A DNA stretch of 45,340 nucleotides from a virus. The notes below the pieces were generated by a model. The model was not told the DNA's origin. It did no database searches and saw only the letters and a program-made list of their open reading frames with translations. Below are positions 1 to 45,340 of the stretch, piece after piece. How positions within the stretch are numbered: the stretch's first letter is position 1; each line of letters begins with the position of its first letter. Where the stretch lies: IMG/VR virus record IMGVR_UViG_3300027985_001260, positions 1 through 45,340 of that record, one strand, 5' to 3'. Made by a program: the position numbers and the translations under genes.

Positions 1-145
1 TGCAAGGTCAAACATGATGCACCGCGAAAGTCAAGCCCGGCAAGGCTTCGTCACGAAAGGTCACGCCATGTCAAACTGCCCCAAATATATTCAGGGTCTA
101 GTGGTCGCAAGGCCGTGGGAGTTCGAGTCTCCCCTTCGGCACCAC
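1..145. repeat. Phage attachment sequence, left copy (145-bp direct repeat)
   Basis: Bases 1-145 are identical to 34591-34735; the copies diverge right after ACCAC. The unit between them is 34590 bp. Bases 90-144 are the 3' part of a tRNA-Leu. Bases 1-89 are not tRNA: they match the phage DNA upstream of the integrase start and carry AAGGTCA-type repeats that look like integrase arm sites. A normal attL would join the host 5' half of the tRNA to the core. This copy instead has the phage arm, so it is an attP-type junction. The repeat may extend left of the window. Confidence 0.9.
90..144 (+). tRNA. tRNA-Leu(CAG) 3' fragment (no 5' half)
   Basis: Visible parts are an anticodon loop TTCAGGG (anticodon CAG), the 3' anticodon strand TCTAG, a long class II variable arm with a GCAA loop (102-116), a T arm GGAG-TTCGAGT-CTCC, an acceptor 3' strand CTTCGGC, discriminator A and an encoded CCA. 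The matching 5' strands (CTAGA, GCCGAAG) are absent upstream, so this is a fragment carried as the recombination core, not a functional tRNA gene by itself. Confidence 0.7.
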
Positions 146-149
146 ACGG

Positions 150-201
150 AAAATCAAGGGCTTACGGTACTGCATAGCAGGGCCGTAAGCCCTTTGATTT
201 T
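150..201 (+). terminator. Intrinsic terminator after the tRNA core
   Basis: A long inverted repeat pairs 150-167 (AAAATCAAGGGCTTACGG) with 183-201 and is followed by TTCCC. The second attachment copy also has a terminator hairpin, of different sequence, at the equivalent place (34739-34775). The phage therefore seems to supply its own terminator for the reconstituted tRNA. Confidence 0.65.
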
Positions 202-251
202 TCCCTCCTCCGCAGTTTGTCCCCATCCTGTCCCCGCGAGGGGGTGCTAGT

Positions 252-2603
252 ATGGGGTGGGCTGGCAAGCACCTTTCCGAGGATGACCGGCGGCGCATCG
301 CGCAAGAGCTGTTCACGGTCACGGAGGATTCGCCCCCGTGGCTGAACGGGCTTTGCCCCTTCCATGACGACCGCAACGCCTCCTTCGGGTACAACTACGA
401 AGACGACGCCTTCAAGTGTCTGGCGGTCTGCACCGATTCCGGGGACCTGGTTAAACTCTTCTCGCTGGTCCATGGCCTGGACGATAGGGAGGGGTTCCGG
501 GAGTTCAAGAGCCGTTACGGCTCCGGGGCAAGCGAGACGCCGCACAAGAGCCCCGCGCCGAAGGCCAAGGCCAAGCGGGCGGCGGAGACGATTGACCGGG
601 CGATCCTGGACCGCTTCGCGCCCCTTACGGAAGATTGGTACGCCCGCCTCATGGACGGGCGCGGCTGGACGCGGGAGGCTATAGACAAGCACGGCCTCCG
701 GCTCCAGACGTGCTACCGGGAGAAAAAGACCGGAATCGTCAAGGCCCTGCGGGGCAAGCCTGAACGCCTGGGAATCCCCATCTTCAACGGTGCGGGGGAC
801 CTGGTCAATATCCGCCTCTATAAGCCCTTCCGTCCGAAGGGCGATGAAACGCCAAAGATATTCAGTTGGGCCAAAGGGTTCGGGGACGGCATGCTGTTCC
901 CGACCATACCCGGCGGCGGGACTATCTACTACGTGGAAGGCGAGCCGGACACCTTGTGCGGCCTGTCTCACGGCCTGAACTGCATCACGCACACAAGCAA
1001 GCCGAAAGAGTGGTCGGCGGAGCACCTGGGGCAATTCCGGGGGCGTGATGTAGTAATCGTGCCTGACGCGGACGTGCCGGGCTACAAGTACGCCACCTAT
1101 ACGGCCGCGCAAATTTCCACCGTGGCCGCCTCCGTGCGGGTGATCCAGTGGCCGGACTACATGGGGCGGCAGGATGACGGGGAATGGCCGGATGACCACG
1201 GCCTAGACCTGACGGACTTTTTCGTAAAGCTCGGGAAGAGCCGCGCGGAGTTCATGGCCATTGCGGACGCGGCCGTGACCTTCCAGGAGCAATTCAAGGC
1301 GTTCCGTTTCTTCTCCGTGGGCGTCAACGGCCGATCCTCGTTCCGGCCGCGCCTCCTCGCTGAACAACTTAACCGGGACATACCTATTCTATTTTGCCCT
1401 GGTGGTACGGTCTACAGATGGAACGGCCGCCACTATGAAGAGTTCTCTGACGACCATTTGAAGAATAAGGCGTTGCATTACCTGGGAGAGGAGGCAACGC
1501 AACAACGGGTCAATGACGCGGTTTTTCAGGCGAAGACCCTATCTATCATGCCGCATGGCAGGGAGCTTAACGACTTTGAGGAGTGGGTATGTCTGCGAAA
1601 TTGCATGTTCAATATCATCACTGGAGAGACGAAGGAGCACGATAGAGGCTTTTATACAACGTATGAGCTGAACGTTGAATTGAATCCGGGGCGCACGCCG
1701 CTTCCTGAACGGTGGCTGGCGTACCTGCGGCAGACGATCCAGACCGAGAAGGCGATTGCCCAGGCGCAAGAGTTCTTCGGGTACTGCCTGACGCGCAAGA
1801 CGCAATTCGGCAAGGCGCTGTTGTTGTATGGCCCCGGATCGGACGGAAAGAGCGTATTTATCAAGGTCTTGCGCATGATGGTTGGACCGCAAAACACGTC
1901 CGCCGTCCCGTTCCAAGCCCTGGAAGATCAATTCCAAAGGGCGTCACTGCATAACAAGCTGTTGAACATATCCACGGAGCTAGGGTCACGGGCTCTTGAA
2001 AGCGAATACTTCAAGGCCATCGTGACCGGCGATCCTATCAACGCGGCTTTCAAGCACCAGGATTCGTTCGAGTTCCGGCCGTTCTGCAAAATGGTCTTCG
2101 CTATGAACAAGCTCCCGCGCGTGCTGGACAACTCGCACGGCTTTTTCCGTCGCATCCTTCCTATCACGTTCAAGAGGCAATTTTTTGATACGGACAAGGA
2201 CTATGACCCTGACATTGAAAGCAAGCTCTATGCCGAGCTTTCAGGTATATTTGAATGGGCAATAGCTGGCCTGCATCGTCTGTTGCAAAATAAGCGGTTC
2301 ACCGACTGCGATGAATCGCGGCGGCTCTTGCTTGACTATAAGAGGCTTAACAACCCTGTCCTTTGCTTCGTTGAAGACAAGTGCGAGTTGGGAGAGAGCA
2401 ACGAAGTAGAGAAGAGCACTATATATTCAGAATACAAGGACTACTGCCGGACGAATGGATACAACCCATGCAATAGGGAAAATTTCTTCGTTGAGCTACG
2501 TTCGGCGGTCCACAACCTTACGGAGTCAAGGCCGCGATCCGGGGGCACCCGCGTGCGCGTGTTGTCCGGCATCAAGGTCATTGGCCAGGGGCTCTTCGCA
2601 TGA
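252..2603 (+). CDS. Phage/plasmid primase-helicase, P4 alpha / D5 family
   Basis: This 783-aa replication protein should prime and unwind phage DNA. The N-terminus has a CHC2-like zinc-binding site (C35, H38, C56, C60). A Toprim-like segment follows at about residues 225-275, with an EGEPD motif and an acidic DAD motif. The C-terminal half is a D5_N plus superfamily 3 helicase unit with Walker A GPGSDGKS near residue 527 and the GFFRRI stretch typical of this family near 630. It is full length for P4-type primases. A GAGGGGG ribosome site precedes the ATG. It is the first gene inside the left attachment site, and the candidate origin array lies directly downstream. The fold assignment is firm; the priming role comes from the family. 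Confidence 0.9.
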   Translation: MGWAGKHLSEDDRRRIAQELFTVTEDSPPWLNGLCPFHDDRNASFGYNYEDDAFKCLAVCTDSGDLVKLFSLVHGLDDREGFREFKSRYGSGASETPHKSPAPKAKAKRAAETIDRAILDRFAPLTEDWYARLMDGRGWTREAIDKHGLRLQTCYREKKTGIVKALRGKPERLGIPIFNGAGDLVNIRLYKPFRPKGDETPKIFSWAKGFGDGMLFPTIPGGGTIYYVEGEPDTLCGLSHGLNCITHTSKPKEWSAEHLGQFRGRDVVIVPDADVPGYKYATYTAAQISTVAASVRVIQWPDYMGRQDDGEWPDDHGLDLTDFFVKLGKSRAEFMAIADAAVTFQEQFKAFRFFSVGVNGRSSFRPRLLAEQLNRDIPILFCPGGTVYRWNGRHYEEFSDDHLKNKALHYLGEEATQQRVNDAVFQAKTLSIMPHGRELNDFEEWVCLRNCMFNIITGETKEHDRGFYTTYELNVELNPGRTPLPERWLAYLRQTIQTEKAIAQAQEFFGYCLTRKTQFGKALLLYGPGSDGKSVFIKVLRMMVGPQNTSAVPFQALEDQFQRASLHNKLLNISTELGSRALESEYFKAIVTGDPINAAFKHQDSFEFRPFCKMVFAMNKLPRVLDNSHGFFRRILPITFKRQFFDTDKDYDPDIESKLYAELSGIFEWAIAGLHRLLQNKRFTDCDESRRLLLDYKRLNNPVLCFVEDKCELGESNEVEKSTIYSEYKDYCRTNGYNPCNRENFFVELRSAVHNLTESRPRSGGTRVRVLSGIKVIGQGLFA

Positions 2604-2649
2604 TCCGCCCCCCGTTCCCCTTCTGGAGTAACACCGCGCCAGCCCTCCG

Positions 2650-2930
2650 CGCGGACCTGGTTTTAGCGGTCCGGGGTGGTCCGGGGTGGTCCGGCCCCCT
2701 TGGACCGGGCAAATCTAGGCAGGGCAACGACTTTCGGCGTGTGGTCCAAGCGGTCCGGGCAATGTGCAAGGTCTTGTGCGCGCACGCGCGTGTACGTGCA
2801 TGTGCATCTTTCCTTGCACACTTCGATTGCCTTTTTCTTGAAAACCCTTGGACCGCCTGGACCAATCAAGGAACCACAAGGCTTTTGACCCTGGACCGGA
2901 ACCCGGTCCAGGCTTGGACCGGGTGGACCG
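2650..2930. repeat. Array of 13 GGWCC pentamers, candidate origin iterons or packaging site
   Basis: The 328-bp gap between the primase and the next gene contains GGACC/GGTCC at 2653, 2668, 2678, 2688, 2702, 2743, 2752, 2850, 2859, 2893, 2905, 2916 and 2925. About one would be expected by chance at this GC content. Spacing is often 9-10 bp, one helical turn; three copies sit in perfect 10-bp tandem at 2668-2692. The position next to the primase suggests replication-protein binding sites. The alternative is a cosB-like terminase site, since the small terminase gene starts 440 bp downstream. Confidence 0.55.
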
Positions 2931-2931
2931 C

Positions 2932-3369
2932 ATGACAACGAACCCCCTGGAGATCATCGCCGCGAAGTACGCGAAGGCGGAGCAACCGCCCGAGGCCGAA
3001 GGACCAAGCCGCCCCGCCCCAAGCGAGGAGCTTGCCGAGCTGGGGGAACTGCTCCGCCGGAACCGGATCGGCCTTCGCCGCCGTGGCCGTGGCCTGGTCT
3101 TCGTCTACCATGACCGCGCGGCCGTCAGCCCGGAGGATCAGGTGGAAATCCTGGCCCTGGTCAACGCCTGTTATGGCGAGATTCGCGCCAATCACTGGAC
3201 CAGCCTTGAGCCAGACGCCGACGAAGTGGGCGCGGGTCCTTCTGACGTGCTGGACCCTGCGGGTGCTACGAGCCGCGAGGTTTTTGCACGGGGGAATCCG
3301 GGGAAACTTTGCACATTGCACACGGCCACGGCTCCGGCGTGTGAAAGTTCCGTGAACCCGAACGGTTAG
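2932..3369 (+). CDS. Hypothetical phage protein
   Basis: A 145-aa protein from the ATG at 2932 (MTTNPLEIIAAKYAKAE). An upstream in-frame ATG at 2848 would run through the GGWCC array and is less likely. The protein is charged and has no recognised domain; residues about 40-90 could form a small alpha/beta fold. It lies between the replication and packaging modules, and the small terminase gene starts 3 bp after its stop. Function unknown. Confidence 0.6.
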   Translation: MTTNPLEIIAAKYAKAEQPPEAEGPSRPAPSEELAELGELLRRNRIGLRRRGRGLVFVYHDRAAVSPEDQVEILALVNACYGEIRANHWTSLEPDADEVGAGPSDVLDPAGATSREVFARGNPGKLCTLHTATAPACESSVNPNG

Positions 3370-3372
3370 GGC

Positions 3373-3990
3373 GTGCAAGTGAGCGAGACGCAGACCCATT
3401 CGACGGCGGGCGATACCCCCCCCACGTTCAAGACGAAGAACGCCGCATGGACCGGGCTTGCCTCGGGACGGTGGCGGATCAGCCGCCGCACCTTCTTTAA
3501 CCACGTCCCTGATTCTGCACTGTATACTGTTGATATGATTGAATCTATTGCGCGCGCGCGGGGCTGGCCGCCCCTCCCATCGTCCGGCGCTCTTGACCCT
3601 AAGGGGGAGGGGGGGGCGCGCGGCGCGGCCGAAGATGAAGCCGAGAAGCAGAAGGCGGAGAAGCGGATAGAGGACGCGGAAAGGTACTGGAAGGCGAAGG
3701 CGGATCGGGAAGAGACGGAGGCCAAGTTAAAGGCCCTGGAGCTGGCAAAGCGGGAAGGGCTCTACGTCACAAGGGAAGAGGTTGAAAGGACCCTTGCCGC
3801 CAAGGCGGCGCTTTTCAAAATGCGCATAGACCAAGGTATCCCGCCGCTTGCGGAGTCCATCGTTTACGACTGCGGCGGGACGCCGGACCAGGTGGCGGAC
3901 GTGCGGGACCGCATAGGCAACCTGGTCTTCGGGGAGCTGGACCGCCTGACGCACTATGTGGACATCATGGTGGAAGTGGCCGATGACTAG
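3373..3990 (+). CDS. Terminase small subunit-like DNA packaging protein
   Basis: A 205-aa protein from a GTG start. It has an N-terminal segment resembling a winged-helix DNA-binding domain (TFFNHVP, then MIESIARARGW), a long charged coiled coil (about residues 80-130, rich in E, K, A and R) and a C-terminal helical domain. This order fits Nu1-type small terminase subunits, which bind cos and recruit the large subunit. Its last 8 bases overlap the start of a GpA-type large terminase, the standard neighbour. The call rests on architecture and context, because sequence identity in this family is low. Confidence 0.65.
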   Translation: MQVSETQTHSTAGDTPPTFKTKNAAWTGLASGRWRISRRTFFNHVPDSALYTVDMIESIARARGWPPLPSSGALDPKGEGGARGAAEDEAEKQKAEKRIEDAERYWKAKADREETEAKLKALELAKREGLYVTREEVERTLAAKAALFKMRIDQGIPPLAESIVYDCGGTPDQVADVRDRIGNLVFGELDRLTHYVDIMVEVADD

Positions 3991-5968
3991 CCTAATCCCC
4001 ATGGACCAGCCCCAGCGCGGCACCTTCCGCGTGCCTGCCCGCTACTGGCCTCCCGAGGTCCTTGCCCAGCTCCGCGCCGCCGGGGTGTCCCGCGTGCCCG
4101 TCCGTCTCGCCTCGGGTGAAAAGGACGTGCTGCGCAGGCGCAAGCCCATGCGCGTTTCGGAGTGGGCGGCCAAGTATCGCACCGTGGCCGCGAAGACCTC
4201 CGCCACGCCCGGCCCTTGGCGCAACGACCTGTCCCCGCACCTGGTAGGGATCATGGACGCAATCGACTTCCCGAGCGTGCGCCGCGTGATCCTGTGCGCC
4301 GCGCCGCAGACCGGGAAATCCGAGGTCATCAACAACTATCTAGGATACCGCGCGGACTACCGCCCCGCTCCCGCCATGTGCATCTATCCGGCGCAACGCG
4401 AGGCCGGGGAGCATATCAAGGACCGCGTGTTGCCCATGTTCCGGGATTCGCCGCGCCTCCGCCGCTACCTGACCGGGGACCGCGACGATGAATCATCCTT
4501 CCGCGTCAACCTGCGGCATATGATGATATACGGCGCGTGGGCCACGTCCGCCTCCCGCACGGCGTCCAAGTATATCGGCATCATCCTTGCGGACGAAGTG
4601 GACAAGTTCGAGGCCACGGCCGGGGATGAAGGCGACGTTGACGCCTACATTGAAAAGCGCGGCCGGACCGATCCGGGGCTAAAGTACATCAAGGCCAGTT
4701 CTCCGACCACGGAGAAGGGCCGGATATGGCTTGCCCTGACGAACGAAGCGCAAGCGGTCTTCGGCTATGCCGTGGCCTGTCCCGACTGCGGCAACGTCCA
4801 TGAAATGGACTTCACCTCGATTCGCTGGCCAGGCCGTGGCAAAACCCCGCCCGTGCTCTACGCAAACGAAGTGGAAAGCAAGGACCTGGCCCGCTACCAT
4901 TGCCCGGCCTGCGGCTCCGTGTGGGATGACATGAAGCGCAACCGCGCGGCCCGGCATGGTGAGTGGCGGGACCGCAAGACCGGCATGGAGCTGTTCACCT
5001 ACCTGGAGACATACCGCCCGCGTAACATCGGAATCCACCTTCCCGCCTGGCCTGCCCGCGTGCCCCTCTCCGAGTGCGCCGCCGCCTTCCTCCGTGGCCA
5101 GAAGTGCCCGGAAAACCCGAAGTGGCGGGAGAAGCTACGCGACTTCACGAACGGTTACGCGGCCGAGTCCTGGACCGACGTTACCGAGGAGCGGAGCGAA
5201 GACCGCATCTTGGCCTTGCGCGATGACCGCCCGCGCGGCCTGGTGCCGGGCAATGGCGTAGTGTCGTGCATCACGGCCGGGGTGGACACGCAGGACGAAC
5301 GAAACGGCTTCGTCTACTCCATCCGCGCCTGGGGTTGGGGCCTGACCCTGGAGAGTTGGCAGATAGCGGAGGGCTACGTGGATACCTTCGAGGCCCTGGC
5401 GCAAGTCCTTTGGGGGCAGCACTTCCAGGACGCGGCCGGGACCCCCTACCCCTTGCGCCTGGCGCTCATGGACGCCATGGGCAACCGCACGGCGGCGGTC
5501 TATGAGTTCTGCCGCGCGCGGCGCGGTGCCATCTTCCCGTGCCAGGGCGTGGCCCGCCTGGACCGCCCCCACAAATTCAGCGTCATAGACACCTGGCCGG
5601 GCACGAACAAGCCTATTCCCGGCGGTATCAAGCTGCTCCGCCATAACACCACGTACTATAAGAACCTTTTGGCGTCCAAGCTGGAGATTTCCCCGCACGA
5701 TCCCGGCGCGTTCCACCTGAACGCGGCCACGTCCGAGGACTACGCAAAGCAGATGACGGCGGAGTACGTCAACGAAAGCGGCGTGTGGGTCTGCCCCAAG
5801 GGCAAGCCGAACCACGCATGGGACACCGAGTCCCTGAACCTGGTTGCGGCTGACCTCCTCCGTGTGTCCACCTGGCCGCGCCAGGCTCGGGAGTCGGAGC
5901 GGCCCCAGGTCCCGGAGGTCCATAAACCGGCGGACAACCCCTACACGGGCGGAGAAAACTACTTCTAA
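3983..5968 (+). CDS. Terminase large subunit, lambda GpA family
   Basis: A 661-aa packaging motor that cuts concatemers and pumps DNA into proheads. Visible are the ATPase motif APQTGKSE, a Walker B-like ILADEVDKF, a zinc-ribbon insertion with CPDC and CPAC pairs, and an RNase H-like nuclease core beginning ITAGVDTQDERNGF. The length is typical for GpA. The chosen ATG at 3983 overlaps the small subunit stop; an ATG at 4001 is an alternative. The family implies cos-type packaging with a dedicated small subunit upstream. Confidence 0.92.
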   Translation: MTSLIPMDQPQRGTFRVPARYWPPEVLAQLRAAGVSRVPVRLASGEKDVLRRRKPMRVSEWAAKYRTVAAKTSATPGPWRNDLSPHLVGIMDAIDFPSVRRVILCAAPQTGKSEVINNYLGYRADYRPAPAMCIYPAQREAGEHIKDRVLPMFRDSPRLRRYLTGDRDDESSFRVNLRHMMIYGAWATSASRTASKYIGIILADEVDKFEATAGDEGDVDAYIEKRGRTDPGLKYIKASSPTTEKGRIWLALTNEAQAVFGYAVACPDCGNVHEMDFTSIRWPGRGKTPPVLYANEVESKDLARYHCPACGSVWDDMKRNRAARHGEWRDRKTGMELFTYLETYRPRNIGIHLPAWPARVPLSECAAAFLRGQKCPENPKWREKLRDFTNGYAAESWTDVTEERSEDRILALRDDRPRGLVPGNGVVSCITAGVDTQDERNGFVYSIRAWGWGLTLESWQIAEGYVDTFEALAQVLWGQHFQDAAGTPYPLRLALMDAMGNRTAAVYEFCRARRGAIFPCQGVARLDRPHKFSVIDTWPGTNKPIPGGIKLLRHNTTYYKNLLASKLEISPHDPGAFHLNAATSEDYAKQMTAEYVNESGVWVCPKGKPNHAWDTESLNLVAADLLRVSTWPRQARESERPQVPEVHKPADNPYTGGENYF

Positions 5969-5977
5969 GGGGATGCG

Positions 5978-6223
5978 ATGACCACGCAAAGACTGTTGCT
6001 CCTGGCCATGGAGAAGGCGCGCGCCGGGGTGGACTTCCGCCCCCGGCTGGGGGCCGTCTGCCCCTTCTGCCAAACCGCGCGCATGAAGGTGACGACAACG
6101 CGGCCGTGGGAAGGCGAGGACGGCGCGGCCTTCCGCGTGCGGTATCACCGTTGCCGCAACGCGGCGTGCCCGCTGGCCATGGCCGGGACGCAGGTAAAGA
6201 GTATCGAGACGGACGCGGAGTGA
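5978..6223 (+). CDS. Ogr/Delta-like zinc-finger protein
   Basis: An 81-aa protein with a CPFC pair, an insertion of about 25 residues and a RYHRCRNAAC motif. This is the CPxC...RYHxCxNxxC arrangement of P2 Ogr and P4 Delta, which switch on late phage promoters. A late activator inside the packaging operon would give feed-forward control of the head and tail genes. Its last bases overlap the GTG of the next gene (GTGA). The zinc site is clear; the activator role is inferred from the family, and a structural packaging helper is possible. Confidence 0.6.
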   Translation: MTTQRLLLLAMEKARAGVDFRPRLGAVCPFCQTARMKVTTTRPWEGEDGAAFRVRYHRCRNAACPLAMAGTQVKSIETDAE

Positions 6224-6801
6224 TCCGCGCAACGGGGGACCAGGTGGACGCGAAGACGGACAAGGACAGGGACGGCGGCACGCCGAAAACGGCGCAAAAG
6301 GCCGCAACGGTTTGTGTGAAGTACAGCGCCGGAAACGGCGTAAAGGTGGAGCTGTTCCCGGCGGAGTGCTGGCCGGGGCAGTTCGCGCGCGCGGCGGACG
6401 CGGCCGGGCTCTTCCGCCTGCGGGTGAACCGCTCCTGGGTGATGGAGCGCGGAAAGTGGACGTGGTACACGTTGCAAGACGCCCTGTCATGGGTGGCCAC
6501 GCAGACGGCCGCCGGGCTGGGGGTGGGAGACGCCCCGCGCCGGGATCGGCCGGAGGGACACGCGCCGCGCATCCCGCGCGGGTTCCGCCTCCGCGCCCCC
6601 ACGGGCAGACGGTATGACGACGGCACGCCGGAGGGTGCGCCCATGTACAGCAAGACAACCACGCTCACGGTCCCGTTTCTCGGGCATGACGGCCGCGCCT
6701 GGGTCTTCGTCGTCGGGCAGGAACGCCCCGTCCCTTTGTCGGAATGCATTCCCGGATGGACGATCCCGGCGGAACGGGGGGCATTATGCGCCGCGTCGTG
6801 A
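6220..6801 (+). CDS. Hypothetical phage protein
   Basis: A 193-aa protein from the GTG at 6220, coupled to the previous stop. It has no recognised domain. A middle part with W-rich beta-like stretches (SWVMERGKWTWYTLQDALSW) is followed by a basic, proline-rich linker and a C-terminal 50-residue beta-like segment. It overlaps the nuclease gene by 16 bp, so it is translationally linked to it. Function unknown. Confidence 0.5.
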   Translation: MIRATGDQVDAKTDKDRDGGTPKTAQKAATVCVKYSAGNGVKVELFPAECWPGQFARAADAAGLFRLRVNRSWVMERGKWTWYTLQDALSWVATQTAAGLGVGDAPRRDRPEGHAPRIPRGFRLRAPTGRRYDDGTPEGAPMYSKTTTLTVPFLGHDGRAWVFVVGQERPVPLSECIPGWTIPAERGALCAAS

Positions 6802-7301
6802 TCCTGGCCGCCGCGCTCCTCTTCCCGGCCCTTGCCCTTGCCTGGCCCGCCCACGTCTGCCGCGTCATGGACGGGGACACCCTGACCGTGGCCGCCACGC
6901 CGGAGGGGTGCGCCAACAAGGCGGACCGCGTGACCGTGCGCCTGTACGGGATAGACGCGCCGGAGAAGGCGCAAGCCTGCGGGGACCTGGCCGCCGCCCG
7001 TCTGCGGGAGCTGGCCGGGGACCAGGTGGACGTTGACCCGCGCGCGCGTGACCGCTACGGCCGCACCGTGGCCGTGATCCACGCGCCGGGCATGGGCGCG
7101 GCCATCAACGCGCGCCTGGTGTCCGAGGGCTGGGCATGGGTTTACGTCCGCTATTGCTCGGACCCGGAGTGCCCGGCCATGCGCGGCCTGGAGCTGGAGG
7201 CCCGCGCCTCCCGCGCCGGTCTGTGGTCTTGTGACTTGCCCGTGCCGCCGTGGAAGTGGCGGCGGGACAGGAAGGAGGAGCGCAAACGCAATGCGCAATG
7301 A
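6786..7301 (+). CDS. Secreted thermonuclease (SNase-like) nuclease
   Basis: A 171-aa protein with a clear signal peptide (RR, then a hydrophobic run ending ALALA, cleavage about residue 19), followed by a staphylococcal nuclease-like OB fold. Motifs match the family: VMDGDTLTV, VRLYGIDAPEKA with the catalytic Arg and Glu, and DRYGRTVAV with the second catalytic Arg. The C-terminus is very basic. The enzyme should cleave DNA or RNA in a calcium-dependent way in the periplasm or outside the cell. It sits at the end of the packaging block and just before the hairpin leader of the head operon. Possible roles are degrading host DNA at lysis or blocking incoming phage DNA. Confidence 0.85.
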   Translation: MRRVVILAAALLFPALALAWPAHVCRVMDGDTLTVAATPEGCANKADRVTVRLYGIDAPEKAQACGDLAAARLRELAGDQVDVDPRARDRYGRTVAVIHAPGMGAAINARLVSEGWAWVYVRYCSDPECPAMRGLELEARASRAGLWSCDLPVPPWKWRRDRKEERKRNAQ

Positions 7302-7318
7302 CCTTGCATGACCTTGCA
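7299..7318. promoter_or_regulatory. Tandem 10-bp repeat, reverse complement of att arm motif
   Basis: TGACCTTGCA occurs twice head to tail (7299-7308, 7309-7318). Its reverse complement TGCAAGGTCA is at 1-10 and 34591-34600 inside the attachment sequence. An AT-richer stretch with TACAAT (7331-7336) follows, but no well-spaced -35 element is visible. It probably binds a phage DNA-binding protein at the start of the head operon. Confidence 0.4.
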
Positions 7319-7365
7319 TGACTAGATTAGTACAATACTAGCCATAGTACCAGACGGCTTTACAC

Positions 7366-7414
7366 GCCCTCCGCTTATGCGAAAATCCCGCCAGGAATCG
7401 CATAACCGGAGGGC
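7366..7414 (+). promoter_or_regulatory. Hairpin that buries the head-operon ribosome binding site
   Basis: 7366-7381 pairs with 7399-7414 over 16 bp with one mismatch and a 17-nt loop. The 3' arm contains GGAGGG (7408-7413), the only good Shine-Dalgarno for the ATG at 7424. Either translation of the first head gene is gated by opening of this stem, or the hairpin protects the 5' end of the late mRNA. Confidence 0.5.
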
Positions 7415-7423
7415 GCTGCATTC

Positions 7424-7648
7424 ATGGCGACAATAGCGGAATTGGAAGCCGAGCTGGCCGCACTGAAAAAGGCGAAAAACGCCATCCTGACGGGCGGGCA
7501 ATCCTATTCCGTGGGCGGTCGCAACTTCTCCCGCGCCTCCCTTAGTGACATCAACAAAGACATTCTCAGCATTGAAAGCCGCCTGTCAGTCGCCCGCAAC
7601 AACGGGTGCCTGACCAGCTCCACGCCGTACTTTCCGGGGTCCATGTGA
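7424..7648 (+). CDS. Head-tail joining protein, lambda gpW-like
   Basis: A 74-aa protein with the gpW plan: an N-terminal helix of alternating E, L, A and K, a short turn with a beta strand (LTGGQSYSVGGRNFSRAS), and a second helix (LSDINKDILSIESRLSVAR). gpW plugs the portal after DNA filling and starts the tail interface. It lies directly upstream of the portal gene, as in lambda, and its stop overlaps the portal ATG (TGATG). Its ribosome site lies in the hairpin at 7366-7414. Confidence 0.75.
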   Translation: MATIAELEAELAALKKAKNAILTGGQSYSVGGRNFSRASLSDINKDILSIESRLSVARNNGCLTSSTPYFPGSM

Positions 7649-9156
7649 TGCGCAACAACGCGCTGGACTTCTGGACCCGCACCGTAGCGGCTGGCCTCGG
7701 GCTCTTCGCGCCCGGCCTGGCCATGAAGTGGGCAAGCGGGCGCATGATGCTTCGCCACTACACCGCCGCGAAGACCTCCGGGCCGAACGGCGCTTGGCGG
7801 CCCACCAAGAAAAGCGCGGATCAAATCCTCAAGAGAGACGCGGCGCTTATCCGCGAACGCGCGCGCGACCTGGAGCGCAACGCCCCGCATATCGCGGGCG
7901 CGGTGAACACCATCACGTCAAACGTGGTTTACCTCGGAATCCCACCGCAGGCGCAGTTGCGCAATGCTGAAGGCAAGCCGGACGTGGAAGCGAACCGCCG
8001 CGCCGAAGCCCTCTTTTCCGCCTGGTCCGAGGAAACCGACTTCGCGGACCTGCAAACGCTGGCCTTCCGCCGCATGTTCATTGACGGGGAAATCCTGGTG
8101 CATCCCGTGCCCCGCTTCGACCTTGACCGGCTGGGCATCGTCCCGCTGGGGCTGGAGCTGCTGGAGGCGGACCACTTGGACGACAAGGCGGACGGCTGGT
8201 TGCCGAACGGAAACGAGATGCGGCGCGGCGTCGAGTTCACCCCCACCGGGGAAGTGGCCGCCTATCACGTCCTGACGCGGCATCCTGGCGACGGCATTTC
8301 CGCCGTGGCGGTCGAGACCGTGCGCGTGCCCGCCTCGGACATGGAGCTTGCTTTCAACCGGTTCCGTCCTTCGCAGACGCGCGGCGTTTCCTGGCTCTCG
8401 CCTATCATCATGGAAGCCTTCGATTATGCGCAATTCCAGTCATATCACCGCATAGCGGCAAAGCTCATGGCCGCTTACGTCCGCTACATCAAGACGGACA
8501 TACCCGAGGCCATGGACCCGACGCTTACGGGCGGCGCGGGAATCGGCGGCGGTGCCACCGCGTCCGGCGAACGCAAGTTCGGCCCGAACTTCCCGGAGTT
8601 CCCCCAGCCCGCGCAAACGGTCTTCCTGCCGAACGGCATGACCATTCAGGAATCGCAGTACACGCACCCCGGCCCCTACTATGAAGCCTTCTCGAAAATC
8701 AGCCTCAAGGGCACGGCCGCCGGGCTCGGGCTCCCGTATTCCACTTTCGCCGGAGACTACTCGGACGCCAGCTACAGCGCGGACCGCGCCGCGCAACTCG
8801 CGTCCCGGCGGTACTACCAGGTTTGCCAGGTCATCTTCGCCCGCGCGTTCCTCAGGCCGTGCTGGCGTCAGTTCTGGCGCTTCGCCACCGTCTCCGGCCT
8901 GGCCCGCCGCGCCAATCTCCCCGCACGCATTCCCGTTCGGTGGCAGTTCCCCGGCTGGGAATGGGTGGACCCGATGAAAGACGCGGTAGCGGCGGAAAGG
9001 GACCTGGCAAACATGCTGACCACGCGCCGCCGTCTCTGTGAGCGGAAGGGCGTCGATTTCGACACCATACTTGAAGAGCGCAAACAGGAGGAGGAGGCCA
9101 TGGCCGCCGCCGGGTTCCTCCCCGCGAAAACGGAGGGCAAGAACAATGCCGCGTAA
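7648..9156 (+). CDS. Portal protein, lambda gpB family
   Basis: A 502-aa protein forming the dodecameric portal through which DNA enters and leaves the head. Typical features are an early stretch for nascent head contacts (MLRHYTAAKTSG), the RDLERNAPHIAGAVNTI motif, the GLELLEADHLD motif and a late FAGDYSDASYSADRAA segment, all characteristic of lambda-type portals. The ATG at 7648 is coupled to the gpW stop. The 3' end overlaps the protease-capsid gene by 11 bp. Confidence 0.93.
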   Translation: MRNNALDFWTRTVAAGLGLFAPGLAMKWASGRMMLRHYTAAKTSGPNGAWRPTKKSADQILKRDAALIRERARDLERNAPHIAGAVNTITSNVVYLGIPPQAQLRNAEGKPDVEANRRAEALFSAWSEETDFADLQTLAFRRMFIDGEILVHPVPRFDLDRLGIVPLGLELLEADHLDDKADGWLPNGNEMRRGVEFTPTGEVAAYHVLTRHPGDGISAVAVETVRVPASDMELAFNRFRPSQTRGVSWLSPIIMEAFDYAQFQSYHRIAAKLMAAYVRYIKTDIPEAMDPTLTGGAGIGGGATASGERKFGPNFPEFPQPAQTVFLPNGMTIQESQYTHPGPYYEAFSKISLKGTAAGLGLPYSTFAGDYSDASYSADRAAQLASRRYYQVCQVIFARAFLRPCWRQFWRFATVSGLARRANLPARIPVRWQFPGWEWVDPMKDAVAAERDLANMLTTRRRLCERKGVDFDTILEERKQEEEAMAAAGFLPAKTEGKNNAA

Positions 9157-11137
9157 CGAGCACATGACGACCCGCTCCATACAGGTGCGCGGGGCTCAGA
9201 CTTTCGACCAGGCCACCAATTCCGTCAAGGCGGTGGTGGCCACCGAGCTGCCCGCCCGCGTGTGGGATTGGAACCGCTATGAATACATCAATGAAATCCT
9301 TCTGATTTCCGGCGTCCAGCTCCCGGCGTCGGGACAAGTCCCGATGCTGGACACCCACGACCGCTACAGCGTGGACAAGGTGCTGGGCTCCGGCCGGGAG
9401 TTCGCGCCCGAGGACACCCCGGACGGAACCGGCCTGGTGGGCGGCCTCTACTTCGGCCAGACCGAGCGCGGCCAGGAGGCCGCCGGGCTGGTCAAGGACG
9501 GCCACGTTACCGACGTGTCCGCCGGGTATGAGGTCATGGCCTCCGTCTGGATCGAGGACGGGGAAACCGCCACCGTTGAAGGCAAGAGCTACACGGGGCC
9601 GCTTCGCGTCGTCACGGCGTGGCGGCTCCTGGAAATCTCCCTTGCGCCCATCGGAGCCGATCCGGCTTCCAAGGTACGGGCGCGCAAACACAAACCGGAG
9701 GGAACCGAAATGCCCAAGGACTCCAAGGTTAACCAGGGCGGAGGGGCCGAAGGCGCTTCGGCCGTCCCGCCTGCCGCGCCCGAGACGCGCGCCGCCGCCG
9801 CTCCCCAGGACCCGCCCGCCCCGGCCGCCCGCGCCCTGTCCCCGGATGATTGCGCGGAGATCATCACCCGCGCCACGAACGCCGGTTGCCCGGACATGGC
9901 CGCCGACCTCATCCGGCGCGGCATGACACCGGATCAGGCCAGCACGGAAATCCTGCTGCGCATGCGCCAGGACAACCCGCCCCTCTCCGGCGTCCGCGTC
10001 GAGGCGGGCGAAGTGGAGCGGGACAAGTTCACCCGCGCCGCCACGGACGGCCTGTGCATGCGCATGGGCTGCCGCGTCGAGAATCCCGCGCCCGGCGCGC
10101 GGGAGTTCCAGGGCCGGAGCCTGCTCCGCCTGGCCGCCGAAGCCCTGGCCCGCGCGGGCGTGGATGTCAACGCCCTGAATGACCGCGAAATCGCGGAACT
10201 GGCCCTGGGCATCCGCTCCAGCACCACGCGGGCTTTCGGCATGGTGTCCTCCGACCTCCCGCACATCCTGTCCGGCTCCGCAAACCGCCGCCTCCTGGAA
10301 GGCTGGGGCAATCAGCGTTCCACCTGGGAACAGTGGTGCGCCACGGGCGACGTGGCCAACTTCAAGCCCGTGGAAGGCATCCGCATGTCCGATGCGGACA
10401 TGCTGGAGCTGACCAACGAGGCCGGGGAGTACACGGCCGCCACCTTCGACGACGCCAAGGAAAGCTACGTCGTGCGCAAGTACGGCAAGGTCTTCCGCTT
10501 CACTTACGAGATGATGCGCAACGACGACCTCCGCGGCTTCTCGCAGATTCTCTTCAAAATCGGCCAGGCGTCCCGCCGCTCCATCAACGAGAACGTGTAC
10601 GCGCGGCTTCTGGCCAATCCCGTCATGGCGGACGGAACGGCCATGTTCCACGCGGATCACCTGAACCTGGAAGGCGTGGTCGGGAACATCGGCCCCGTGT
10701 CCCGCGACGGCCTTTCCGCCGCCCGCGCCGGGCTCCGTCTCCAGAAGACCCCCAAGGGCCAGGAAATGAACCTGGAGGCCCGTTACATCCTGGTCCCGGC
10801 CGGGCAGGAAGACGCCCTGGAAGTGCTCCTGCGCTCCCCGGCTACGATCCAGATTCAGGACGGCAACGGCCAGGTGGTGATGAACCCCTACACCGGCCAG
10901 CCCCTCGTGCCCATCGTGGAACCCATCCTGGACCGTGGCGGCTCGAAGGCGTGGTACGTGGCCACCGATCCCTATGCCGAACCCACCGTGGAAGTGGGCT
11001 TCCTGGACGGCATGCAGGAACCGGACGTGGTGGAGTTCGTGGAAAACAATGTGGACGGCCTCTCCTACCGCGCCCGGATCATCTTCGGCGTGGGCGTCAT
11101 GGGCTGGCGCGGCATGCGCAAGAACCCCGGCGCGTAG
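9146..11137 (+). CDS. Prohead protease / major capsid protein fusion
   Basis: One 663-aa reading frame combines two head proteins. Residues about 1-180 are an HK97-type prohead protease: a His in MLDTHDRYS and a Ser in VTDVSAGYEV are the likely catalytic residues. A flexible Ala/Pro-rich linker (about 190-230) and a helical scaffold-like segment follow. Residues about 330-663 are the HK97-fold capsid subunit (SNRRLLEGW to VGVMGWRGMRK). Such fusions are known in some phages. An internal ATG at 9710 with a perfect ribosome site would make the scaffold-capsid part separately. The protease should free mature capsid during prohead maturation. Confidence 0.85.
   Translation: MPRNEHMTTRSIQVRGAQTFDQATNSVKAVVATELPARVWDWNRYEYINEILLISGVQLPASGQVPMLDTHDRYSVDKVLGSGREFAPEDTPDGTGLVGGLYFGQTERGQEAAGLVKDGHVTDVSAGYEVMASVWIEDGETATVEGKSYTGPLRVVTAWRLLEISLAPIGADPASKVRARKHKPEGTEMPKDSKVNQGGGAEGASAVPPAAPETRAAAAPQDPPAPAARALSPDDCAEIITRATNAGCPDMAADLIRRGMTPDQASTEILLRMRQDNPPLSGVRVEAGEVERDKFTRAATDGLCMRMGCRVENPAPGAREFQGRSLLRLAAEALARAGVDVNALNDREIAELALGIRSSTTRAFGMVSSDLPHILSGSANRRLLEGWGNQRSTWEQWCATGDVANFKPVEGIRMSDADMLELTNEAGEYTAATFDDAKESYVVRKYGKVFRFTYEMMRNDDLRGFSQILFKIGQASRRSINENVYARLLANPVMADGTAMFHADHLNLEGVVGNIGPVSRDGLSAARAGLRLQKTPKGQEMNLEARYILVPAGQEDALEVLLRSPATIQIQDGNGQVVMNPYTGQPLVPIVEPILDRGGSKAWYVATDPYAEPTVEVGFLDGMQEPDVVEFVENNVDGLSYRARIIFGVGVMGWRGMRKNPGA
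9697..9712 (+). promoter_or_regulatory. Internal ribosome site and start inside the protease-capsid gene
   Basis: GGAGGG at 9697-9702 is followed after 7 nt by an in-frame ATG at 9710 (MPKDSKVNQ), exactly at the protease/linker border. It would yield a 475-aa scaffold-capsid product in excess over the full-length protein, comparable in logic to the nested protease/scaffold genes of lambda. Confidence 0.6.
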
Positions 11138-11166
11138 GGCGACGGGTAACGAGGAGGTAACGCCTT

Positions 11167-11514
11167 ATGGCGAAGAACTACGTTTACTCCGGCAAGTCCC
11201 TGCCCTGGACGAACAACGGCGCGGAAACCGTGCCCGGCGGGACGGTGATTGTCCTTTGCGGCATCATCGGCGTTGCGCAGGGCGATATTCCCCCCGGCTT
11301 CTCCGGCCAGGTGGCCACGGAACACGTCTGGAAGATCAAGAAAGCCACGGCCGCGCCGCTGGCCATCGGGCAGAAATGCTACTTCGACCCGACCGGCAGC
11401 CAGATCACCGACACCGTGTTGCCCGGCGTGAAGTATGCGGGCATCGCCGCCGCTCCGGCCGAAGCTGACGCCACCGTGTGCGAAGTCAAGCTGAACGTCT
11501 ACGGCGGCGCGTAG
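11167..11514 (+). CDS. DUF2190 capsid decoration-like protein
   Basis: A 115-aa, all-beta protein with the DUF2190 pattern (VPGGTVIVL..IIGVAQGDI, then VWKIKKATAAPLAIGQKCYFD). Family members sit just after the capsid gene and are thought to decorate or stabilise the head or to be part of a fibre. It has a strong GAGGAGG ribosome site 29 bp after the capsid stop. Confidence 0.75.
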   Translation: MAKNYVYSGKSLPWTNNGAETVPGGTVIVLCGIIGVAQGDIPPGFSGQVATEHVWKIKKATAAPLAIGQKCYFDPTGSQITDTVLPGVKYAGIAAAPAEADATVCEVKLNVYGGA

Positions 11515-11518
11515 AACC

Positions 11519-12295
11519 ATGACCCCCGGCAGCATCCCGCACGACCTGGCCCCCGGCGCGTTGCCCACCGGATGCCACCATGGGGAAACCCTGGTGGTCA
11601 TCGGGTGCGCGCCGTCAGGCGTGCGGGATGCTGTTTCCTTCCTGTCCGAGTACCCGGCCGCCTGGACCATGGCCGTCAATGCGGCCATCGCGGACTGGCC
11701 GGGCTGGCTTGACTTCGCGGCCACGCTGCACCCGGAATGCCTGCGGGAAAGGACCTCCCTGGACCGCCTGGCCCCGTGGATCACGGAGCGCACGGCCGCC
11801 GGGCGCAACCGTCCTTTCGCCTTCGGGCCGCACCCCGCTTGCGGCGTGAACATCCCCCTGCATATCTCCGCGCCGCTCGGATCGTCCGGCATGTTCGCCG
11901 CCCTGGTGGGCGTGGTCATGGGCTTTTCGCAGGTTGTCCTTGCGGGCGTCACCCTGGACCGCCCGGACCTGGCTCCCTACCTCGACATATGGGAAGCCGC
12001 CGCCGCGCGCGGCTGGCTTGACAACGTGTGCTGCATCACCCCCGGTCCCCTGGCTGACATGCTGGGGGCTCGGGTGGTGGTCCGGCAGACCGTCCCCGCC
12101 TCATCCTGTCCCGTCCAGTCCGTCACCCGCCCCATGGAGCGCGCCGCCTGTCCCGTCCGTCCGGGCGGCGCGCTCCCCTTCCTCCTGGACGCGCCGGACA
12201 ACCGGGGCGGCCCGTTACCCACGGCGAAGGGTAGGATGCAACAGGGGGCGAATTTCGCGCACCGTAAGCACGTAACGCACCGGAGGCCCCTTTGA
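11519..12295 (+). CDS. Unknown phage protein with Rossmann-like N-terminus
   Basis: A 258-aa protein I do not recognise. Residues 20-60 (GETLVVIGCAPSGVRDAV, then TMAVNAAIADWPGW) resemble a nucleotide-binding Rossmann start. A hydrophobic segment follows around 125-150 (SGMFAALVGVVMGFSQVVLAGV). The last 70 residues are proline/arginine rich and look disordered. It lies between the decoration protein and the lysis block, and its stop overlaps the TTG of the next gene. A sugar- or nucleotide-binding enzyme is possible but unproven. Confidence 0.5.
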   Translation: MTPGSIPHDLAPGALPTGCHHGETLVVIGCAPSGVRDAVSFLSEYPAAWTMAVNAAIADWPGWLDFAATLHPECLRERTSLDRLAPWITERTAAGRNRPFAFGPHPACGVNIPLHISAPLGSSGMFAALVGVVMGFSQVVLAGVTLDRPDLAPYLDIWEAAAARGWLDNVCCITPGPLADMLGARVVVRQTVPASSCPVQSVTRPMERAACPVRPGGALPFLLDAPDNRGGPLPTAKGRMQQGANFAHRKHVTHRRPL

Positions 12296-12645
12296 GTCCT
12301 GACGCATTTGCGCTCCTGGCCGTCTGTGCGGCGCTTCTGGTGGGGCTGGCCTCTCTCCTCTCCTGGCATTTCGGGCAACGCTCCGCGCGCAAAGAGATGG
12401 AGGAATCCTACGTGCGCAAGGCGGATTGCGCGAACCGCCACCGGCTGGACGATGCGGCGTGCGCCGCCAAGCACAAGACGGACGCGGAAATGATCCGTGC
12501 CATGTCCGAGGCGGTGGACCGGCTGGCGCAAGAGCTGGCCGCCGGAAATGAAATTTTCTTCGTTCTGCTGGAGCAATCCCCGAACGTGGACAAGGCCCTT
12601 ATGGCCCGCCTTCTGACAAACCGCAAAGGGAGGTCCGGCAAATGA
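12292..12645 (+). CDS. Small membrane protein of the lysis block (spanin- or holin-like)
   Basis: A 117-aa protein from a TTG start with GGAGG 5 nt upstream. One N-terminal transmembrane helix (about residues 5-26) is followed by a soluble, charged helical domain of about 85 residues. This one-pass topology fits an inner-membrane spanin subunit or a late accessory lysis protein. It overlaps the upstream gene and the endolysin gene downstream by 4 bp each, so all three are translationally coupled. Confidence 0.55.
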   Translation: MSPDAFALLAVCAALLVGLASLLSWHFGQRSARKEMEESYVRKADCANRHRLDDAACAAKHKTDAEMIRAMSEAVDRLAQELAAGNEIFFVLLEQSPNVDKALMARLLTNRKGRSGK

Positions 12646-13238
12646 GCTATTCCGCCGCCTTGGCCTTCACCCTCGAACAGGAAAAGCCCTACGCGAACCA
12701 TCCCAAGGACAAGGGGAAGGAAACCGTGTGGGGCATCGCCCGCGCCTATCATCCCGAGTGGTCCGGCTGGCCGCTGGTGGATGCCATCAAGGCGCGCGGC
12801 CTGACGGGCAAGGCCCTGGCCGCCGCCATCGCGGCCGATCCCGCCCTGACCGAGGCGGTGAACGTCTTTTACTACGGCACCTTCTGGACGCCGAATGACC
12901 TTGACCGCTTGCCCGGCCCCGTGGCCGTGGCCTTGTTTGATTCCTTCGTGATCGGAGGCGATCCGGGATCGGGTGGCAAGTGGGCGCAACGGGCGGTCAA
13001 TCGCGTCTACGGCCGTCCGCATCTTCTGGTGGACGGGGACTACGGCCGCAAGAGCAAGGCGGCCGTGGCCGAAATAGCGGCCGTGCCCACGCTTCGCGGA
13101 TTCTACATTACCTCGCTGCTGTTCTTCCGTGAGCTGCATCACGGCATGAGCGACGACGCCCCCACGTTTATCAACGGCTGGTCGAAACGGGTTCGTGACC
13201 TCTCGGACTACACGGCCGCCATGACCCCGGAGGGATGA
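12642..13238 (+). CDS. Endolysin, glycoside hydrolase family 108
   Basis: A 198-aa lysozyme-like protein. The start FTLEQEKPY..HPKDKGKETVWGI resembles the E-x-x-Y..P-x-D-x-G motif of the GH108 (zliS) catalytic domain, with the first Glu in LEQE a likely catalytic residue. The second half (VNRVYGRPHLLVDGDYGRKSKAAV) matches the peptidoglycan-binding domain usually fused to it. It has no signal peptide, so release depends on a holin. Small membrane proteins flank it. Confidence 0.8.
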   Translation: MSYSAALAFTLEQEKPYANHPKDKGKETVWGIARAYHPEWSGWPLVDAIKARGLTGKALAAAIAADPALTEAVNVFYYGTFWTPNDLDRLPGPVAVALFDSFVIGGDPGSGGKWAQRAVNRVYGRPHLLVDGDYGRKSKAAVAEIAAVPTLRGFYITSLLFFRELHHGMSDDAPTFINGWSKRVRDLSDYTAAMTPEG

Positions 13239-13241
13239 CAG

Positions 13242-13430
13242 ATGGACCAGGCTATCAACTGGATATGGGCGCACAAGGAAGACCTCCTGTCCCTGGTGGG
13301 CGGGGCCGCCGTGCTGGCCGCCACGCTGCCGCGTCCGGCCTCGGGCCGGGGCGCGCTGCTCTTCAAGGTCCTGGACCTCCTGGCCGCCAACTTCGGCCAG
13401 GCGCGCAACGCCAACAACAAGCCGGGGTAA
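13242..13430 (+). CDS. Small membrane protein, holin candidate
   Basis: A 62-aa protein with one hydrophobic segment (LLSLVGGAAVLAATL) and a basic C-terminal tail, located 3 bp after the endolysin. Size and position fit a holin or holin accessory factor. A single short helix is atypical for canonical holins, so the assignment stays tentative. Confidence 0.5.
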   Translation: MDQAINWIWAHKEDLLSLVGGAAVLAATLPRPASGRGALLFKVLDLLAANFGQARNANNKPG

Positions 13431-13434
13431 CGCC

Positions 13435-13848
13435 ATGAGCAACCGCAGACCGCTTTCCCTTCTCCTGGTCCTGGCCCTGCTCCTGGTCATGCTCTCGGGA
13501 TGCGCCGCCAAGTCCGGCGGCCAGGCCGGAGCCTCCGCCCCGGCCTTCACCGCCGGGGATGCCATGGCCGCCGGGGAATACCTCCGCCTCTCCTGGAAGA
13601 CGGCGCACGACGAATGCGCCCGCCTGCGGGACGCCCTGCCCGAGCGCGCGGACTGGATCAACGCGAACGTGGCCCCGGTCATCGACCGTGCCCAGGACGC
13701 CATAATCCTTGTCCGGCAGGCGGCGGAAACGTGGGTGCGCACGAAGGTGCAGCCGTCCGACTGGTCCGCGATCCTGGCCGCCGCGCAAGCCGCCATGGGT
13801 GACGCCCTGGCCCTGGTCGCAAACCTCGGACTGGAGGTGCCCAAATGA
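13435..13848 (+). CDS. Phage lipoprotein, outer-membrane spanin candidate
   Basis: A 137-aa protein with a textbook lipoprotein signal: basic N-terminus, hydrophobic core and lipobox LSGC (Cys about residue 22). The mature part starts with a flexible Gly/Ala/Ser stretch and continues as helices with conserved-looking Trp residues. Just downstream of the endolysin, it could act as an Rz1-like outer-membrane partner, although Rz1 proteins are normally shorter. A superinfection-exclusion lipoprotein is the alternative. Confidence 0.6.
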   Translation: MSNRRPLSLLLVLALLLVMLSGCAAKSGGQAGASAPAFTAGDAMAAGEYLRLSWKTAHDECARLRDALPERADWINANVAPVIDRAQDAIILVRQAAETWVRTKVQPSDWSAILAAAQAAMGDALALVANLGLEVPK

Positions 13849-14042
13849 CGCCCGCCGCAATCATCGCCCTGGTGGAATCCGGCCTGAAGGTGGGCATGAC
13901 CGCCGTGGAAATCGTGCAGTCCCTGTGCGCGGAGCACGGAGGCCAGGCCCTGCCCACGGTCGAGGAAGTGGACAAGTACGCGGCCGACACGCAGGCCATG
14001 CGCGACACCCCGCACCTGACGCCCAAGGCGGAGGAAGGCTAG
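13845..14042 (+). CDS. Small hypothetical phage protein
   Basis: A 65-aa helical protein coupled to the lipoprotein gene by a 4-bp ATGA overlap. The N-terminal amphipathic helix (AAIIALVESGLKVGMTAVEIV) is followed by an acidic tail. No known domain. Confidence 0.5.
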   Translation: MTPAAIIALVESGLKVGMTAVEIVQSLCAEHGGQALPTVEEVDKYAADTQAMRDTPHLTPKAEEG

Positions 14043-14045
14043 GTC

Positions 14046-14642
14046 ATGTCCTCCCGGATCATCGGCTTTGACCTGCGGGAACAGTCGGACATGCTGACCG
14101 ACACCATTTCCCGCCTTGGCCAGGTCAAGGACGGGCTCGAACGCGCCGTGTCCATGGGCATCAACAAGACCCTGGAATCCGGCAGGGTCCGTGCCGTGGC
14201 CCTGCTCCGGGAGGTCTACGCCGTAAAGATCAAGGACGCCAAGCAGACCATGGCCATAGACAAGGCCGCTCCGGGCAAGTGGGGCGGGGCGCTGAACATG
14301 CGCGGGGACGCCTCGCTTCCCCTGGCCAGGTTCGCGCCGCGTCCGTCCGCGCGCCTCACGCCCCAGCCAAAGCGGGGCGTCTCCGTCCTGGTCACGAAGG
14401 CCACGGGCCGCAAGGCCGTGCCCTTCGCGTTCGTGGTCAACAAGCCCGGCGGTCCGGTCCTCTTCGCCCGCGAAAAGGGAGCCGCGCGCCTGCCCATCCG
14501 CAAGCTGTACGGTCCGTCCTTCCTGACGTTCTTTGACAAAATGGAGAACTGGGACCCGCTCACGGACTACATGGAAGAGCGCATGGACCTCGAAATTTCC
14601 CGCGCTGGCAACTACCTCCTGAAAAAGGCGGGCATCGCATGA
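14046..14642 (+). CDS. Minor tail protein, lambda gpZ-like
   Basis: A 198-aa protein of the gpZ/tail completion family: an N-terminal helix pair (LTDTISRLGQVKDGLERAV), the INKTLESGRVRAVALLREVY motif, and a beta-rich centre with RGDASLPLARF. gpZ-type proteins finish the tail end that meets the head. It opens the connector trio with the next two genes and overlaps the following gene by 4 bp. Confidence 0.75.
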   Translation: MSSRIIGFDLREQSDMLTDTISRLGQVKDGLERAVSMGINKTLESGRVRAVALLREVYAVKIKDAKQTMAIDKAAPGKWGGALNMRGDASLPLARFAPRPSARLTPQPKRGVSVLVTKATGRKAVPFAFVVNKPGGPVLFAREKGAARLPIRKLYGPSFLTFFDKMENWDPLTDYMEERMDLEISRAGNYLLKKAGIA

Positions 14643-14962
14643 GCCTGCATGACCAGCTCCGCGCGGACCTGGACGCCATGTACGCGGTTGACGACGGATG
14701 GACCGAACCGGCCGTCTACGTCTCCGCCGCCGCCGGGCAAATCCCGGTGCGCGTGGTGGTCACGGAGAACACCGAGGCGGTGGACCCGCAGACAAACGCC
14801 GTGATCCTGACGCAGAACCCGCGCGCCCGCCTGCCCCTGCACCACTTGCCCGGCCTGCCCGGCTCCGCTGACCGCCTGTTCCTGCGGGATCGGGAATGGC
14901 GGATCGGGCAGCACCTCACGGACGCGGGCGGGGAAGTGGAACTGTATCTGGAGGAGGCGTAG
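14639..14962 (+). CDS. Head-tail connector, lambda FII-like
   Basis: A 107-aa, mostly beta protein. Its PARVxxENTEAVDP-like centre and the final LFLRDREWRIGQHLTDAGGEVELYL match FII-type head-tail joining proteins, which complete the neck after gpW. It lies between the gpZ- and gpU-like genes. Confidence 0.65.
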   Translation: MSLHDQLRADLDAMYAVDDGWTEPAVYVSAAAGQIPVRVVVTENTEAVDPQTNAVILTQNPRARLPLHHLPGLPGSADRLFLRDREWRIGQHLTDAGGEVELYLEEA

Positions 14963-14965
14963 GCC

Positions 14966-15514
14966 ATGCATCCGCGCACGACCATACGCAATGCCGTGGT
15001 GGGCCTCCTGAACACCCGCCTTGCCGCCTCCGGCGTACAGGCCCACGGCTCTCGCTTCCGTGCCTGGAACGCGGACGAATTGCCCGCCGTGGCGGTCTAC
15101 GCCCTCTCCGAAACGTCGCAAATCCACGACGAAGCGCCGCGCTCCTATCTGCGCTCGCTGGAGTTGGGGGTGGAAGTCATCCCGGAGCACAAGCCGGGCA
15201 GCGCGGACGCCTTGGCGGACGCCATGGATGACCTGGCCGAACAGGTGGAGGCCGCCGTCATGGCCGATCCCGAGTTGGGAGGCCTGGTCAATGACGTGCG
15301 CCTGGTGGGCACGGACATGGTGTTTGAACCCAAGGGGGAACACCTGGTGGCCGCCGCCCGCCTGCGCTTCACCGTGGAATACGTCACGGCCGCGCCCGTG
15401 GCCGATCCCGAGGGAATGGACGATTTCAAGACCGCCCATATCGAATGGACGCCCAAGCCTGGCGCGGAAGACACCGAGCCAGCCGTTGATAACGTAACCC
15501 TGCCCACCGAATAG
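14966..15514 (+). CDS. Tail terminator, lambda gpU-like
   Basis: A 182-aa protein with the alpha/beta fold pattern of gpU: IRNAVVGLLNTRLAASG, then SRFRAWNADELPAVAVYAL, RSLELGVEVIPEHKPG, and an MADPELGGLVNDVRLVGTDM strand-turn segment. gpU-type hexamers cap the tail tube and set the junction with the head. The C-terminal 40 residues are acidic and probably disordered. Confidence 0.65.
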   Translation: MHPRTTIRNAVVGLLNTRLAASGVQAHGSRFRAWNADELPAVAVYALSETSQIHDEAPRSYLRSLELGVEVIPEHKPGSADALADAMDDLAEQVEAAVMADPELGGLVNDVRLVGTDMVFEPKGEHLVAAARLRFTVEYVTAAPVADPEGMDDFKTAHIEWTPKPGAEDTEPAVDNVTLPTE

Positions 15515-15525
15515 GAGGTTGCCCC

Positions 15526-15735
15526 ATGGCCAAGTGCATCAAACCCCGTCCCGGCCTTCGTGTGCTCGACCCGCGCACCATGCGGCCGATTCCCGAAGAC
15601 GGCATCACCGTGCGCGGCCGTGTGGACCCGCACTACCTGCGGCGCGAGAAGGCCGGGGACGTGACCATTTCCGAGGTCCCCGACCAGGCGAACGCCGAAA
15701 CCAAGGCCCCGGCCGCGCCGGGCAAAAAGGGGTAG
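15526..15735 (+). CDS. DUF2635 protein
   Basis: A 69-aa protein with the DUF2635 signature (KPRPGLRVLDPRTMRPIPEDG, then YLRREKAGDV). This small family sits immediately before the tail sheath in Mu-like myophages. AGGAGG precedes the ATG. The precise role is unknown. Confidence 0.75.
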   Translation: MAKCIKPRPGLRVLDPRTMRPIPEDGITVRGRVDPHYLRREKAGDVTISEVPDQANAETKAPAAPGKKG

Positions 15736-15738
15736 GCC

Positions 15739-17232
15739 ATGTCCATCAGCTTTGACGAGATCCCCAAAAACATCCGCGTCCCCATGGTGGCCGTCGAGTT
15801 CGACGCCTCCGCCGCCATGGAGAGCCTGGCGCAAATGCCGTACAAGGCCCTCCTCTTCGGCCAGAAGACGAGCGCGGGCACGGCAACCGCCCTGGAGCCT
15901 GTCCGGGTGACGAACGCGGCCACGGCCGCAACACTCTTCGGCCCCGGCTCCATGCTGGCGCACATGTGCGCGAAGTTCCTGGACGCCAACCCCTGGACCG
16001 AGCTGTACGCCTGCCCCCTGGATGACCTGGCCGCCGGAACCGCCGCCACCGGCACCCTGACCGTGACCGGCACGTCCACCGCCTCCGGCCTGGTCAATCT
16101 CTACGTCGCGGGCCGCCGCGTGCGCGCGGGCGTCTCCTCGGGCGACACGGCGGACGAAGTGGCCGCCGCCATCGTGGCCGCCATCGCCGCGGACGCCACG
16201 CTTCCGGTCACGGCCGCCGCCGTTGCCGGAGTGGTCACGCTCACGGCCCGGCACAAGGGCTTGTCCGGCAACGACATCGACGTTCGCTTGAACTACTGGC
16301 CGGAAGACGCGATCCCCGCCGGGCTGGCCGTGGCCATCGTCGCCATGACCGGCGGCGCGGGCAACCCGGACCTGGAAGACTTCATCGCCGCCCTGGGGGA
16401 CACCTGGTTCCACGTCCTGGCCATGCCCTACACGGACGCCGCGTCTCTCACCCTCCTGGAAGCGGAGCTGAAAGACCGCTGGGGACCCATGCGCCAGATC
16501 GAGGGTGTTGCCTTCGCGGCGGCGCGCGGTTCGCATGCCGAGCTGGGCGCGCTCGGTGATACGCGCAACTCCCCGCACGTCTCCATCATGCACGCCCACG
16601 GCGTGCCGGAATCCCCGTGGGAGCTGGCCGCCGTGGTGGCGGCCGTGGCCGCCTACCACGGGAACATTGACCCGGCCCGCCCCTTCCAGACCTTGCCCCT
16701 GACCGGCATCACCCCGCCGAAGAAAGCGGACCGCTTCACCGCGCAGGAAAACAACCTGCTCCTCTTCGACGGCATTTCCACCTTCACGGTGGACGACGGG
16801 GGCGTGGTCCGCGTGCAACGCCTTATCTCTACCTACAAACTCTCCCCGGCCGGTGCGGAGGATATTGCCTATCTGGACATCACCACGCCGCTTACCCTCG
16901 GGTTTCTGCGCTGGGATTTGCGCGCCTACATGCTGCGCAGGTATCCCCGCCACAAGCTGGCCAACGACGGCACCCGCTTCGGCCCCGGTCAGGCGGTGAT
17001 GACGCCCAAGCTCGGCAAGGCGGAGCTTATCAACCGCTACCGCGAATGGGAGCTGGCCGGACTGGTCGAGAACGCGGAGTTCTTCAAGGCCGCCGCCATC
17101 GTGGAACGCAACGCCTCGGACCCGAACCGCCTGGACTTCCTGGTTCCGCCCGACCTTATCAACCAGTGCATGGTTATGGCGATGAAGATGCAATTCCGTC
17201 TCCAGGCCATCAACGCCATTTACGGCGTCTAA
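15739..17232 (+). CDS. Contractile tail sheath protein, Mu gpL-like
   Basis: A 497-aa sheath subunit. The N-terminal domain (SISFDEIPKNIRVPMVAVEFD, then PYKALLFGQK) and the C-terminal core (DITTPLTLGFLRWDLRAYML, then FFKAAAIVERNASDPNRLDFL) match Mu-type sheaths. An inserted domain of about 80 residues (about 90-170) is typical. Its presence makes this a myovirus. A long antisense open frame on the other strand is a GC artefact. Confidence 0.92.
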   Translation: MSISFDEIPKNIRVPMVAVEFDASAAMESLAQMPYKALLFGQKTSAGTATALEPVRVTNAATAATLFGPGSMLAHMCAKFLDANPWTELYACPLDDLAAGTAATGTLTVTGTSTASGLVNLYVAGRRVRAGVSSGDTADEVAAAIVAAIAADATLPVTAAAVAGVVTLTARHKGLSGNDIDVRLNYWPEDAIPAGLAVAIVAMTGGAGNPDLEDFIAALGDTWFHVLAMPYTDAASLTLLEAELKDRWGPMRQIEGVAFAAARGSHAELGALGDTRNSPHVSIMHAHGVPESPWELAAVVAAVAAYHGNIDPARPFQTLPLTGITPPKKADRFTAQENNLLLFDGISTFTVDDGGVVRVQRLISTYKLSPAGAEDIAYLDITTPLTLGFLRWDLRAYMLRRYPRHKLANDGTRFGPGQAVMTPKLGKAELINRYREWELAGLVENAEFFKAAAIVERNASDPNRLDFLVPPDLINQCMVMAMKMQFRLQAINAIYGV

Positions 17233-17245
17233 AGGAGGATTCGCA

Positions 17246-17617
17246 ATGGCTGCTGAAAAATCCGTGGCGGGCATCGCCTATGTCAAGGTTAACGGCCAGA
17301 TGCAAAAGGCCGTGGGAGACTTCACCTACAACCTGGGCAAGCCCAAGCGCGAAGGGCTCCTGGGCTCGGACGGGGTGCATGGCTATGCCGAAAAGCCCCA
17401 GCTCCCCTTCGTCGCTGGAGAAATCCGCGATTCGTCTTCCCTGGACCTGGCCGCGCTCCAGGACATGACCGACGTGACCGTGACCCTGGAGCTGGCTAAC
17501 GGCAAGGTCATCACCCTGCGCAATGCCTGGTACGCCGGAGAGGGCACGGGCAACACCGGGGAGGGGAAGATTGATTTCCGCTTCGAGGGCATGAGCGCGG
17601 ACGAAGTGAGGGGCTAG
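17246..17617 (+). CDS. Tail tube protein, Mu gpM-like
   Basis: A 123-aa beta-rich protein of the phage tail tube family (VAGIAYVKVNGQ, then DSSSLDLAALQDMTDVTVTLELANG). It forms the inner tube under the sheath. An AAAGGAGG ribosome site and its place just after the sheath gene support the call. Confidence 0.88.
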   Translation: MAAEKSVAGIAYVKVNGQMQKAVGDFTYNLGKPKREGLLGSDGVHGYAEKPQLPFVAGEIRDSSSLDLAALQDMTDVTVTLELANGKVITLRNAWYAGEGTGNTGEGKIDFRFEGMSADEVRG

Positions 17618-17620
17618 GCC

Positions 17621-17896
17621 ATGAGCAAGCAACCCGTGACCGTCCAGCTTAAGGAGCCGATCCAGCACGGAACGGAAGCCATCACCTCCCTGACTCTGCA
17701 CCCGCTGAAAGCGCGGGACCTGCGGGGCATGTCGCTCGACAATCCCGGCATGGGCGATTTCATGGACATTCTGTCCAACTCCGCGCGGCAACCGCCGTCC
17801 GTCATCGAGGAGCTGGACGTGGAAGACCTCATGGAGTGCATCGGCGTGGTGAAGGATTTTTTTCCTTCTTCCCTGCCGACTGGCAAGAGTCGCTAG
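17621..17896 (+). CDS. Tail assembly chaperone, gpE-like (unshifted product)
   Basis: A 91-aa protein of the Mu gp41/P2 gpE type (PLKARDLRGMSLDNPGMGDFMDIL, then LDVEDLMECIGVVKDFF). It contains the slippery site near its 3' end; the frame-0 version stops at 17896 after PSSLPTGKSR. It should act with the shifted form to coat the tape measure during tail assembly. Confidence 0.8.
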   Translation: MSKQPVTVQLKEPIQHGTEAITSLTLHPLKARDLRGMSLDNPGMGDFMDILSNSARQPPSVIEELDVEDLMECIGVVKDFFPSSLPTGKSR

Positions 17897-18003
17897 GAGC
17901 CCTGGCCGCCGTGTTCCACTTCCCGCCCTCGGAACTGTGGGCCATGGACGCGGAAGAACTGCGCTTCTGGACCGCCCGCGCGGCGGCCATCGTGGGGAAA
18001 TAG
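17621..18003 (+). CDS. Tail assembly chaperone, gpE-E'-like -1 frameshift product
   Basis: A -1 slip at the run of seven T (17857-17863) extends the chaperone to 127 aa, ending at the TAG at 18001-18003. The shifted tail (FFPADWQESLGALAAVFHF, then PPSELWAMDAEELRFWTARAAA) has the Trp-rich pattern of E' proteins, and its stop abuts the tape measure ATG. This is the classic arrangement between tube and tape measure in P2- and Mu-like tails. Confidence 0.75.
17857..17863 (+). promoter_or_regulatory. Programmed -1 frameshift heptamer T TTT TTT
   Basis: In frame 0 the codons are GAT TTT TTT CCT, a perfect X XXY YYZ slippery heptamer. The -1 frame is open from here to 18003, whereas frame 0 stops at 17896. 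Confidence 0.8.
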
Positions 18004-19719
18004 ATGCCGAGCAACGCCAAGGAAAAACGGTTCCGCCTGGTACTGGAGGCCCTGGACCGTTTCACGCAACCCCTGCGGGACTTCAACGACCGGATGCGGG
18101 GCACCCTTGCCCCGCTCCGTGAGGTCAAGGGCGCGCTTAACGCCGTGGGAAAGGAGGCCGGGGTTGCCGCCCTGGCCTCCCGCTTGCGCGGCGTGGCGGA
18201 CGGCGTGGCCGGGCTGGGATCGGCCATCGGCGGCGCGGCCGTGGGAATGGCCGGGCTCTTCGCCGGAGTGAGCGCGGGCGTGGGCGGCCTGGTCGCCTTC
18301 GCGCATCAAACGTCCATGAGCGGCGATGAAGTCGCAAAGACGGCTGACCGGCTGGGAATGGGGGTGGAAGCCTTCCAGGAGCTGCGCTACGCCGCCAAAT
18401 TGTCCGGCCTCGAAACGACCATGTTTGACGCCTCGCTCCTCCGCTTCGGAAACCGGATCGGTGAAGCCAGCCGGAACATGGGCGAAGGTAAAAAGGTCCT
18501 GGACGCCCTGCATATCAAGCTGAAAGACACCTCCGGCGCGCTCCGTCCCATGGAGGACCTTTTGACCGAGGCGGCCGACAAGCTCTCCCGCGTGCGCGAT
18601 CCCATGGTCAGGAATGCCATGGCCGCAAAGCTCTTCGGAGAGGAAGGCGTCAAAATGGTCCAGATGATGAAGGACGGCGGCGCGGGGCTGGACAAAATGC
18701 GGGAGGAGGCCCGCCGCCTCGGTGGCGTCATGTCCGAGGACCTGGCGCGCGGGTCCGAAGAGTTTTCGGACACCTTCGACCGCTTCAAGTTCGTCCTTGT
18801 CGGGCTGCGCAACGTCCTGGGGGAGGCGCTCATTCCGGCCGTGACCGAGTTCATTGCCCTGCTGACCGAGGAGCTTGCCGGGGAAATGGGCAACTTCCGG
18901 GACGCGGTGCGGGAGTTCGGCAAGGGTCTGCCGGAGAAGCTGGTGGCCCTGAAAGAGGGAATCGTTGACCTGTACCACGGGCTCCGGCCCCTGGTGTCCG
19001 CCTTCCTGTCCTTCGCGGAGTTCTTCGGCCCGGCAAACACGGTCTTCCTCATCATGGCCGCCACCATCGGCGGCCCGGTCGTCTCCGCCCTGGCCACGCT
19101 CATCCCGGCCGTGTACGCGCTTGGCGCCGCGATCCTGACCACGCCCATAGGCTGGATCATCGGCGGTCTGGCCATCGTGGGCGGGGCCATATACGCCGTC
19201 TACCGGAATTGGGAATCCATCCGCACGGCGTGGGTGGACGGCTGGACGCAGACGAAAAATGATTTCGCGGCGATATGGGCTTTCATCGCGGCGGACTTCT
19301 CCGCCGCCTGGGAGAACGTCAAGGCGGTCTTGGCCTGGTCCCCGCTCGGGCTCATCATCACGCACTGGCAGCCGATCCGCGATTTCTTCACGGGTCTGTG
19401 GTCCGGGATCACGGACGGCCTGACCGCCGCGCTGGATACCATCAAGTCCGCCCTCTCCGGCATTGCCGGGCTGCTCCCCTCCTGGGCTTCCGGCGGCGGG
19501 TGGTTTGGTGGCGCTGCCGGAGGCGTGGCCATGGGCGCACCGGCCGGAGCCGCCGCCGTATCCCAGCGCGTGCGCGAAGAGCACTATTCCAGCTCCGCCA
19601 CCACCTCGGAATCCCGCATCCGCATTGAGCTGCCAAACCTTCCGCAGGGCACCCGCGTGGTCAAGGAAGGGGACGCGGAGGTCAACATGGATATGGGCAT
19701 GGCCATGGTGACGCCGTGA
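18004..19719 (+). CDS. Tail tape measure protein
   Basis: A 571-aa protein that sets tail length and is ejected with the DNA. The N-terminus (KRFRLVLEALDRFTQPLRDF) and the helical Ala/Gly-rich first third are typical. A TADRLGMGVEAFQELRYAAK motif at about 110-130 recurs in tape measures. The region around 335-400 is hydrophobic and membrane-spanning (FLIMAATIGGPVVSALATL, then GWIIGGLAIVGGAIYAVY). It is rather short, predicting a short tail. It starts right after the chaperone stop and overlaps the gpN gene (GTGA). Confidence 0.9.
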   Translation: MPSNAKEKRFRLVLEALDRFTQPLRDFNDRMRGTLAPLREVKGALNAVGKEAGVAALASRLRGVADGVAGLGSAIGGAAVGMAGLFAGVSAGVGGLVAFAHQTSMSGDEVAKTADRLGMGVEAFQELRYAAKLSGLETTMFDASLLRFGNRIGEASRNMGEGKKVLDALHIKLKDTSGALRPMEDLLTEAADKLSRVRDPMVRNAMAAKLFGEEGVKMVQMMKDGGAGLDKMREEARRLGGVMSEDLARGSEEFSDTFDRFKFVLVGLRNVLGEALIPAVTEFIALLTEELAGEMGNFRDAVREFGKGLPEKLVALKEGIVDLYHGLRPLVSAFLSFAEFFGPANTVFLIMAATIGGPVVSALATLIPAVYALGAAILTTPIGWIIGGLAIVGGAIYAVYRNWESIRTAWVDGWTQTKNDFAAIWAFIAADFSAAWENVKAVLAWSPLGLIITHWQPIRDFFTGLWSGITDGLTAALDTIKSALSGIAGLLPSWASGGGWFGGAAGGVAMGAPAGAAAVSQRVREEHYSSSATTSESRIRIELPNLPQGTRVVKEGDAEVNMDMGMAMVTP

Positions 19720-20903
19720 GCTGGGCCGAACGTCTCCAGAAGGCCACCTTCCGGGGCGTGCCCTTCGGCGTCGTCTCCTCGGACGGGGAGGGTGGCCGCC
19801 GCCTGGTGGTCCATGAATACCCGATGCGGGACAAGCCCTTTGTCGAGGATATGGGCCGCAAGCGCCGCGCCTTCACGATTCAGGCCCACGTCGTGGGCAA
19901 GGACTACATGGACCGCCGGGACGCCCTGGAAAAGGCGCTGGACGCCTCCGGTCCCGGCATCCTGGTTCACCCGTGGCGCGGCTCCATGTCCGTGTGCGTG
20001 GGGGACTGGAAGGTCCAGGAGGATGCGGGCAAGCTGGGGGCGGCGGTCTACTCCATTTCCTTTGTCGAGTCCGGCGCGGAGGAGAACCCGCAGGCCGTGG
20101 CGCGCACGCGGGACCAGGTGGGCAGCAAGGCGGACCGGGTAAAGTCCGTCTCGGAAGGCATGCTGGGGAAAGCCTGGACCATTGCCGGGCAGTCCTCGAA
20201 CGTGCTTGCGCGCGGCGTGTCCAAGGTCCGTTCCGTGGTGTCCACCGCCTCCCGCCTCGCCTACTCCAGCACGAACCCGGCCGCCCTGGCTTCGACCTTG
20301 ACCAGCCTTGCCGGGGTCAACCTCTCCAGCCTGCCGGGGTACAACCTGGCCTCCCAGCTCCAGGGGCTCTTCGCGGACGCGACCGACCTTTACGGCTTCT
20401 TTGACACGCGCCAGCACCGGCAACGCGCCTCGGACATGCTGGCCTTCCGTTCCTCCTGGAGCCCGCAGGCCGCCACCGTCTACGCCACGCCGTCCGCCAC
20501 GCAGGCGGCCGCGAATGACGAAGCCCTGGCCGCTCACCTGCGGCTATCCTCCCTGGCCGAAGCCTGCCGCTCCGCCTCCCTGGCGGACCTGGCCACCGCG
20601 TCCGAGGTGGTGGAGACGCGGGACACCCTGCTGGACGCCATGGACGAAGAGCTGAACGCCACGCAGGATGACCAGGTGCATTTCGCCCTGGCCGATCTGC
20701 GCACCGCCGTGGTGCGGGACATGGCGGAGAAGGCCGCCGCCGCGCCGCAATCCGTGGAGTACAACCCGCCCGCGCCCATGCCCACTCTGGCCATAGCCCA
20801 TGCGCTCTACGGCGATGCGGACAGGGCGGCGGAAATCGAGACGCGCAACGCGATCCGGCATCCCGGATTCGCGCGCGGCCCCCTGGCGGTGCTCCGTGGC
20901 TAG
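19716..20903 (+). CDS. Tail/DNA circularisation protein, Mu gpN-like
   Basis: A 395-aa protein with the DNA_circ_N-type N-terminus (WAERLQKATFRGVPFGVVSS, RRLVVHEYPMRDKPFVEDMG, HVVGKDYMDRRDALEKAL). Proteins of this family belong to the Mu-like baseplate hub assembly. GTG start, coupled to the tape measure stop. Its end overlaps the gpP-like gene by 8 bp. Confidence 0.85.
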   Translation: MSWAERLQKATFRGVPFGVVSSDGEGGRRLVVHEYPMRDKPFVEDMGRKRRAFTIQAHVVGKDYMDRRDALEKALDASGPGILVHPWRGSMSVCVGDWKVQEDAGKLGAAVYSISFVESGAEENPQAVARTRDQVGSKADRVKSVSEGMLGKAWTIAGQSSNVLARGVSKVRSVVSTASRLAYSSTNPAALASTLTSLAGVNLSSLPGYNLASQLQGLFADATDLYGFFDTRQHRQRASDMLAFRSSWSPQAATVYATPSATQAAANDEALAAHLRLSSLAEACRSASLADLATASEVVETRDTLLDAMDEELNATQDDQVHFALADLRTAVVRDMAEKAAAAPQSVEYNPPAPMPTLAIAHALYGDADRAAEIETRNAIRHPGFARGPLAVLRG

Positions 20904-21975
20904 CGTGCTTGGCCTCCTGGTGGACGGCACCGAGTACAGGGGGTGGAAGACCATCCGCGTATCCCGCGCCCTGGACGCCCTGGCCGGGGCGTACTCCCTG
21001 GAGATCACCGAGCGCACGGACCATGCCGCCATGGCCTGGCCGATCCAGCCCGGCGCATCCTGCCGCGTGCTTATCGACGGGGAGCCGGTCATAACCGGCT
21101 TCGTGGATTCCGGCCGCCTGGCCTTCGGGGAATCCAGCCATACCGTATCGGTGGACGGCCGGGACGCCACGGCGGACCTGGTGGACTGCGCCGCGCCGGA
21201 CGAACCCGGCGAATGGTCCGGGCTCCCCCTGGCCGAGTTCTGCCGCCGCATGGCCAAGCCCTACGGCCTGGACGTGGTGGACCAGGCCGGGAACGCCGGG
21301 TCTTTCAGCGTCCTGAAAATCCAGACGGGTGAATCCTGTTTCGAGGCCATGGAGCGGGCGGCCAGGCAATGCGGCGTTGTGCTGACCTCGGACGGCTCCG
21401 GCCGCCTGGTCATTGCCCGGCCCGGCCAGACCTCCGCCGTGGTGGCCCTGGAGGAAGGGAAGAACGTCAAGGGCGCGGAGGTCACGGTGGACCACAAGGA
21501 CCGCTTTTCCTCCTACACGGTGAAGGGCCAGGCGCAAGGCTCGAATGACGGCTGGGGCGAAACCGTCTCCGGCGTCCGCGCCGTGGCCAAGGATTCCGGC
21601 GTGCGCCGCCATCGTCCCCTGGTCCTCGTGGCCGAACAACAGGCCACGGCGGGCAGCGCCGCCAAGCGGGCGCAATGGGAATGCGCCGTGCGCGCCGGGA
21701 AGTCCGCCGCCGTGTCTGTCGCGGTGCAGGGCTGGAGGCAGGGACCGGGCGGCCCTCTCTGGACGTGCGGGGACCTGGTCAACGTGAAGCTCCCCACGCT
21801 CCGCCTTGAGGAAACCCTTGTGCTGGGGGCGCTGGAGTTCCGTCTTTCCGACCGGGACGGACAAATTTCCCGCCTGACCCTGAAACGCCCGGACGCCTAT
21901 TTGCCGGAGCCGGTCAAGCCCGCCGGGAAGTCTGGAGACGTGAACCCGTGGGCGGGCGTCCTGGAGGGCAGGTAA
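20896..21975 (+). CDS. Baseplate hub protein, Mu gpP-like (gp44)
   Basis: A 359-aa protein from the GTG at 20896. The GWKTIRVSRALDALAGAYSL start, the VLIDGEPVITGFVDSG motif and the later AEVTVDHKDRFSSYTVKGQ segment match the gpP/gp44 hub family (T4 gp27-like fold). Its TAA overlaps the ATG of the spike gene. Confidence 0.85.
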   Translation: MASVLGLLVDGTEYRGWKTIRVSRALDALAGAYSLEITERTDHAAMAWPIQPGASCRVLIDGEPVITGFVDSGRLAFGESSHTVSVDGRDATADLVDCAAPDEPGEWSGLPLAEFCRRMAKPYGLDVVDQAGNAGSFSVLKIQTGESCFEAMERAARQCGVVLTSDGSGRLVIARPGQTSAVVALEEGKNVKGAEVTVDHKDRFSSYTVKGQAQGSNDGWGETVSGVRAVAKDSGVRRHRPLVLVAEQQATAGSAAKRAQWECAVRAGKSAAVSVAVQGWRQGPGGPLWTCGDLVNVKLPTLRLEETLVLGALEFRLSDRDGQISRLTLKRPDAYLPEPVKPAGKSGDVNPWAGVLEGR

Positions 21976-22574
21976 TGAACCTGCGGGACGCGCAAAGGCT
22001 CATGGCCCCGCTGGCGCGGCGCGTGGCCCTGCTCTTCGGGCGTGGCGTCATCCACGGCACGAACGATGCGCCCAAGTGCCAGGAGGCGCAAATTTCCCTG
22101 CTGGCCGGAGAGGCGCGGGAGAAGGTGGAGCGTTTCCAGGAGTACGGCTACAGCTCCCGCCCGCACCCCGGCGCGGAGTGCGCCGTGGTCTTCGTGGGCG
22201 GCGGCCGGGATCACGGAATCATCGTGGCCACCGAGGACCGCCGTTACCGCGTAACGGCCCTGGAAGCGGGCGAAGTGGCCATCTACACCGACGAAGGGGA
22301 CCGGGTGCATTTCAAGCGCGGCCGGGTAATCGAGGTCACGACGCAGACCTTCCGCGTGAACTGCCAGACGTTCGAGGTCAACGCCTCCTCCGGCGTGGCG
22401 CTGAACACCCCCACCGTGGCCGCCTCGGATCACGTCACCGCTGGCCAGGAAATCACGGACCGCCTGGACAACGGCGGCCGGTCCATGGCGTCCATGCGCG
22501 ACGTGTACAACGATCACGTACACCCCGAAAACGACGGCGGCGGCCCCACGGACCAGCCCACGGAGGGCATGTAA
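21975..22574 (+). CDS. Baseplate assembly protein V / spike, Mu gp45-like
   Basis: A 199-aa membrane-piercing spike. An N-terminal OB-like part (GYSSRPHPGAECAVVFVGG, DHGIIVATEDRRYRVTAL) is followed by repeated beta strands and a C-terminal tip with DHVHPEND, an HxH motif that in this family holds an iron ion. The ATG at 21975 is coupled to the previous stop (TAATG), and the stop is coupled to the next start. Confidence 0.85.
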   Translation: MNLRDAQRLMAPLARRVALLFGRGVIHGTNDAPKCQEAQISLLAGEAREKVERFQEYGYSSRPHPGAECAVVFVGGGRDHGIIVATEDRRYRVTALEAGEVAIYTDEGDRVHFKRGRVIEVTTQTFRVNCQTFEVNASSGVALNTPTVAASDHVTAGQEITDRLDNGGRSMASMRDVYNDHVHPENDGGGPTDQPTEGM

Positions 22575-23011
22575 TGCGGGACCTCGGGCTTATCTTCAAG
22601 GAATGGTTTTGCGACTTCGACCTATCCGGCATGGACCTGCGGGGAGAAGAGGGCTTGCTGACCGCCTGCCTGGTGTCGCTCTTCACCGACCGCCGCGCGG
22701 ACGAAGTGGAAGAGCTGCCCGCCGGGGAATACAGCCGCAAGGGCTGGTGGGGCGATGCGCACTTGCCCGGCAATGACCGCATCGGCTCAAAACTCTGGCT
22801 GCTCCGGCGTGAAAAGAAGACCCCGGCCACGGCGGAGAAGGCGCGCGGCTACTGCCTGGAGGCCCTGGCCTGGCTGGTCGAGGACGGCCACGCAAGCGCC
22901 GTTGACGTGGCCACGTCGTGGGCGGCCATGGGCGTTCTGGCCATCTCCATTCAGGTGCGCAACCCGGACCTTTCCTATGATTTCACCTTCGACCTTACGC
23001 GGGAGGCTTAG
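22574..23011 (+). CDS. Baseplate protein gp46-like
   Basis: A 145-aa protein of the phage GP46 family (MRDLGLIFKEWFCDFDL, LTACLVSLFTDRRAD, RKGWWGDAH, GSKLWLLRREKKT). It forms the wedge-like link between hub and baseplate. Start and stop are both tightly coupled to its neighbours. Confidence 0.85.
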   Translation: MRDLGLIFKEWFCDFDLSGMDLRGEEGLLTACLVSLFTDRRADEVEELPAGEYSRKGWWGDAHLPGNDRIGSKLWLLRREKKTPATAEKARGYCLEALAWLVEDGHASAVDVATSWAAMGVLAISIQVRNPDLSYDFTFDLTREA

Positions 23012-24067
23012 ATGCCCTGGACCCGTCCGACCCGTCAGGAAATCATTGACCGCATCCGCGCGGACGTGGCCGCGCGCCTCCTCACGGACGGCGGAACCCC
23101 GCCGCGCCGTTCCGCGCTCGACACCCTTTCCGTGGTCATGGGCGGAGCCGTGCATACCCTGCATGGCTTCCTGGAGTACATGGCCAAGCAGCCCTTTGAA
23201 GACACGGCGGACACCGAGTTCCTGGAGCGGCGGGCGCGCATGCGCGGGATCACGCGCAAGGCGGCCGTGGCCGCCTCGGGCCAGGTCCTCTTCACCGGCA
23301 CGGACGGGGCCGCGATCCTGGCCGGGGCGGAGTTGCGCCGCACGGACGGCGCGCTTTTCACCCTGGACGCCTCCGCCATCATCGCCGGGGGGCAGGCCGT
23401 GGCCACGGTCACGGCGGCCGATCCCGGCGCGGACGGGAACACCGAGGCGGGGCAAACCCTGACCATGCTTTCCCCGGTGCCCGGCGTGCAGTCCGTGGCC
23501 ACGATCCAGGCGGAGGGCATCGCGGGCGGCTTCGACACGGAATCAGACGACGCCTTGCGCGCCCGCGTCCTGGAGCGCATGCGCAAGACGCCGCAGGGCG
23601 GCAACGCCACGGACTATGAACGCTGGGCAAAGGAAGTGGCCGGGATCACGCGCGCGTGGTGCAAGCCTCTCTGGCTCGGGCTCGGGACCGTGGGGGTGAT
23701 AGTGGTCTGCGACGACCAGGCCGGGGGCATCGTGCCCACGCCGGAGAAGCTGGCCGAAGTGCAGGCGTACATTGAAGAGCTGCGGCCGGTCACGGCCACG
23801 CTGTACGTCATCGCGCCCACGCCGGTTCCCGTGGCCTTCTCCCTCTCCATCACCCCGGACACGCCGGAAGTGCGGGCCGCCGTGGAAGCGGAGCTGCAAG
23901 ACCTCCTGTCCCGCATGGAGCCCGGCGGCTCCCTGCTCCTCTCGCATGTCCGGGAGGCGGTTTCCATCGCGGCCGGGGAAACGGACAACGTGATAACCGC
24001 GCCCGCCGCGAACATCACGCCCGCCGCGCATGAAATCCTGACCTTCGGCGCAATCGCCTGGGAGTAA
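23012..24067 (+). CDS. Baseplate J-like protein, Mu gp47
   Basis: A 351-aa wedge protein. The N-terminus (TRPTRQEIIDRIRADV), the central ADPGADGNTEAGQTL and the GFDTESDDALRARVLERMRKTPQGGNATDYERWA motif are characteristic of the baseplate J family. Full length. Confidence 0.9.
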   Translation: MPWTRPTRQEIIDRIRADVAARLLTDGGTPPRRSALDTLSVVMGGAVHTLHGFLEYMAKQPFEDTADTEFLERRARMRGITRKAAVAASGQVLFTGTDGAAILAGAELRRTDGALFTLDASAIIAGGQAVATVTAADPGADGNTEAGQTLTMLSPVPGVQSVATIQAEGIAGGFDTESDDALRARVLERMRKTPQGGNATDYERWAKEVAGITRAWCKPLWLGLGTVGVIVVCDDQAGGIVPTPEKLAEVQAYIEELRPVTATLYVIAPTPVPVAFSLSITPDTPEVRAAVEAELQDLLSRMEPGGSLLLSHVREAVSIAAGETDNVITAPAANITPAAHEILTFGAIAWE

Positions 24068-24072
24068 GCGCG

Positions 24073-24672
24073 ATGAAGCCATACAGCGCGGCCGATTACC
24101 TTGCCATGCTCCAGGCCCTCTTGCCCGAGGGCGCGGCCTGGACGCGGGAGCCCGACGCCGCCCTGACCAAGTTGCTTTCCGGCCTGGCCGAAGAACTGGC
24201 CAGGGTGGACGGACAGGCGCACCTCCTCATCCTGGAGGCGGACCCCTACGGCACCCTTGCCATGATCCAGGAGCATGAACGCGCCTGGGGACTGCCAGAC
24301 CAGTGCAGCCAGGCCGGGGAGACGATCCAGGAGCGGCGGGAGGCCGTGGTTGCGAAGGAACTGGACCTGGGAGGGCAGTCCGTCCCGTACTTCACCGACC
24401 TGGTTATCCTGCTCTCCGGCGATCCGGCCGCGTCCGTCACCGAGCCGCGCCCCTTCGTGGCCGGTTCCCCGGCAGGGGACGGCTTATACTTTGGAGACTG
24501 GCGCTTCGCCTGGATCGTGAGCGCACCGGCCTACGCCGTGCGCCACTTCGCCGCCGGGGTGTCCGTGGCTGGCGATCCCCTGACGCGATCCACGAACGCC
24601 CGCCTTGAATGCGTCGTCAACCGCCTGAAACCGGCGCATACCATCGTGCATTTCAACTACTACGGAGGATGA
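24073..24672 (+). CDS. Tail protein gp48-like (DUF2313)
   Basis: A 199-aa protein with the family features YLAMLQALLPEGAAWTREP, ADPYGTLAMIQEHERAWGLP and the terminal CVVNRLKPAHTIVHFNY. In Mu-like phages it joins the baseplate wedge to the fibres. It has its usual place between gp47 and the fibre gene. Confidence 0.85.
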   Translation: MKPYSAADYLAMLQALLPEGAAWTREPDAALTKLLSGLAEELARVDGQAHLLILEADPYGTLAMIQEHERAWGLPDQCSQAGETIQERREAVVAKELDLGGQSVPYFTDLVILLSGDPAASVTEPRPFVAGSPAGDGLYFGDWRFAWIVSAPAYAVRHFAAGVSVAGDPLTRSTNARLECVVNRLKPAHTIVHFNYYGG

Positions 24673-24673
24673 C

Positions 24674-25630
24674 ATGGACCGCATAGGACTGAACCCCGAG
24701 GATTACGCCACCGCTGGCCGGGCGTTCACCGAGGGAAACCCGGCAACCGGCGTGCCGCCCACGCGGGTACGTGACTACTGGCTGACCGCCGTGCAAGAGG
24801 AGCTGGCCGCCGTCATCGAGGGGGCCGCAATCGAGCTTGACCCCGAGGACCTGACCCAGCTTTACCAGGCAATCCAGGCGCTCATTGCGGCGGCCGTCCC
24901 GGTGATCGAGGATACGGCCGTCCGCTGCAACTGCTATTTGTCGTTGTCCGGCGCGAATCTTCGCCTCTCTCGCTCCGGCGGGCGAACCATGTTCATCAAT
25001 GGAGTCGCACGGGAGATTCCCGAGGCTGGCGTGACTATCGGTTCCGGCGGTCTGGCCGTCTCGACCTGGGGCTATGTCTATGCCTACTGGACCGGCGCGG
25101 CGATTGCGCTGGAGTGCAACCAGACGGCATATGTCCTTGATTCCACCATGGGGATACCCGTCAAGTCCGGCGATGCCTCGCGTACTCTGGTGGGCATGTG
25201 GAGCACGGACGGAACGCCCGTGTTCAATGACGCGGCAAGCTACTGGAACCGTCGCCTCCGCGCTTTCGAGGATTTGCAGACGGGTTCGTTCGCCATCGCG
25301 TCCGTTGGGTTCGTGGCCATTTCCCCATCAACGCCGGTTGACCGTCTGTTCTGGGCTGATTCTCCGGCCGTCGCCGCCGGGTATTCGGCCGCGATCCACG
25401 CAACGGACCTTGGGTATGTTGGGCTTGCGCTGGGGGAAACGTCCGCTGCCGTCTCCGGCAAGGAAGTTTCCGCAAACCCGAAGACCTCCCAGGCCCTGGC
25501 CCTGTCTGTGGGAAGGGTGTTTGCGTTCACCGAGGGGCGGCACAAAGTGTACTTGCTCGGCAAGAGCAACCATGCCAGCAACGCGGCCACCTATCAGGGG
25601 TTTACCCTGACGGTTTTCACCATGGGCTAG
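24674..25630 (+). CDS. Tail fibre protein
   Basis: A 318-aa protein. The first 85 residues resemble the conserved fibre base (NPEDYATAGRAFTEGNPATG, VRDYWLTAVQEELAAVIEGA). The rest is beta-rich, with aromatic and small residues, as expected of a receptor-binding shaft and tip. Codon use in the distal half is slightly less GC-rich than in neighbouring genes, consistent with exchange of host-range domains. Confidence 0.8.
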   Translation: MDRIGLNPEDYATAGRAFTEGNPATGVPPTRVRDYWLTAVQEELAAVIEGAAIELDPEDLTQLYQAIQALIAAAVPVIEDTAVRCNCYLSLSGANLRLSRSGGRTMFINGVAREIPEAGVTIGSGGLAVSTWGYVYAYWTGAAIALECNQTAYVLDSTMGIPVKSGDASRTLVGMWSTDGTPVFNDAASYWNRRLRAFEDLQTGSFAIASVGFVAISPSTPVDRLFWADSPAVAAGYSAAIHATDLGYVGLALGETSAAVSGKEVSANPKTSQALALSVGRVFAFTEGRHKVYLLGKSNHASNAATYQGFTLTVFTMG

Positions 25631-25643
25631 AGGAGGAAAAGGC

Positions 25644-26066
25644 ATGTATAAAGTACATCAGGCGATTATCGCCGCAGGGTTTACGTTGTCCGGCCTGGTC
25701 GTCTCCGACGCCGGAGTGGTGGATTTCTCCGATTCGCGCGAAGCGGCGGAAGCGGACGCGATCCGCGCGGCTGCTGCCACCGTTCCCGTGGCGGAGTGGT
25801 TCGACCAGGTGGCGGAGCCCGTCTACCTCCTGGACCCCTCGGACTGGTTCGCGCGCGTGGTCCCGGCCACGCTCCGGGGGCTGCGCAACGCCGAAGCCAC
25901 GGATGATGACGTGCTTTACCTCATGGAGCTTTCGCGGCGGGTCAAGGTGGTTTCGGTGGACACGTCCACCGACGAAGGGCTTTACACGCTGCATTCCCTG
26001 GAAGTGCTCCAGGGCAAGGGGCTCCTGACGGCGGACGAAGTGGCCGCGCTCATGCTGCCCGGCTAG
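25644..26066 (+). CDS. Tail fibre assembly-like protein
   Basis: A 140-aa protein directly after the fibre gene with an AGAGGAGG ribosome site. I do not recognise its domain. The final part (LHSLEVLQGKGLLTADEVAAL) resembles a short linker-helix module. Position suggests a fibre chaperone. It is the last gene of the late operon, followed by a strong terminator. Confidence 0.5.
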   Translation: MYKVHQAIIAAGFTLSGLVVSDAGVVDFSDSREAAEADAIRAAAATVPVAEWFDQVAEPVYLLDPSDWFARVVPATLRGLRNAEATDDDVLYLMELSRRVKVVSVDTSTDEGLYTLHSLEVLQGKGLLTADEVAALMLPG

Positions 26067-26088
26067 GCCAGATCAAGAATGATTCACC

Positions 26089-26118
26089 GGCCAGGTCCCG
26101 CGCGGACCTGGCCTTTTT
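26089..26118 (+). terminator. Strong intrinsic terminator of the late operon
   Basis: GGCCAGGTCC (26089-26098), loop CGCGC, GGACCTGGCC (26104-26113), then TTTTT. The perfect 10-bp stem and U run end the rightward late transcript. It probably also insulates the leftward SHOCT gene. Confidence 0.9.
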
Positions 26119-26124
26119 CTTTGC

Positions 26125-26592
26125 CTACAGTCCGAGGGCCTGGCGCTTGGCCGCCGCAAACTCTTCGGCGGTCAAGAGGCCCTTGGCGTGCAGCTCGGCA
26201 AGGCGTTCGATTTCCCCGGCGGTGCCGGATTGCCCGGCCGATCCCGCCGCGTTCCCGGAGCGGGCGGCGGCAAGGCGGCTCTCCAGCTCCGCGCGGAAGG
26301 CATCGAAATCCGCATTCGCCTTGCGCTGAAACATGACCGTGTTTTCATCCCGCGTGGCCTGCATGACCCCGCCCTTTCCGGCCAGCTCCCCTTCCACGGA
26401 GAGTTGCAGGTATCCGTTCACGGCCAGCCCGGCTTCCTTGAACTGCACGGCCGTGATCGAGGCAAGGGGGATGCGCTTGTCCCCTTTGAACCCGTGCCCC
26501 AGGAAGCCCATGATGCCCTTGCGCCGGATCGTCACCGCGTCCGCGTCAAGCTCTAGTTGCCCGTTCAATCCCGATGCAAGCACGTTTGCCAT
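26125..26592 (-). CDS. SHOCT-domain protein with PH-like N-terminus
   Basis: A 155-aa protein. Residues 1-105 look like a small PH-like/DUF4429 domain (ADAVTIRRKGIMGFLGHGFKG, RIPLASITAVQFKEAG). The C-terminal 30 residues (GEIERLAELHAKGLLTAEEF) are a SHOCT motif, a short oligomerisation helix pair. It is transcribed leftward with the repressor, so it is probably expressed in the lysogen as a moron. AGGAGG lies upstream of the ATG. Confidence 0.75.
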   Translation of the reverse strand: MANVLASGLNGQLELDADAVTIRRKGIMGFLGHGFKGDKRIPLASITAVQFKEAGLAVNGYLQLSVEGELAGKGGVMQATRDENTVMFQRKANADFDAFRAELESRLAAARSGNAAGSAGQSGTAGEIERLAELHAKGLLTAEEFAAAKRQALGL

Positions 26593-26656
26593 GCGGTTTC
26601 CTCCTGGTGGCGTCAGAAATAGCGCGTAACCGTCAGATATTTATGAATGGCGCTGC

Positions 26657-27418
26657 CTAAATCGAGTTCGGGTCAGACTGTAAATACGCAAGCGTTTCCG
26701 CGTCAACCCCGCCCGCCGGGCGCTCGAACCCGGACCAAACCACCGTCCCAATGACTGGCTTGACAGGTCTTTCCGCCGGGCAAATGCCTGGACCCTCGGG
26801 GCTCATAACCACCATGTCCTTGCCCGGCTCCGGCTCTCCCAGCCGCACGATGACGAAGGCCAGGCCCTCGGGTATGGCGGCCCAAACCGCGCCGAAGCGC
26901 GCGCCCTCTGGCTGGCTCTTGAACCAGGCGCGCGGCAGGGGCCAGCCACGGCCCGGCACCTGGTGCAGCGTGACCACGTTCCCGGAAAGCTCCGGGAACA
27001 GCTCCGGGACGAATATATATTCGAGAAGCGCGGCTGGCCAGCCGTGGGCGTCCGGGCAAAGGATCACGCCCATAACCGGGCGGTCCGAACGGTGTTCGAC
27101 CGAGCCGCCGCCCGGCTCCAGGAACATAGCCGCCGTCCGCTTGCTGTGGTCGTATGCCCCGCCTGGCTCCCGCGTGCCTTCCTCGCGGGGGGTTCCCCTG
27201 CCGGTCAGGAGCCAGGCCGGGGAGAGTCCCAGCTTGTCCGCCAAAAGCTCCAGGTCATCGGATGACGGGCGCTGCCCGTTTGACCATGCGTTGACGCGGC
27301 CACGGCCGACCCCCAGCCAGTCACCGGCATTGTTGTAACTCCAGACCTTGCCATCCCGCGCAAGAAATTCCGAAATTACTTTCTTAATTAATTCAAATTG
27401 TTGGGGCCAGTTTGTCAT
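26657..27418 (-). CDS. CI-type phage repressor
   Basis: A 253-aa protein. The N-terminal helix-turn-helix (NNAGDWLGVGRGRVNAWSNG, DDLELLADKLGLSPAWLL) is of the bacteriophage CI-repressor type. The C-terminal part (about 100-240) resembles the multimerisation domain of such repressors, but no clear Ser/Lys autocleavage pair was identified. It should hold the lysogenic state by binding the operators at 27419-27516. An upstream ATG at 27448 would overlap an operator palindrome, so 27418 is preferred. Confidence 0.75.
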   Translation of the reverse strand: MTNWPQQFELIKKVISEFLARDGKVWSYNNAGDWLGVGRGRVNAWSNGQRPSSDDLELLADKLGLSPAWLLTGRGTPREEGTREPGGAYDHSKRTAAMFLEPGGGSVEHRSDRPVMGVILCPDAHGWPAALLEYIFVPELFPELSGNVVTLHQVPGRGWPLPRAWFKSQPEGARFGAVWAAIPEGLAFVIVRLGEPEPGKDMVVMSPEGPGICPAERPVKPVIGTVVWSGFERPAGGVDAETLAYLQSDPNSI

Positions 27419-27516
27419 GGATGGCAAAGATTCCTGTTGACCCGGCATAAAAATATGCTTAGATCGTCAACAAATAGTGGCGCAAAAATCAAAATACGCC
27501 GGGTTGTGATAAATCT
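27419..27516. promoter_or_regulatory. Divergent repressor/cro control region with operator palindromes
   Basis: This AT-rich gap holds GCATA-AAAA-TATGC (27445-27458); CTATGT-CATT-ACATAG (27515-27530) lies across the start of the rightward gene. Both are candidate repressor sites. No confident -35/-10 pairs can be assigned by eye. Confidence 0.55.
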
Positions 27517-27807
27517 ATGTCATTACATAGTGTTACATCAAATCCCCTTACCGTGGCGGCCCCTTGCCGTCAATCCCAGGCGCGCGCCTGGCTGGTCCAG
27601 CATCGCGTGTCCCTTTCCGACCTGGCTTCCCGCATGGGCGTTTCCAAGCAGTACGTTGCGCAGATCATTAGCGGGCAGCGCGTCACCCCGGCACGTATCC
27701 GGGAGCTGGTGGCGCTGGGCATGCCCGAGGAACTGTTGCCGATTCCCGCGCTGCCGCGCCGCCGGGGACGCCCCCCGAAGGCGCGCGGATCGGATTCCGA
27801 AGGCTAG
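27517..27807 (+). CDS. Cro-like HTH regulator with AT-hook
   Basis: A 96-aa protein. Residues 23-70 form a helix-turn-helix (VSLSDLASRMGVSKQYVAQIISGQRV). The C-terminus has RRRGRPPKARG, an AT-hook minor-groove motif. It is divergent to the CI-type repressor, the normal place of Cro. The ATG at 27517 lies inside an operator palindrome, so bound repressor would block its expression; a GTG at 27553 is an alternative start. Confidence 0.7.
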   Translation: MSLHSVTSNPLTVAAPCRQSQARAWLVQHRVSLSDLASRMGVSKQYVAQIISGQRVTPARIRELVALGMPEELLPIPALPRRRGRPPKARGSDSEG

Positions 27808-27830
27808 AGGCTGGCATATTTTTTTGCCGG

Positions 27831-27861
27831 TTGACATGCGAACGGACGGGAAAAATTCGCA
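27831..27861 (+). promoter_or_regulatory. Promoter -35 with overlapping TGCGAA inverted repeat
   Basis: A consensus TTGACA (27831-27836) is followed at once by TGCGAA (27837-27842), with its inverse TTCGCA at 27856-27861, 13 nt apart. The -10 region is weak, so activation by a protein bound at the inverted repeat is likely. It would drive the CII-like gene. Confidence 0.45.
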
Positions 27862-27896
27862 TCGGACCGGCGGAACGGAGAACAGGGGAACGGACA

Positions 27897-28454
27897 ATGG
27901 CAAGACCGACTGACCTTCACGGAGCCATCACGGAAGTTGTTCGCCGCATGGTCAAGGACGCGCCGAACGGCAAGAGCGCGGCGGCCATCGCGGAAGCCGT
28001 GGGCAAGAGCTACGCAACCCTAATGGGGGAGCTGGCCGACGATCCGACGCGCGGCCATAAGCTGGGGCTTGAACTGCTGGTCCCGCTCATGCGCGCGGCA
28101 GGAAGCACGCGCCCGCTTGAACTGTTGTGCGCGGCCATGGGCGGTGCCTTCGTGCCCTTGCCCGGCGTCTCCGGCACCTATCCCGAGGCGCACCGTGCGG
28201 CCGTGTCCGCCGCCTCCCGCTTCGGCGCTCTTTGCCGGAGCCTGGAGCACGCGGTGGACGTGACCGGCCCGGCTGGCGGCAAGGTGTCTCCCGAGGAGCT
28301 GGCCTTGTTCGAGGACGCGGCCATTGACCTGCAAGGCAAGGTGGGCGCGTTCGTGGAATCCGTGCGGGAACGCTTCCGCGCGGACAACCCCGGACTTGAC
28401 CCCGCCGCCGCCGTGGCCGCCGTGCGGGCCGGAAAGGGGCCGCAGGATGCTTGA
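27897..28454 (+). CDS. CII-like phage regulatory protein (CP76 family)
   Basis: A 185-aa protein with an N-terminal HTH (AITEVVRRMVKDAPNGKSAAAIAEAV, then SYATLMGELADDP) and a long helical C-terminus, as in the phage CII/CP76 regulators of P2-like phages. It follows the Cro-like gene and probably governs the lysis-lysogeny decision and early transcription. It overlaps the next small gene by 8 bp. Confidence 0.7.
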   Translation: MARPTDLHGAITEVVRRMVKDAPNGKSAAAIAEAVGKSYATLMGELADDPTRGHKLGLELLVPLMRAAGSTRPLELLCAAMGGAFVPLPGVSGTYPEAHRAAVSAASRFGALCRSLEHAVDVTGPAGGKVSPEELALFEDAAIDLQGKVGAFVESVRERFRADNPGLDPAAAVAAVRAGKGPQDA

Positions 28455-28596
28455 CCTTATCCGCAATCCCTCCTGGTGGCAGGCCATGTCCCTTGCCTGC
28501 CTGCCGGTCATCGTGGCCTTGGCCGTGGTCTGGCGCGTGGTGCGCCAGGCCCGGCGCGACGAACGCCTGGCGCGCTACCTGCGCCGCATACCGTAG
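28447..28596 (+). CDS. Single-span membrane peptide
   Basis: A 49-aa peptide with one transmembrane helix (LACLPVIVALAVVWRVV) and a strongly basic C-terminal tail. It overlaps the CII-like gene by 8 bp. Function unknown; an early membrane-active or exclusion peptide is possible. Confidence 0.5.
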   Translation: MLDLIRNPSWWQAMSLACLPVIVALAVVWRVVRQARRDERLARYLRRIP

Positions 28597-28607
28597 GGGG
28601 TGGGGAA

Positions 28608-28988
28608 ATGGAACGGCCGCAAACCTTAAATGATGCTTTGGAAATGCTCCTGTCCTTGGCCGAGAAGGGGGACACAACGGCAAAGGTTTTCGCCGTGGTC
28701 CTTCAAGAGCGTATGCGGCAGACCGAGGAAGGGGGGTGGACGCCCAAGCACGACGATAGGCATACGGCGCATGAACTGGCGCACTTTTCCGCCTGCTACC
28801 TTGCGGGATCATCGGCCCTTGTCCCTGCTGGCTGGGAGTTCAAGCCCCGTTCCCATTTTGAAAACATGGTTCGCGGAACTGCTCTTGCTGTTGCCGAGAT
28901 TGAAAGGCTCTTCCGCCTGAAGTGGAAAGAGGGCCGCGAACGTCAATCCGCTGGTGACGGCCAAACCGGCCGCCTTGTGGGGGACTAG
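28608..28988 (+). CDS. MazG/dNTP pyrophosphohydrolase-like phage protein
   Basis: A 126-aa protein from the ATG at 28608. The pattern ERMRQTEEGGWTPKHDDRH, then AHELAHFSACYLAG is common in small phage proteins sometimes annotated as MazG-like or dATP/dGTP diphosphohydrolase domains. Catalytic acidic residues are only partly apparent, so activity is uncertain. Confidence 0.5.
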   Translation: MERPQTLNDALEMLLSLAEKGDTTAKVFAVVLQERMRQTEEGGWTPKHDDRHTAHELAHFSACYLAGSSALVPAGWEFKPRSHFENMVRGTALAVAEIERLFRLKWKEGRERQSAGDGQTGRLVGD

Positions 28989-28990
28989 CC

Positions 28991-29266
28991 ATGGCCGCCC
29001 GCGAAACCTTCCATTGTGAGGCCCTGGCCTCGGACATGACCCCGCGCACCTGTCTGCAAAACAAGACTGCGGGAAATATCCTGCCGTGCCCGGACTGCTC
29101 CCCCGGCGTCTGCCGGAAGTGCGGGGAGTGGGCACCGCTGAACAAGGCTCACCGCTGCGAACACTGCCGGGGAACGCAACCGATCCCGCGCGGGGTTCCG
29201 GCCTACCCGCCCGAGGCGGTGCGCGCCGTGTGTTGCCCGTGCTGTGGCCGCCCGGCGGGCGCATAG
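28991..29266 (+). CDS. Cysteine-rich zinc-ribbon protein
   Basis: A 91-aa protein with several Cys pairs (CPDC, CRKC, CEHC, CCPCC) that should bind two or more zinc ions. This type of small protein is common in phage early regions and may bind DNA or inhibit a host enzyme. No family assigned. Confidence 0.55.
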   Translation: MAARETFHCEALASDMTPRTCLQNKTAGNILPCPDCSPGVCRKCGEWAPLNKAHRCEHCRGTQPIPRGVPAYPPEAVRAVCCPCCGRPAGA

Positions 29267-29277
29267 GGGAAACCGCC

Positions 29278-29559
29278 ATGCAGCCCGTGACCGAAGCCAC
29301 CGCCCGCGCCGCCGCCGAATATGCCGCCCTGCTCGGCATAGACACCCCGGCCGCGCCCGAGGATACGGCCGATCCCGCCGCCCTGGTGGAAGGTCTGGCC
29401 GTGGCCGTGGCCGGGCGTCACGGCGCTTGCCCGGCGCTGGTCGTGCGCGGGAGCGCCACCGCCTGTTGCGACGGTGACGCCGCGCCGTGCAGCCGCGAGA
29501 CGACGCGGGCGCGGGCGGCGGAGTGCTGGAAAAACTTTCTTCTGACCATGGAGGTTTAG
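29278..29559 (+). CDS. Hypothetical phage protein
   Basis: A 93-aa, Ala-rich protein with a C-terminal Cys cluster (ATACCDGDAAPCSRETTRARAAEC). It is arranged in a tight run of small early genes. Function unknown. Confidence 0.45.
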   Translation: MQPVTEATARAAAEYAALLGIDTPAAPEDTADPAALVEGLAVAVAGRHGACPALVVRGSATACCDGDAAPCSRETTRARAAECWKNFLLTMEV

Positions 29560-29562
29560 GCC

Positions 29563-29868
29563 ATGGTGCATGATCCCGATTTCGAGCGTTTGAAGTCCCT
29601 CCGCCAGGACCTCGGGTTCCTCATCGCGGACTATCGCGGCGGGGATTCGGTCGTGCGCGCTGGCCTGGTCTGTGCGCAAGGCATGCTGGACAACGCCATT
29701 TCCGCCTGGAAGCGGGAAGGAAGGCGGGAGCCTGTGGACTATGCCGCCCGCGCGCCGGAGCCGGTCAATCACGAATCCCCGGCCGCCATGCCTGACGGCC
29801 AGGACGAACCGCGCGCCCCGCGTCCGCCCGTGGAAGAACGGGTGGAGCGCGGATGCCCGATTGACTAG
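29563..29868 (+). CDS. Hypothetical phage protein
   Basis: A 101-aa protein. The first 60 residues form a predicted helical hairpin (FERLKSLRQDLGFLIADYRGG, VCAQGMLDNAISAWKRE); the rest is proline-rich and likely disordered. Function unknown. Confidence 0.45.
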   Translation: MVHDPDFERLKSLRQDLGFLIADYRGGDSVVRAGLVCAQGMLDNAISAWKREGRREPVDYAARAPEPVNHESPAAMPDGQDEPRAPRPPVEERVERGCPID

Positions 29869-29878
29869 GAGGCCGCCC

Positions 29879-30226
29879 ATGCTCGACGCCTACGCCCCGG
29901 AATGGGTCCTGGATTTCATCCTTTATCTGCTCTTTCTGCTCCTGGCCATGGCCGCCCTGGACGCCCTGACCGTGTGGATGGAGCGCCGCCGGGTGCGGAA
30001 GCTCCAGGAGGAGTTCAAGGGCGCATTCGCGCCTGGGAACCTGCCTGCCGGTTACGTCGATTTCGGCGCATTCGAGAGGCGCAAAAATGAAGCCATGTCC
30101 GCGTTGATTTTGACGCAAAGCGAAATGCGGGCCGAATCGCCCGTCTCCCGCTTCAAGACCTCCGCGCGGCCCGTTGCCCCGGTGGCAGTCCCCGACGCGG
30201 CAGACGCCAAATTCGGGCGCATGTAA
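29879..30226 (+). CDS. Membrane-anchored hypothetical protein
   Basis: A 115-aa protein with one transmembrane helix (DFILYLLFLLLAMAALDAL), then a basic helix and a flexible cytoplasmic tail. AGGAGG at the ribosome site. Function unknown. Confidence 0.5.
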   Translation: MLDAYAPEWVLDFILYLLFLLLAMAALDALTVWMERRRVRKLQEEFKGAFAPGNLPAGYVDFGAFERRKNEAMSALILTQSEMRAESPVSRFKTSARPVAPVAVPDAADAKFGRM

Positions 30227-30240
30227 GCAGGTAACGGAAC

Positions 30241-30531
30241 ATGGCAAGCAAAATCAATCTGATACGCGATGCGGACATGACCGCGAAGGCGGCCTGTCCG
30301 CACTGCGGCACCTTGATCCCGGTGGAGTTCGTGGTTTCCGCCCTGACCTCCGGGTCCGGCGTCCAGATCGTGCAATGCATCGTGCCCGATCCGGGGCACG
30401 GCGGATGCCACAAGCCGTTCCTTGTTTGCCCGGTCGTGTCCCTGACCGCCGACATGCGCACCGCGAAGATGCCCGAGGAGCTGGGGCGGCCCACCGTCAC
30501 CGGCCGCATCGGGAAGAAAGGGGAAGGCTAG
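30241..30531 (+). CDS. Small zinc-binding protein
   Basis: A 96-aa protein with CPHC near the N-terminus and a later C...HGGCH...C group that could complete one zinc site. The C-terminus is basic. Function unknown. Confidence 0.5.
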   Translation: MASKINLIRDADMTAKAACPHCGTLIPVEFVVSALTSGSGVQIVQCIVPDPGHGGCHKPFLVCPVVSLTADMRTAKMPEELGRPTVTGRIGKKGEG

Positions 30532-30535
30532 GCCC

Positions 30536-30907
30536 ATGCCCGCTTACAACTTCCAGAAGCGGTTCGCTCCTGCGGTGGAGCGCGGGGAGAAGCGCCAGAC
30601 GATCCGCGCCCAAGGCAAGCGGCGGCATGCCCGGCCTGGGGAGCGGCTGGCGCTCTACACCGGGCAGCGCACGACCTCTTGCCGCAAGCTGGGCATGGGG
30701 ATTTGCACGGCGGTGCGTCCTCTCTCCATTGACGAAGCGGGCATCTTTGTGGACGGCCTGCCCCTCTCGGACGCGGAGGCCGCCGCCCTGGCCAGGGCGG
30801 ACGGGTTCAAGGACTTTGTTGAAATGCGGGAGTGGTTCCGCGAGACGCACGAAGGCTTGCCGTTCTCGGGCGTGTTGATCCAGTGGACGCCGGAGGGGAA
30901 GGCATGA
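30536..30907 (+). CDS. ASCH-domain protein
   Basis: A 123-aa protein with the ASCH/PUA-like pattern: FQKRFAPAVERGEKRQTIRA, the RPGERLALYTGQRT loop, and the final EMREWFRETH...FSGVLIQW segment. ASCH proteins bind RNA or modified nucleosides; phage copies are common and usually lack a tested role. Its stop overlaps the next start (ATGA). Confidence 0.75.
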   Translation: MPAYNFQKRFAPAVERGEKRQTIRAQGKRRHARPGERLALYTGQRTTSCRKLGMGICTAVRPLSIDEAGIFVDGLPLSDAEAAALARADGFKDFVEMREWFRETHEGLPFSGVLIQWTPEGKA

Positions 30908-31269
30908 CCTCCTCCGCCGAACGTGTCCGCCGCCTTCGTGAGCGGCGCAAGGCCGAAGGCGGCCGCATCCTCTGCGTTCCCCTGGACGGGGAGGCCGCCG
31001 GGCTCCTGGATCAGTGCGCCGGGCTGTACAACCTCGGGCAACTGGACCTCCTGAAAAAAGCCCTCGCCTTCCTGCTCCTGTCCCCGTCCGACGCGGCCCG
31101 GATGCACCGGGAGAAGCTGGCAGAACGCATCCTGACCATGTTCCACGCGGAGGGGAAGCACCCCCGGCAAATCGCCGCGATCCTGAACGGCGCTGGCGTG
31201 CCCACGCTCTCCGGCCGTGGCCGGTGGGCGCATAGCATCATTCAAACGATCATCAAAAAGGAAGGGTGA
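30904..31269 (+). CDS. Small protein with recombinase-like C-terminal helices
   Basis: A 121-aa protein. A basic N-terminus (ERVRRLRERRKAEGG) is followed by a ribbon-helix-helix-like part. The C-terminal stretch (ERILTMFHAEGKHPRQIAAIL, NGAGVPTLSGRGRW) resembles the DNA-binding segment found after the catalytic domain in serine recombinases, without any catalytic domain. It is probably a DNA-binding regulator. Confidence 0.5.
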   Translation: MTSSAERVRRLRERRKAEGGRILCVPLDGEAAGLLDQCAGLYNLGQLDLLKKALAFLLLSPSDAARMHREKLAERILTMFHAEGKHPRQIAAILNGAGVPTLSGRGRWAHSIIQTIIKKEG

Positions 31270-31272
31270 ACC

Positions 31273-31596
31273 GTGAAGCTCTTCCCCGAACGCGAGATAC
31301 AACAGGCGTATGACCACGCCGCAGAAGGCGGCCAAGCGCTGCACGTCTACCGCTCCCTTTGGGGGAACGGCAAGGCCCCGGCCTGCTTCCAGAACGCAAA
31401 GGAATGGGGCCACCTTCTGGACCAGGACCGCGCGCGCCTGGAGCGCACCGCCCACGCCCTCGGGGTGCGGCGCGTCGTGATCCACCTGCCGCGCACCAAC
31501 AAGCAACACGTAGACCTTTGCGGCGCTCCCTTGCGCCGCGCGATCCGGCAGGCCACGGCCGCGCCGGAGCAAGTACAGGAGGCGTTGCCATGCTGA
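31273..31596 (+). CDS. DUF4031-like small protein
   Basis: A 107-aa protein whose centre (ARLERTAHALGVRRVVIHL, then KQHVDLCGAPLRRAI) resembles the DUF4031 pattern of a helix, an LGL turn, a strand and an HxDL motif. Function unknown. It overlaps the next gene by 7 bp. Confidence 0.45.
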   Translation: MKLFPEREIQQAYDHAAEGGQALHVYRSLWGNGKAPACFQNAKEWGHLLDQDRARLERTAHALGVRRVVIHLPRTNKQHVDLCGAPLRRAIRQATAAPEQVQEALPC

Positions 31597-31895
31597 CGAC
31601 GGTTGCCCAGGCGAATAACAAGCAATGCTGCCGGGATCGGAACAAGATGTGCGAGGCAAACCGCTGCATGGCCTGGCGCTGGTGGAAGGGAGACGGGCCA
31701 AAGGTGCAGATGGCCGATAGACAGTGCGCCGTGTCCGAGGAAGAGGCGGGGGAAAGGCCCGCGCGTTGCGAGGGCTGGGAGTTCCGCCCGTGGCCAAGGG
31801 GCGACGGTGCGCACTGGCTGGAGCCCATGGAGTCTTTCTTGACGCATCGCCGTGGGTTCTGCGGCCTGGCCGGGACGGTGCCCCATGACCTCTAG
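31590..31895 (+). CDS. Cysteine/tryptophan-rich phage protein
   Basis: A 101-aa protein from the ATG at 31590, with AGGAGG upstream. The motif CCRDRNKMCEANRCMAWRWW followed by a later C and CEGWEFRPW suggests a metal site. Similar short proteins occur in prophages as hypotheticals. Confidence 0.5.
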   Translation: MLTTVAQANNKQCCRDRNKMCEANRCMAWRWWKGDGPKVQMADRQCAVSEEEAGERPARCEGWEFRPWPRGDGAHWLEPMESFLTHRRGFCGLAGTVPHDL

Positions 31896-32205
31896 CGCCG
31901 CCGCCATTGTCCGGCCCCTGACGCCCGAGGAACAATCCCTGGTTGACCTCTGGTGCGCGGAGCTGCCCCCCATGATTGCCCGCAAGGCCGTGGAACACCA
32001 CCTGGGGGGCATCACCACGCGGGAGCGGCTGGCGCAAGAGGATTCGCGCGGCACCGGCCCGGCCGGGCTCTTCTACGTGGGGCGGGACGTTATGTACCCT
32101 ACCCGCAACCTGGTAACGTGGCTGGTGACAACGCGCGGCGTGCGTCTCTGCACCCGCTCCCGCGCCACGCCCCGCAAGCGCCGCGCCGCCGGGGTGGGGG
32201 CATGA
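31885..32205 (+). CDS. Excisionase-like small DNA-binding protein (tentative)
   Basis: A 106-aa protein. The C-terminal half (GLFYVGRDVMYPTRNLVTWLV) recalls the helix-plus-wing of excisionase/AlpA-like proteins, and the tail is very basic (RSRATPRKRRAA). It lies just before the methyltransferase, one gene away from the integrase. Excisionase is a guess from position and charge. Confidence 0.4.
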   Translation: MTSSAAAIVRPLTPEEQSLVDLWCAELPPMIARKAVEHHLGGITTRERLAQEDSRGTGPAGLFYVGRDVMYPTRNLVTWLVTTRGVRLCTRSRATPRKRRAAGVGA

Positions 32206-33284
32206 GCTGGGCATACTACAACGAAAATGATCCGCACGCTGCCGCGTGGCTTAACGAGCTACAGCGCCAGGGGAATATTGCCCCTGGCGTGGTGGACAAT
32301 AGGAGCATTAAGGATGTCGTGCCGTCAGACTTGGCTGAGTTTACCCAATGTCACTTTTTCGCAGGAATCGGCGTCTGGTCATTCGCCTTGCGTCTCGCAG
32401 GTTGGCCGGATGATTGGCCATGTTGGACAGGTTCATGCCCCTGCCAACCGTTTTCAGTCGCTGGAAAAGGGCTTGGAAAATCAGACGAACGGCATCTATG
32501 GCCCGTCTTCTCCAGTCTTATCGCGGAGTGTCGCCCTACAACAGTTCTTGGAGAACAGGTTGCGTCGAAAGCTGGAAGGGATTGGTTCAGCTCTTTACGC
32601 ATTGACCTGGAAAAGTTGGGATATGCAGTCGGGGCCGCCGATTTGTGCGCTGCGGGCGTCGGTGCGCCGCATGTCCGGCAACGATTGTATTGGGTGGCCG
32701 ACTCCGGCAGCGCAGGAATTCGAGATCAAAGACGTGGGCAGGATGCTGGAGCGGCGGGAGGAAGTGCGGGCCAAGGGATACAATGGGAACGGTTTCGGGA
32801 TGTCGCTCGGCATGCAGGCCGTAGCCGTCTGCTCCGGTTGGCCGACACCCCAGGCGAGGGACACGAAGGGTGCTCCCCTGCATGGGCCGCACGACAGGGG
32901 GTCGAAGGTTCCTCCATTGAACGAGGTTTGCAGATTGGCGGGATGGCCGACGCCGAATGCTCAATTTGTGGAATCGAAGCCGCGCCCGCCGATAATGCGA
33001 GGAAGGAAGCCAACGGACCCGCAGATAGGGCTTGCCGACGTGGCGGAACATCTATCTTCTCCCGTGCGACTAACGGCCACTGGCGAGATGCTGACTGGCT
33101 CTTTTGCCGGGATGGAAAGTGGCGGGCAGTTGAACCCGGCGCATTCCCGCTGGCTAATGGGGCTCCCGCCAGAGTGGGACGTTTGCGGGGCTATGGCAAT
33201 GCAATCGTTGCCCAGCAGGCGCAAGCGTTCATAGAAGTGTACATGGAATTTTTGAAATTAGGTCGTGGGGGCTCCGCGTGCTAG
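32202..33284 (+). CDS. Phage DNA (cytosine-5) methyltransferase
   Basis: A 360-aa protein from the ATG at 32202 (4-bp overlap with the previous gene). Motif I is CHFFAGIGVWSFALRLAGW, motif IV the catalytic GSCPCQPFSVAGKG, motif VI GEQVA, motif VIII HVRQRLYWVA, and motif IX/X GRLRGYGNAIVAQQAQAFI. The target recognition part is full of LADT-like repeats. It probably protects phage DNA from restriction. A 335-codon second frame is open inside it (32227-33234). Its end overlaps the convergent integrase by 4 bp. Confidence 0.85.
   Translation: MSWAYYNENDPHAAAWLNELQRQGNIAPGVVDNRSIKDVVPSDLAEFTQCHFFAGIGVWSFALRLAGWPDDWPCWTGSCPCQPFSVAGKGLGKSDERHLWPVFSSLIAECRPTTVLGEQVASKAGRDWFSSLRIDLEKLGYAVGAADLCAAGVGAPHVRQRLYWVADSGSAGIRDQRRGQDAGAAGGSAGQGIQWERFRDVARHAGRSRLLRLADTPGEGHEGCSPAWAARQGVEGSSIERGLQIGGMADAECSICGIEAAPADNARKEANGPADRACRRGGTSIFSRATNGHWRDADWLFCRDGKWRAVEPGAFPLANGAPARVGRLRGYGNAIVAQQAQAFIEVYMEFLKLGRGGSAC
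32227..33234 (+). CDS. Overlapping out-of-frame ORF inside the methyltransferase gene
   Basis: A 335-codon open frame, offset by one base from the methyltransferase. It contains SALYALTWKSW, ICALRASVRRMSGNDC, three GWPTP repeats, and a C-terminal LTGSFAGMESGGQLNPAHSR plus WLMGLPPEWD. From memory, very similar proteins are widespread in phage annotations, so this may be real dual coding. Arithmetically, the DNA for LADT in one frame gives WPTP in the other. No good ribosome site precedes the ATG, so it could also be a conserved shadow. Function unknown. Confidence 0.4.
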   Translation: MIRTLPRGLTSYSARGILPLAWWTIGALRMSCRQTWLSLPNVTFSQESASGHSPCVSQVGRMIGHVGQVHAPANRFQSLEKGLENQTNGIYGPSSPVLSRSVALQQFLENRLRRKLEGIGSALYALTWKSWDMQSGPPICALRASVRRMSGNDCIGWPTPAAQEFEIKDVGRMLERREEVRAKGYNGNGFGMSLGMQAVAVCSGWPTPQARDTKGAPLHGPHDRGSKVPPLNEVCRLAGWPTPNAQFVESKPRPPIMRGRKPTDPQIGLADVAEHLSSPVRLTATGEMLTGSFAGMESGGQLNPAHSRWLMGLPPEWDVCGAMAMQSLPSRRKRS

Positions 33285-34525
33285 TCGCACAACCCTTCCG
33301 CCGCCGCCTGGAGGTCATCCGGCCGGAGCTTGGCGTAACGCATGGTTTGCGTGATGTCTTCGTGCCGCATCATTTCCTTGATCCGGTAGATATCCACGCC
33401 AGCCAGGGCAAGCCAGGTGCCGAACGTGTGCCGCCATGTGTGGAACTTGTAGCGCATGCGCCTGTCCGTCACGCCCGCGTTGAATCCCATGTGCTCCATG
33501 AGGTCCGCGAAGCGGTGGGACAGGCCGCGCATGCGCGCGCCGTCACGCTGGGGCTTGAAGACCAGGCCGGGGCCGGTGGCCTTGCGGCGGCGCTTCAAGA
33601 CCTCGCGGGCAACGCGATTGAGCTTGACGACCTCCTCCTTTCCGCTCTTGCTATGCTCGGGCAGCACGTAGGCAACCTTTTTGCGGAGGTCCACCGCCGC
33701 GAAGTCCAGGGAAAGCAGCTCGGACTTGCGCAAGCCCGTATGCAGCGCCAAGGCGCATGCGTCGTGGAAAGCCAGGTCCGCGCGCGGCCGATCTGGCGGC
33801 CAGGTCTTGGCGGCTTCAAGGACCCGCGCCGCCTCTTCGCGCGTGAAATAGACGAAGGATGCGTTATTCGGCTTCGGCAAGCGGAGGCCCTTGACCGGGT
33901 TCACCCCGGAGAAGAGCGGGGCCGCATCGTGCTCGGACGTGGGGCGGCTGGCCGCCCAATTGTACAGGCGGCGGAGCGTCACAAGGACGTTGCGCACCGT
34001 GGCGGCCGCAAGCGGCCCGCCGCCCGTGCCGCCGCTGCTGGCCAGCCAGTCCCGGAAGCTCTCCACCGCCGGGCCGTTCACGGCCGCGAACGTCTTGCCG
34101 CCCATGAAGCGGCAGACCTGGTTCGTCAGGTAGAGTTCGTCCGTTCGCCAGGAGGACTTCGCGCCCTTCGCCCATGCGATGTATCGGCCGCACGCCTCGG
34201 CAACGGTCATGGCGCGGGCGGCGGCGCGCTCCGCTTCCAGGGCGCGGGCCTCGGACTGCCTGGCCGCATCCTCCCGCGCCTCCCGCAGACTTTGCGGGCC
34301 GCGCCCGGTGCGGCGGGCTTCCTTGATCCTGGCCAGCTCCCCGGCCGCCTTCTCCAGGGTCACGCCCTCGGATGCCCAGCCTATGCCCTCCTCCGCGCGC
34401 TTCCCGTCGCCCACGGAATAGCGTATCGCGTAGTAACGGTCCGGCTGCTTACGCGGCCCATGCGTCCGCGTGGCGTGCTCCCGGTATCTGACGCCGGGGT
34501 GCCTGGTCTGCTTCCAAGTGGCCAT
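33281..34525 (-). CDS. int: Phage tyrosine integrase
   Basis: A 414-aa site-specific recombinase from MATWKQTRHPG (GGGGGA ribosome site; the longer frame from 34591 is rejected). An N-terminal arm-binding segment and a SAM-like core-binding domain (about 95-190) precede the catalytic domain with Arg in HTGLRKSELL, HTWRH with His and Arg, a second His in MMRHEDITQ, and the nucleophile Tyr in MRYAKL. It should integrate the phage at the tRNA-Leu core at 34680-34734, 155 bp upstream of its start. Confidence 0.92.
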   Translation of the reverse strand: MATWKQTRHPGVRYREHATRTHGPRKQPDRYYAIRYSVGDGKRAEEGIGWASEGVTLEKAAGELARIKEARRTGRGPQSLREAREDAARQSEARALEAERAAARAMTVAEACGRYIAWAKGAKSSWRTDELYLTNQVCRFMGGKTFAAVNGPAVESFRDWLASSGGTGGGPLAAATVRNVLVTLRRLYNWAASRPTSEHDAAPLFSGVNPVKGLRLPKPNNASFVYFTREEAARVLEAAKTWPPDRPRADLAFHDACALALHTGLRKSELLSLDFAAVDLRKKVAYVLPEHSKSGKEEVVKLNRVAREVLKRRRKATGPGLVFKPQRDGARMRGLSHRFADLMEHMGFNAGVTDRRMRYKFHTWRHTFGTWLALAGVDIYRIKEMMRHEDITQTMRYAKLRPDDLQAAAEGLCD

Positions 34526-34590
34526 GCGCCGTCCCCCTTCCCCCTCGATTTGTCCCCCTCCTGTCCCCGTCCTGACGGGACGAAAGGTCA

Positions 34591-34735
34591 TGCAAGGTCA
34601 AACATGATGCACCGCGAAAGTCAAGCCCGGCAAGGCTTCGTCACGAAAGGTCACGCCATGTCAAACTGCCCCAAATATATTCAGGGTCTAGTGGTCGCAA
34701 GGCCGTGGGAGTTCGAGTCTCCCCTTCGGCACCAC
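34591..34735. repeat. Phage attachment sequence, right copy (attR)
   Basis: Identical to 1-145. The phage arm (34591-34679) contains CAAGGTCA (34593), GAAAGTCA (34615) and AAAGGTCA (34646), with a further AAAGGTCA just outside at 34583; these are likely integrase arm sites. The tRNA-Leu core is 34680-34734. After 34735 the sequence becomes island/host DNA with its own terminator. Confidence 0.9.
34680..34734 (+). tRNA. tRNA-Leu(CAG) 3' fragment, right copy
   Basis: Same 55 nt as 90-144: anticodon CAG, variable arm, T arm, acceptor 3' strand and CCA. This is the displaced host 3' end expected at attR; the 5' half is not in the window. Confidence 0.7.
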
Positions 34736-34738
34736 TTA

Positions 34739-34775
34739 GGGCTCCAGCTAACAAGCTGGAGCCCTTTATCTTTTT
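34739..34775 (+). terminator. Terminator of the original tRNA-Leu gene
   Basis: GGGCTCCAGCT (34739-34749), loop AACA, AGCTGGAGCCC (34754-34764), then TTTATCTTTTT. A perfect 11-bp stem with a U-rich tail directly after the tRNA CCA end. Confidence 0.9.
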
Positions 34776-34827
34776 CAGGCGTCCAATAGCCGCCAAGGGT
34801 TCCCGGACAGCACGAAAATCGCTCGCA

Positions 34828-34863
34828 GGGTCAAACACTGGGTCAAAGACTGGGTCAAACCTT
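34828..34863. repeat. Three 12-bp direct repeats upstream of the island integrase
   Basis: GGGTCAAACACT, GGGTCAAAGACT and GGGTCAAACCTT lie in perfect 12-bp register, 24 bp before the integrase ATG and about 90 bp after the tRNA end. They are probably arm-type or excisionase sites of the island. Confidence 0.55.
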
Positions 34864-34886
34864 CTTCGAACCCACATGGATGAACC

Positions 34887-36635
34887 ATGCGAAACGCTGT
34901 CGGAACAAGTCATCTTCTCCTCAAAGGCAGAACCTACTACTTCCGCTACGCCGTGCCACGCGAGCACCGCCAGCTACTCGGCTGCAGCGAGTTGCGGCGC
35001 AGCCTTGGCACAGGCTATGCTGCCGAGGCGCGACTACGGGCAAAACGACTCGCCCTCGCCGCGCACGGCATCTTTCGCATGCTCGGACGCATGGCCAGGG
35101 AGGGACGCTTCGTGGAAGAGGATTTGAAAGACGTCAGGGAGTTCGTCGACACGATCTTCCGGGAGGCGCTCGAAGAGAACGAGATGCAGCGCTTCTCGGA
35201 GTACGTGAAGGACTACCCCAAGGAGCTGGACTACCTGCCTGGGGACACCGAAAAGCGCATCGCCTATTTCAAGGGGATATTAGCCAGGCGGGACTATACC
35301 CGGCTTGAGGACGTGGCCCGGATCTTCTGCGAGGAGGACGTGGGGGTCGACTTCCCAGAGGACCCGGTTAAGCGAAGGATGCTCGCGCACGAGATCGCCA
35401 AGCACTTCATCGACTACTACACGATCTGCATGCATCGCAGCCAAGGCGACTTCAACTACGAGAAGACCATATACCCGCCGCTGCCCGACGGGTCCCTGAG
35501 TTCACCGCCTGTGACACTCGTCGTGCCTGCCGCGCCCGCCCCCAAATCCACCCCCCTGCTCTCGTCGGTCATCGCCGAGTATGGCGACCTGCAGGTGGCG
35601 GCCGGGGCCTGGACCGAGCGCTCCCGCTTCGACATCCAGTCCACCTTGTCCAATCTGATCGACATCCTGGGCGAAGTGCCCGTTGGCAGCATCGACTATG
35701 AAGCCATACGCAACTTCAAGAGCACGCTGCTCAGGCTGCCTCCTAACCGGAAGAAGGCCAAAGCATTCCGCGACAAGAGCGTGGCTGATATCCTGGCGAT
35801 GAAGCCGACCGCATGCATCTCGAAGACGACCTTTAACAACATCATGACCAACGTCTCGAGCTTTTTCGCGTGGTGCAAGGCGCACGGCTACACGGCCGAG
35901 AACTACGCCGAGGGGATGAAGGTCAAGCAGAAGCACGCGCGGCCGGATTCCGCCAGGGATGTCTACACGCCGGAAGGATTGGCGCTTCTATTCGGCGCCA
36001 AGGGCTACACGGAAGACGGATTCAAGCACGCATACATGTTCTGGATTCCTCTGCTCTGCGCCTTCACCGGGGCGCGGTTGGAGGAGCTCTGCCAGCTCTA
36101 TGTCGCCGACGTGCGGGAAGCGGACGGGGTGTGGGTGCTGGACATCAACGAGAATCCCGATGCCGTCGGGAACAGGGACAAGCACGTCAAGAATGGCAGC
36201 TCCATCCGGCTCGTTCCCATCCACCCAGTGCTGCGGGACCTCGGCTTCCTCGACTACCACGCGTCCGTGGCTGCCGCCGGGAACGAGCGCCTGTTCCCTG
36301 AGTTGAAGAAGGTTCGGGAGCGCTACAGCCACGATGCCAGCAAGTGGTTCGGTCGCTTCCGAAAGAGCGTCGGCCTGACCTCGGACAAGCTGGACCTGCA
36401 TGCCTTCCGGCATACAGTCATCAATCTGTTCAAGCAGCAGCGCATCCCCAAGGAAGACTATTCCGAAGTGACGGGCCACGCCAAAACGAGCACTGCCGAC
36501 CGCGTCTATGCCAAAGCCTATCCCCAGGATGTGCTACTCCGGGATGTTGTTGAAAAGATAGATTACGGCTTGGACCTCTCGCACCTCAAAGGGTCCAAGT
36601 TCGGAACAGGCGCTGGCAAGAAACGAAAGGGCTGA
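34887..36635 (+). CDS. Island tyrosine integrase (DUF6538 N-terminus)
   Basis: A 582-aa recombinase. The first 60 residues (HLLLKGRTYYFRYAVPREHR, RRSLGTGYAAEARLRA) are the DUF6538-type arm domain. A helical core-binding region (about 225-340) precedes the catalytic domain with Arg in TGARLEELC, HAFRHTV, GHAK and Tyr in RVYAKAY. It reads away from the tRNA, the normal arrangement for a tRNA-integrated island, and differs from the prophage integrase. It probably mobilised the region at 34736-45340 and beyond. Confidence 0.9.
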   Translation: MRNAVGTSHLLLKGRTYYFRYAVPREHRQLLGCSELRRSLGTGYAAEARLRAKRLALAAHGIFRMLGRMAREGRFVEEDLKDVREFVDTIFREALEENEMQRFSEYVKDYPKELDYLPGDTEKRIAYFKGILARRDYTRLEDVARIFCEEDVGVDFPEDPVKRRMLAHEIAKHFIDYYTICMHRSQGDFNYEKTIYPPLPDGSLSSPPVTLVVPAAPAPKSTPLLSSVIAEYGDLQVAAGAWTERSRFDIQSTLSNLIDILGEVPVGSIDYEAIRNFKSTLLRLPPNRKKAKAFRDKSVADILAMKPTACISKTTFNNIMTNVSSFFAWCKAHGYTAENYAEGMKVKQKHARPDSARDVYTPEGLALLFGAKGYTEDGFKHAYMFWIPLLCAFTGARLEELCQLYVADVREADGVWVLDINENPDAVGNRDKHVKNGSSIRLVPIHPVLRDLGFLDYHASVAAAGNERLFPELKKVRERYSHDASKWFGRFRKSVGLTSDKLDLHAFRHTVINLFKQQRIPKEDYSEVTGHAKTSTADRVYAKAYPQDVLLRDVVEKIDYGLDLSHLKGSKFGTGAGKKRKG

Positions 36636-36648
36636 AAGATTCCCCACG

Positions 36649-36773
36649 TGCTCGGCAAACGAAGCGCAGCGAAGAGCCGAGCACTAGCCTGGGGGTGAAT
36701 GCCGCCTCGGGCGGCAGAGGGGGATGGCAATGAATCCCCCCTCTCTGGAGGAGGCGCGGGCAAAGCCCGCCTC
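36649..36773. repeat. Run of four strong hairpins after the island integrase
   Basis: In order: GTGCTCGGC...GCCGAGCAC (36649-36685), GCCGCC-TCG-GGCGGC (36702-36716), GAGGGGAT...ATCCCCCCTC (36718-36743), GAGGCGCGGGC...GCCCGCCTC (36751-36773). None has a convincing U run. They may be stacked terminators, recombination or origin structures, or part of an RNA. No protein gene is supported in 36636-37140. Confidence 0.5.
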
Positions 36774-36816
36774 TACCATCTAGACCGCGCGCCTTGGCCG
36801 TCGCCTACTGCAGGCT

Positions 36817-36897
36817 GACAGGGGACGGGCGTGGGCATCAAGGCTGAACCCTTCGGGGCGGCTGCGCCGCGCCTTGACGCCCACGCCCACCCCTGTC
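36817..36897. repeat. T-shaped inverted repeat (81 bp)
   Basis: The left arm 36817-36844 pairs with the right arm 36871-36897, with two mismatches and one extra base. The 26-base apex holds two further hairpins, CCC-TTCG-GGG (36849-36858) and CGGC-TGC-GCCG (36859-36869). The folded form is a long stem with two side arms, like a viral T-shaped terminal hairpin. Confidence 0.65.
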
Positions 36898-37140
36898 GTC
36901 CGATGGTGTGGGCGACGGGCGGGGATGCCTTCGGCGAGGGCTCGAGGCAGGGAGGAGGGGAGCGGCTTCGTTTATATCCGGTTCACCAGTCAGCTGGTCA
37001 TCAGTGGCGCAGATCCCAAAGAGCGCCTCCGGGCTGACGTACTTCCGAGTTACCTGTGCGTCTTTCAAAGAGCCCTGTCGAAATGTGGGCTATCCTAAAT
37101 GCGTGTGCTCAGATCAGAGTCAAGGATACAACTGAATTGG

Positions 37141-40100
37141 CTAGAGTTCATCACCATTGCGCACTGGGTTCTTCTGATAAGGAAGTTTCCGCCCAAAAAA
37201 AGACTCCGCAAAGTGTTTTGCGTTTAGGTCATCATTTTGCATTGGATCGTCTTTAATGAACAGATAAGCCCTTTCTGATCCTGTTTTTTCCGAAACATCA
37301 ATTTCGTAGTTCCACTTTGGGCTATATAGAAAGTCAGCGGCTTTACGGCATGTCAGATTGTCTATCTCCATAAACTTAAATGATCCATCCTTTAATTGAG
37401 TATGGCTCAAGAAAAGATGGTTGGTTATGTCGTAAACTGTGGTCAGATCTCCTGCGATCATGAGAGTTTCTTTGGCATCGTCCTTTTTAACGCGGTTTAG
37501 GGCCTTTCCCAGTTTCTGTACTAGGTCGATGTGGAATCCCTTGAGTTCGGCGCCAAATTCGCTAACTATAGCAGCGTCCGGATGTAACGCATCCAAAAGC
37601 ATCAATGTCCCTAGCAAGCCAAGATGATTGGGATAAAATCGGCGGCCGACTTCGCCCGGCGATGGGATGTTTCCCTTGCCGAACTCCTGCTCTTTGATCG
37701 ATCCAATATGTGCGACAACTAGGTGGGGGCAATTTCGGAATTCCTCGGGATACCGCTCGAACAGGGCATTGTCTGGGGTCACATCGAGCATGGGGGCTTT
37801 TTCATCTGTTTCATTTTGGTCGTAGTACATGTCCTTTCCGTCTGGACTCCGCTTTCGAGGGTAGAATCCCGAATCACCCGTAAAAATGACCTTTCGTTTC
37901 CCTTTTGCCGTGTCGAACTCGAATCCCAGGCCAACAGCGGAGTCACGCGTAATCACATCGTCATGGAAAGCGGTTAGAACGGTGAGCGTAGTTTTTTCAT
38001 TGATTTTGATGCGCTGATTAGTGGAGGGGGACAGGGTCACCACCTCGCCATACAATGGATCACGCAAGTCCAACAGGCCAGAAAATTTTCTCTGTACGCC
38101 GAGGCTTAGGTATAGGTTGATACACTTCTGTCGTAATTTTGTATTGTTCCTGCGCCTGTGCAAAAGCATCAAAATAGATTCTAGCTCTGCAGTGTGGTCA
38201 TCATGGGCGTGTGTGACGACGATGTGGTCGATGCCGTTTAGCCTCCCGCCAGCTCGATGAAAATTCGATATAAAGTCATATCCAGGGTCAATGACAATGC
38301 CTTGCCCTGCATGCCTGATGTAGTATCCTCCGCCTCTATCTGATTCCTCCGCTGATGGAATTGTTGGTGTGTATGAATTCCATTCTCGCAATACAAGCAA
38401 AAATGAAAATTCGTCAGAAAAACAAGACTCATCTGTGATAAAGCGATCGGTCTTTGATCGTGATAACTCAATTGTGTCGAAGTATGTTTTTTGTGTCTCG
38501 TGATCAATCTCCTCTAGGACGTGAGACAGAATCATTTCGAGGTAAGCATCTGGAGTGTCAATGGTAATTTCCAGATCATGATTCATCCGTTCTTGGCTCT
38601 GAACCGCATCTGTGCGCGATATTTCAGATGCAAAATGGCGTGAAACAGAAGTATAAAGGGATGCCAGATCTTTCTTTATATTCTCTTCGAGCCGAAGCTG
38701 GTTTTGAATTGAACTGAAAAGCAGGCTTGCTTTCTCTACGGTGCCCATTTGCAGCAAATTCAGGCTCTTTCTTAGCTTCGCCTCAAAGTACCATTTTCGT
38801 AGTGATAGACTCTGAGATCCTGTGAATTTCTTCTCAACACGATCGTAAACCCGGATTGCTTCCTTCGGCTTGCCCTGCTTCGCGAGTAACCATCCCTTGT
38901 ACACCAGCGCCCTGGCGACTGTTTCTCGAATGCCGCGCTCCGTGGCTGCTCCGAAACGGCGCTCTATGTCATCGTATGTCCGGAGTTGTTCCTCCGGTTT
39001 GCCTAGCTTCCCGAGAGTTACGGCCTTGTTTACCAGCGCCCTGGCGACCTGCTCTTGAATGCTGGGCTCCGTGTCTTCTCCGAAACGTCGCTCGATTTCG
39101 TCGTAGGATTGGAGTTTCTCCTCCACTTTTCCCTGCTGTCCGAAGGCTAAGCCCTTGTACAACAACGCCCTGGCGACCTGCACTTTAATGTTAGGTTCCG
39201 TGTCTTCTCCGAAACGTCGCTCGACTTCATCGTAGGTCCGGAGCTCTTCCTCCGGTTTGCCTAGCTTCCCGAGGATTACGCCCTTGTTTACCAACGCTCT
39301 GGCAACCTGCCCTCGAATGCCGGGCTCCGTGTCTTCCCCGAAACGTCGCCCGATGTCATCGTAGGCCCGGATTGCCTCCTCCGGCTTGCTCTGCTCCGCG
39401 AGTGTCCATCCCTTGTTCACCAGCGCCCTGGCAACCTGCCCTCGAATGTCGGGCTCCGTGTCTTCTCCGAAACGGCGTTCAATGTCATCGTAGACTCGGA
39501 GCTCTTCCTCCCGCTTGCCCAGCTTCCCGAGGGCTAAACCCTTGTTCGCCAACGCCCTGGCGGCTGGCTCTCGAATGCCAAGCTCCGTGTCTTCTCCGAA
39601 ACGTCGCTCGATGTCATCGTAGACCCGAAGTGCCTTCTCCGGCTTGCCCTGCTGGGCGAGTATCCATCCCTTGTTCACTAGCGCCCTGGCAACCTGCCCT
39701 CGAATGCCGGGCATCGTGGCAGCTCCGAAACGGCGGACGATGTCATTGTGGATTCGGAGTCCTGCCTTCAGCTTGCCCAGCCTTCCGAAGGTTATGCCCT
39801 TGTTCACCAGCGCCTTGGCGACCTGCTCTTGAATGCCGGGCTCCGTGTCTTCTCCGAAACGTCGCTCGATGTCATCGTAGACCCGGAGTTCTTCCTCCGG
39901 CTTGCCTAGCTTTCCGATGGTTACACCCTTGTACACCAGTGCTCTGGCAACCTGCCCAGCAAAGAAAGACTTCCGGGACGCTTCGAACCGATCCAGAAGT
40001 CCATCTGCTGTTTCGAAAGCCTCCTCCCATCGTTTTTGTCTGGCGAGTGCATATACCTTCTCGTTCAAGGCCATGACCTCGAACCAATCTGGAAAGACCT

Positions 40101-40422
40101 GTCCCTTGAATCCCTTGATCAGAGTAAGGTTAAGCACATCGAGAGCTTTCCCGAAGTTGTAGGCATCTCTGTTCAGGATGCACGCAAGCATCAGTGACGC
40201 AGCATGATCTGCTGACTTTGTGCCCAAAACATCTTCGAGAATGCTGACGGCTTGCGCCGTCTTTCCCTCGAGGGTCAGCAGCCGAGCATCAAGGATTGAC
40301 GCCCATTCTCCCTGTCCTGATACCTGCTCGCGCAACGCTTTGAAGCCAATATGGACCTCTGGATCGTCCCAATTTCCAGACAGAAGAAGCAGAAATTCTT
40401 TGATAATTTTTTTGCTAGGCAT
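37141..40422 (-). CDS. TPR-repeat / metallo-beta-lactamase fusion protein
   Basis: A 1093-aa protein from the ATG at 40422 (a TTG at 40434 is possible). Residues 1-150 are helical. Residues about 152-532 are nine TPR-like units of 43 residues (consensus VARALVNKGxxLGKLGKPEE, then YDDIERRFGEDTEPxI). A helical linker follows. A metallo-beta-lactamase domain spans about 690-1000, with HAHDDH at 738-743, a late His in VVAHIGS and Asp in FTGDSGF, so the metal ligands look complete. The fold suggests a nuclease or hydrolase controlled by a repeat sensor. There is no signal peptide. It lies alone on the minus strand of the island. Metallo-beta-lactamase proteins occur in AVAST type I defence, but this ATPase-free fusion is not one I know. 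Confidence 0.85.
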   Translation of the reverse strand: MPSKKIIKEFLLLLSGNWDDPEVHIGFKALREQVSGQGEWASILDARLLTLEGKTAQAVSILEDVLGTKSADHAASLMLACILNRDAYNFGKALDVLNLTLIKGFKGQVFPDWFEVMALNEKVYALARQKRWEEAFETADGLLDRFEASRKSFFAGQVARALVYKGVTIGKLGKPEEELRVYDDIERRFGEDTEPGIQEQVAKALVNKGITFGRLGKLKAGLRIHNDIVRRFGAATMPGIRGQVARALVNKGWILAQQGKPEKALRVYDDIERRFGEDTELGIREPAARALANKGLALGKLGKREEELRVYDDIERRFGEDTEPDIRGQVARALVNKGWTLAEQSKPEEAIRAYDDIGRRFGEDTEPGIRGQVARALVNKGVILGKLGKPEEELRTYDEVERRFGEDTEPNIKVQVARALLYKGLAFGQQGKVEEKLQSYDEIERRFGEDTEPSIQEQVARALVNKAVTLGKLGKPEEQLRTYDDIERRFGAATERGIRETVARALVYKGWLLAKQGKPKEAIRVYDRVEKKFTGSQSLSLRKWYFEAKLRKSLNLLQMGTVEKASLLFSSIQNQLRLEENIKKDLASLYTSVSRHFASEISRTDAVQSQERMNHDLEITIDTPDAYLEMILSHVLEEIDHETQKTYFDTIELSRSKTDRFITDESCFSDEFSFLLVLREWNSYTPTIPSAEESDRGGGYYIRHAGQGIVIDPGYDFISNFHRAGGRLNGIDHIVVTHAHDDHTAELESILMLLHRRRNNTKLRQKCINLYLSLGVQRKFSGLLDLRDPLYGEVVTLSPSTNQRIKINEKTTLTVLTAFHDDVITRDSAVGLGFEFDTAKGKRKVIFTGDSGFYPRKRSPDGKDMYYDQNETDEKAPMLDVTPDNALFERYPEEFRNCPHLVVAHIGSIKEQEFGKGNIPSPGEVGRRFYPNHLGLLGTLMLLDALHPDAAIVSEFGAELKGFHIDLVQKLGKALNRVKKDDAKETLMIAGDLTTVYDITNHLFLSHTQLKDGSFKFMEIDNLTCRKAADFLYSPKWNYEIDVSEKTGSERAYLFIKDDPMQNDDLNAKHFAESFFGRKLPYQKNPVRNGDEL
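38827..39969 (-). repeat. Nine 129-bp coding repeats (TPR-like units)
   Basis: The units are 129 bp (43 codons) in strict register, e.g. the shared string GTGTCTTCTCCGAAACG (plus strand) at 39071, 39200, 39458 and later, with a variant at 39329. Nucleotide identity between units is high, which suggests recent duplication and easy gain or loss of units. The first unit lacks its first six residues. Confidence 0.8.
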
Positions 40423-40609
40423 TGGTTTGTCCAAATTTTGGTTTTAAACAAGGGGGGATAAAAGGACGCCCACCGTCACTGAACAAAATGGAGGTCAAAA
40501 TAAGTGTAATCCCGCTGTTGCCTATGTCGCCCGACGGGTGGGCAGTAGGGCAGGAGTATCCTTCCTCTAACTAGCCCAGTTGAAATATGAACTATCCGAC
40601 ATCTATGCG

Positions 40610-40810
40610 TCAATACTCGTCGACTGGTGCTAGTCGTAGAACCTGAGCCAACGGCCTCAACTCGAGCTCCTCGGCTTTCTGTCCAAACAGCAGCGCCAAT
40701 CGCATAGAATCGGCAGCCACTTCTGAGTTGAATTGATGCATTGTTCTATCTGAGTGGCTTGCAATGCGCTCGGCAGTTGTAAATCGGCCGAGCTGGGAGC
40801 CCCCAGACAA
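40610..40810 (-). pseudogene. Possible remnant of a plasmid/ICE-type gene
   Basis: A 66-codon fragment on the minus strand (SQLGRFTTAERIASHSDRTM, then VAADSMRLALLFGQ, ending APVDEY). It reads like the end of a longer protein cut at its 5' side, with no ribosome site. The rest of 40423-40852 shows no gene; it holds the promoter region of the TPR-metallo-beta-lactamase gene. Confidence 0.3.
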
Positions 40811-40847
40811 CAGCAGGGCGATCCGGAATCGGGGCCGCCCTGCTGTT
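40809..40847. terminator. Bidirectional hairpin downstream of the 220-aa gene
   Basis: AACAGCAGGGCG (40809-40820) pairs perfectly with CGCCCTGCTGTT (40836-40847). It lies 6 bp beyond the stop of the minus-strand gene at 40853. The U run is weak in both directions, so termination strength is uncertain. Confidence 0.5.
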
Positions 40848-40852
40848 TCACT

Positions 40853-41515
40853 TTATGCGATTGGCGCAGCAATCCGCCGCTTGGAGCCTATAACAAACCT
40901 ACCCCGGCCGACGTCCTTCCGCCCTGCCTGCCTGGCCGCATGGACCAGAGCACGGACGATTTTCCGCTTCTGAGCGAACAGTCCGGCATACGAGGGCAGC
41001 AGTCGTTCTTCCGCTTCCCATGCTGCCTGCAACCTCGCGAGCGGCGCATGCACCGCCAGTTCCTCGAAGTACGCCTGTTTGTCTCGGGAACATTCCTTGG
41101 ACAACGCAACCGTGGCCCGACCGTCCTTCTGTATGACCTCGAAGACATGCCCAGGTCCGGCGTCGACGCGCAGCCGCGTGTGCGGCCAGACCGCGAACGG
41201 CTCTCCTTCCAAAAGCCCGACATCGTCACTGCCAGCCGTGGCCAGGATGAACAAACGGTCATTCCACCAGACGAGCGCGGCATTGAGCAATCCCTGCTGC
41301 TTGCGCCGCGCCTTCTGGTCGCGCGACAGGTCGAAGATGCTCTCGCCCATGCGGGTGCGGTACTTGCCCGCGACTCGCTGGACGATTGATTCCCATGTGT
41401 CGTGCTTCTTCTGGGGCAGGACGGTCAGACCGTGTCTGACGTAGCCCCGGGCGACAAGATTGGTAGTCAGGTACTGTAGAAGATAGATGATGTCCTGGTC
41501 CGCGATGCGCTTCAT
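40853..41515 (-). CDS. Unknown 220-aa protein paired with a structured leader
   Basis: From the ATG at 41515 with a perfect GGGAGG ribosome site; longer frames upstream run through the hairpin-rich leader and are rejected. The N-terminus (KRIADQDIIYLLQYLTTNLV) is helical. The middle (LLNAALVWWNDRLFILATAG, FAVWPHTRLRVDAGPGHVFEV) is beta-rich. The C-terminus is strongly basic (QKRKIVRALVHAARQAGRK, GSKRRIA), suited to nucleic acid binding. I do not recognise the family. Being downstream of a possible large RNA suggests an RNA-protein pair, but that is inference only. Confidence 0.6.
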   Translation of the reverse strand: MKRIADQDIIYLLQYLTTNLVARGYVRHGLTVLPQKKHDTWESIVQRVAGKYRTRMGESIFDLSRDQKARRKQQGLLNAALVWWNDRLFILATAGSDDVGLLEGEPFAVWPHTRLRVDAGPGHVFEVIQKDGRATVALSKECSRDKQAYFEELAVHAPLARLQAAWEAEERLLPSYAGLFAQKRKIVRALVHAARQAGRKDVGRGRFVIGSKRRIAAPIA

Positions 41516-41685
41516 GTTGACCTCCCGGTCATGATGTAAAGCGCGGCCACCCGGCCTCGCTTCCATCGGCCCGGCAAGCCGGAGGGGTGCCACTCCCTCC
41601 GTTGACTCGTGGTCGCTTGCCTGGCCTTGGAAACGAAAAGATGCACAAACAGCAAAGGTCGGGACTTTCGAAGGCGGCTGTTGAT

Positions 41686-42495
41686 GCAGGTTGCCAACCT
41701 GCGCCGCTTCCCGTTCCGCTGCCCAGCGAAACGGAAATGCTTCTCCTTGTCCCACGCTCCCCCTGTACGGCTTGCTGCCGGTCCGCTACGACCAGCCCCC
41801 GCCCAAAAGGCGGCAGCCGCACAGGTTCCCCGTCTGCATCGTCGACGTAAAAATCTGGATCCGGTCGGTCAGTTGGTCAGGGTATGTACCGCCTCCCGGC
41901 AGCCATACTTTCCCTGTCAGGATTTCAGCGGGTAGAAGACAGAAAAACCCGCTTACCGCTCCCTGCCAACGTCATCCCTCTCGGGCCACCCTCACGGGCT
42001 ATCCGCTTCCAGACATGTACCCGGTCGCGCCATAATCCTTTCGGACTGTAGGCGCTTGAACGGTTGAGCTATTCACCGCCTCTGGCTTTCGCCCAGGCGC
42101 CGCATTCGCATTGCGGCAGACGATCATCACTGACCGAATGGCTCCCCGTCCGGGCCAGGTTGCGCAGTTTCCCGACGCCCCCTGGACAGGTTTTTCACCT
42201 GCTTCGTCGACGACCGCTACGGTCGCCCATCTTCATTGGAATATCCGGTAGAAGGCCGGGATTACTTGCCCCCTGGCAAGGGGAGATTACTCCGGCCAGC
42301 CCCGGTCGCACCGCACAAGCGTGTCTCCACGCATACGGCGCTACCCGTGCCCGTCTTTCATCCGCTTGGCAGGCGGAATCCCCGACAGGCACACCCGGTC
42401 ACTCGCTTGCGCGAGCCCGAGCTGCTGTTTGGCATCTTTGATTCATGGACATGCAGCGGATTGGCGAGCCGCTGTTCAGATCCCGGCTAGGCCGG
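41686..42495 (-). ncRNA. Candidate large structured non-coding RNA
   Basis: This stretch has no credible gene but is packed with hairpins whose loops are GNRA-type only on the minus strand. Examples: CCGGC-CTA-GCCGG (42483-42495), CTCGC-GCAA-GCGAG (42402-42415), a domain V-like fold (42308-42341), a two-part stem at 42254-42297, GACCG-TAG-CGGTC (42212-42224), CAGGT-GAAAA-ACCTG (42187-42201), GCCGCA...TGCGGC (42099-42117), CTGGGC-GAAA-GCCAG (42082-42096), TCC-GAAA-GGA (42036-42045), AGCGGGT...ACCCGCT (41927-41953) and GCAGGTTG-C-CAACCTGC (41686-41702). The RNA would precede the 220-aa gene. Its limits are unknown. Confidence 0.45.
42308..42341 (-). ncRNA. Group II intron domain V-like hairpin
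   Basis: The 34 nt fold as 9 bp (GCGCCGUAU with GUGCGGUGC), 5 bp (GCGUG with CACGC), a GAGA loop and a 2-nt UU bulge on the 3' strand. This is exactly the 34-nt domain V plan, with a CGC triad as in group IIC introns. A 44-nt stem follows after 10 nt, where domain VI would be. No reverse transcriptase gene is present, so it may be a degenerate intron or a look-alike element of a larger RNA. Confidence 0.4.
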
Positions 42496-42606
42496 TGGCA
42501 GAGAGTGTGTTGGGACAGATTTTGGCGGGCTGCATTGCAGCTTCTGGCTCCCGCAGAATGCGAAAGCGAAGAGGGTGTGTTTCTTTTGGGTTCTTTTTTC
42601 CTTTTT

Positions 42607-42633
42607 GTTTCCTTCAGTTTCCTTTGTTTCCTT
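42607..42633. repeat. Three GTTTCCTT repeats in a polypyrimidine tract
   Basis: GTTTCCTT occurs at 42607, 42617 and 42626 inside a pyrimidine-rich run (about 42589-42650). On the minus strand it reads as AAGGAAAC repeats, upstream of the structured RNA candidate. A GTCGCGC-ACG-GCGCGAC hairpin follows at 42651-42667. Nothing coding is seen at 42500-42887. Confidence 0.45.
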
Positions 42634-42887
42634 CCATCTTCCTTGTGGTAGTCGCGCACGGCGCGACGATGCTGGATAATCCAACAACTGTAAGCCTCGA
42701 AAGGACATTTGGCGGATGCTGGAAGTTGCGGTTATTCGCGCACAGATGCTGTAAAAGTGATGTGCTTCGGCGAGGTACTTGTGCGAAATGAATCATACGA
42801 TTCACATATCTTATACACCTTGAAAACTGCAAAGTCAAATTGATGCAATCATCATAATCACAGCACGGCAACGAAAAATTTTCTGTA

Positions 42888-43505
42888 TCAATCTCGTAGC
42901 CATTTCGGGACGCGCAGTCCATTCTTTCCATGGCGTCTTATATATTCTTTGACATGCTTTAGGAAGTCCTTCTCTTTCGCCTCTAGCGTCGCTTTCTGAA
43001 AATCAAAATTATCTTGCACTGCTTTGTACTGCTCAAGATAACTGGGTTGTTCGTCTAATGGCAGAGGCGGTTCAACGCACGGCGTGTCGTGATATTCCCG
43101 CAAGACAGTAAGGAGGGCCGTCCTGTCCTTGGGGCGGTAGTGGTCGAGCATTTCTTTGCATTCATTGACCAGAAAGTAGCGGATCTCAGCATCAGCCAAC
43201 TTCCGGTACCAGCTGTCTTCGTCCTCGGAGTATGTCCATGTCTTGTCATGGTAGATGATATTCTTGAACAGGTTCCAGACCTCCCCATACCAGAGCAGCA
43301 GCACGGCTCGCGGAAAGAACAAGCTGTCAGCGCCATATGCCTTCCGGAAATCATGGATACGAGGAATGGGGATGGCCTGCCGACCGCTCTCGATGGAACT
43401 GAGGAAGACTGGGTTTGAAAGTCCGAGCTTTTGGGCAACTACCTGCAGTGTCTCTTTATCGCGGCAGCGCAGGCCGCGAAGGTAAAAACCAAGTAGGCGG
43501 TTCAT
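42888..43505 (-). CDS. XRE-family regulator
   Basis: A 205-aa protein with an N-terminal helix-turn-helix (ETLQVVAQKLGLSNPVFLSS, IESGRQAIPIP) and a long helical, charged C-terminal half with no enzyme motif. It is divergent from the methyltransferase operon across a 304-bp AT-rich gap with palindromes, so it probably controls that operon, like the C proteins of restriction systems but larger. Confidence 0.7.
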   Translation of the reverse strand: MNRLLGFYLRGLRCRDKETLQVVAQKLGLSNPVFLSSIESGRQAIPIPRIHDFRKAYGADSLFFPRAVLLLWYGEVWNLFKNIIYHDKTWTYSEDEDSWYRKLADAEIRYFLVNECKEMLDHYRPKDRTALLTVLREYHDTPCVEPPLPLDEQPSYLEQYKAVQDNFDFQKATLEAKEKDFLKHVKEYIRRHGKNGLRVPKWLRD

Positions 43506-43809
43506 TTTAATAAACTAGTTAATTAAGTAGAAGCTGTCAATCATATGCGGAATTTTCGGCGTTATACGCGAAGAATGCGGGGTTCGGGGAGTGCCAAGAA
43601 AATATATGGGGGGGAGCGTTGTAAGGAAGGGCTACACCGTGGTTACGGGCGCACTGCTTATATGCAAAGGAAAAGTCGAAGATTGTAGGTAGAATATTAC
43701 CAAGATTATTAATATGTAGACTACATGCGTAATATGTGGCAATATTAAAAATATATTGTTGACAACTTCAAATATAATGGCCAAGAGAATCAACAAGAGG
43801 AGGAAATTT
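43506..43809. promoter_or_regulatory. AT-rich divergent control region with palindromes
   Basis: It contains a perfect ATGTAG-A-CTACAT (43714-43726), GTTG-A-CAAC (43758-43766) and TATAAT (43773-43778), with AT-rich sequence between. The first palindrome resembles controller-protein sites. No well-spaced -35 could be fixed. There is no gene here other than the leader of the small protein. Confidence 0.5.
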
Positions 43810-44031
43810 ATGGATAAAAAGCGCGAAAAATTCGTCGAGCTTGCCGAAAAAAGGGTGACCAGGGCAATGAAGGATATGCGGCTATTGGGAAATTTGGCTA
43901 ACAGGTCAAATTATGCCTACACTGAAGAGGACGCCAAAAAAATAGTAAATGCCCTCGAACTAGAAGTTAGAAATGTGCGCAGGAAGTTTGAAAATACAGG
44001 CTCTGATCAAGAAGTAACGTTTAAGCTGTGA
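43810..44031 (+). CDS. Small helical protein preceding the methyltransferase
   Basis: A 73-aa protein from the ATG at 43810, chosen because AGGAGG stands 7 nt upstream; upstream ATGs at 43756 and 43777 lack this. Two long helices are predicted (KREKFVELAEKRVTRAMKDM, EEDAKKIVNALELEVRNVRR) around a NLANRSNYAYTEED motif. Similar small proteins accompany cytosine methyltransferases in restriction-type operons. The exact role is unknown. Confidence 0.6.
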   Translation: MDKKREKFVELAEKRVTRAMKDMRLLGNLANRSNYAYTEEDAKKIVNALELEVRNVRRKFENTGSDQEVTFKL

Positions 44032-44058
44032 ACAATCGTTCCCTATTTTGGTGAAAGC

Positions 44059-45054
44059 ATGGAGATGCCTTTGAAGGCTGGAGCGTTGTTCTCTGGCATT
44101 GGTGGATTTTGTGTAGGCTTTGAGCGGGTGGGGATTGAAACGCGTTGGGCAGTCGAGTTAGACGAATACGCTGCGAGAACCTATCGCCACAATGTAAAAA
44201 CACCTCGCGTAATCGTGGGGGACGTGCGTGCGGTCACGGTGCCAACAAGTGAGTTGGAGCCAGTGGATGTTTTGCACGCCGGTTTCCCCTGTCAAAGTTT
44301 CTCCCAGGCGGGTGGCAGGAAAGGATTTGAGGATCCTCGTGGTAAGCTGTTCTATGAAATAATTAGAATTGTGAATGAGTTTAAAGACAAGAAGCCATCA
44401 TTAATAGTATTGGAAAACTCTCCATATATTAAGCATGGAGATGGGGGGAGTTGGTTTATTGAAATTATAAAAGAAATAAAAAAAGCTGGCTACTGGTTTA
44501 GAGAAGCAAATTGTGCTGAGCTAGATACATACACTTTGACGCCATCGCCACAAAGACGTAATAGGCTATTTATGGTTGCGGTATCAATTGACAGATTTGA
44601 TAGCGGTAGATTTCCTTTTCCTGAAGTACATAATTCAGAGCCAAAACAGCTAAGTCGGTATATCGATTTTGATGGAGAAGTCGACGAAGCGTATTACCTT
44701 AGAAATGATAACAGGTACCATCATCTTATTTCGAGTTTTGCAGAAGATAAAAAATGCATATATCAATTGCGTAAGTACTTTGTGAGAGTCAAAAACCCGA
44801 ATGAATGTCCTACGCTGACAGCTAATATGGGGCTTGGGGGGCATAATGTGCCCTTTGTGCACGATTCTCGAGGACTACGAAAGTTGACAGAGTACGAATG
44901 CTTGCGTCTTCAGGGCTTTCCAGACAGTTTTGAATTTCCCGCAGACGTCCCACGGGCAAGAAGATACGTGCAGGTAGGTAATTCTGTATCTGCACAAATC
45001 GCAGAGCGACTGGGGAAAGGGATATTAGAAAAATTTGATTCGGAGCGCGAATGA
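44059..45054 (+). CDS. DNA (cytosine-5) methyltransferase of a restriction-like operon
   Basis: A 331-aa enzyme with FSGIGGFCVGFE (SAM site), GFPCQSFSQAGG (catalytic Cys), LENS in place of the usual ENV, SPQRRNRLFMV, a CPTLTAN target region, LTEYECLRLQGFP and QVGNSVSAQIA. It should transfer methyl groups to C5 of cytosine at one site. The DNA is much more AT-rich than the prophage. Its stop overlaps the start of the ATPase gene (ATGA), which shows an operon. The ATG at 44059 or 44065 may be the start. Confidence 0.9.
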   Translation: MEMPLKAGALFSGIGGFCVGFERVGIETRWAVELDEYAARTYRHNVKTPRVIVGDVRAVTVPTSELEPVDVLHAGFPCQSFSQAGGRKGFEDPRGKLFYEIIRIVNEFKDKKPSLIVLENSPYIKHGDGGSWFIEIIKEIKKAGYWFREANCAELDTYTLTPSPQRRNRLFMVAVSIDRFDSGRFPFPEVHNSEPKQLSRYIDFDGEVDEAYYLRNDNRYHHLISSFAEDKKCIYQLRKYFVRVKNPNECPTLTANMGLGGHNVPFVHDSRGLRKLTEYECLRLQGFPDSFEFPADVPRARRYVQVGNSVSAQIAERLGKGILEKFDSERE

Positions 45055-45340
45055 TGGAAATCGGTTGGCACCACCCTATTGATGATTCCGACCAGTGGGA
45101 CGGCTTTAACGAGCCTGGAATTGAGCACTTTCGGAGCAATCCCTTGCTCCACCTGGCTCGTGAAATCATCCAAAATGCAATCGATGCGCGTGATCACAGT
45201 AAGGTGCGCGTGTCTTTTAACGTGTCTGAAATTGAAACAAGTTCAATCCCAAACATCAATGAGCTACGAGCAAATTTTCATTTGTGCCTTGAGGCTGCGG
45301 AAAACGAAAGCGAAAAAGCAAAGCGATTTTTTAGAAGTGC
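45051..45340 (+). CDS. GHKL ATPase, MutL/MORC-like (5' part, cut by the window end)
   Basis: The first 96 codons (MMEIGWHHPIDDSDQWDGFN, EPGIEHFRSNPLLHLAREII) run into the ATP-binding N box QNAIDARDHSKVRVSF of the GHKL fold. The rest lies outside. This kind of ATPase occurs directly after cytosine methyltransferases in MutL/MORC-containing restriction systems and in MZA defence systems, where Z1 and AIPR genes follow. It overlaps the methyltransferase stop by 4 bp. Confidence 0.7.
   Translation, partial: MMEIGWHHPIDDSDQWDGFNEPGIEHFRSNPLLHLAREIIQNAIDARDHSKVRVSFNVSEIETSSIPNINELRANFHLCLEAAENESEKAKRFFRS

Follow-up and report, generated by a model that had tools for sequence, protein, structure and literature searches.

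In the window, which is the whole stretch of 45,340 nucleotides analyzed (IMG/VR virus record IMGVR_UViG_3300027985_001260), we identified a gene that fuses a TPR array to a metallo-beta-lactamase (MBL) core. We tentatively favor its reading as a TPR-gated phosphodiesterase or nuclease acting as a one-gene conflict effector. A one-gene sensor-effector fits because the two parts are joined in one protein, the two-metal active site is intact, constrained, and of an identifiable fold branch, the N-termini are exchangeable among relatives, the distribution is patchy with a foreign, low-G+C composition, and the gene lies in an integrase-bearing hotspot.

The gene (37141..40422, minus strand) runs from an ATG at 40422 to a stop codon at 37141 and encodes 1093 aa; an alternative TTG start is possible upstream at 40434. 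A fusion of a repeat array and a hydrolase had been proposed in a sequence-only reading, and both parts score above the Pfam cut-offs, with matches to TPR_1 (3e-20), TPR_12 (3e-17), and Lactamase_B_2 (2.7e-12, residues 709-856). The TPR array (38830..40000, minus strand, limits approximate) comprises about ten units with a period of 43 aa (z=30 vs shuffles) and is a true tandem repeat at the DNA level, with a 129-nt period and 8 in-register copies of 68-80% identity. In the full-length AlphaFold2 model (pLDDT 72, pTM 0.48), which served for the TPR helix pattern only, each unit is a helix pair, one helix of about 20 residues and the other of about 15. The tandem helix-turn-helix repeats thus make this a TPR protein. 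Such arrays are of the kind by which proteins grip other proteins, and they also act in housekeeping scaffolds, which counts against a defense reading.

The conserved MBL core spans residues 655-1093 (37144..38460, minus strand). Its HAHDDH motif occupies residues 738-743 and supplies the metal ligands H738, H740, D742, and H743, with H820, D850, and H933 completing the set. The HxHxDH motif, the further His/Asp/His ligands, and the MBL fold place the core in the MBL-fold hydrolase superfamily. The protein had also been called cytosolic; it is likely soluble, since hydropathy stays at or below 1.35 in every 19-residue window. The G+C content of the gene is 0.51, vs about 0.66 in the prophage.

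A perfect direct repeat of 145 nt, similar to the 3' end of a tRNA, flanks this prophage, with its left copy at 1..145 and its right copy at 34591..34735 (both plus strand). The prophage encodes a tyrosine integrase (33281..34591, minus strand; Phage_integrase 2e-24). The TPR-MBL gene was rejected as a part of the prophage, as the repeats end the prophage at 34735 and the gene lies beyond. The viral record extends about 10.6 kb past the repeat, into an island bearing a second tyrosine integrase, of the DUF6538 type (34887..36635, plus strand; DUF6538 4.5e-17, Phage_integrase 4.3e-8). Farther along are a C5 cytosine DNA methylase (44059..45054, plus strand; PF00145 1.7e-58, MTase_II 3.4e-78) and the beginning of a gene resembling PDC-M33A (45051..45340, plus strand; PADLOC PDLC04582 4.8e-27, residues 1-96 of 627), which is cut by the window end. 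PDC-M33A is a PADLOC defense candidate, and only its first part lies inside the window. The restriction-like operon noted in the first reading is therefore present, as is the island; the description of the gene as alone there was nearly right, since an uncharacterized ORF (40853-41755, with no Pfam or PADLOC match) and an HTH regulator gene (42888..43505, minus strand; HTH_31, below the Pfam cut-off) intervene before the methylase. The DNA of ORF 40853-41755 was recovered at 70-83% identity in genomes G879 and G844.

Two related genomes have homologs of the second integrase that adjoin a ribF-like gene. Behind a homologous integrase, G853 encodes a type I-C CRISPR-Cas system (Csd2 1.3e-92, 14-repeat array), and in G879 a HipA gene (1.2e-49; HipBA) adjoins one, so in other genomes this integration site has carried cargo of the immunity or toxin-antitoxin kind. 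At locus L100:1-12786, an integrase of this DUF6538 type and a ribF-like gene are followed by a type I-C CRISPR-Cas system whose array has 14 repeats. As for the earlier proposal of a defense effector, these findings bear out the island setting, and the effector role is a putative one.

A confident model of the core (pLDDT 87.8, pTM 0.91) was compared with the PDB using Foldseek, which returned arylsulfatase 8gyg, ElaC-like 1zkp, YhfI, PNGM-1, RNase Z, Apyc1, and PhnP and favored the RNase Z branch; the predicted fold is that of the tRNase Z/Apyc1/PhnP branch. A fold search against BFVD gave distant viral hydrolases only, and hhalign (query A2) gave RNase BN (69.7%) and YcaI (ComEC, 50.2%), both with short and weak alignments, so by sequence a ComEC-like branch is still conceivable. 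The core resembles tRNase Z (ElaC/RNase BN) in its MBL branch, its HxHxDH and GDT/S-type motifs, and its two-metal site (Foldseek E about 5e-12), but it differs by an RxWNSYTP/GGGY/NHLG/SEFGEE signature and a large TPR N-terminus. Membership in tRNase Z was rejected, with TIGR02651 at 28.3 bits vs a cut-off of 292.95. The anti-Pycsar phosphodiesterase Apyc1 shares the fold branch and a similar metal motif (Foldseek E about 6e-11), whereas the window protein is TPR-fused and not phage-encoded; this membership was likewise rejected, as PF23023 gave 17.2 bits, below its Pfam cut-off of 50. The sole PADLOC model to match the window protein was RTasMBL, the DRT-associated MBL, and it was discarded at the very low score of 15 bits; no reverse transcriptase was seen beside the TPR-MBL gene. 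None of the curated family models claims the core, in line with the earlier remark that no named system is known to have this form.

Known defense MBL nucleases, as in AVAST type I, HamMAB, and Canu, are encoded by separate genes, resemble ComEC-type competence nucleases, and are activated by a protease partner (PMC12799240). The window shares with them an MBL hydrolase in or near a defense locus, but it presents one protein with neither a protease nor an ATPase in view. An AVAST type I reading was rejected, in agreement with the first reading, as no STAND ATPase partner gene was seen in 36.6-45.3 kb (the window ends at 45340). No protease family was found among the scanned window neighbor proteins, and the HamMAB/Canu layout, in which a separate MBL gene adjoins a trypsin- or caspase-like protease gene, was not encountered at the window. 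Single-gene repeat-sensor/effector immune proteins combine a variable repeat N-terminus with a constant catalytic C-terminus. The window protein resembles these in carrying variable repeats on a constant catalytic C-terminus, but it differs in having no NTPase (STAND/NACHT) module and, as predicted, an MBL phosphodiesterase as the effector.

The core defines an apparently unnamed family with the signature RxWNSYTP…GGGY…HAHxDHTA…NHLG…SEFGEE. A DNA pattern for HAH[ND]DHTA[DE] found 23 loci in genome contigs, 22 of which encode core relatives, and a whole-genome search with a family profile recovered the same 22 genomes. In an alignment of 27 members, H84, H86, D88, H89, H166, D196, and H279, which correspond to window residues 738, 740, 742, 743, 820, 850, and 933, are invariant in 27/27, so the metal site is as complete as had been supposed; RxW(N/S)S, GGG, DPG, and the glutamate of SEFGEE show little or no variation. 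The window protein clusters with members from Desulfobulbaceae, Syntrophobacteraceae, Planctomycetota, and Cloacimonadota (support 100/99), and the Desulfovibrionaceae copies L024/L037 fall outside its group in the tree. Peptide patterns from the single protein, scanned against genome and viral contigs, found no relative, and neither did protein searches of plasmids and phages or an alignment scan of viral contigs; that none turned up in phages, plasmids, or viral contigs speaks against the defense reading. The TPR array alone, used as a query against plasmid proteins, gave one match at 23%. No description of the fusion family was found in the literature searched, whose scope did not extend to subscription papers and preprints.

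The core is constant across the family and the N-terminal part is variable. Members of the window clade have 43-aa TPRs and most others 34-aa TPRs, with roughly 2 to 13 units; the N-terminus of L050 is not made of TPRs and contains a GKS motif, and L051 has no N-terminal part. Compared with its closest relative, L097 (the G861 homolog), the window protein has a core of 69% identity with an omega of about 0.04, a rough value since synonymous sites are saturated, vs 57% identity and an omega of about 0.21 for the N-terminal part.

The main rival to a conflict effector is a TPR-regulated phosphodiesterase of ordinary signaling or RNA metabolism that has no immune role and whose island position is incidental. 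We consider this quite possible, if somewhat less probable than the reading we favor; that YhfI and PhnP rank among the closest folds agrees with it. It sits poorly, however, with the fast turnover of TPR copy number and N-terminal type, and with the distribution of the family, which extends over several bacterial phyla and to one archaeon but is patchy, with members in only about 1-5% of the related genomes sampled (14/288 in the family of G861, 4/297 and 2/199 in two phyla, and 3/299 in a third). Base composition gives a similar picture: the G+C content of 24/31 family genes falls more than 0.03 below that of their flanks, and that of 0/31 rises as far above it, although a few copies (L120, L041, and L115) equal their flanks, as an ordinary enzyme would allow. 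In G843 and G910, family matches are interrupted by an internal stop; this suggests dispensability, which again argues against a housekeeping role.

The neighborhoods of 31 family loci were examined, and 20 random loci served as a control. Clear defense or DarT-type neighbors were present at 6/31 loci, two of them by reading of the sequence only. The tool-based cases include the window locus (methylase and PDC-M33A-like gene), L040 with PARIS AriAB nearby (2e-153), L048 with a DarT match nearby and a DarT1-NADAR antitoxin match in the neighbor set, and L051, whose family gene shares an operon with DpdB, Mrr, and GHKL ATPase genes, a context unexpected for an ordinary phosphodiesterase. This operon-like stretch (L051:7339-13846) encodes a radical SAM protein, a GHKL ATPase, a DpdB/DndB-like protein, the TPR-less family MBL, and an Mrr-like endonuclease. 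The two loci read by sequence carry DarTG-like genes (L119) and SIR2-like and HsdR-like genes (L123). At L123:9539-13533 the family MBL gene lies directly behind a gene whose 721-aa product contains an HEVSH (zincin-like) motif, and the two may form a metalloprotease-MBL pair. ParE or RelE-like genes were found near L033, L041, and L047. L045 and L122 have mobile genes nearby; the latter locus (L122:5474-10518) holds a low-G+C three-gene cluster, two unknown proteins followed by the family MBL, amid integrase- and transposase-like ORFs.

On the other hand, over half of the 31 loci are solitary amid unrelated genes. A few copies are syntenic with housekeeping genes, in three pairs: L032/L037 (Liv/GAF), L038/L121 (cobalamin-type), and L041/L052 (DUF445-like neighbor). 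PADLOC matches also occurred in the 20 control loci, and enrichment of defense genes near the family was not shown. These observations weigh against the defense reading, and the regulatory phosphodiesterase stays a serious rival because copies are solitary or syntenic and there is no measurable enrichment.

A further alternative is that the protein is a maturation or modification partner for radical SAM or peptide-modifying clusters and that a peptide or cofactor is the substrate of its MBL. Radical SAM proteins made up 10/131 neighbor proteins vs 3/136 in the controls (Fisher p=0.048), and they are adjacent to the family gene in L043, L046, and L048 besides their place in the L051 operon. However, the matches concentrate in a handful of loci (L043 and L046 have three each), the difference at the locus level is weak, and neither the surroundings of the window gene nor its closest clade showed any, save one several kb off in L033, which makes this alternative improbable. 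In L046, the family gene and a radical SAM gene overlap at start/stop. Least probable of all is a counter-defense or anti-signaling enzyme that degrades cyclic nucleotide messengers as Apyc1 does, since the Foldseek match to Apyc1 and the weak PF23023 matches are set against scores far below the cut-off, large fused TPR arrays, a chromosomal distribution with no phage or plasmid homologs found, and a gene located outside the prophage.

Under the conflict-effector reading, the TPR-MBL gene would be horizontally acquired and encode a stand-alone sensor-effector. Its N-terminal TPR superhelix would serve as the sensor: infection or stress would be signaled by a protein or protein complex to which it binds, and the binding would relieve or trigger the C-terminal two-metal MBL phosphodiesterase. 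The tRNase Z/Apyc1-like MBL, gated in this manner, would then cut RNA or a nucleotide, and growth or phage replication would stop, with an antiphage outcome. A broader proposal, about which we are more doubtful, is that of an undescribed single-gene immune family, present in several bacterial phyla and archaea and having no NTPase or protease partner, in which a two-metal nuclease of the tRNase Z branch is gated directly by repeat sensors that can be exchanged.

In the literature consulted, the defense MBL nucleases described so far are separate subunits that are switched on by proteases (PMC12799240). If true, a repeat array fused directly to a phosphodiesterase from a different MBL branch would be the simplest sensor-effector layout with an MBL fold. 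The invariant signature makes the family findable in genomes, and its compact one-gene form eases testing in a laboratory strain.

Follow-up and report, generated by a model that had tools for sequence, protein, structure and literature searches.

Locus and Genomic Setting

The window analysed here is a 45-kb IMG/VR record (45,340 nucleotides), and all coordinates refer to its whole length. A contractile-tailed prophage extends in it from a primase gene (252) to an integrase gene (ending at 36635), past which the G+C content falls from about 0.63 to 0.44-0.62, so the DNA between 37 and 45 kb is probably of host or island origin. On the minus strand of this flank, a 220-aa ORF starting with ATG (40853-41515) is preceded by a ribosome-binding site (GGGAGG, 41526-41521) and, farther upstream, by a long structured RNA. 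The flank (36636-45340) also encodes a helix-turn-helix protein (42888-43505), a small DUF4145-like ORF and a cytosine-5 methyltransferase (44059-45054), and is possibly a defence or mobile island. A 1097-aa protein encoded on the minus strand at 37141-40434, in which many near-identical TPR repeats are fused to a metallo-beta-lactamase-fold domain, has neither a close plasmid match nor a PADLOC match. A search of the 45 kb for a reverse transcriptase or intron-encoded protein found neither PF00078 nor such an ORF, and a promoter search gave no match.

For the minus strand of 41686-42495 the folding energy is -389 kcal/mol, dinucleotide shuffles giving -342 +/- 7.6 (z -6.2, none of 20 shuffles being as good), and the plus strand folds more weakly (-326, z -4.5). 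Hairpins with a GNRA tetraloop and a stem of at least 4 bp number seven on the minus strand and none on the plus strand. A sequence-only reading of this DNA had proposed a structured RNA here, with GNRA loops on the minus strand only, in a region devoid of any credible gene and next to a basic 220-aa protein on the same strand; each of these points is borne out, the ORFs within the region being short, overlapping and without a supported protein.

Domain Order and Splice Sites of the RNA

The sole Rfam match in the window is RF00029 (group II D5-D6), at about 42343-42243 on the minus strand (47.4 bits, gathering score 40). D5 and D6 normally form the end of a group II intron. Downstream of them, the structured RNA of the window goes on. 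In the circularly permuted (CP) group II RNAs, or T-large RNAs, the order is P1, P2, D5, D6, linker, D1, D2, D3, D4, and reversed splice sites, AY/NU and GGGCG, lie inside the RNA (Roth et al., 2021; PMC8637638). With a probability of about 0.94, the minus strand from about 42392 to about 41686 encodes a CP group II ribozyme, with a divergent acpG gene downstream of it on that strand. The earlier suggestion of a large ornate or intron RNA is accordingly upheld as to intron descent, as seen in the group II D5-D6, but the order is circularly permuted; regarding its extent, the core from the P2 outer stem (about 42392) to about 41686 stands, while 42393-42495 is only a possible part.

Two covariance models were built with the window excluded. 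R1, which describes the block from D5 and D6 to the 5' splice site in eight known CP members, has its best match in the 45 kb at 42373-42206 on the minus strand (26.3 bits, E 2.2e-5), covering the P2 loop, D5, D6, the linker and GGGCGAC; CP members outside the model score 25-113 bits, the divergent Thermus aquaticus members reaching 25 and 30. R2, a D1 model from sixteen members, matches only once in the window, downstream of D5 (42113-42034, minus strand, 18.3 bits, E 0.0022). As both scores are modest, the window RNA is taken to be a divergent member. A second R1 match in the window (32592-32528, 12.4 bits) lies inside a methyltransferase gene and was discarded as chance.

The 5' leader (42393-42495) folds into hairpins, among them a possible P1 with a GNRA loop (GCUCGC-GCAA-GCGAGU, 42402-42417). 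The P2 stem-loop region (42347-42392) is placed by sequence and fold, with R1 aligning its UGCCAA loop, and its hairpin (42361-42377) carries the loop CUGCCAAG, identical in sequence to that of the Azotobacter CP RNA P2. In the CP class the P2 loop pairs with the loop of D2. In the window, UGCCAA is complementary to UUGGCA in the 3' hairpin, its best partner, which points to a putative pseudoknot between the two, a weaker partner option existing in D2. In D5 (42308-42342), which is defined by RF00029, R1, family covariation and changes relative to a Leptolyngbya homologue, an AGC triad (42342-42340), an 8-bp and a 5-bp helix, a GAGA loop and a bulge of 2-3 nt can be recognized. D6 (42243-42305), placed by the RF00029 and R1 alignments, ends in AU; in its minimum-energy fold A42249 is bulged, and this residue, which stands 7 nt ahead of the 3' splice site at the end of U42243, is predicted to be the branch point.

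The splice sites are reversed, the 3' site (after AU) preceding the 5' site (before GGGCG) with 14 nt between them. By its position, this linker, AUUCCAAUGAAGAU (42229-42242), is the predicted RNA circle. IBS1, GAAGAU (42234-42229), is formed by the six bases before GGGCG, and EBS1, GUCUUC (41940-41935), occupies the family's exact position in its arm, EBS1 being defined by position as the 6 nt that end 7 nt ahead of UGAAA. All six pairs form between the two in the window and, across 14 members, 79 of 84 pairs form, a result equalled by none of 20,000 re-pairings of the members. For Thermus pTT8, an EBS1 candidate located after J2/3 was dropped. Short linkers are also found in relatives (12 nt in Leptolyngbya, 13 nt in B. 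glumae).

D1 (41826-42228) starts at the 5' splice site with GGGCGACC and is supported by the R2 match, the chain of motifs and the EBS1-IBS1 pairing. It contains the conserved stretch GUGAAUAGCUCAACCG (42076-42061) and the EBS1 arm GUAA-GCGGG-UUUUUCUGUCUUCUA-CCCGC-UGAAA (41956-41923). The J1/2 motif GGGGAA lies 5' of D2, GGGAAC being the J1/2 motif common to the family. D2 (41762-41825; CCUGUGCGGC...GCCGUACAGG) folds at -43.2 kcal/mol, the purine-rich GGGAGCGUGGG (41751-41761) is a candidate J2/3 by analogy with the family's GGGGAGACC, and the putative D3/D4 region (41686-41750), delimited by its fold, includes the predicted 3' hairpin GCAGGUUGGCAACCUGC with UUGGCA (41702-41686). The ordered chain GGGCGAC...AUAGCU...GUAA..UGAAA...GGGAAC occurs in the window at family spacings, and 20,000 dinucleotide shuffles of the kilobase never produced it. 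Across 20 members, 99.5% of the D5 helix is paired and 8 of its 11 pairs show two-sided changes, slid controls falling to about 40% pairing, although this alignment, like some others, was fitted to the model, a bias that favours the CP reading. The Rfam search and the covariation analysis that had been proposed from the sequence have thus both been run, yielding RF00029 D5-D6 in the one case and compensatory changes in homologues in the other.

It could be argued that a canonical group II intron is present, or two tandem intron fragments, with D5-D6 ending an intron that begins farther upstream and the downstream structures belonging to another element, given that the D5-D6 match exceeds the gathering score for ordinary group II RNAs. 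Such an arrangement is extremely improbable: the D1 model matches only downstream of D5, the DNA upstream is an A+T-richer stretch with the helix-turn-helix ORF, the window has no reverse transcriptase, the locus has the CP-specific GGGCG 5' splice site (14 nt past D6), an EBS1 at the exact position and AcpG, and the entire order is kept in Leptolyngbya. A descent of D5-D6 and D1 from two different introns is ruled out by the D1 model together with the Leptolyngbya synteny.

The AcpG-Like Gene and Related Modules

AcpG is the one protein family known to accompany the CP group II ribozyme (Roth et al., 2021; PMC8637638). Against an AcpG HMM of 19 known members, from which the window was excluded, the 220-aa ORF scores 28.0 bits (E 2.4e-7), the only real match among 429 window ORFs, while the best of 3000 shuffles reaches 10.8. 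Comparison with AcpG by hhalign (E 3.6e-5, probability 71.5) and with the Leptolyngbya AcpG by BLASTP (8e-8) agrees with this match; the ORF has no significant single-sequence blastp match to TTHC007 alone, and none in Pfam, NCBIfam, PHROG or PADLOC. AlphaFold2, given single-sequence input only, modelled the protein with a pLDDT of 38, too low for a comparison of folds. Judged by sequence homology, this is a divergent AcpG, only distantly related to the other family members, and what the sequence-only reading had listed as an unknown gene can be identified, with this support, as acpG, the gene associated with the ribozyme class.

A permissive tblastn (E about 2) led to a hypothetical protein on plasmid pLBX of Leptolyngbya boryana, which is AcpG (49.8 bits) and is preceded directly 5', on the same strand, by a CP RNA (RF00029 47.6 bits, R1 17 bits). 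This RNA shares with the window the GNRA D5, the short linker (12 nt), the GGGCGACCGU start, AUGAAUAGCUCAACG, the EBS1 arm and the same-strand AcpG gene downstream. It differs in that its RNA is only moderately similar in global alignment and lies on a cyanobacterial plasmid of ~505 kb, adjoining partition genes, whereas that of the window lies in prophage-flanking DNA. Between the two, 11 two-sided compensatory changes were counted (three in D5, four in basal D6, two in the EBS1 arm and two in EBS1-IBS1), the mid-D6 count, which is out of register, not being used; these changes indicate selection on pairing. The pLBX locus is the nearest relative found, and with its order from RNA to AcpG unchanged, the whole module can be regarded as conserved, gene order included.

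In sequence and fold, the RNA could also be a dead CP remnant, of the right ancestry but with catalysis lost, considering its divergent sequence, its very short linker, a P2-D2 pseudoknot that is not clearly identifiable and its location in low-G+C DNA adjoining a prophage. This is unlikely, as the RNA keeps an intact AGC triad, bulged branch A, splice sites and EBS1-IBS1, compensatory changes separate it from Leptolyngbya, and the AcpG frame is open with a ribosome-binding site. In Leptolyngbya as in the window, the RNA stands directly 5' of acpG on the same strand. Co-transcription would fit this position, as would a structured leader, riboswitch-like or an attenuator, that regulates acpG in cis, with catalysis secondary. 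Such a leader is very unlikely, in view of the conserved group II catalytic features and of the position of acpG in most relatives, where it is divergent or far away, in the loci collected here, mostly plasmid-borne, as in those of PMC8637638. Since acpG is divergent or distant in most relatives, cis control of it is not the general role of the class.

Among the members found, only pLBX and pM02_c2, a plasmid of an uncultured bacterium, pass the canonical RF00029 model besides the window, and all classical CP members scanned fail it. We infer that the members with a GNRA D5 probably form a deep branch. pM02_c2 resembles the window in passing RF00029 (43.3 bits), its D5 loop being GAAA, and is unlike it in its divergent acpG and longer linker.

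The member set consists of Thermus pTT8 and Polaromonas pPNAP05 (from PMC8637638), then of further plasmids and one genome. One scan of genome contigs gave a single likely CP RNA (Acinetobacter), and a sample of 398 genomes taken as one phylum yielded a single strong CP RNA, along with two weak matches that look like chance. Plasmids, phages and viral contigs gave no match in strict tblastn and blastn searches with either the AcpG or the RNA of the window as query, nor did viral contigs with single AcpG proteins, and the AcpG alignment offers no stretch conserved enough to seed a search for related loci; short-motif scans, with candidates checked by hand or by R1, found no CP RNA in other viral contigs. 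Because of this, and because the flank is probably host or island DNA, a phage-borne ribozyme is not claimed: the locus of RNA and acpG lies in host-like DNA adjoining a prophage.

Proposed Reaction and Place in the Class

The chemistry of the class has been demonstrated in vitro for five members, and processing in cells is not known for any member (Roth et al., 2021; PMC8637638). For the window RNA, in which domain order, splice-site motifs, EBS1-IBS1, covariation and AcpG homology are shown, the chemistry is modelled on these relatives. P2 and D5-D6, transcribed first, would combine with D1-D4, which follow downstream, to form a group II active site, and the pairing of EBS1 GUCUUC with IBS1 GAAGAU would hold the 5' splice site. 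The 2'-OH of the bulged A42249 in D6 would then attack the 5' splice site before G42228, and the freed 3' end would next attack the 3' splice site after U42243 (back-splicing). Instead of splicing itself out, the ribozyme would thereby release AUUCCAAUGAAGAU as a 14-nt circle and leave a branched RNA whose 5' part is 2'-5' bonded to the 3' part, the latter carrying acpG if co-transcribed. Circle-assay linkers quoted for four members are 32-86 nt long (PMC8637638), so with 14 nt the second step, circle closure, may be inefficient.

With the CP group II RNAs the window shares the order P2-D5-D6-linker-D1-D2-D3, the GGGCG and NU splice sites inside the RNA, EBS1-IBS1, the AUAGCU motif in D1, a nearby AcpG and the lack of an intron-encoded protein. 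Unlike the classical CP RNAs, it has a GNRA (GAGA) loop in D5, passes the canonical Rfam model, has a linker of 14 nt and is shorter (about 710 nt). Its acpG follows it in the same direction, and the locus lies in DNA that flanks a prophage. An intron-encoded reverse transcriptase or maturase is common in canonical group II introns. With canonical bacterial group II introns (RF00029) the window has in common D5, a D6 with bulged A and the EBS1-IBS1 logic, and it departs from them in domain order, splice-site order, expected products and the missing intron-encoded protein. While the CP class and AcpG were already known, the GNRA-D5 branch, the cyanobacterial relative, the linkers of 12-14 nt and the quantified EBS1-IBS1 covariation are new here. 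Cyanobacteria are not named as a host phylum in the main text of PMC8637638, and neither is Escherichia.

E. coli plasmids of about 30 kb also carry a CP RNA with a divergent acpG: among 5426 complete E. coli genomes, 21 have such RNAs, at 23 sites that are without exception plasmid-borne; on plasmid NZ_CP045715 the CP RNA is at 2740-2592 (minus strand) and AcpG at 3013-3705 (plus strand). On the Pandoraea plasmid pPO70-4 the CP RNA appears split by an insertion sequence, as an IS256-family transposase gene separates two partial R1 matches (1508-1591 and 2982-3098). Three plasmids of only 4-5 kb, Pseudoalteromonas pMtBL, Halomonas pHaKG2_3 and pM02_c2 (with D5-D6 of the RF00029 type), carry acpG and a CP RNA; the module takes up a large share of their coding capacity, which speaks for its importance to plasmids.

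Regarding function, the authors of the class suggested that such RNAs target others in trans, stabilise transcripts or are connected with mobile elements (Roth et al., 2021; PMC8637638). Most probably, the branched ribozyme acts in trans or in cis in the biology of plasmids or mobile elements and has AcpG as its binding partner. A far more specific and quite doubtful proposal is that the window and pLBX, with pM02_c2 perhaps allied, form a distinct lineage in which RNA and AcpG are one transcription unit, IBS1/EBS1 serves as a short changeable address, and the AcpG-loaded branched ribozyme would reverse-splice into, and thereby cut, the RNA or single-stranded DNA of rival mobile elements with IBS1-like sites.

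CP group II RNAs, a rare and recently described class with few members, belong to the small number of large natural ribozymes of unexplained purpose. Rfam can miss such RNAs or mislabel them as ordinary group II introns. The E. coli plasmid CP RNAs offer a handy laboratory system for the class and, as EBS1 and IBS1 co-vary, the predicted reaction is directly testable. With the member in the window, the class comes to include a putative deep branch in which D5 has kept a canonical look, and the co-occurrence of AcpG with the RNA spans very divergent members.
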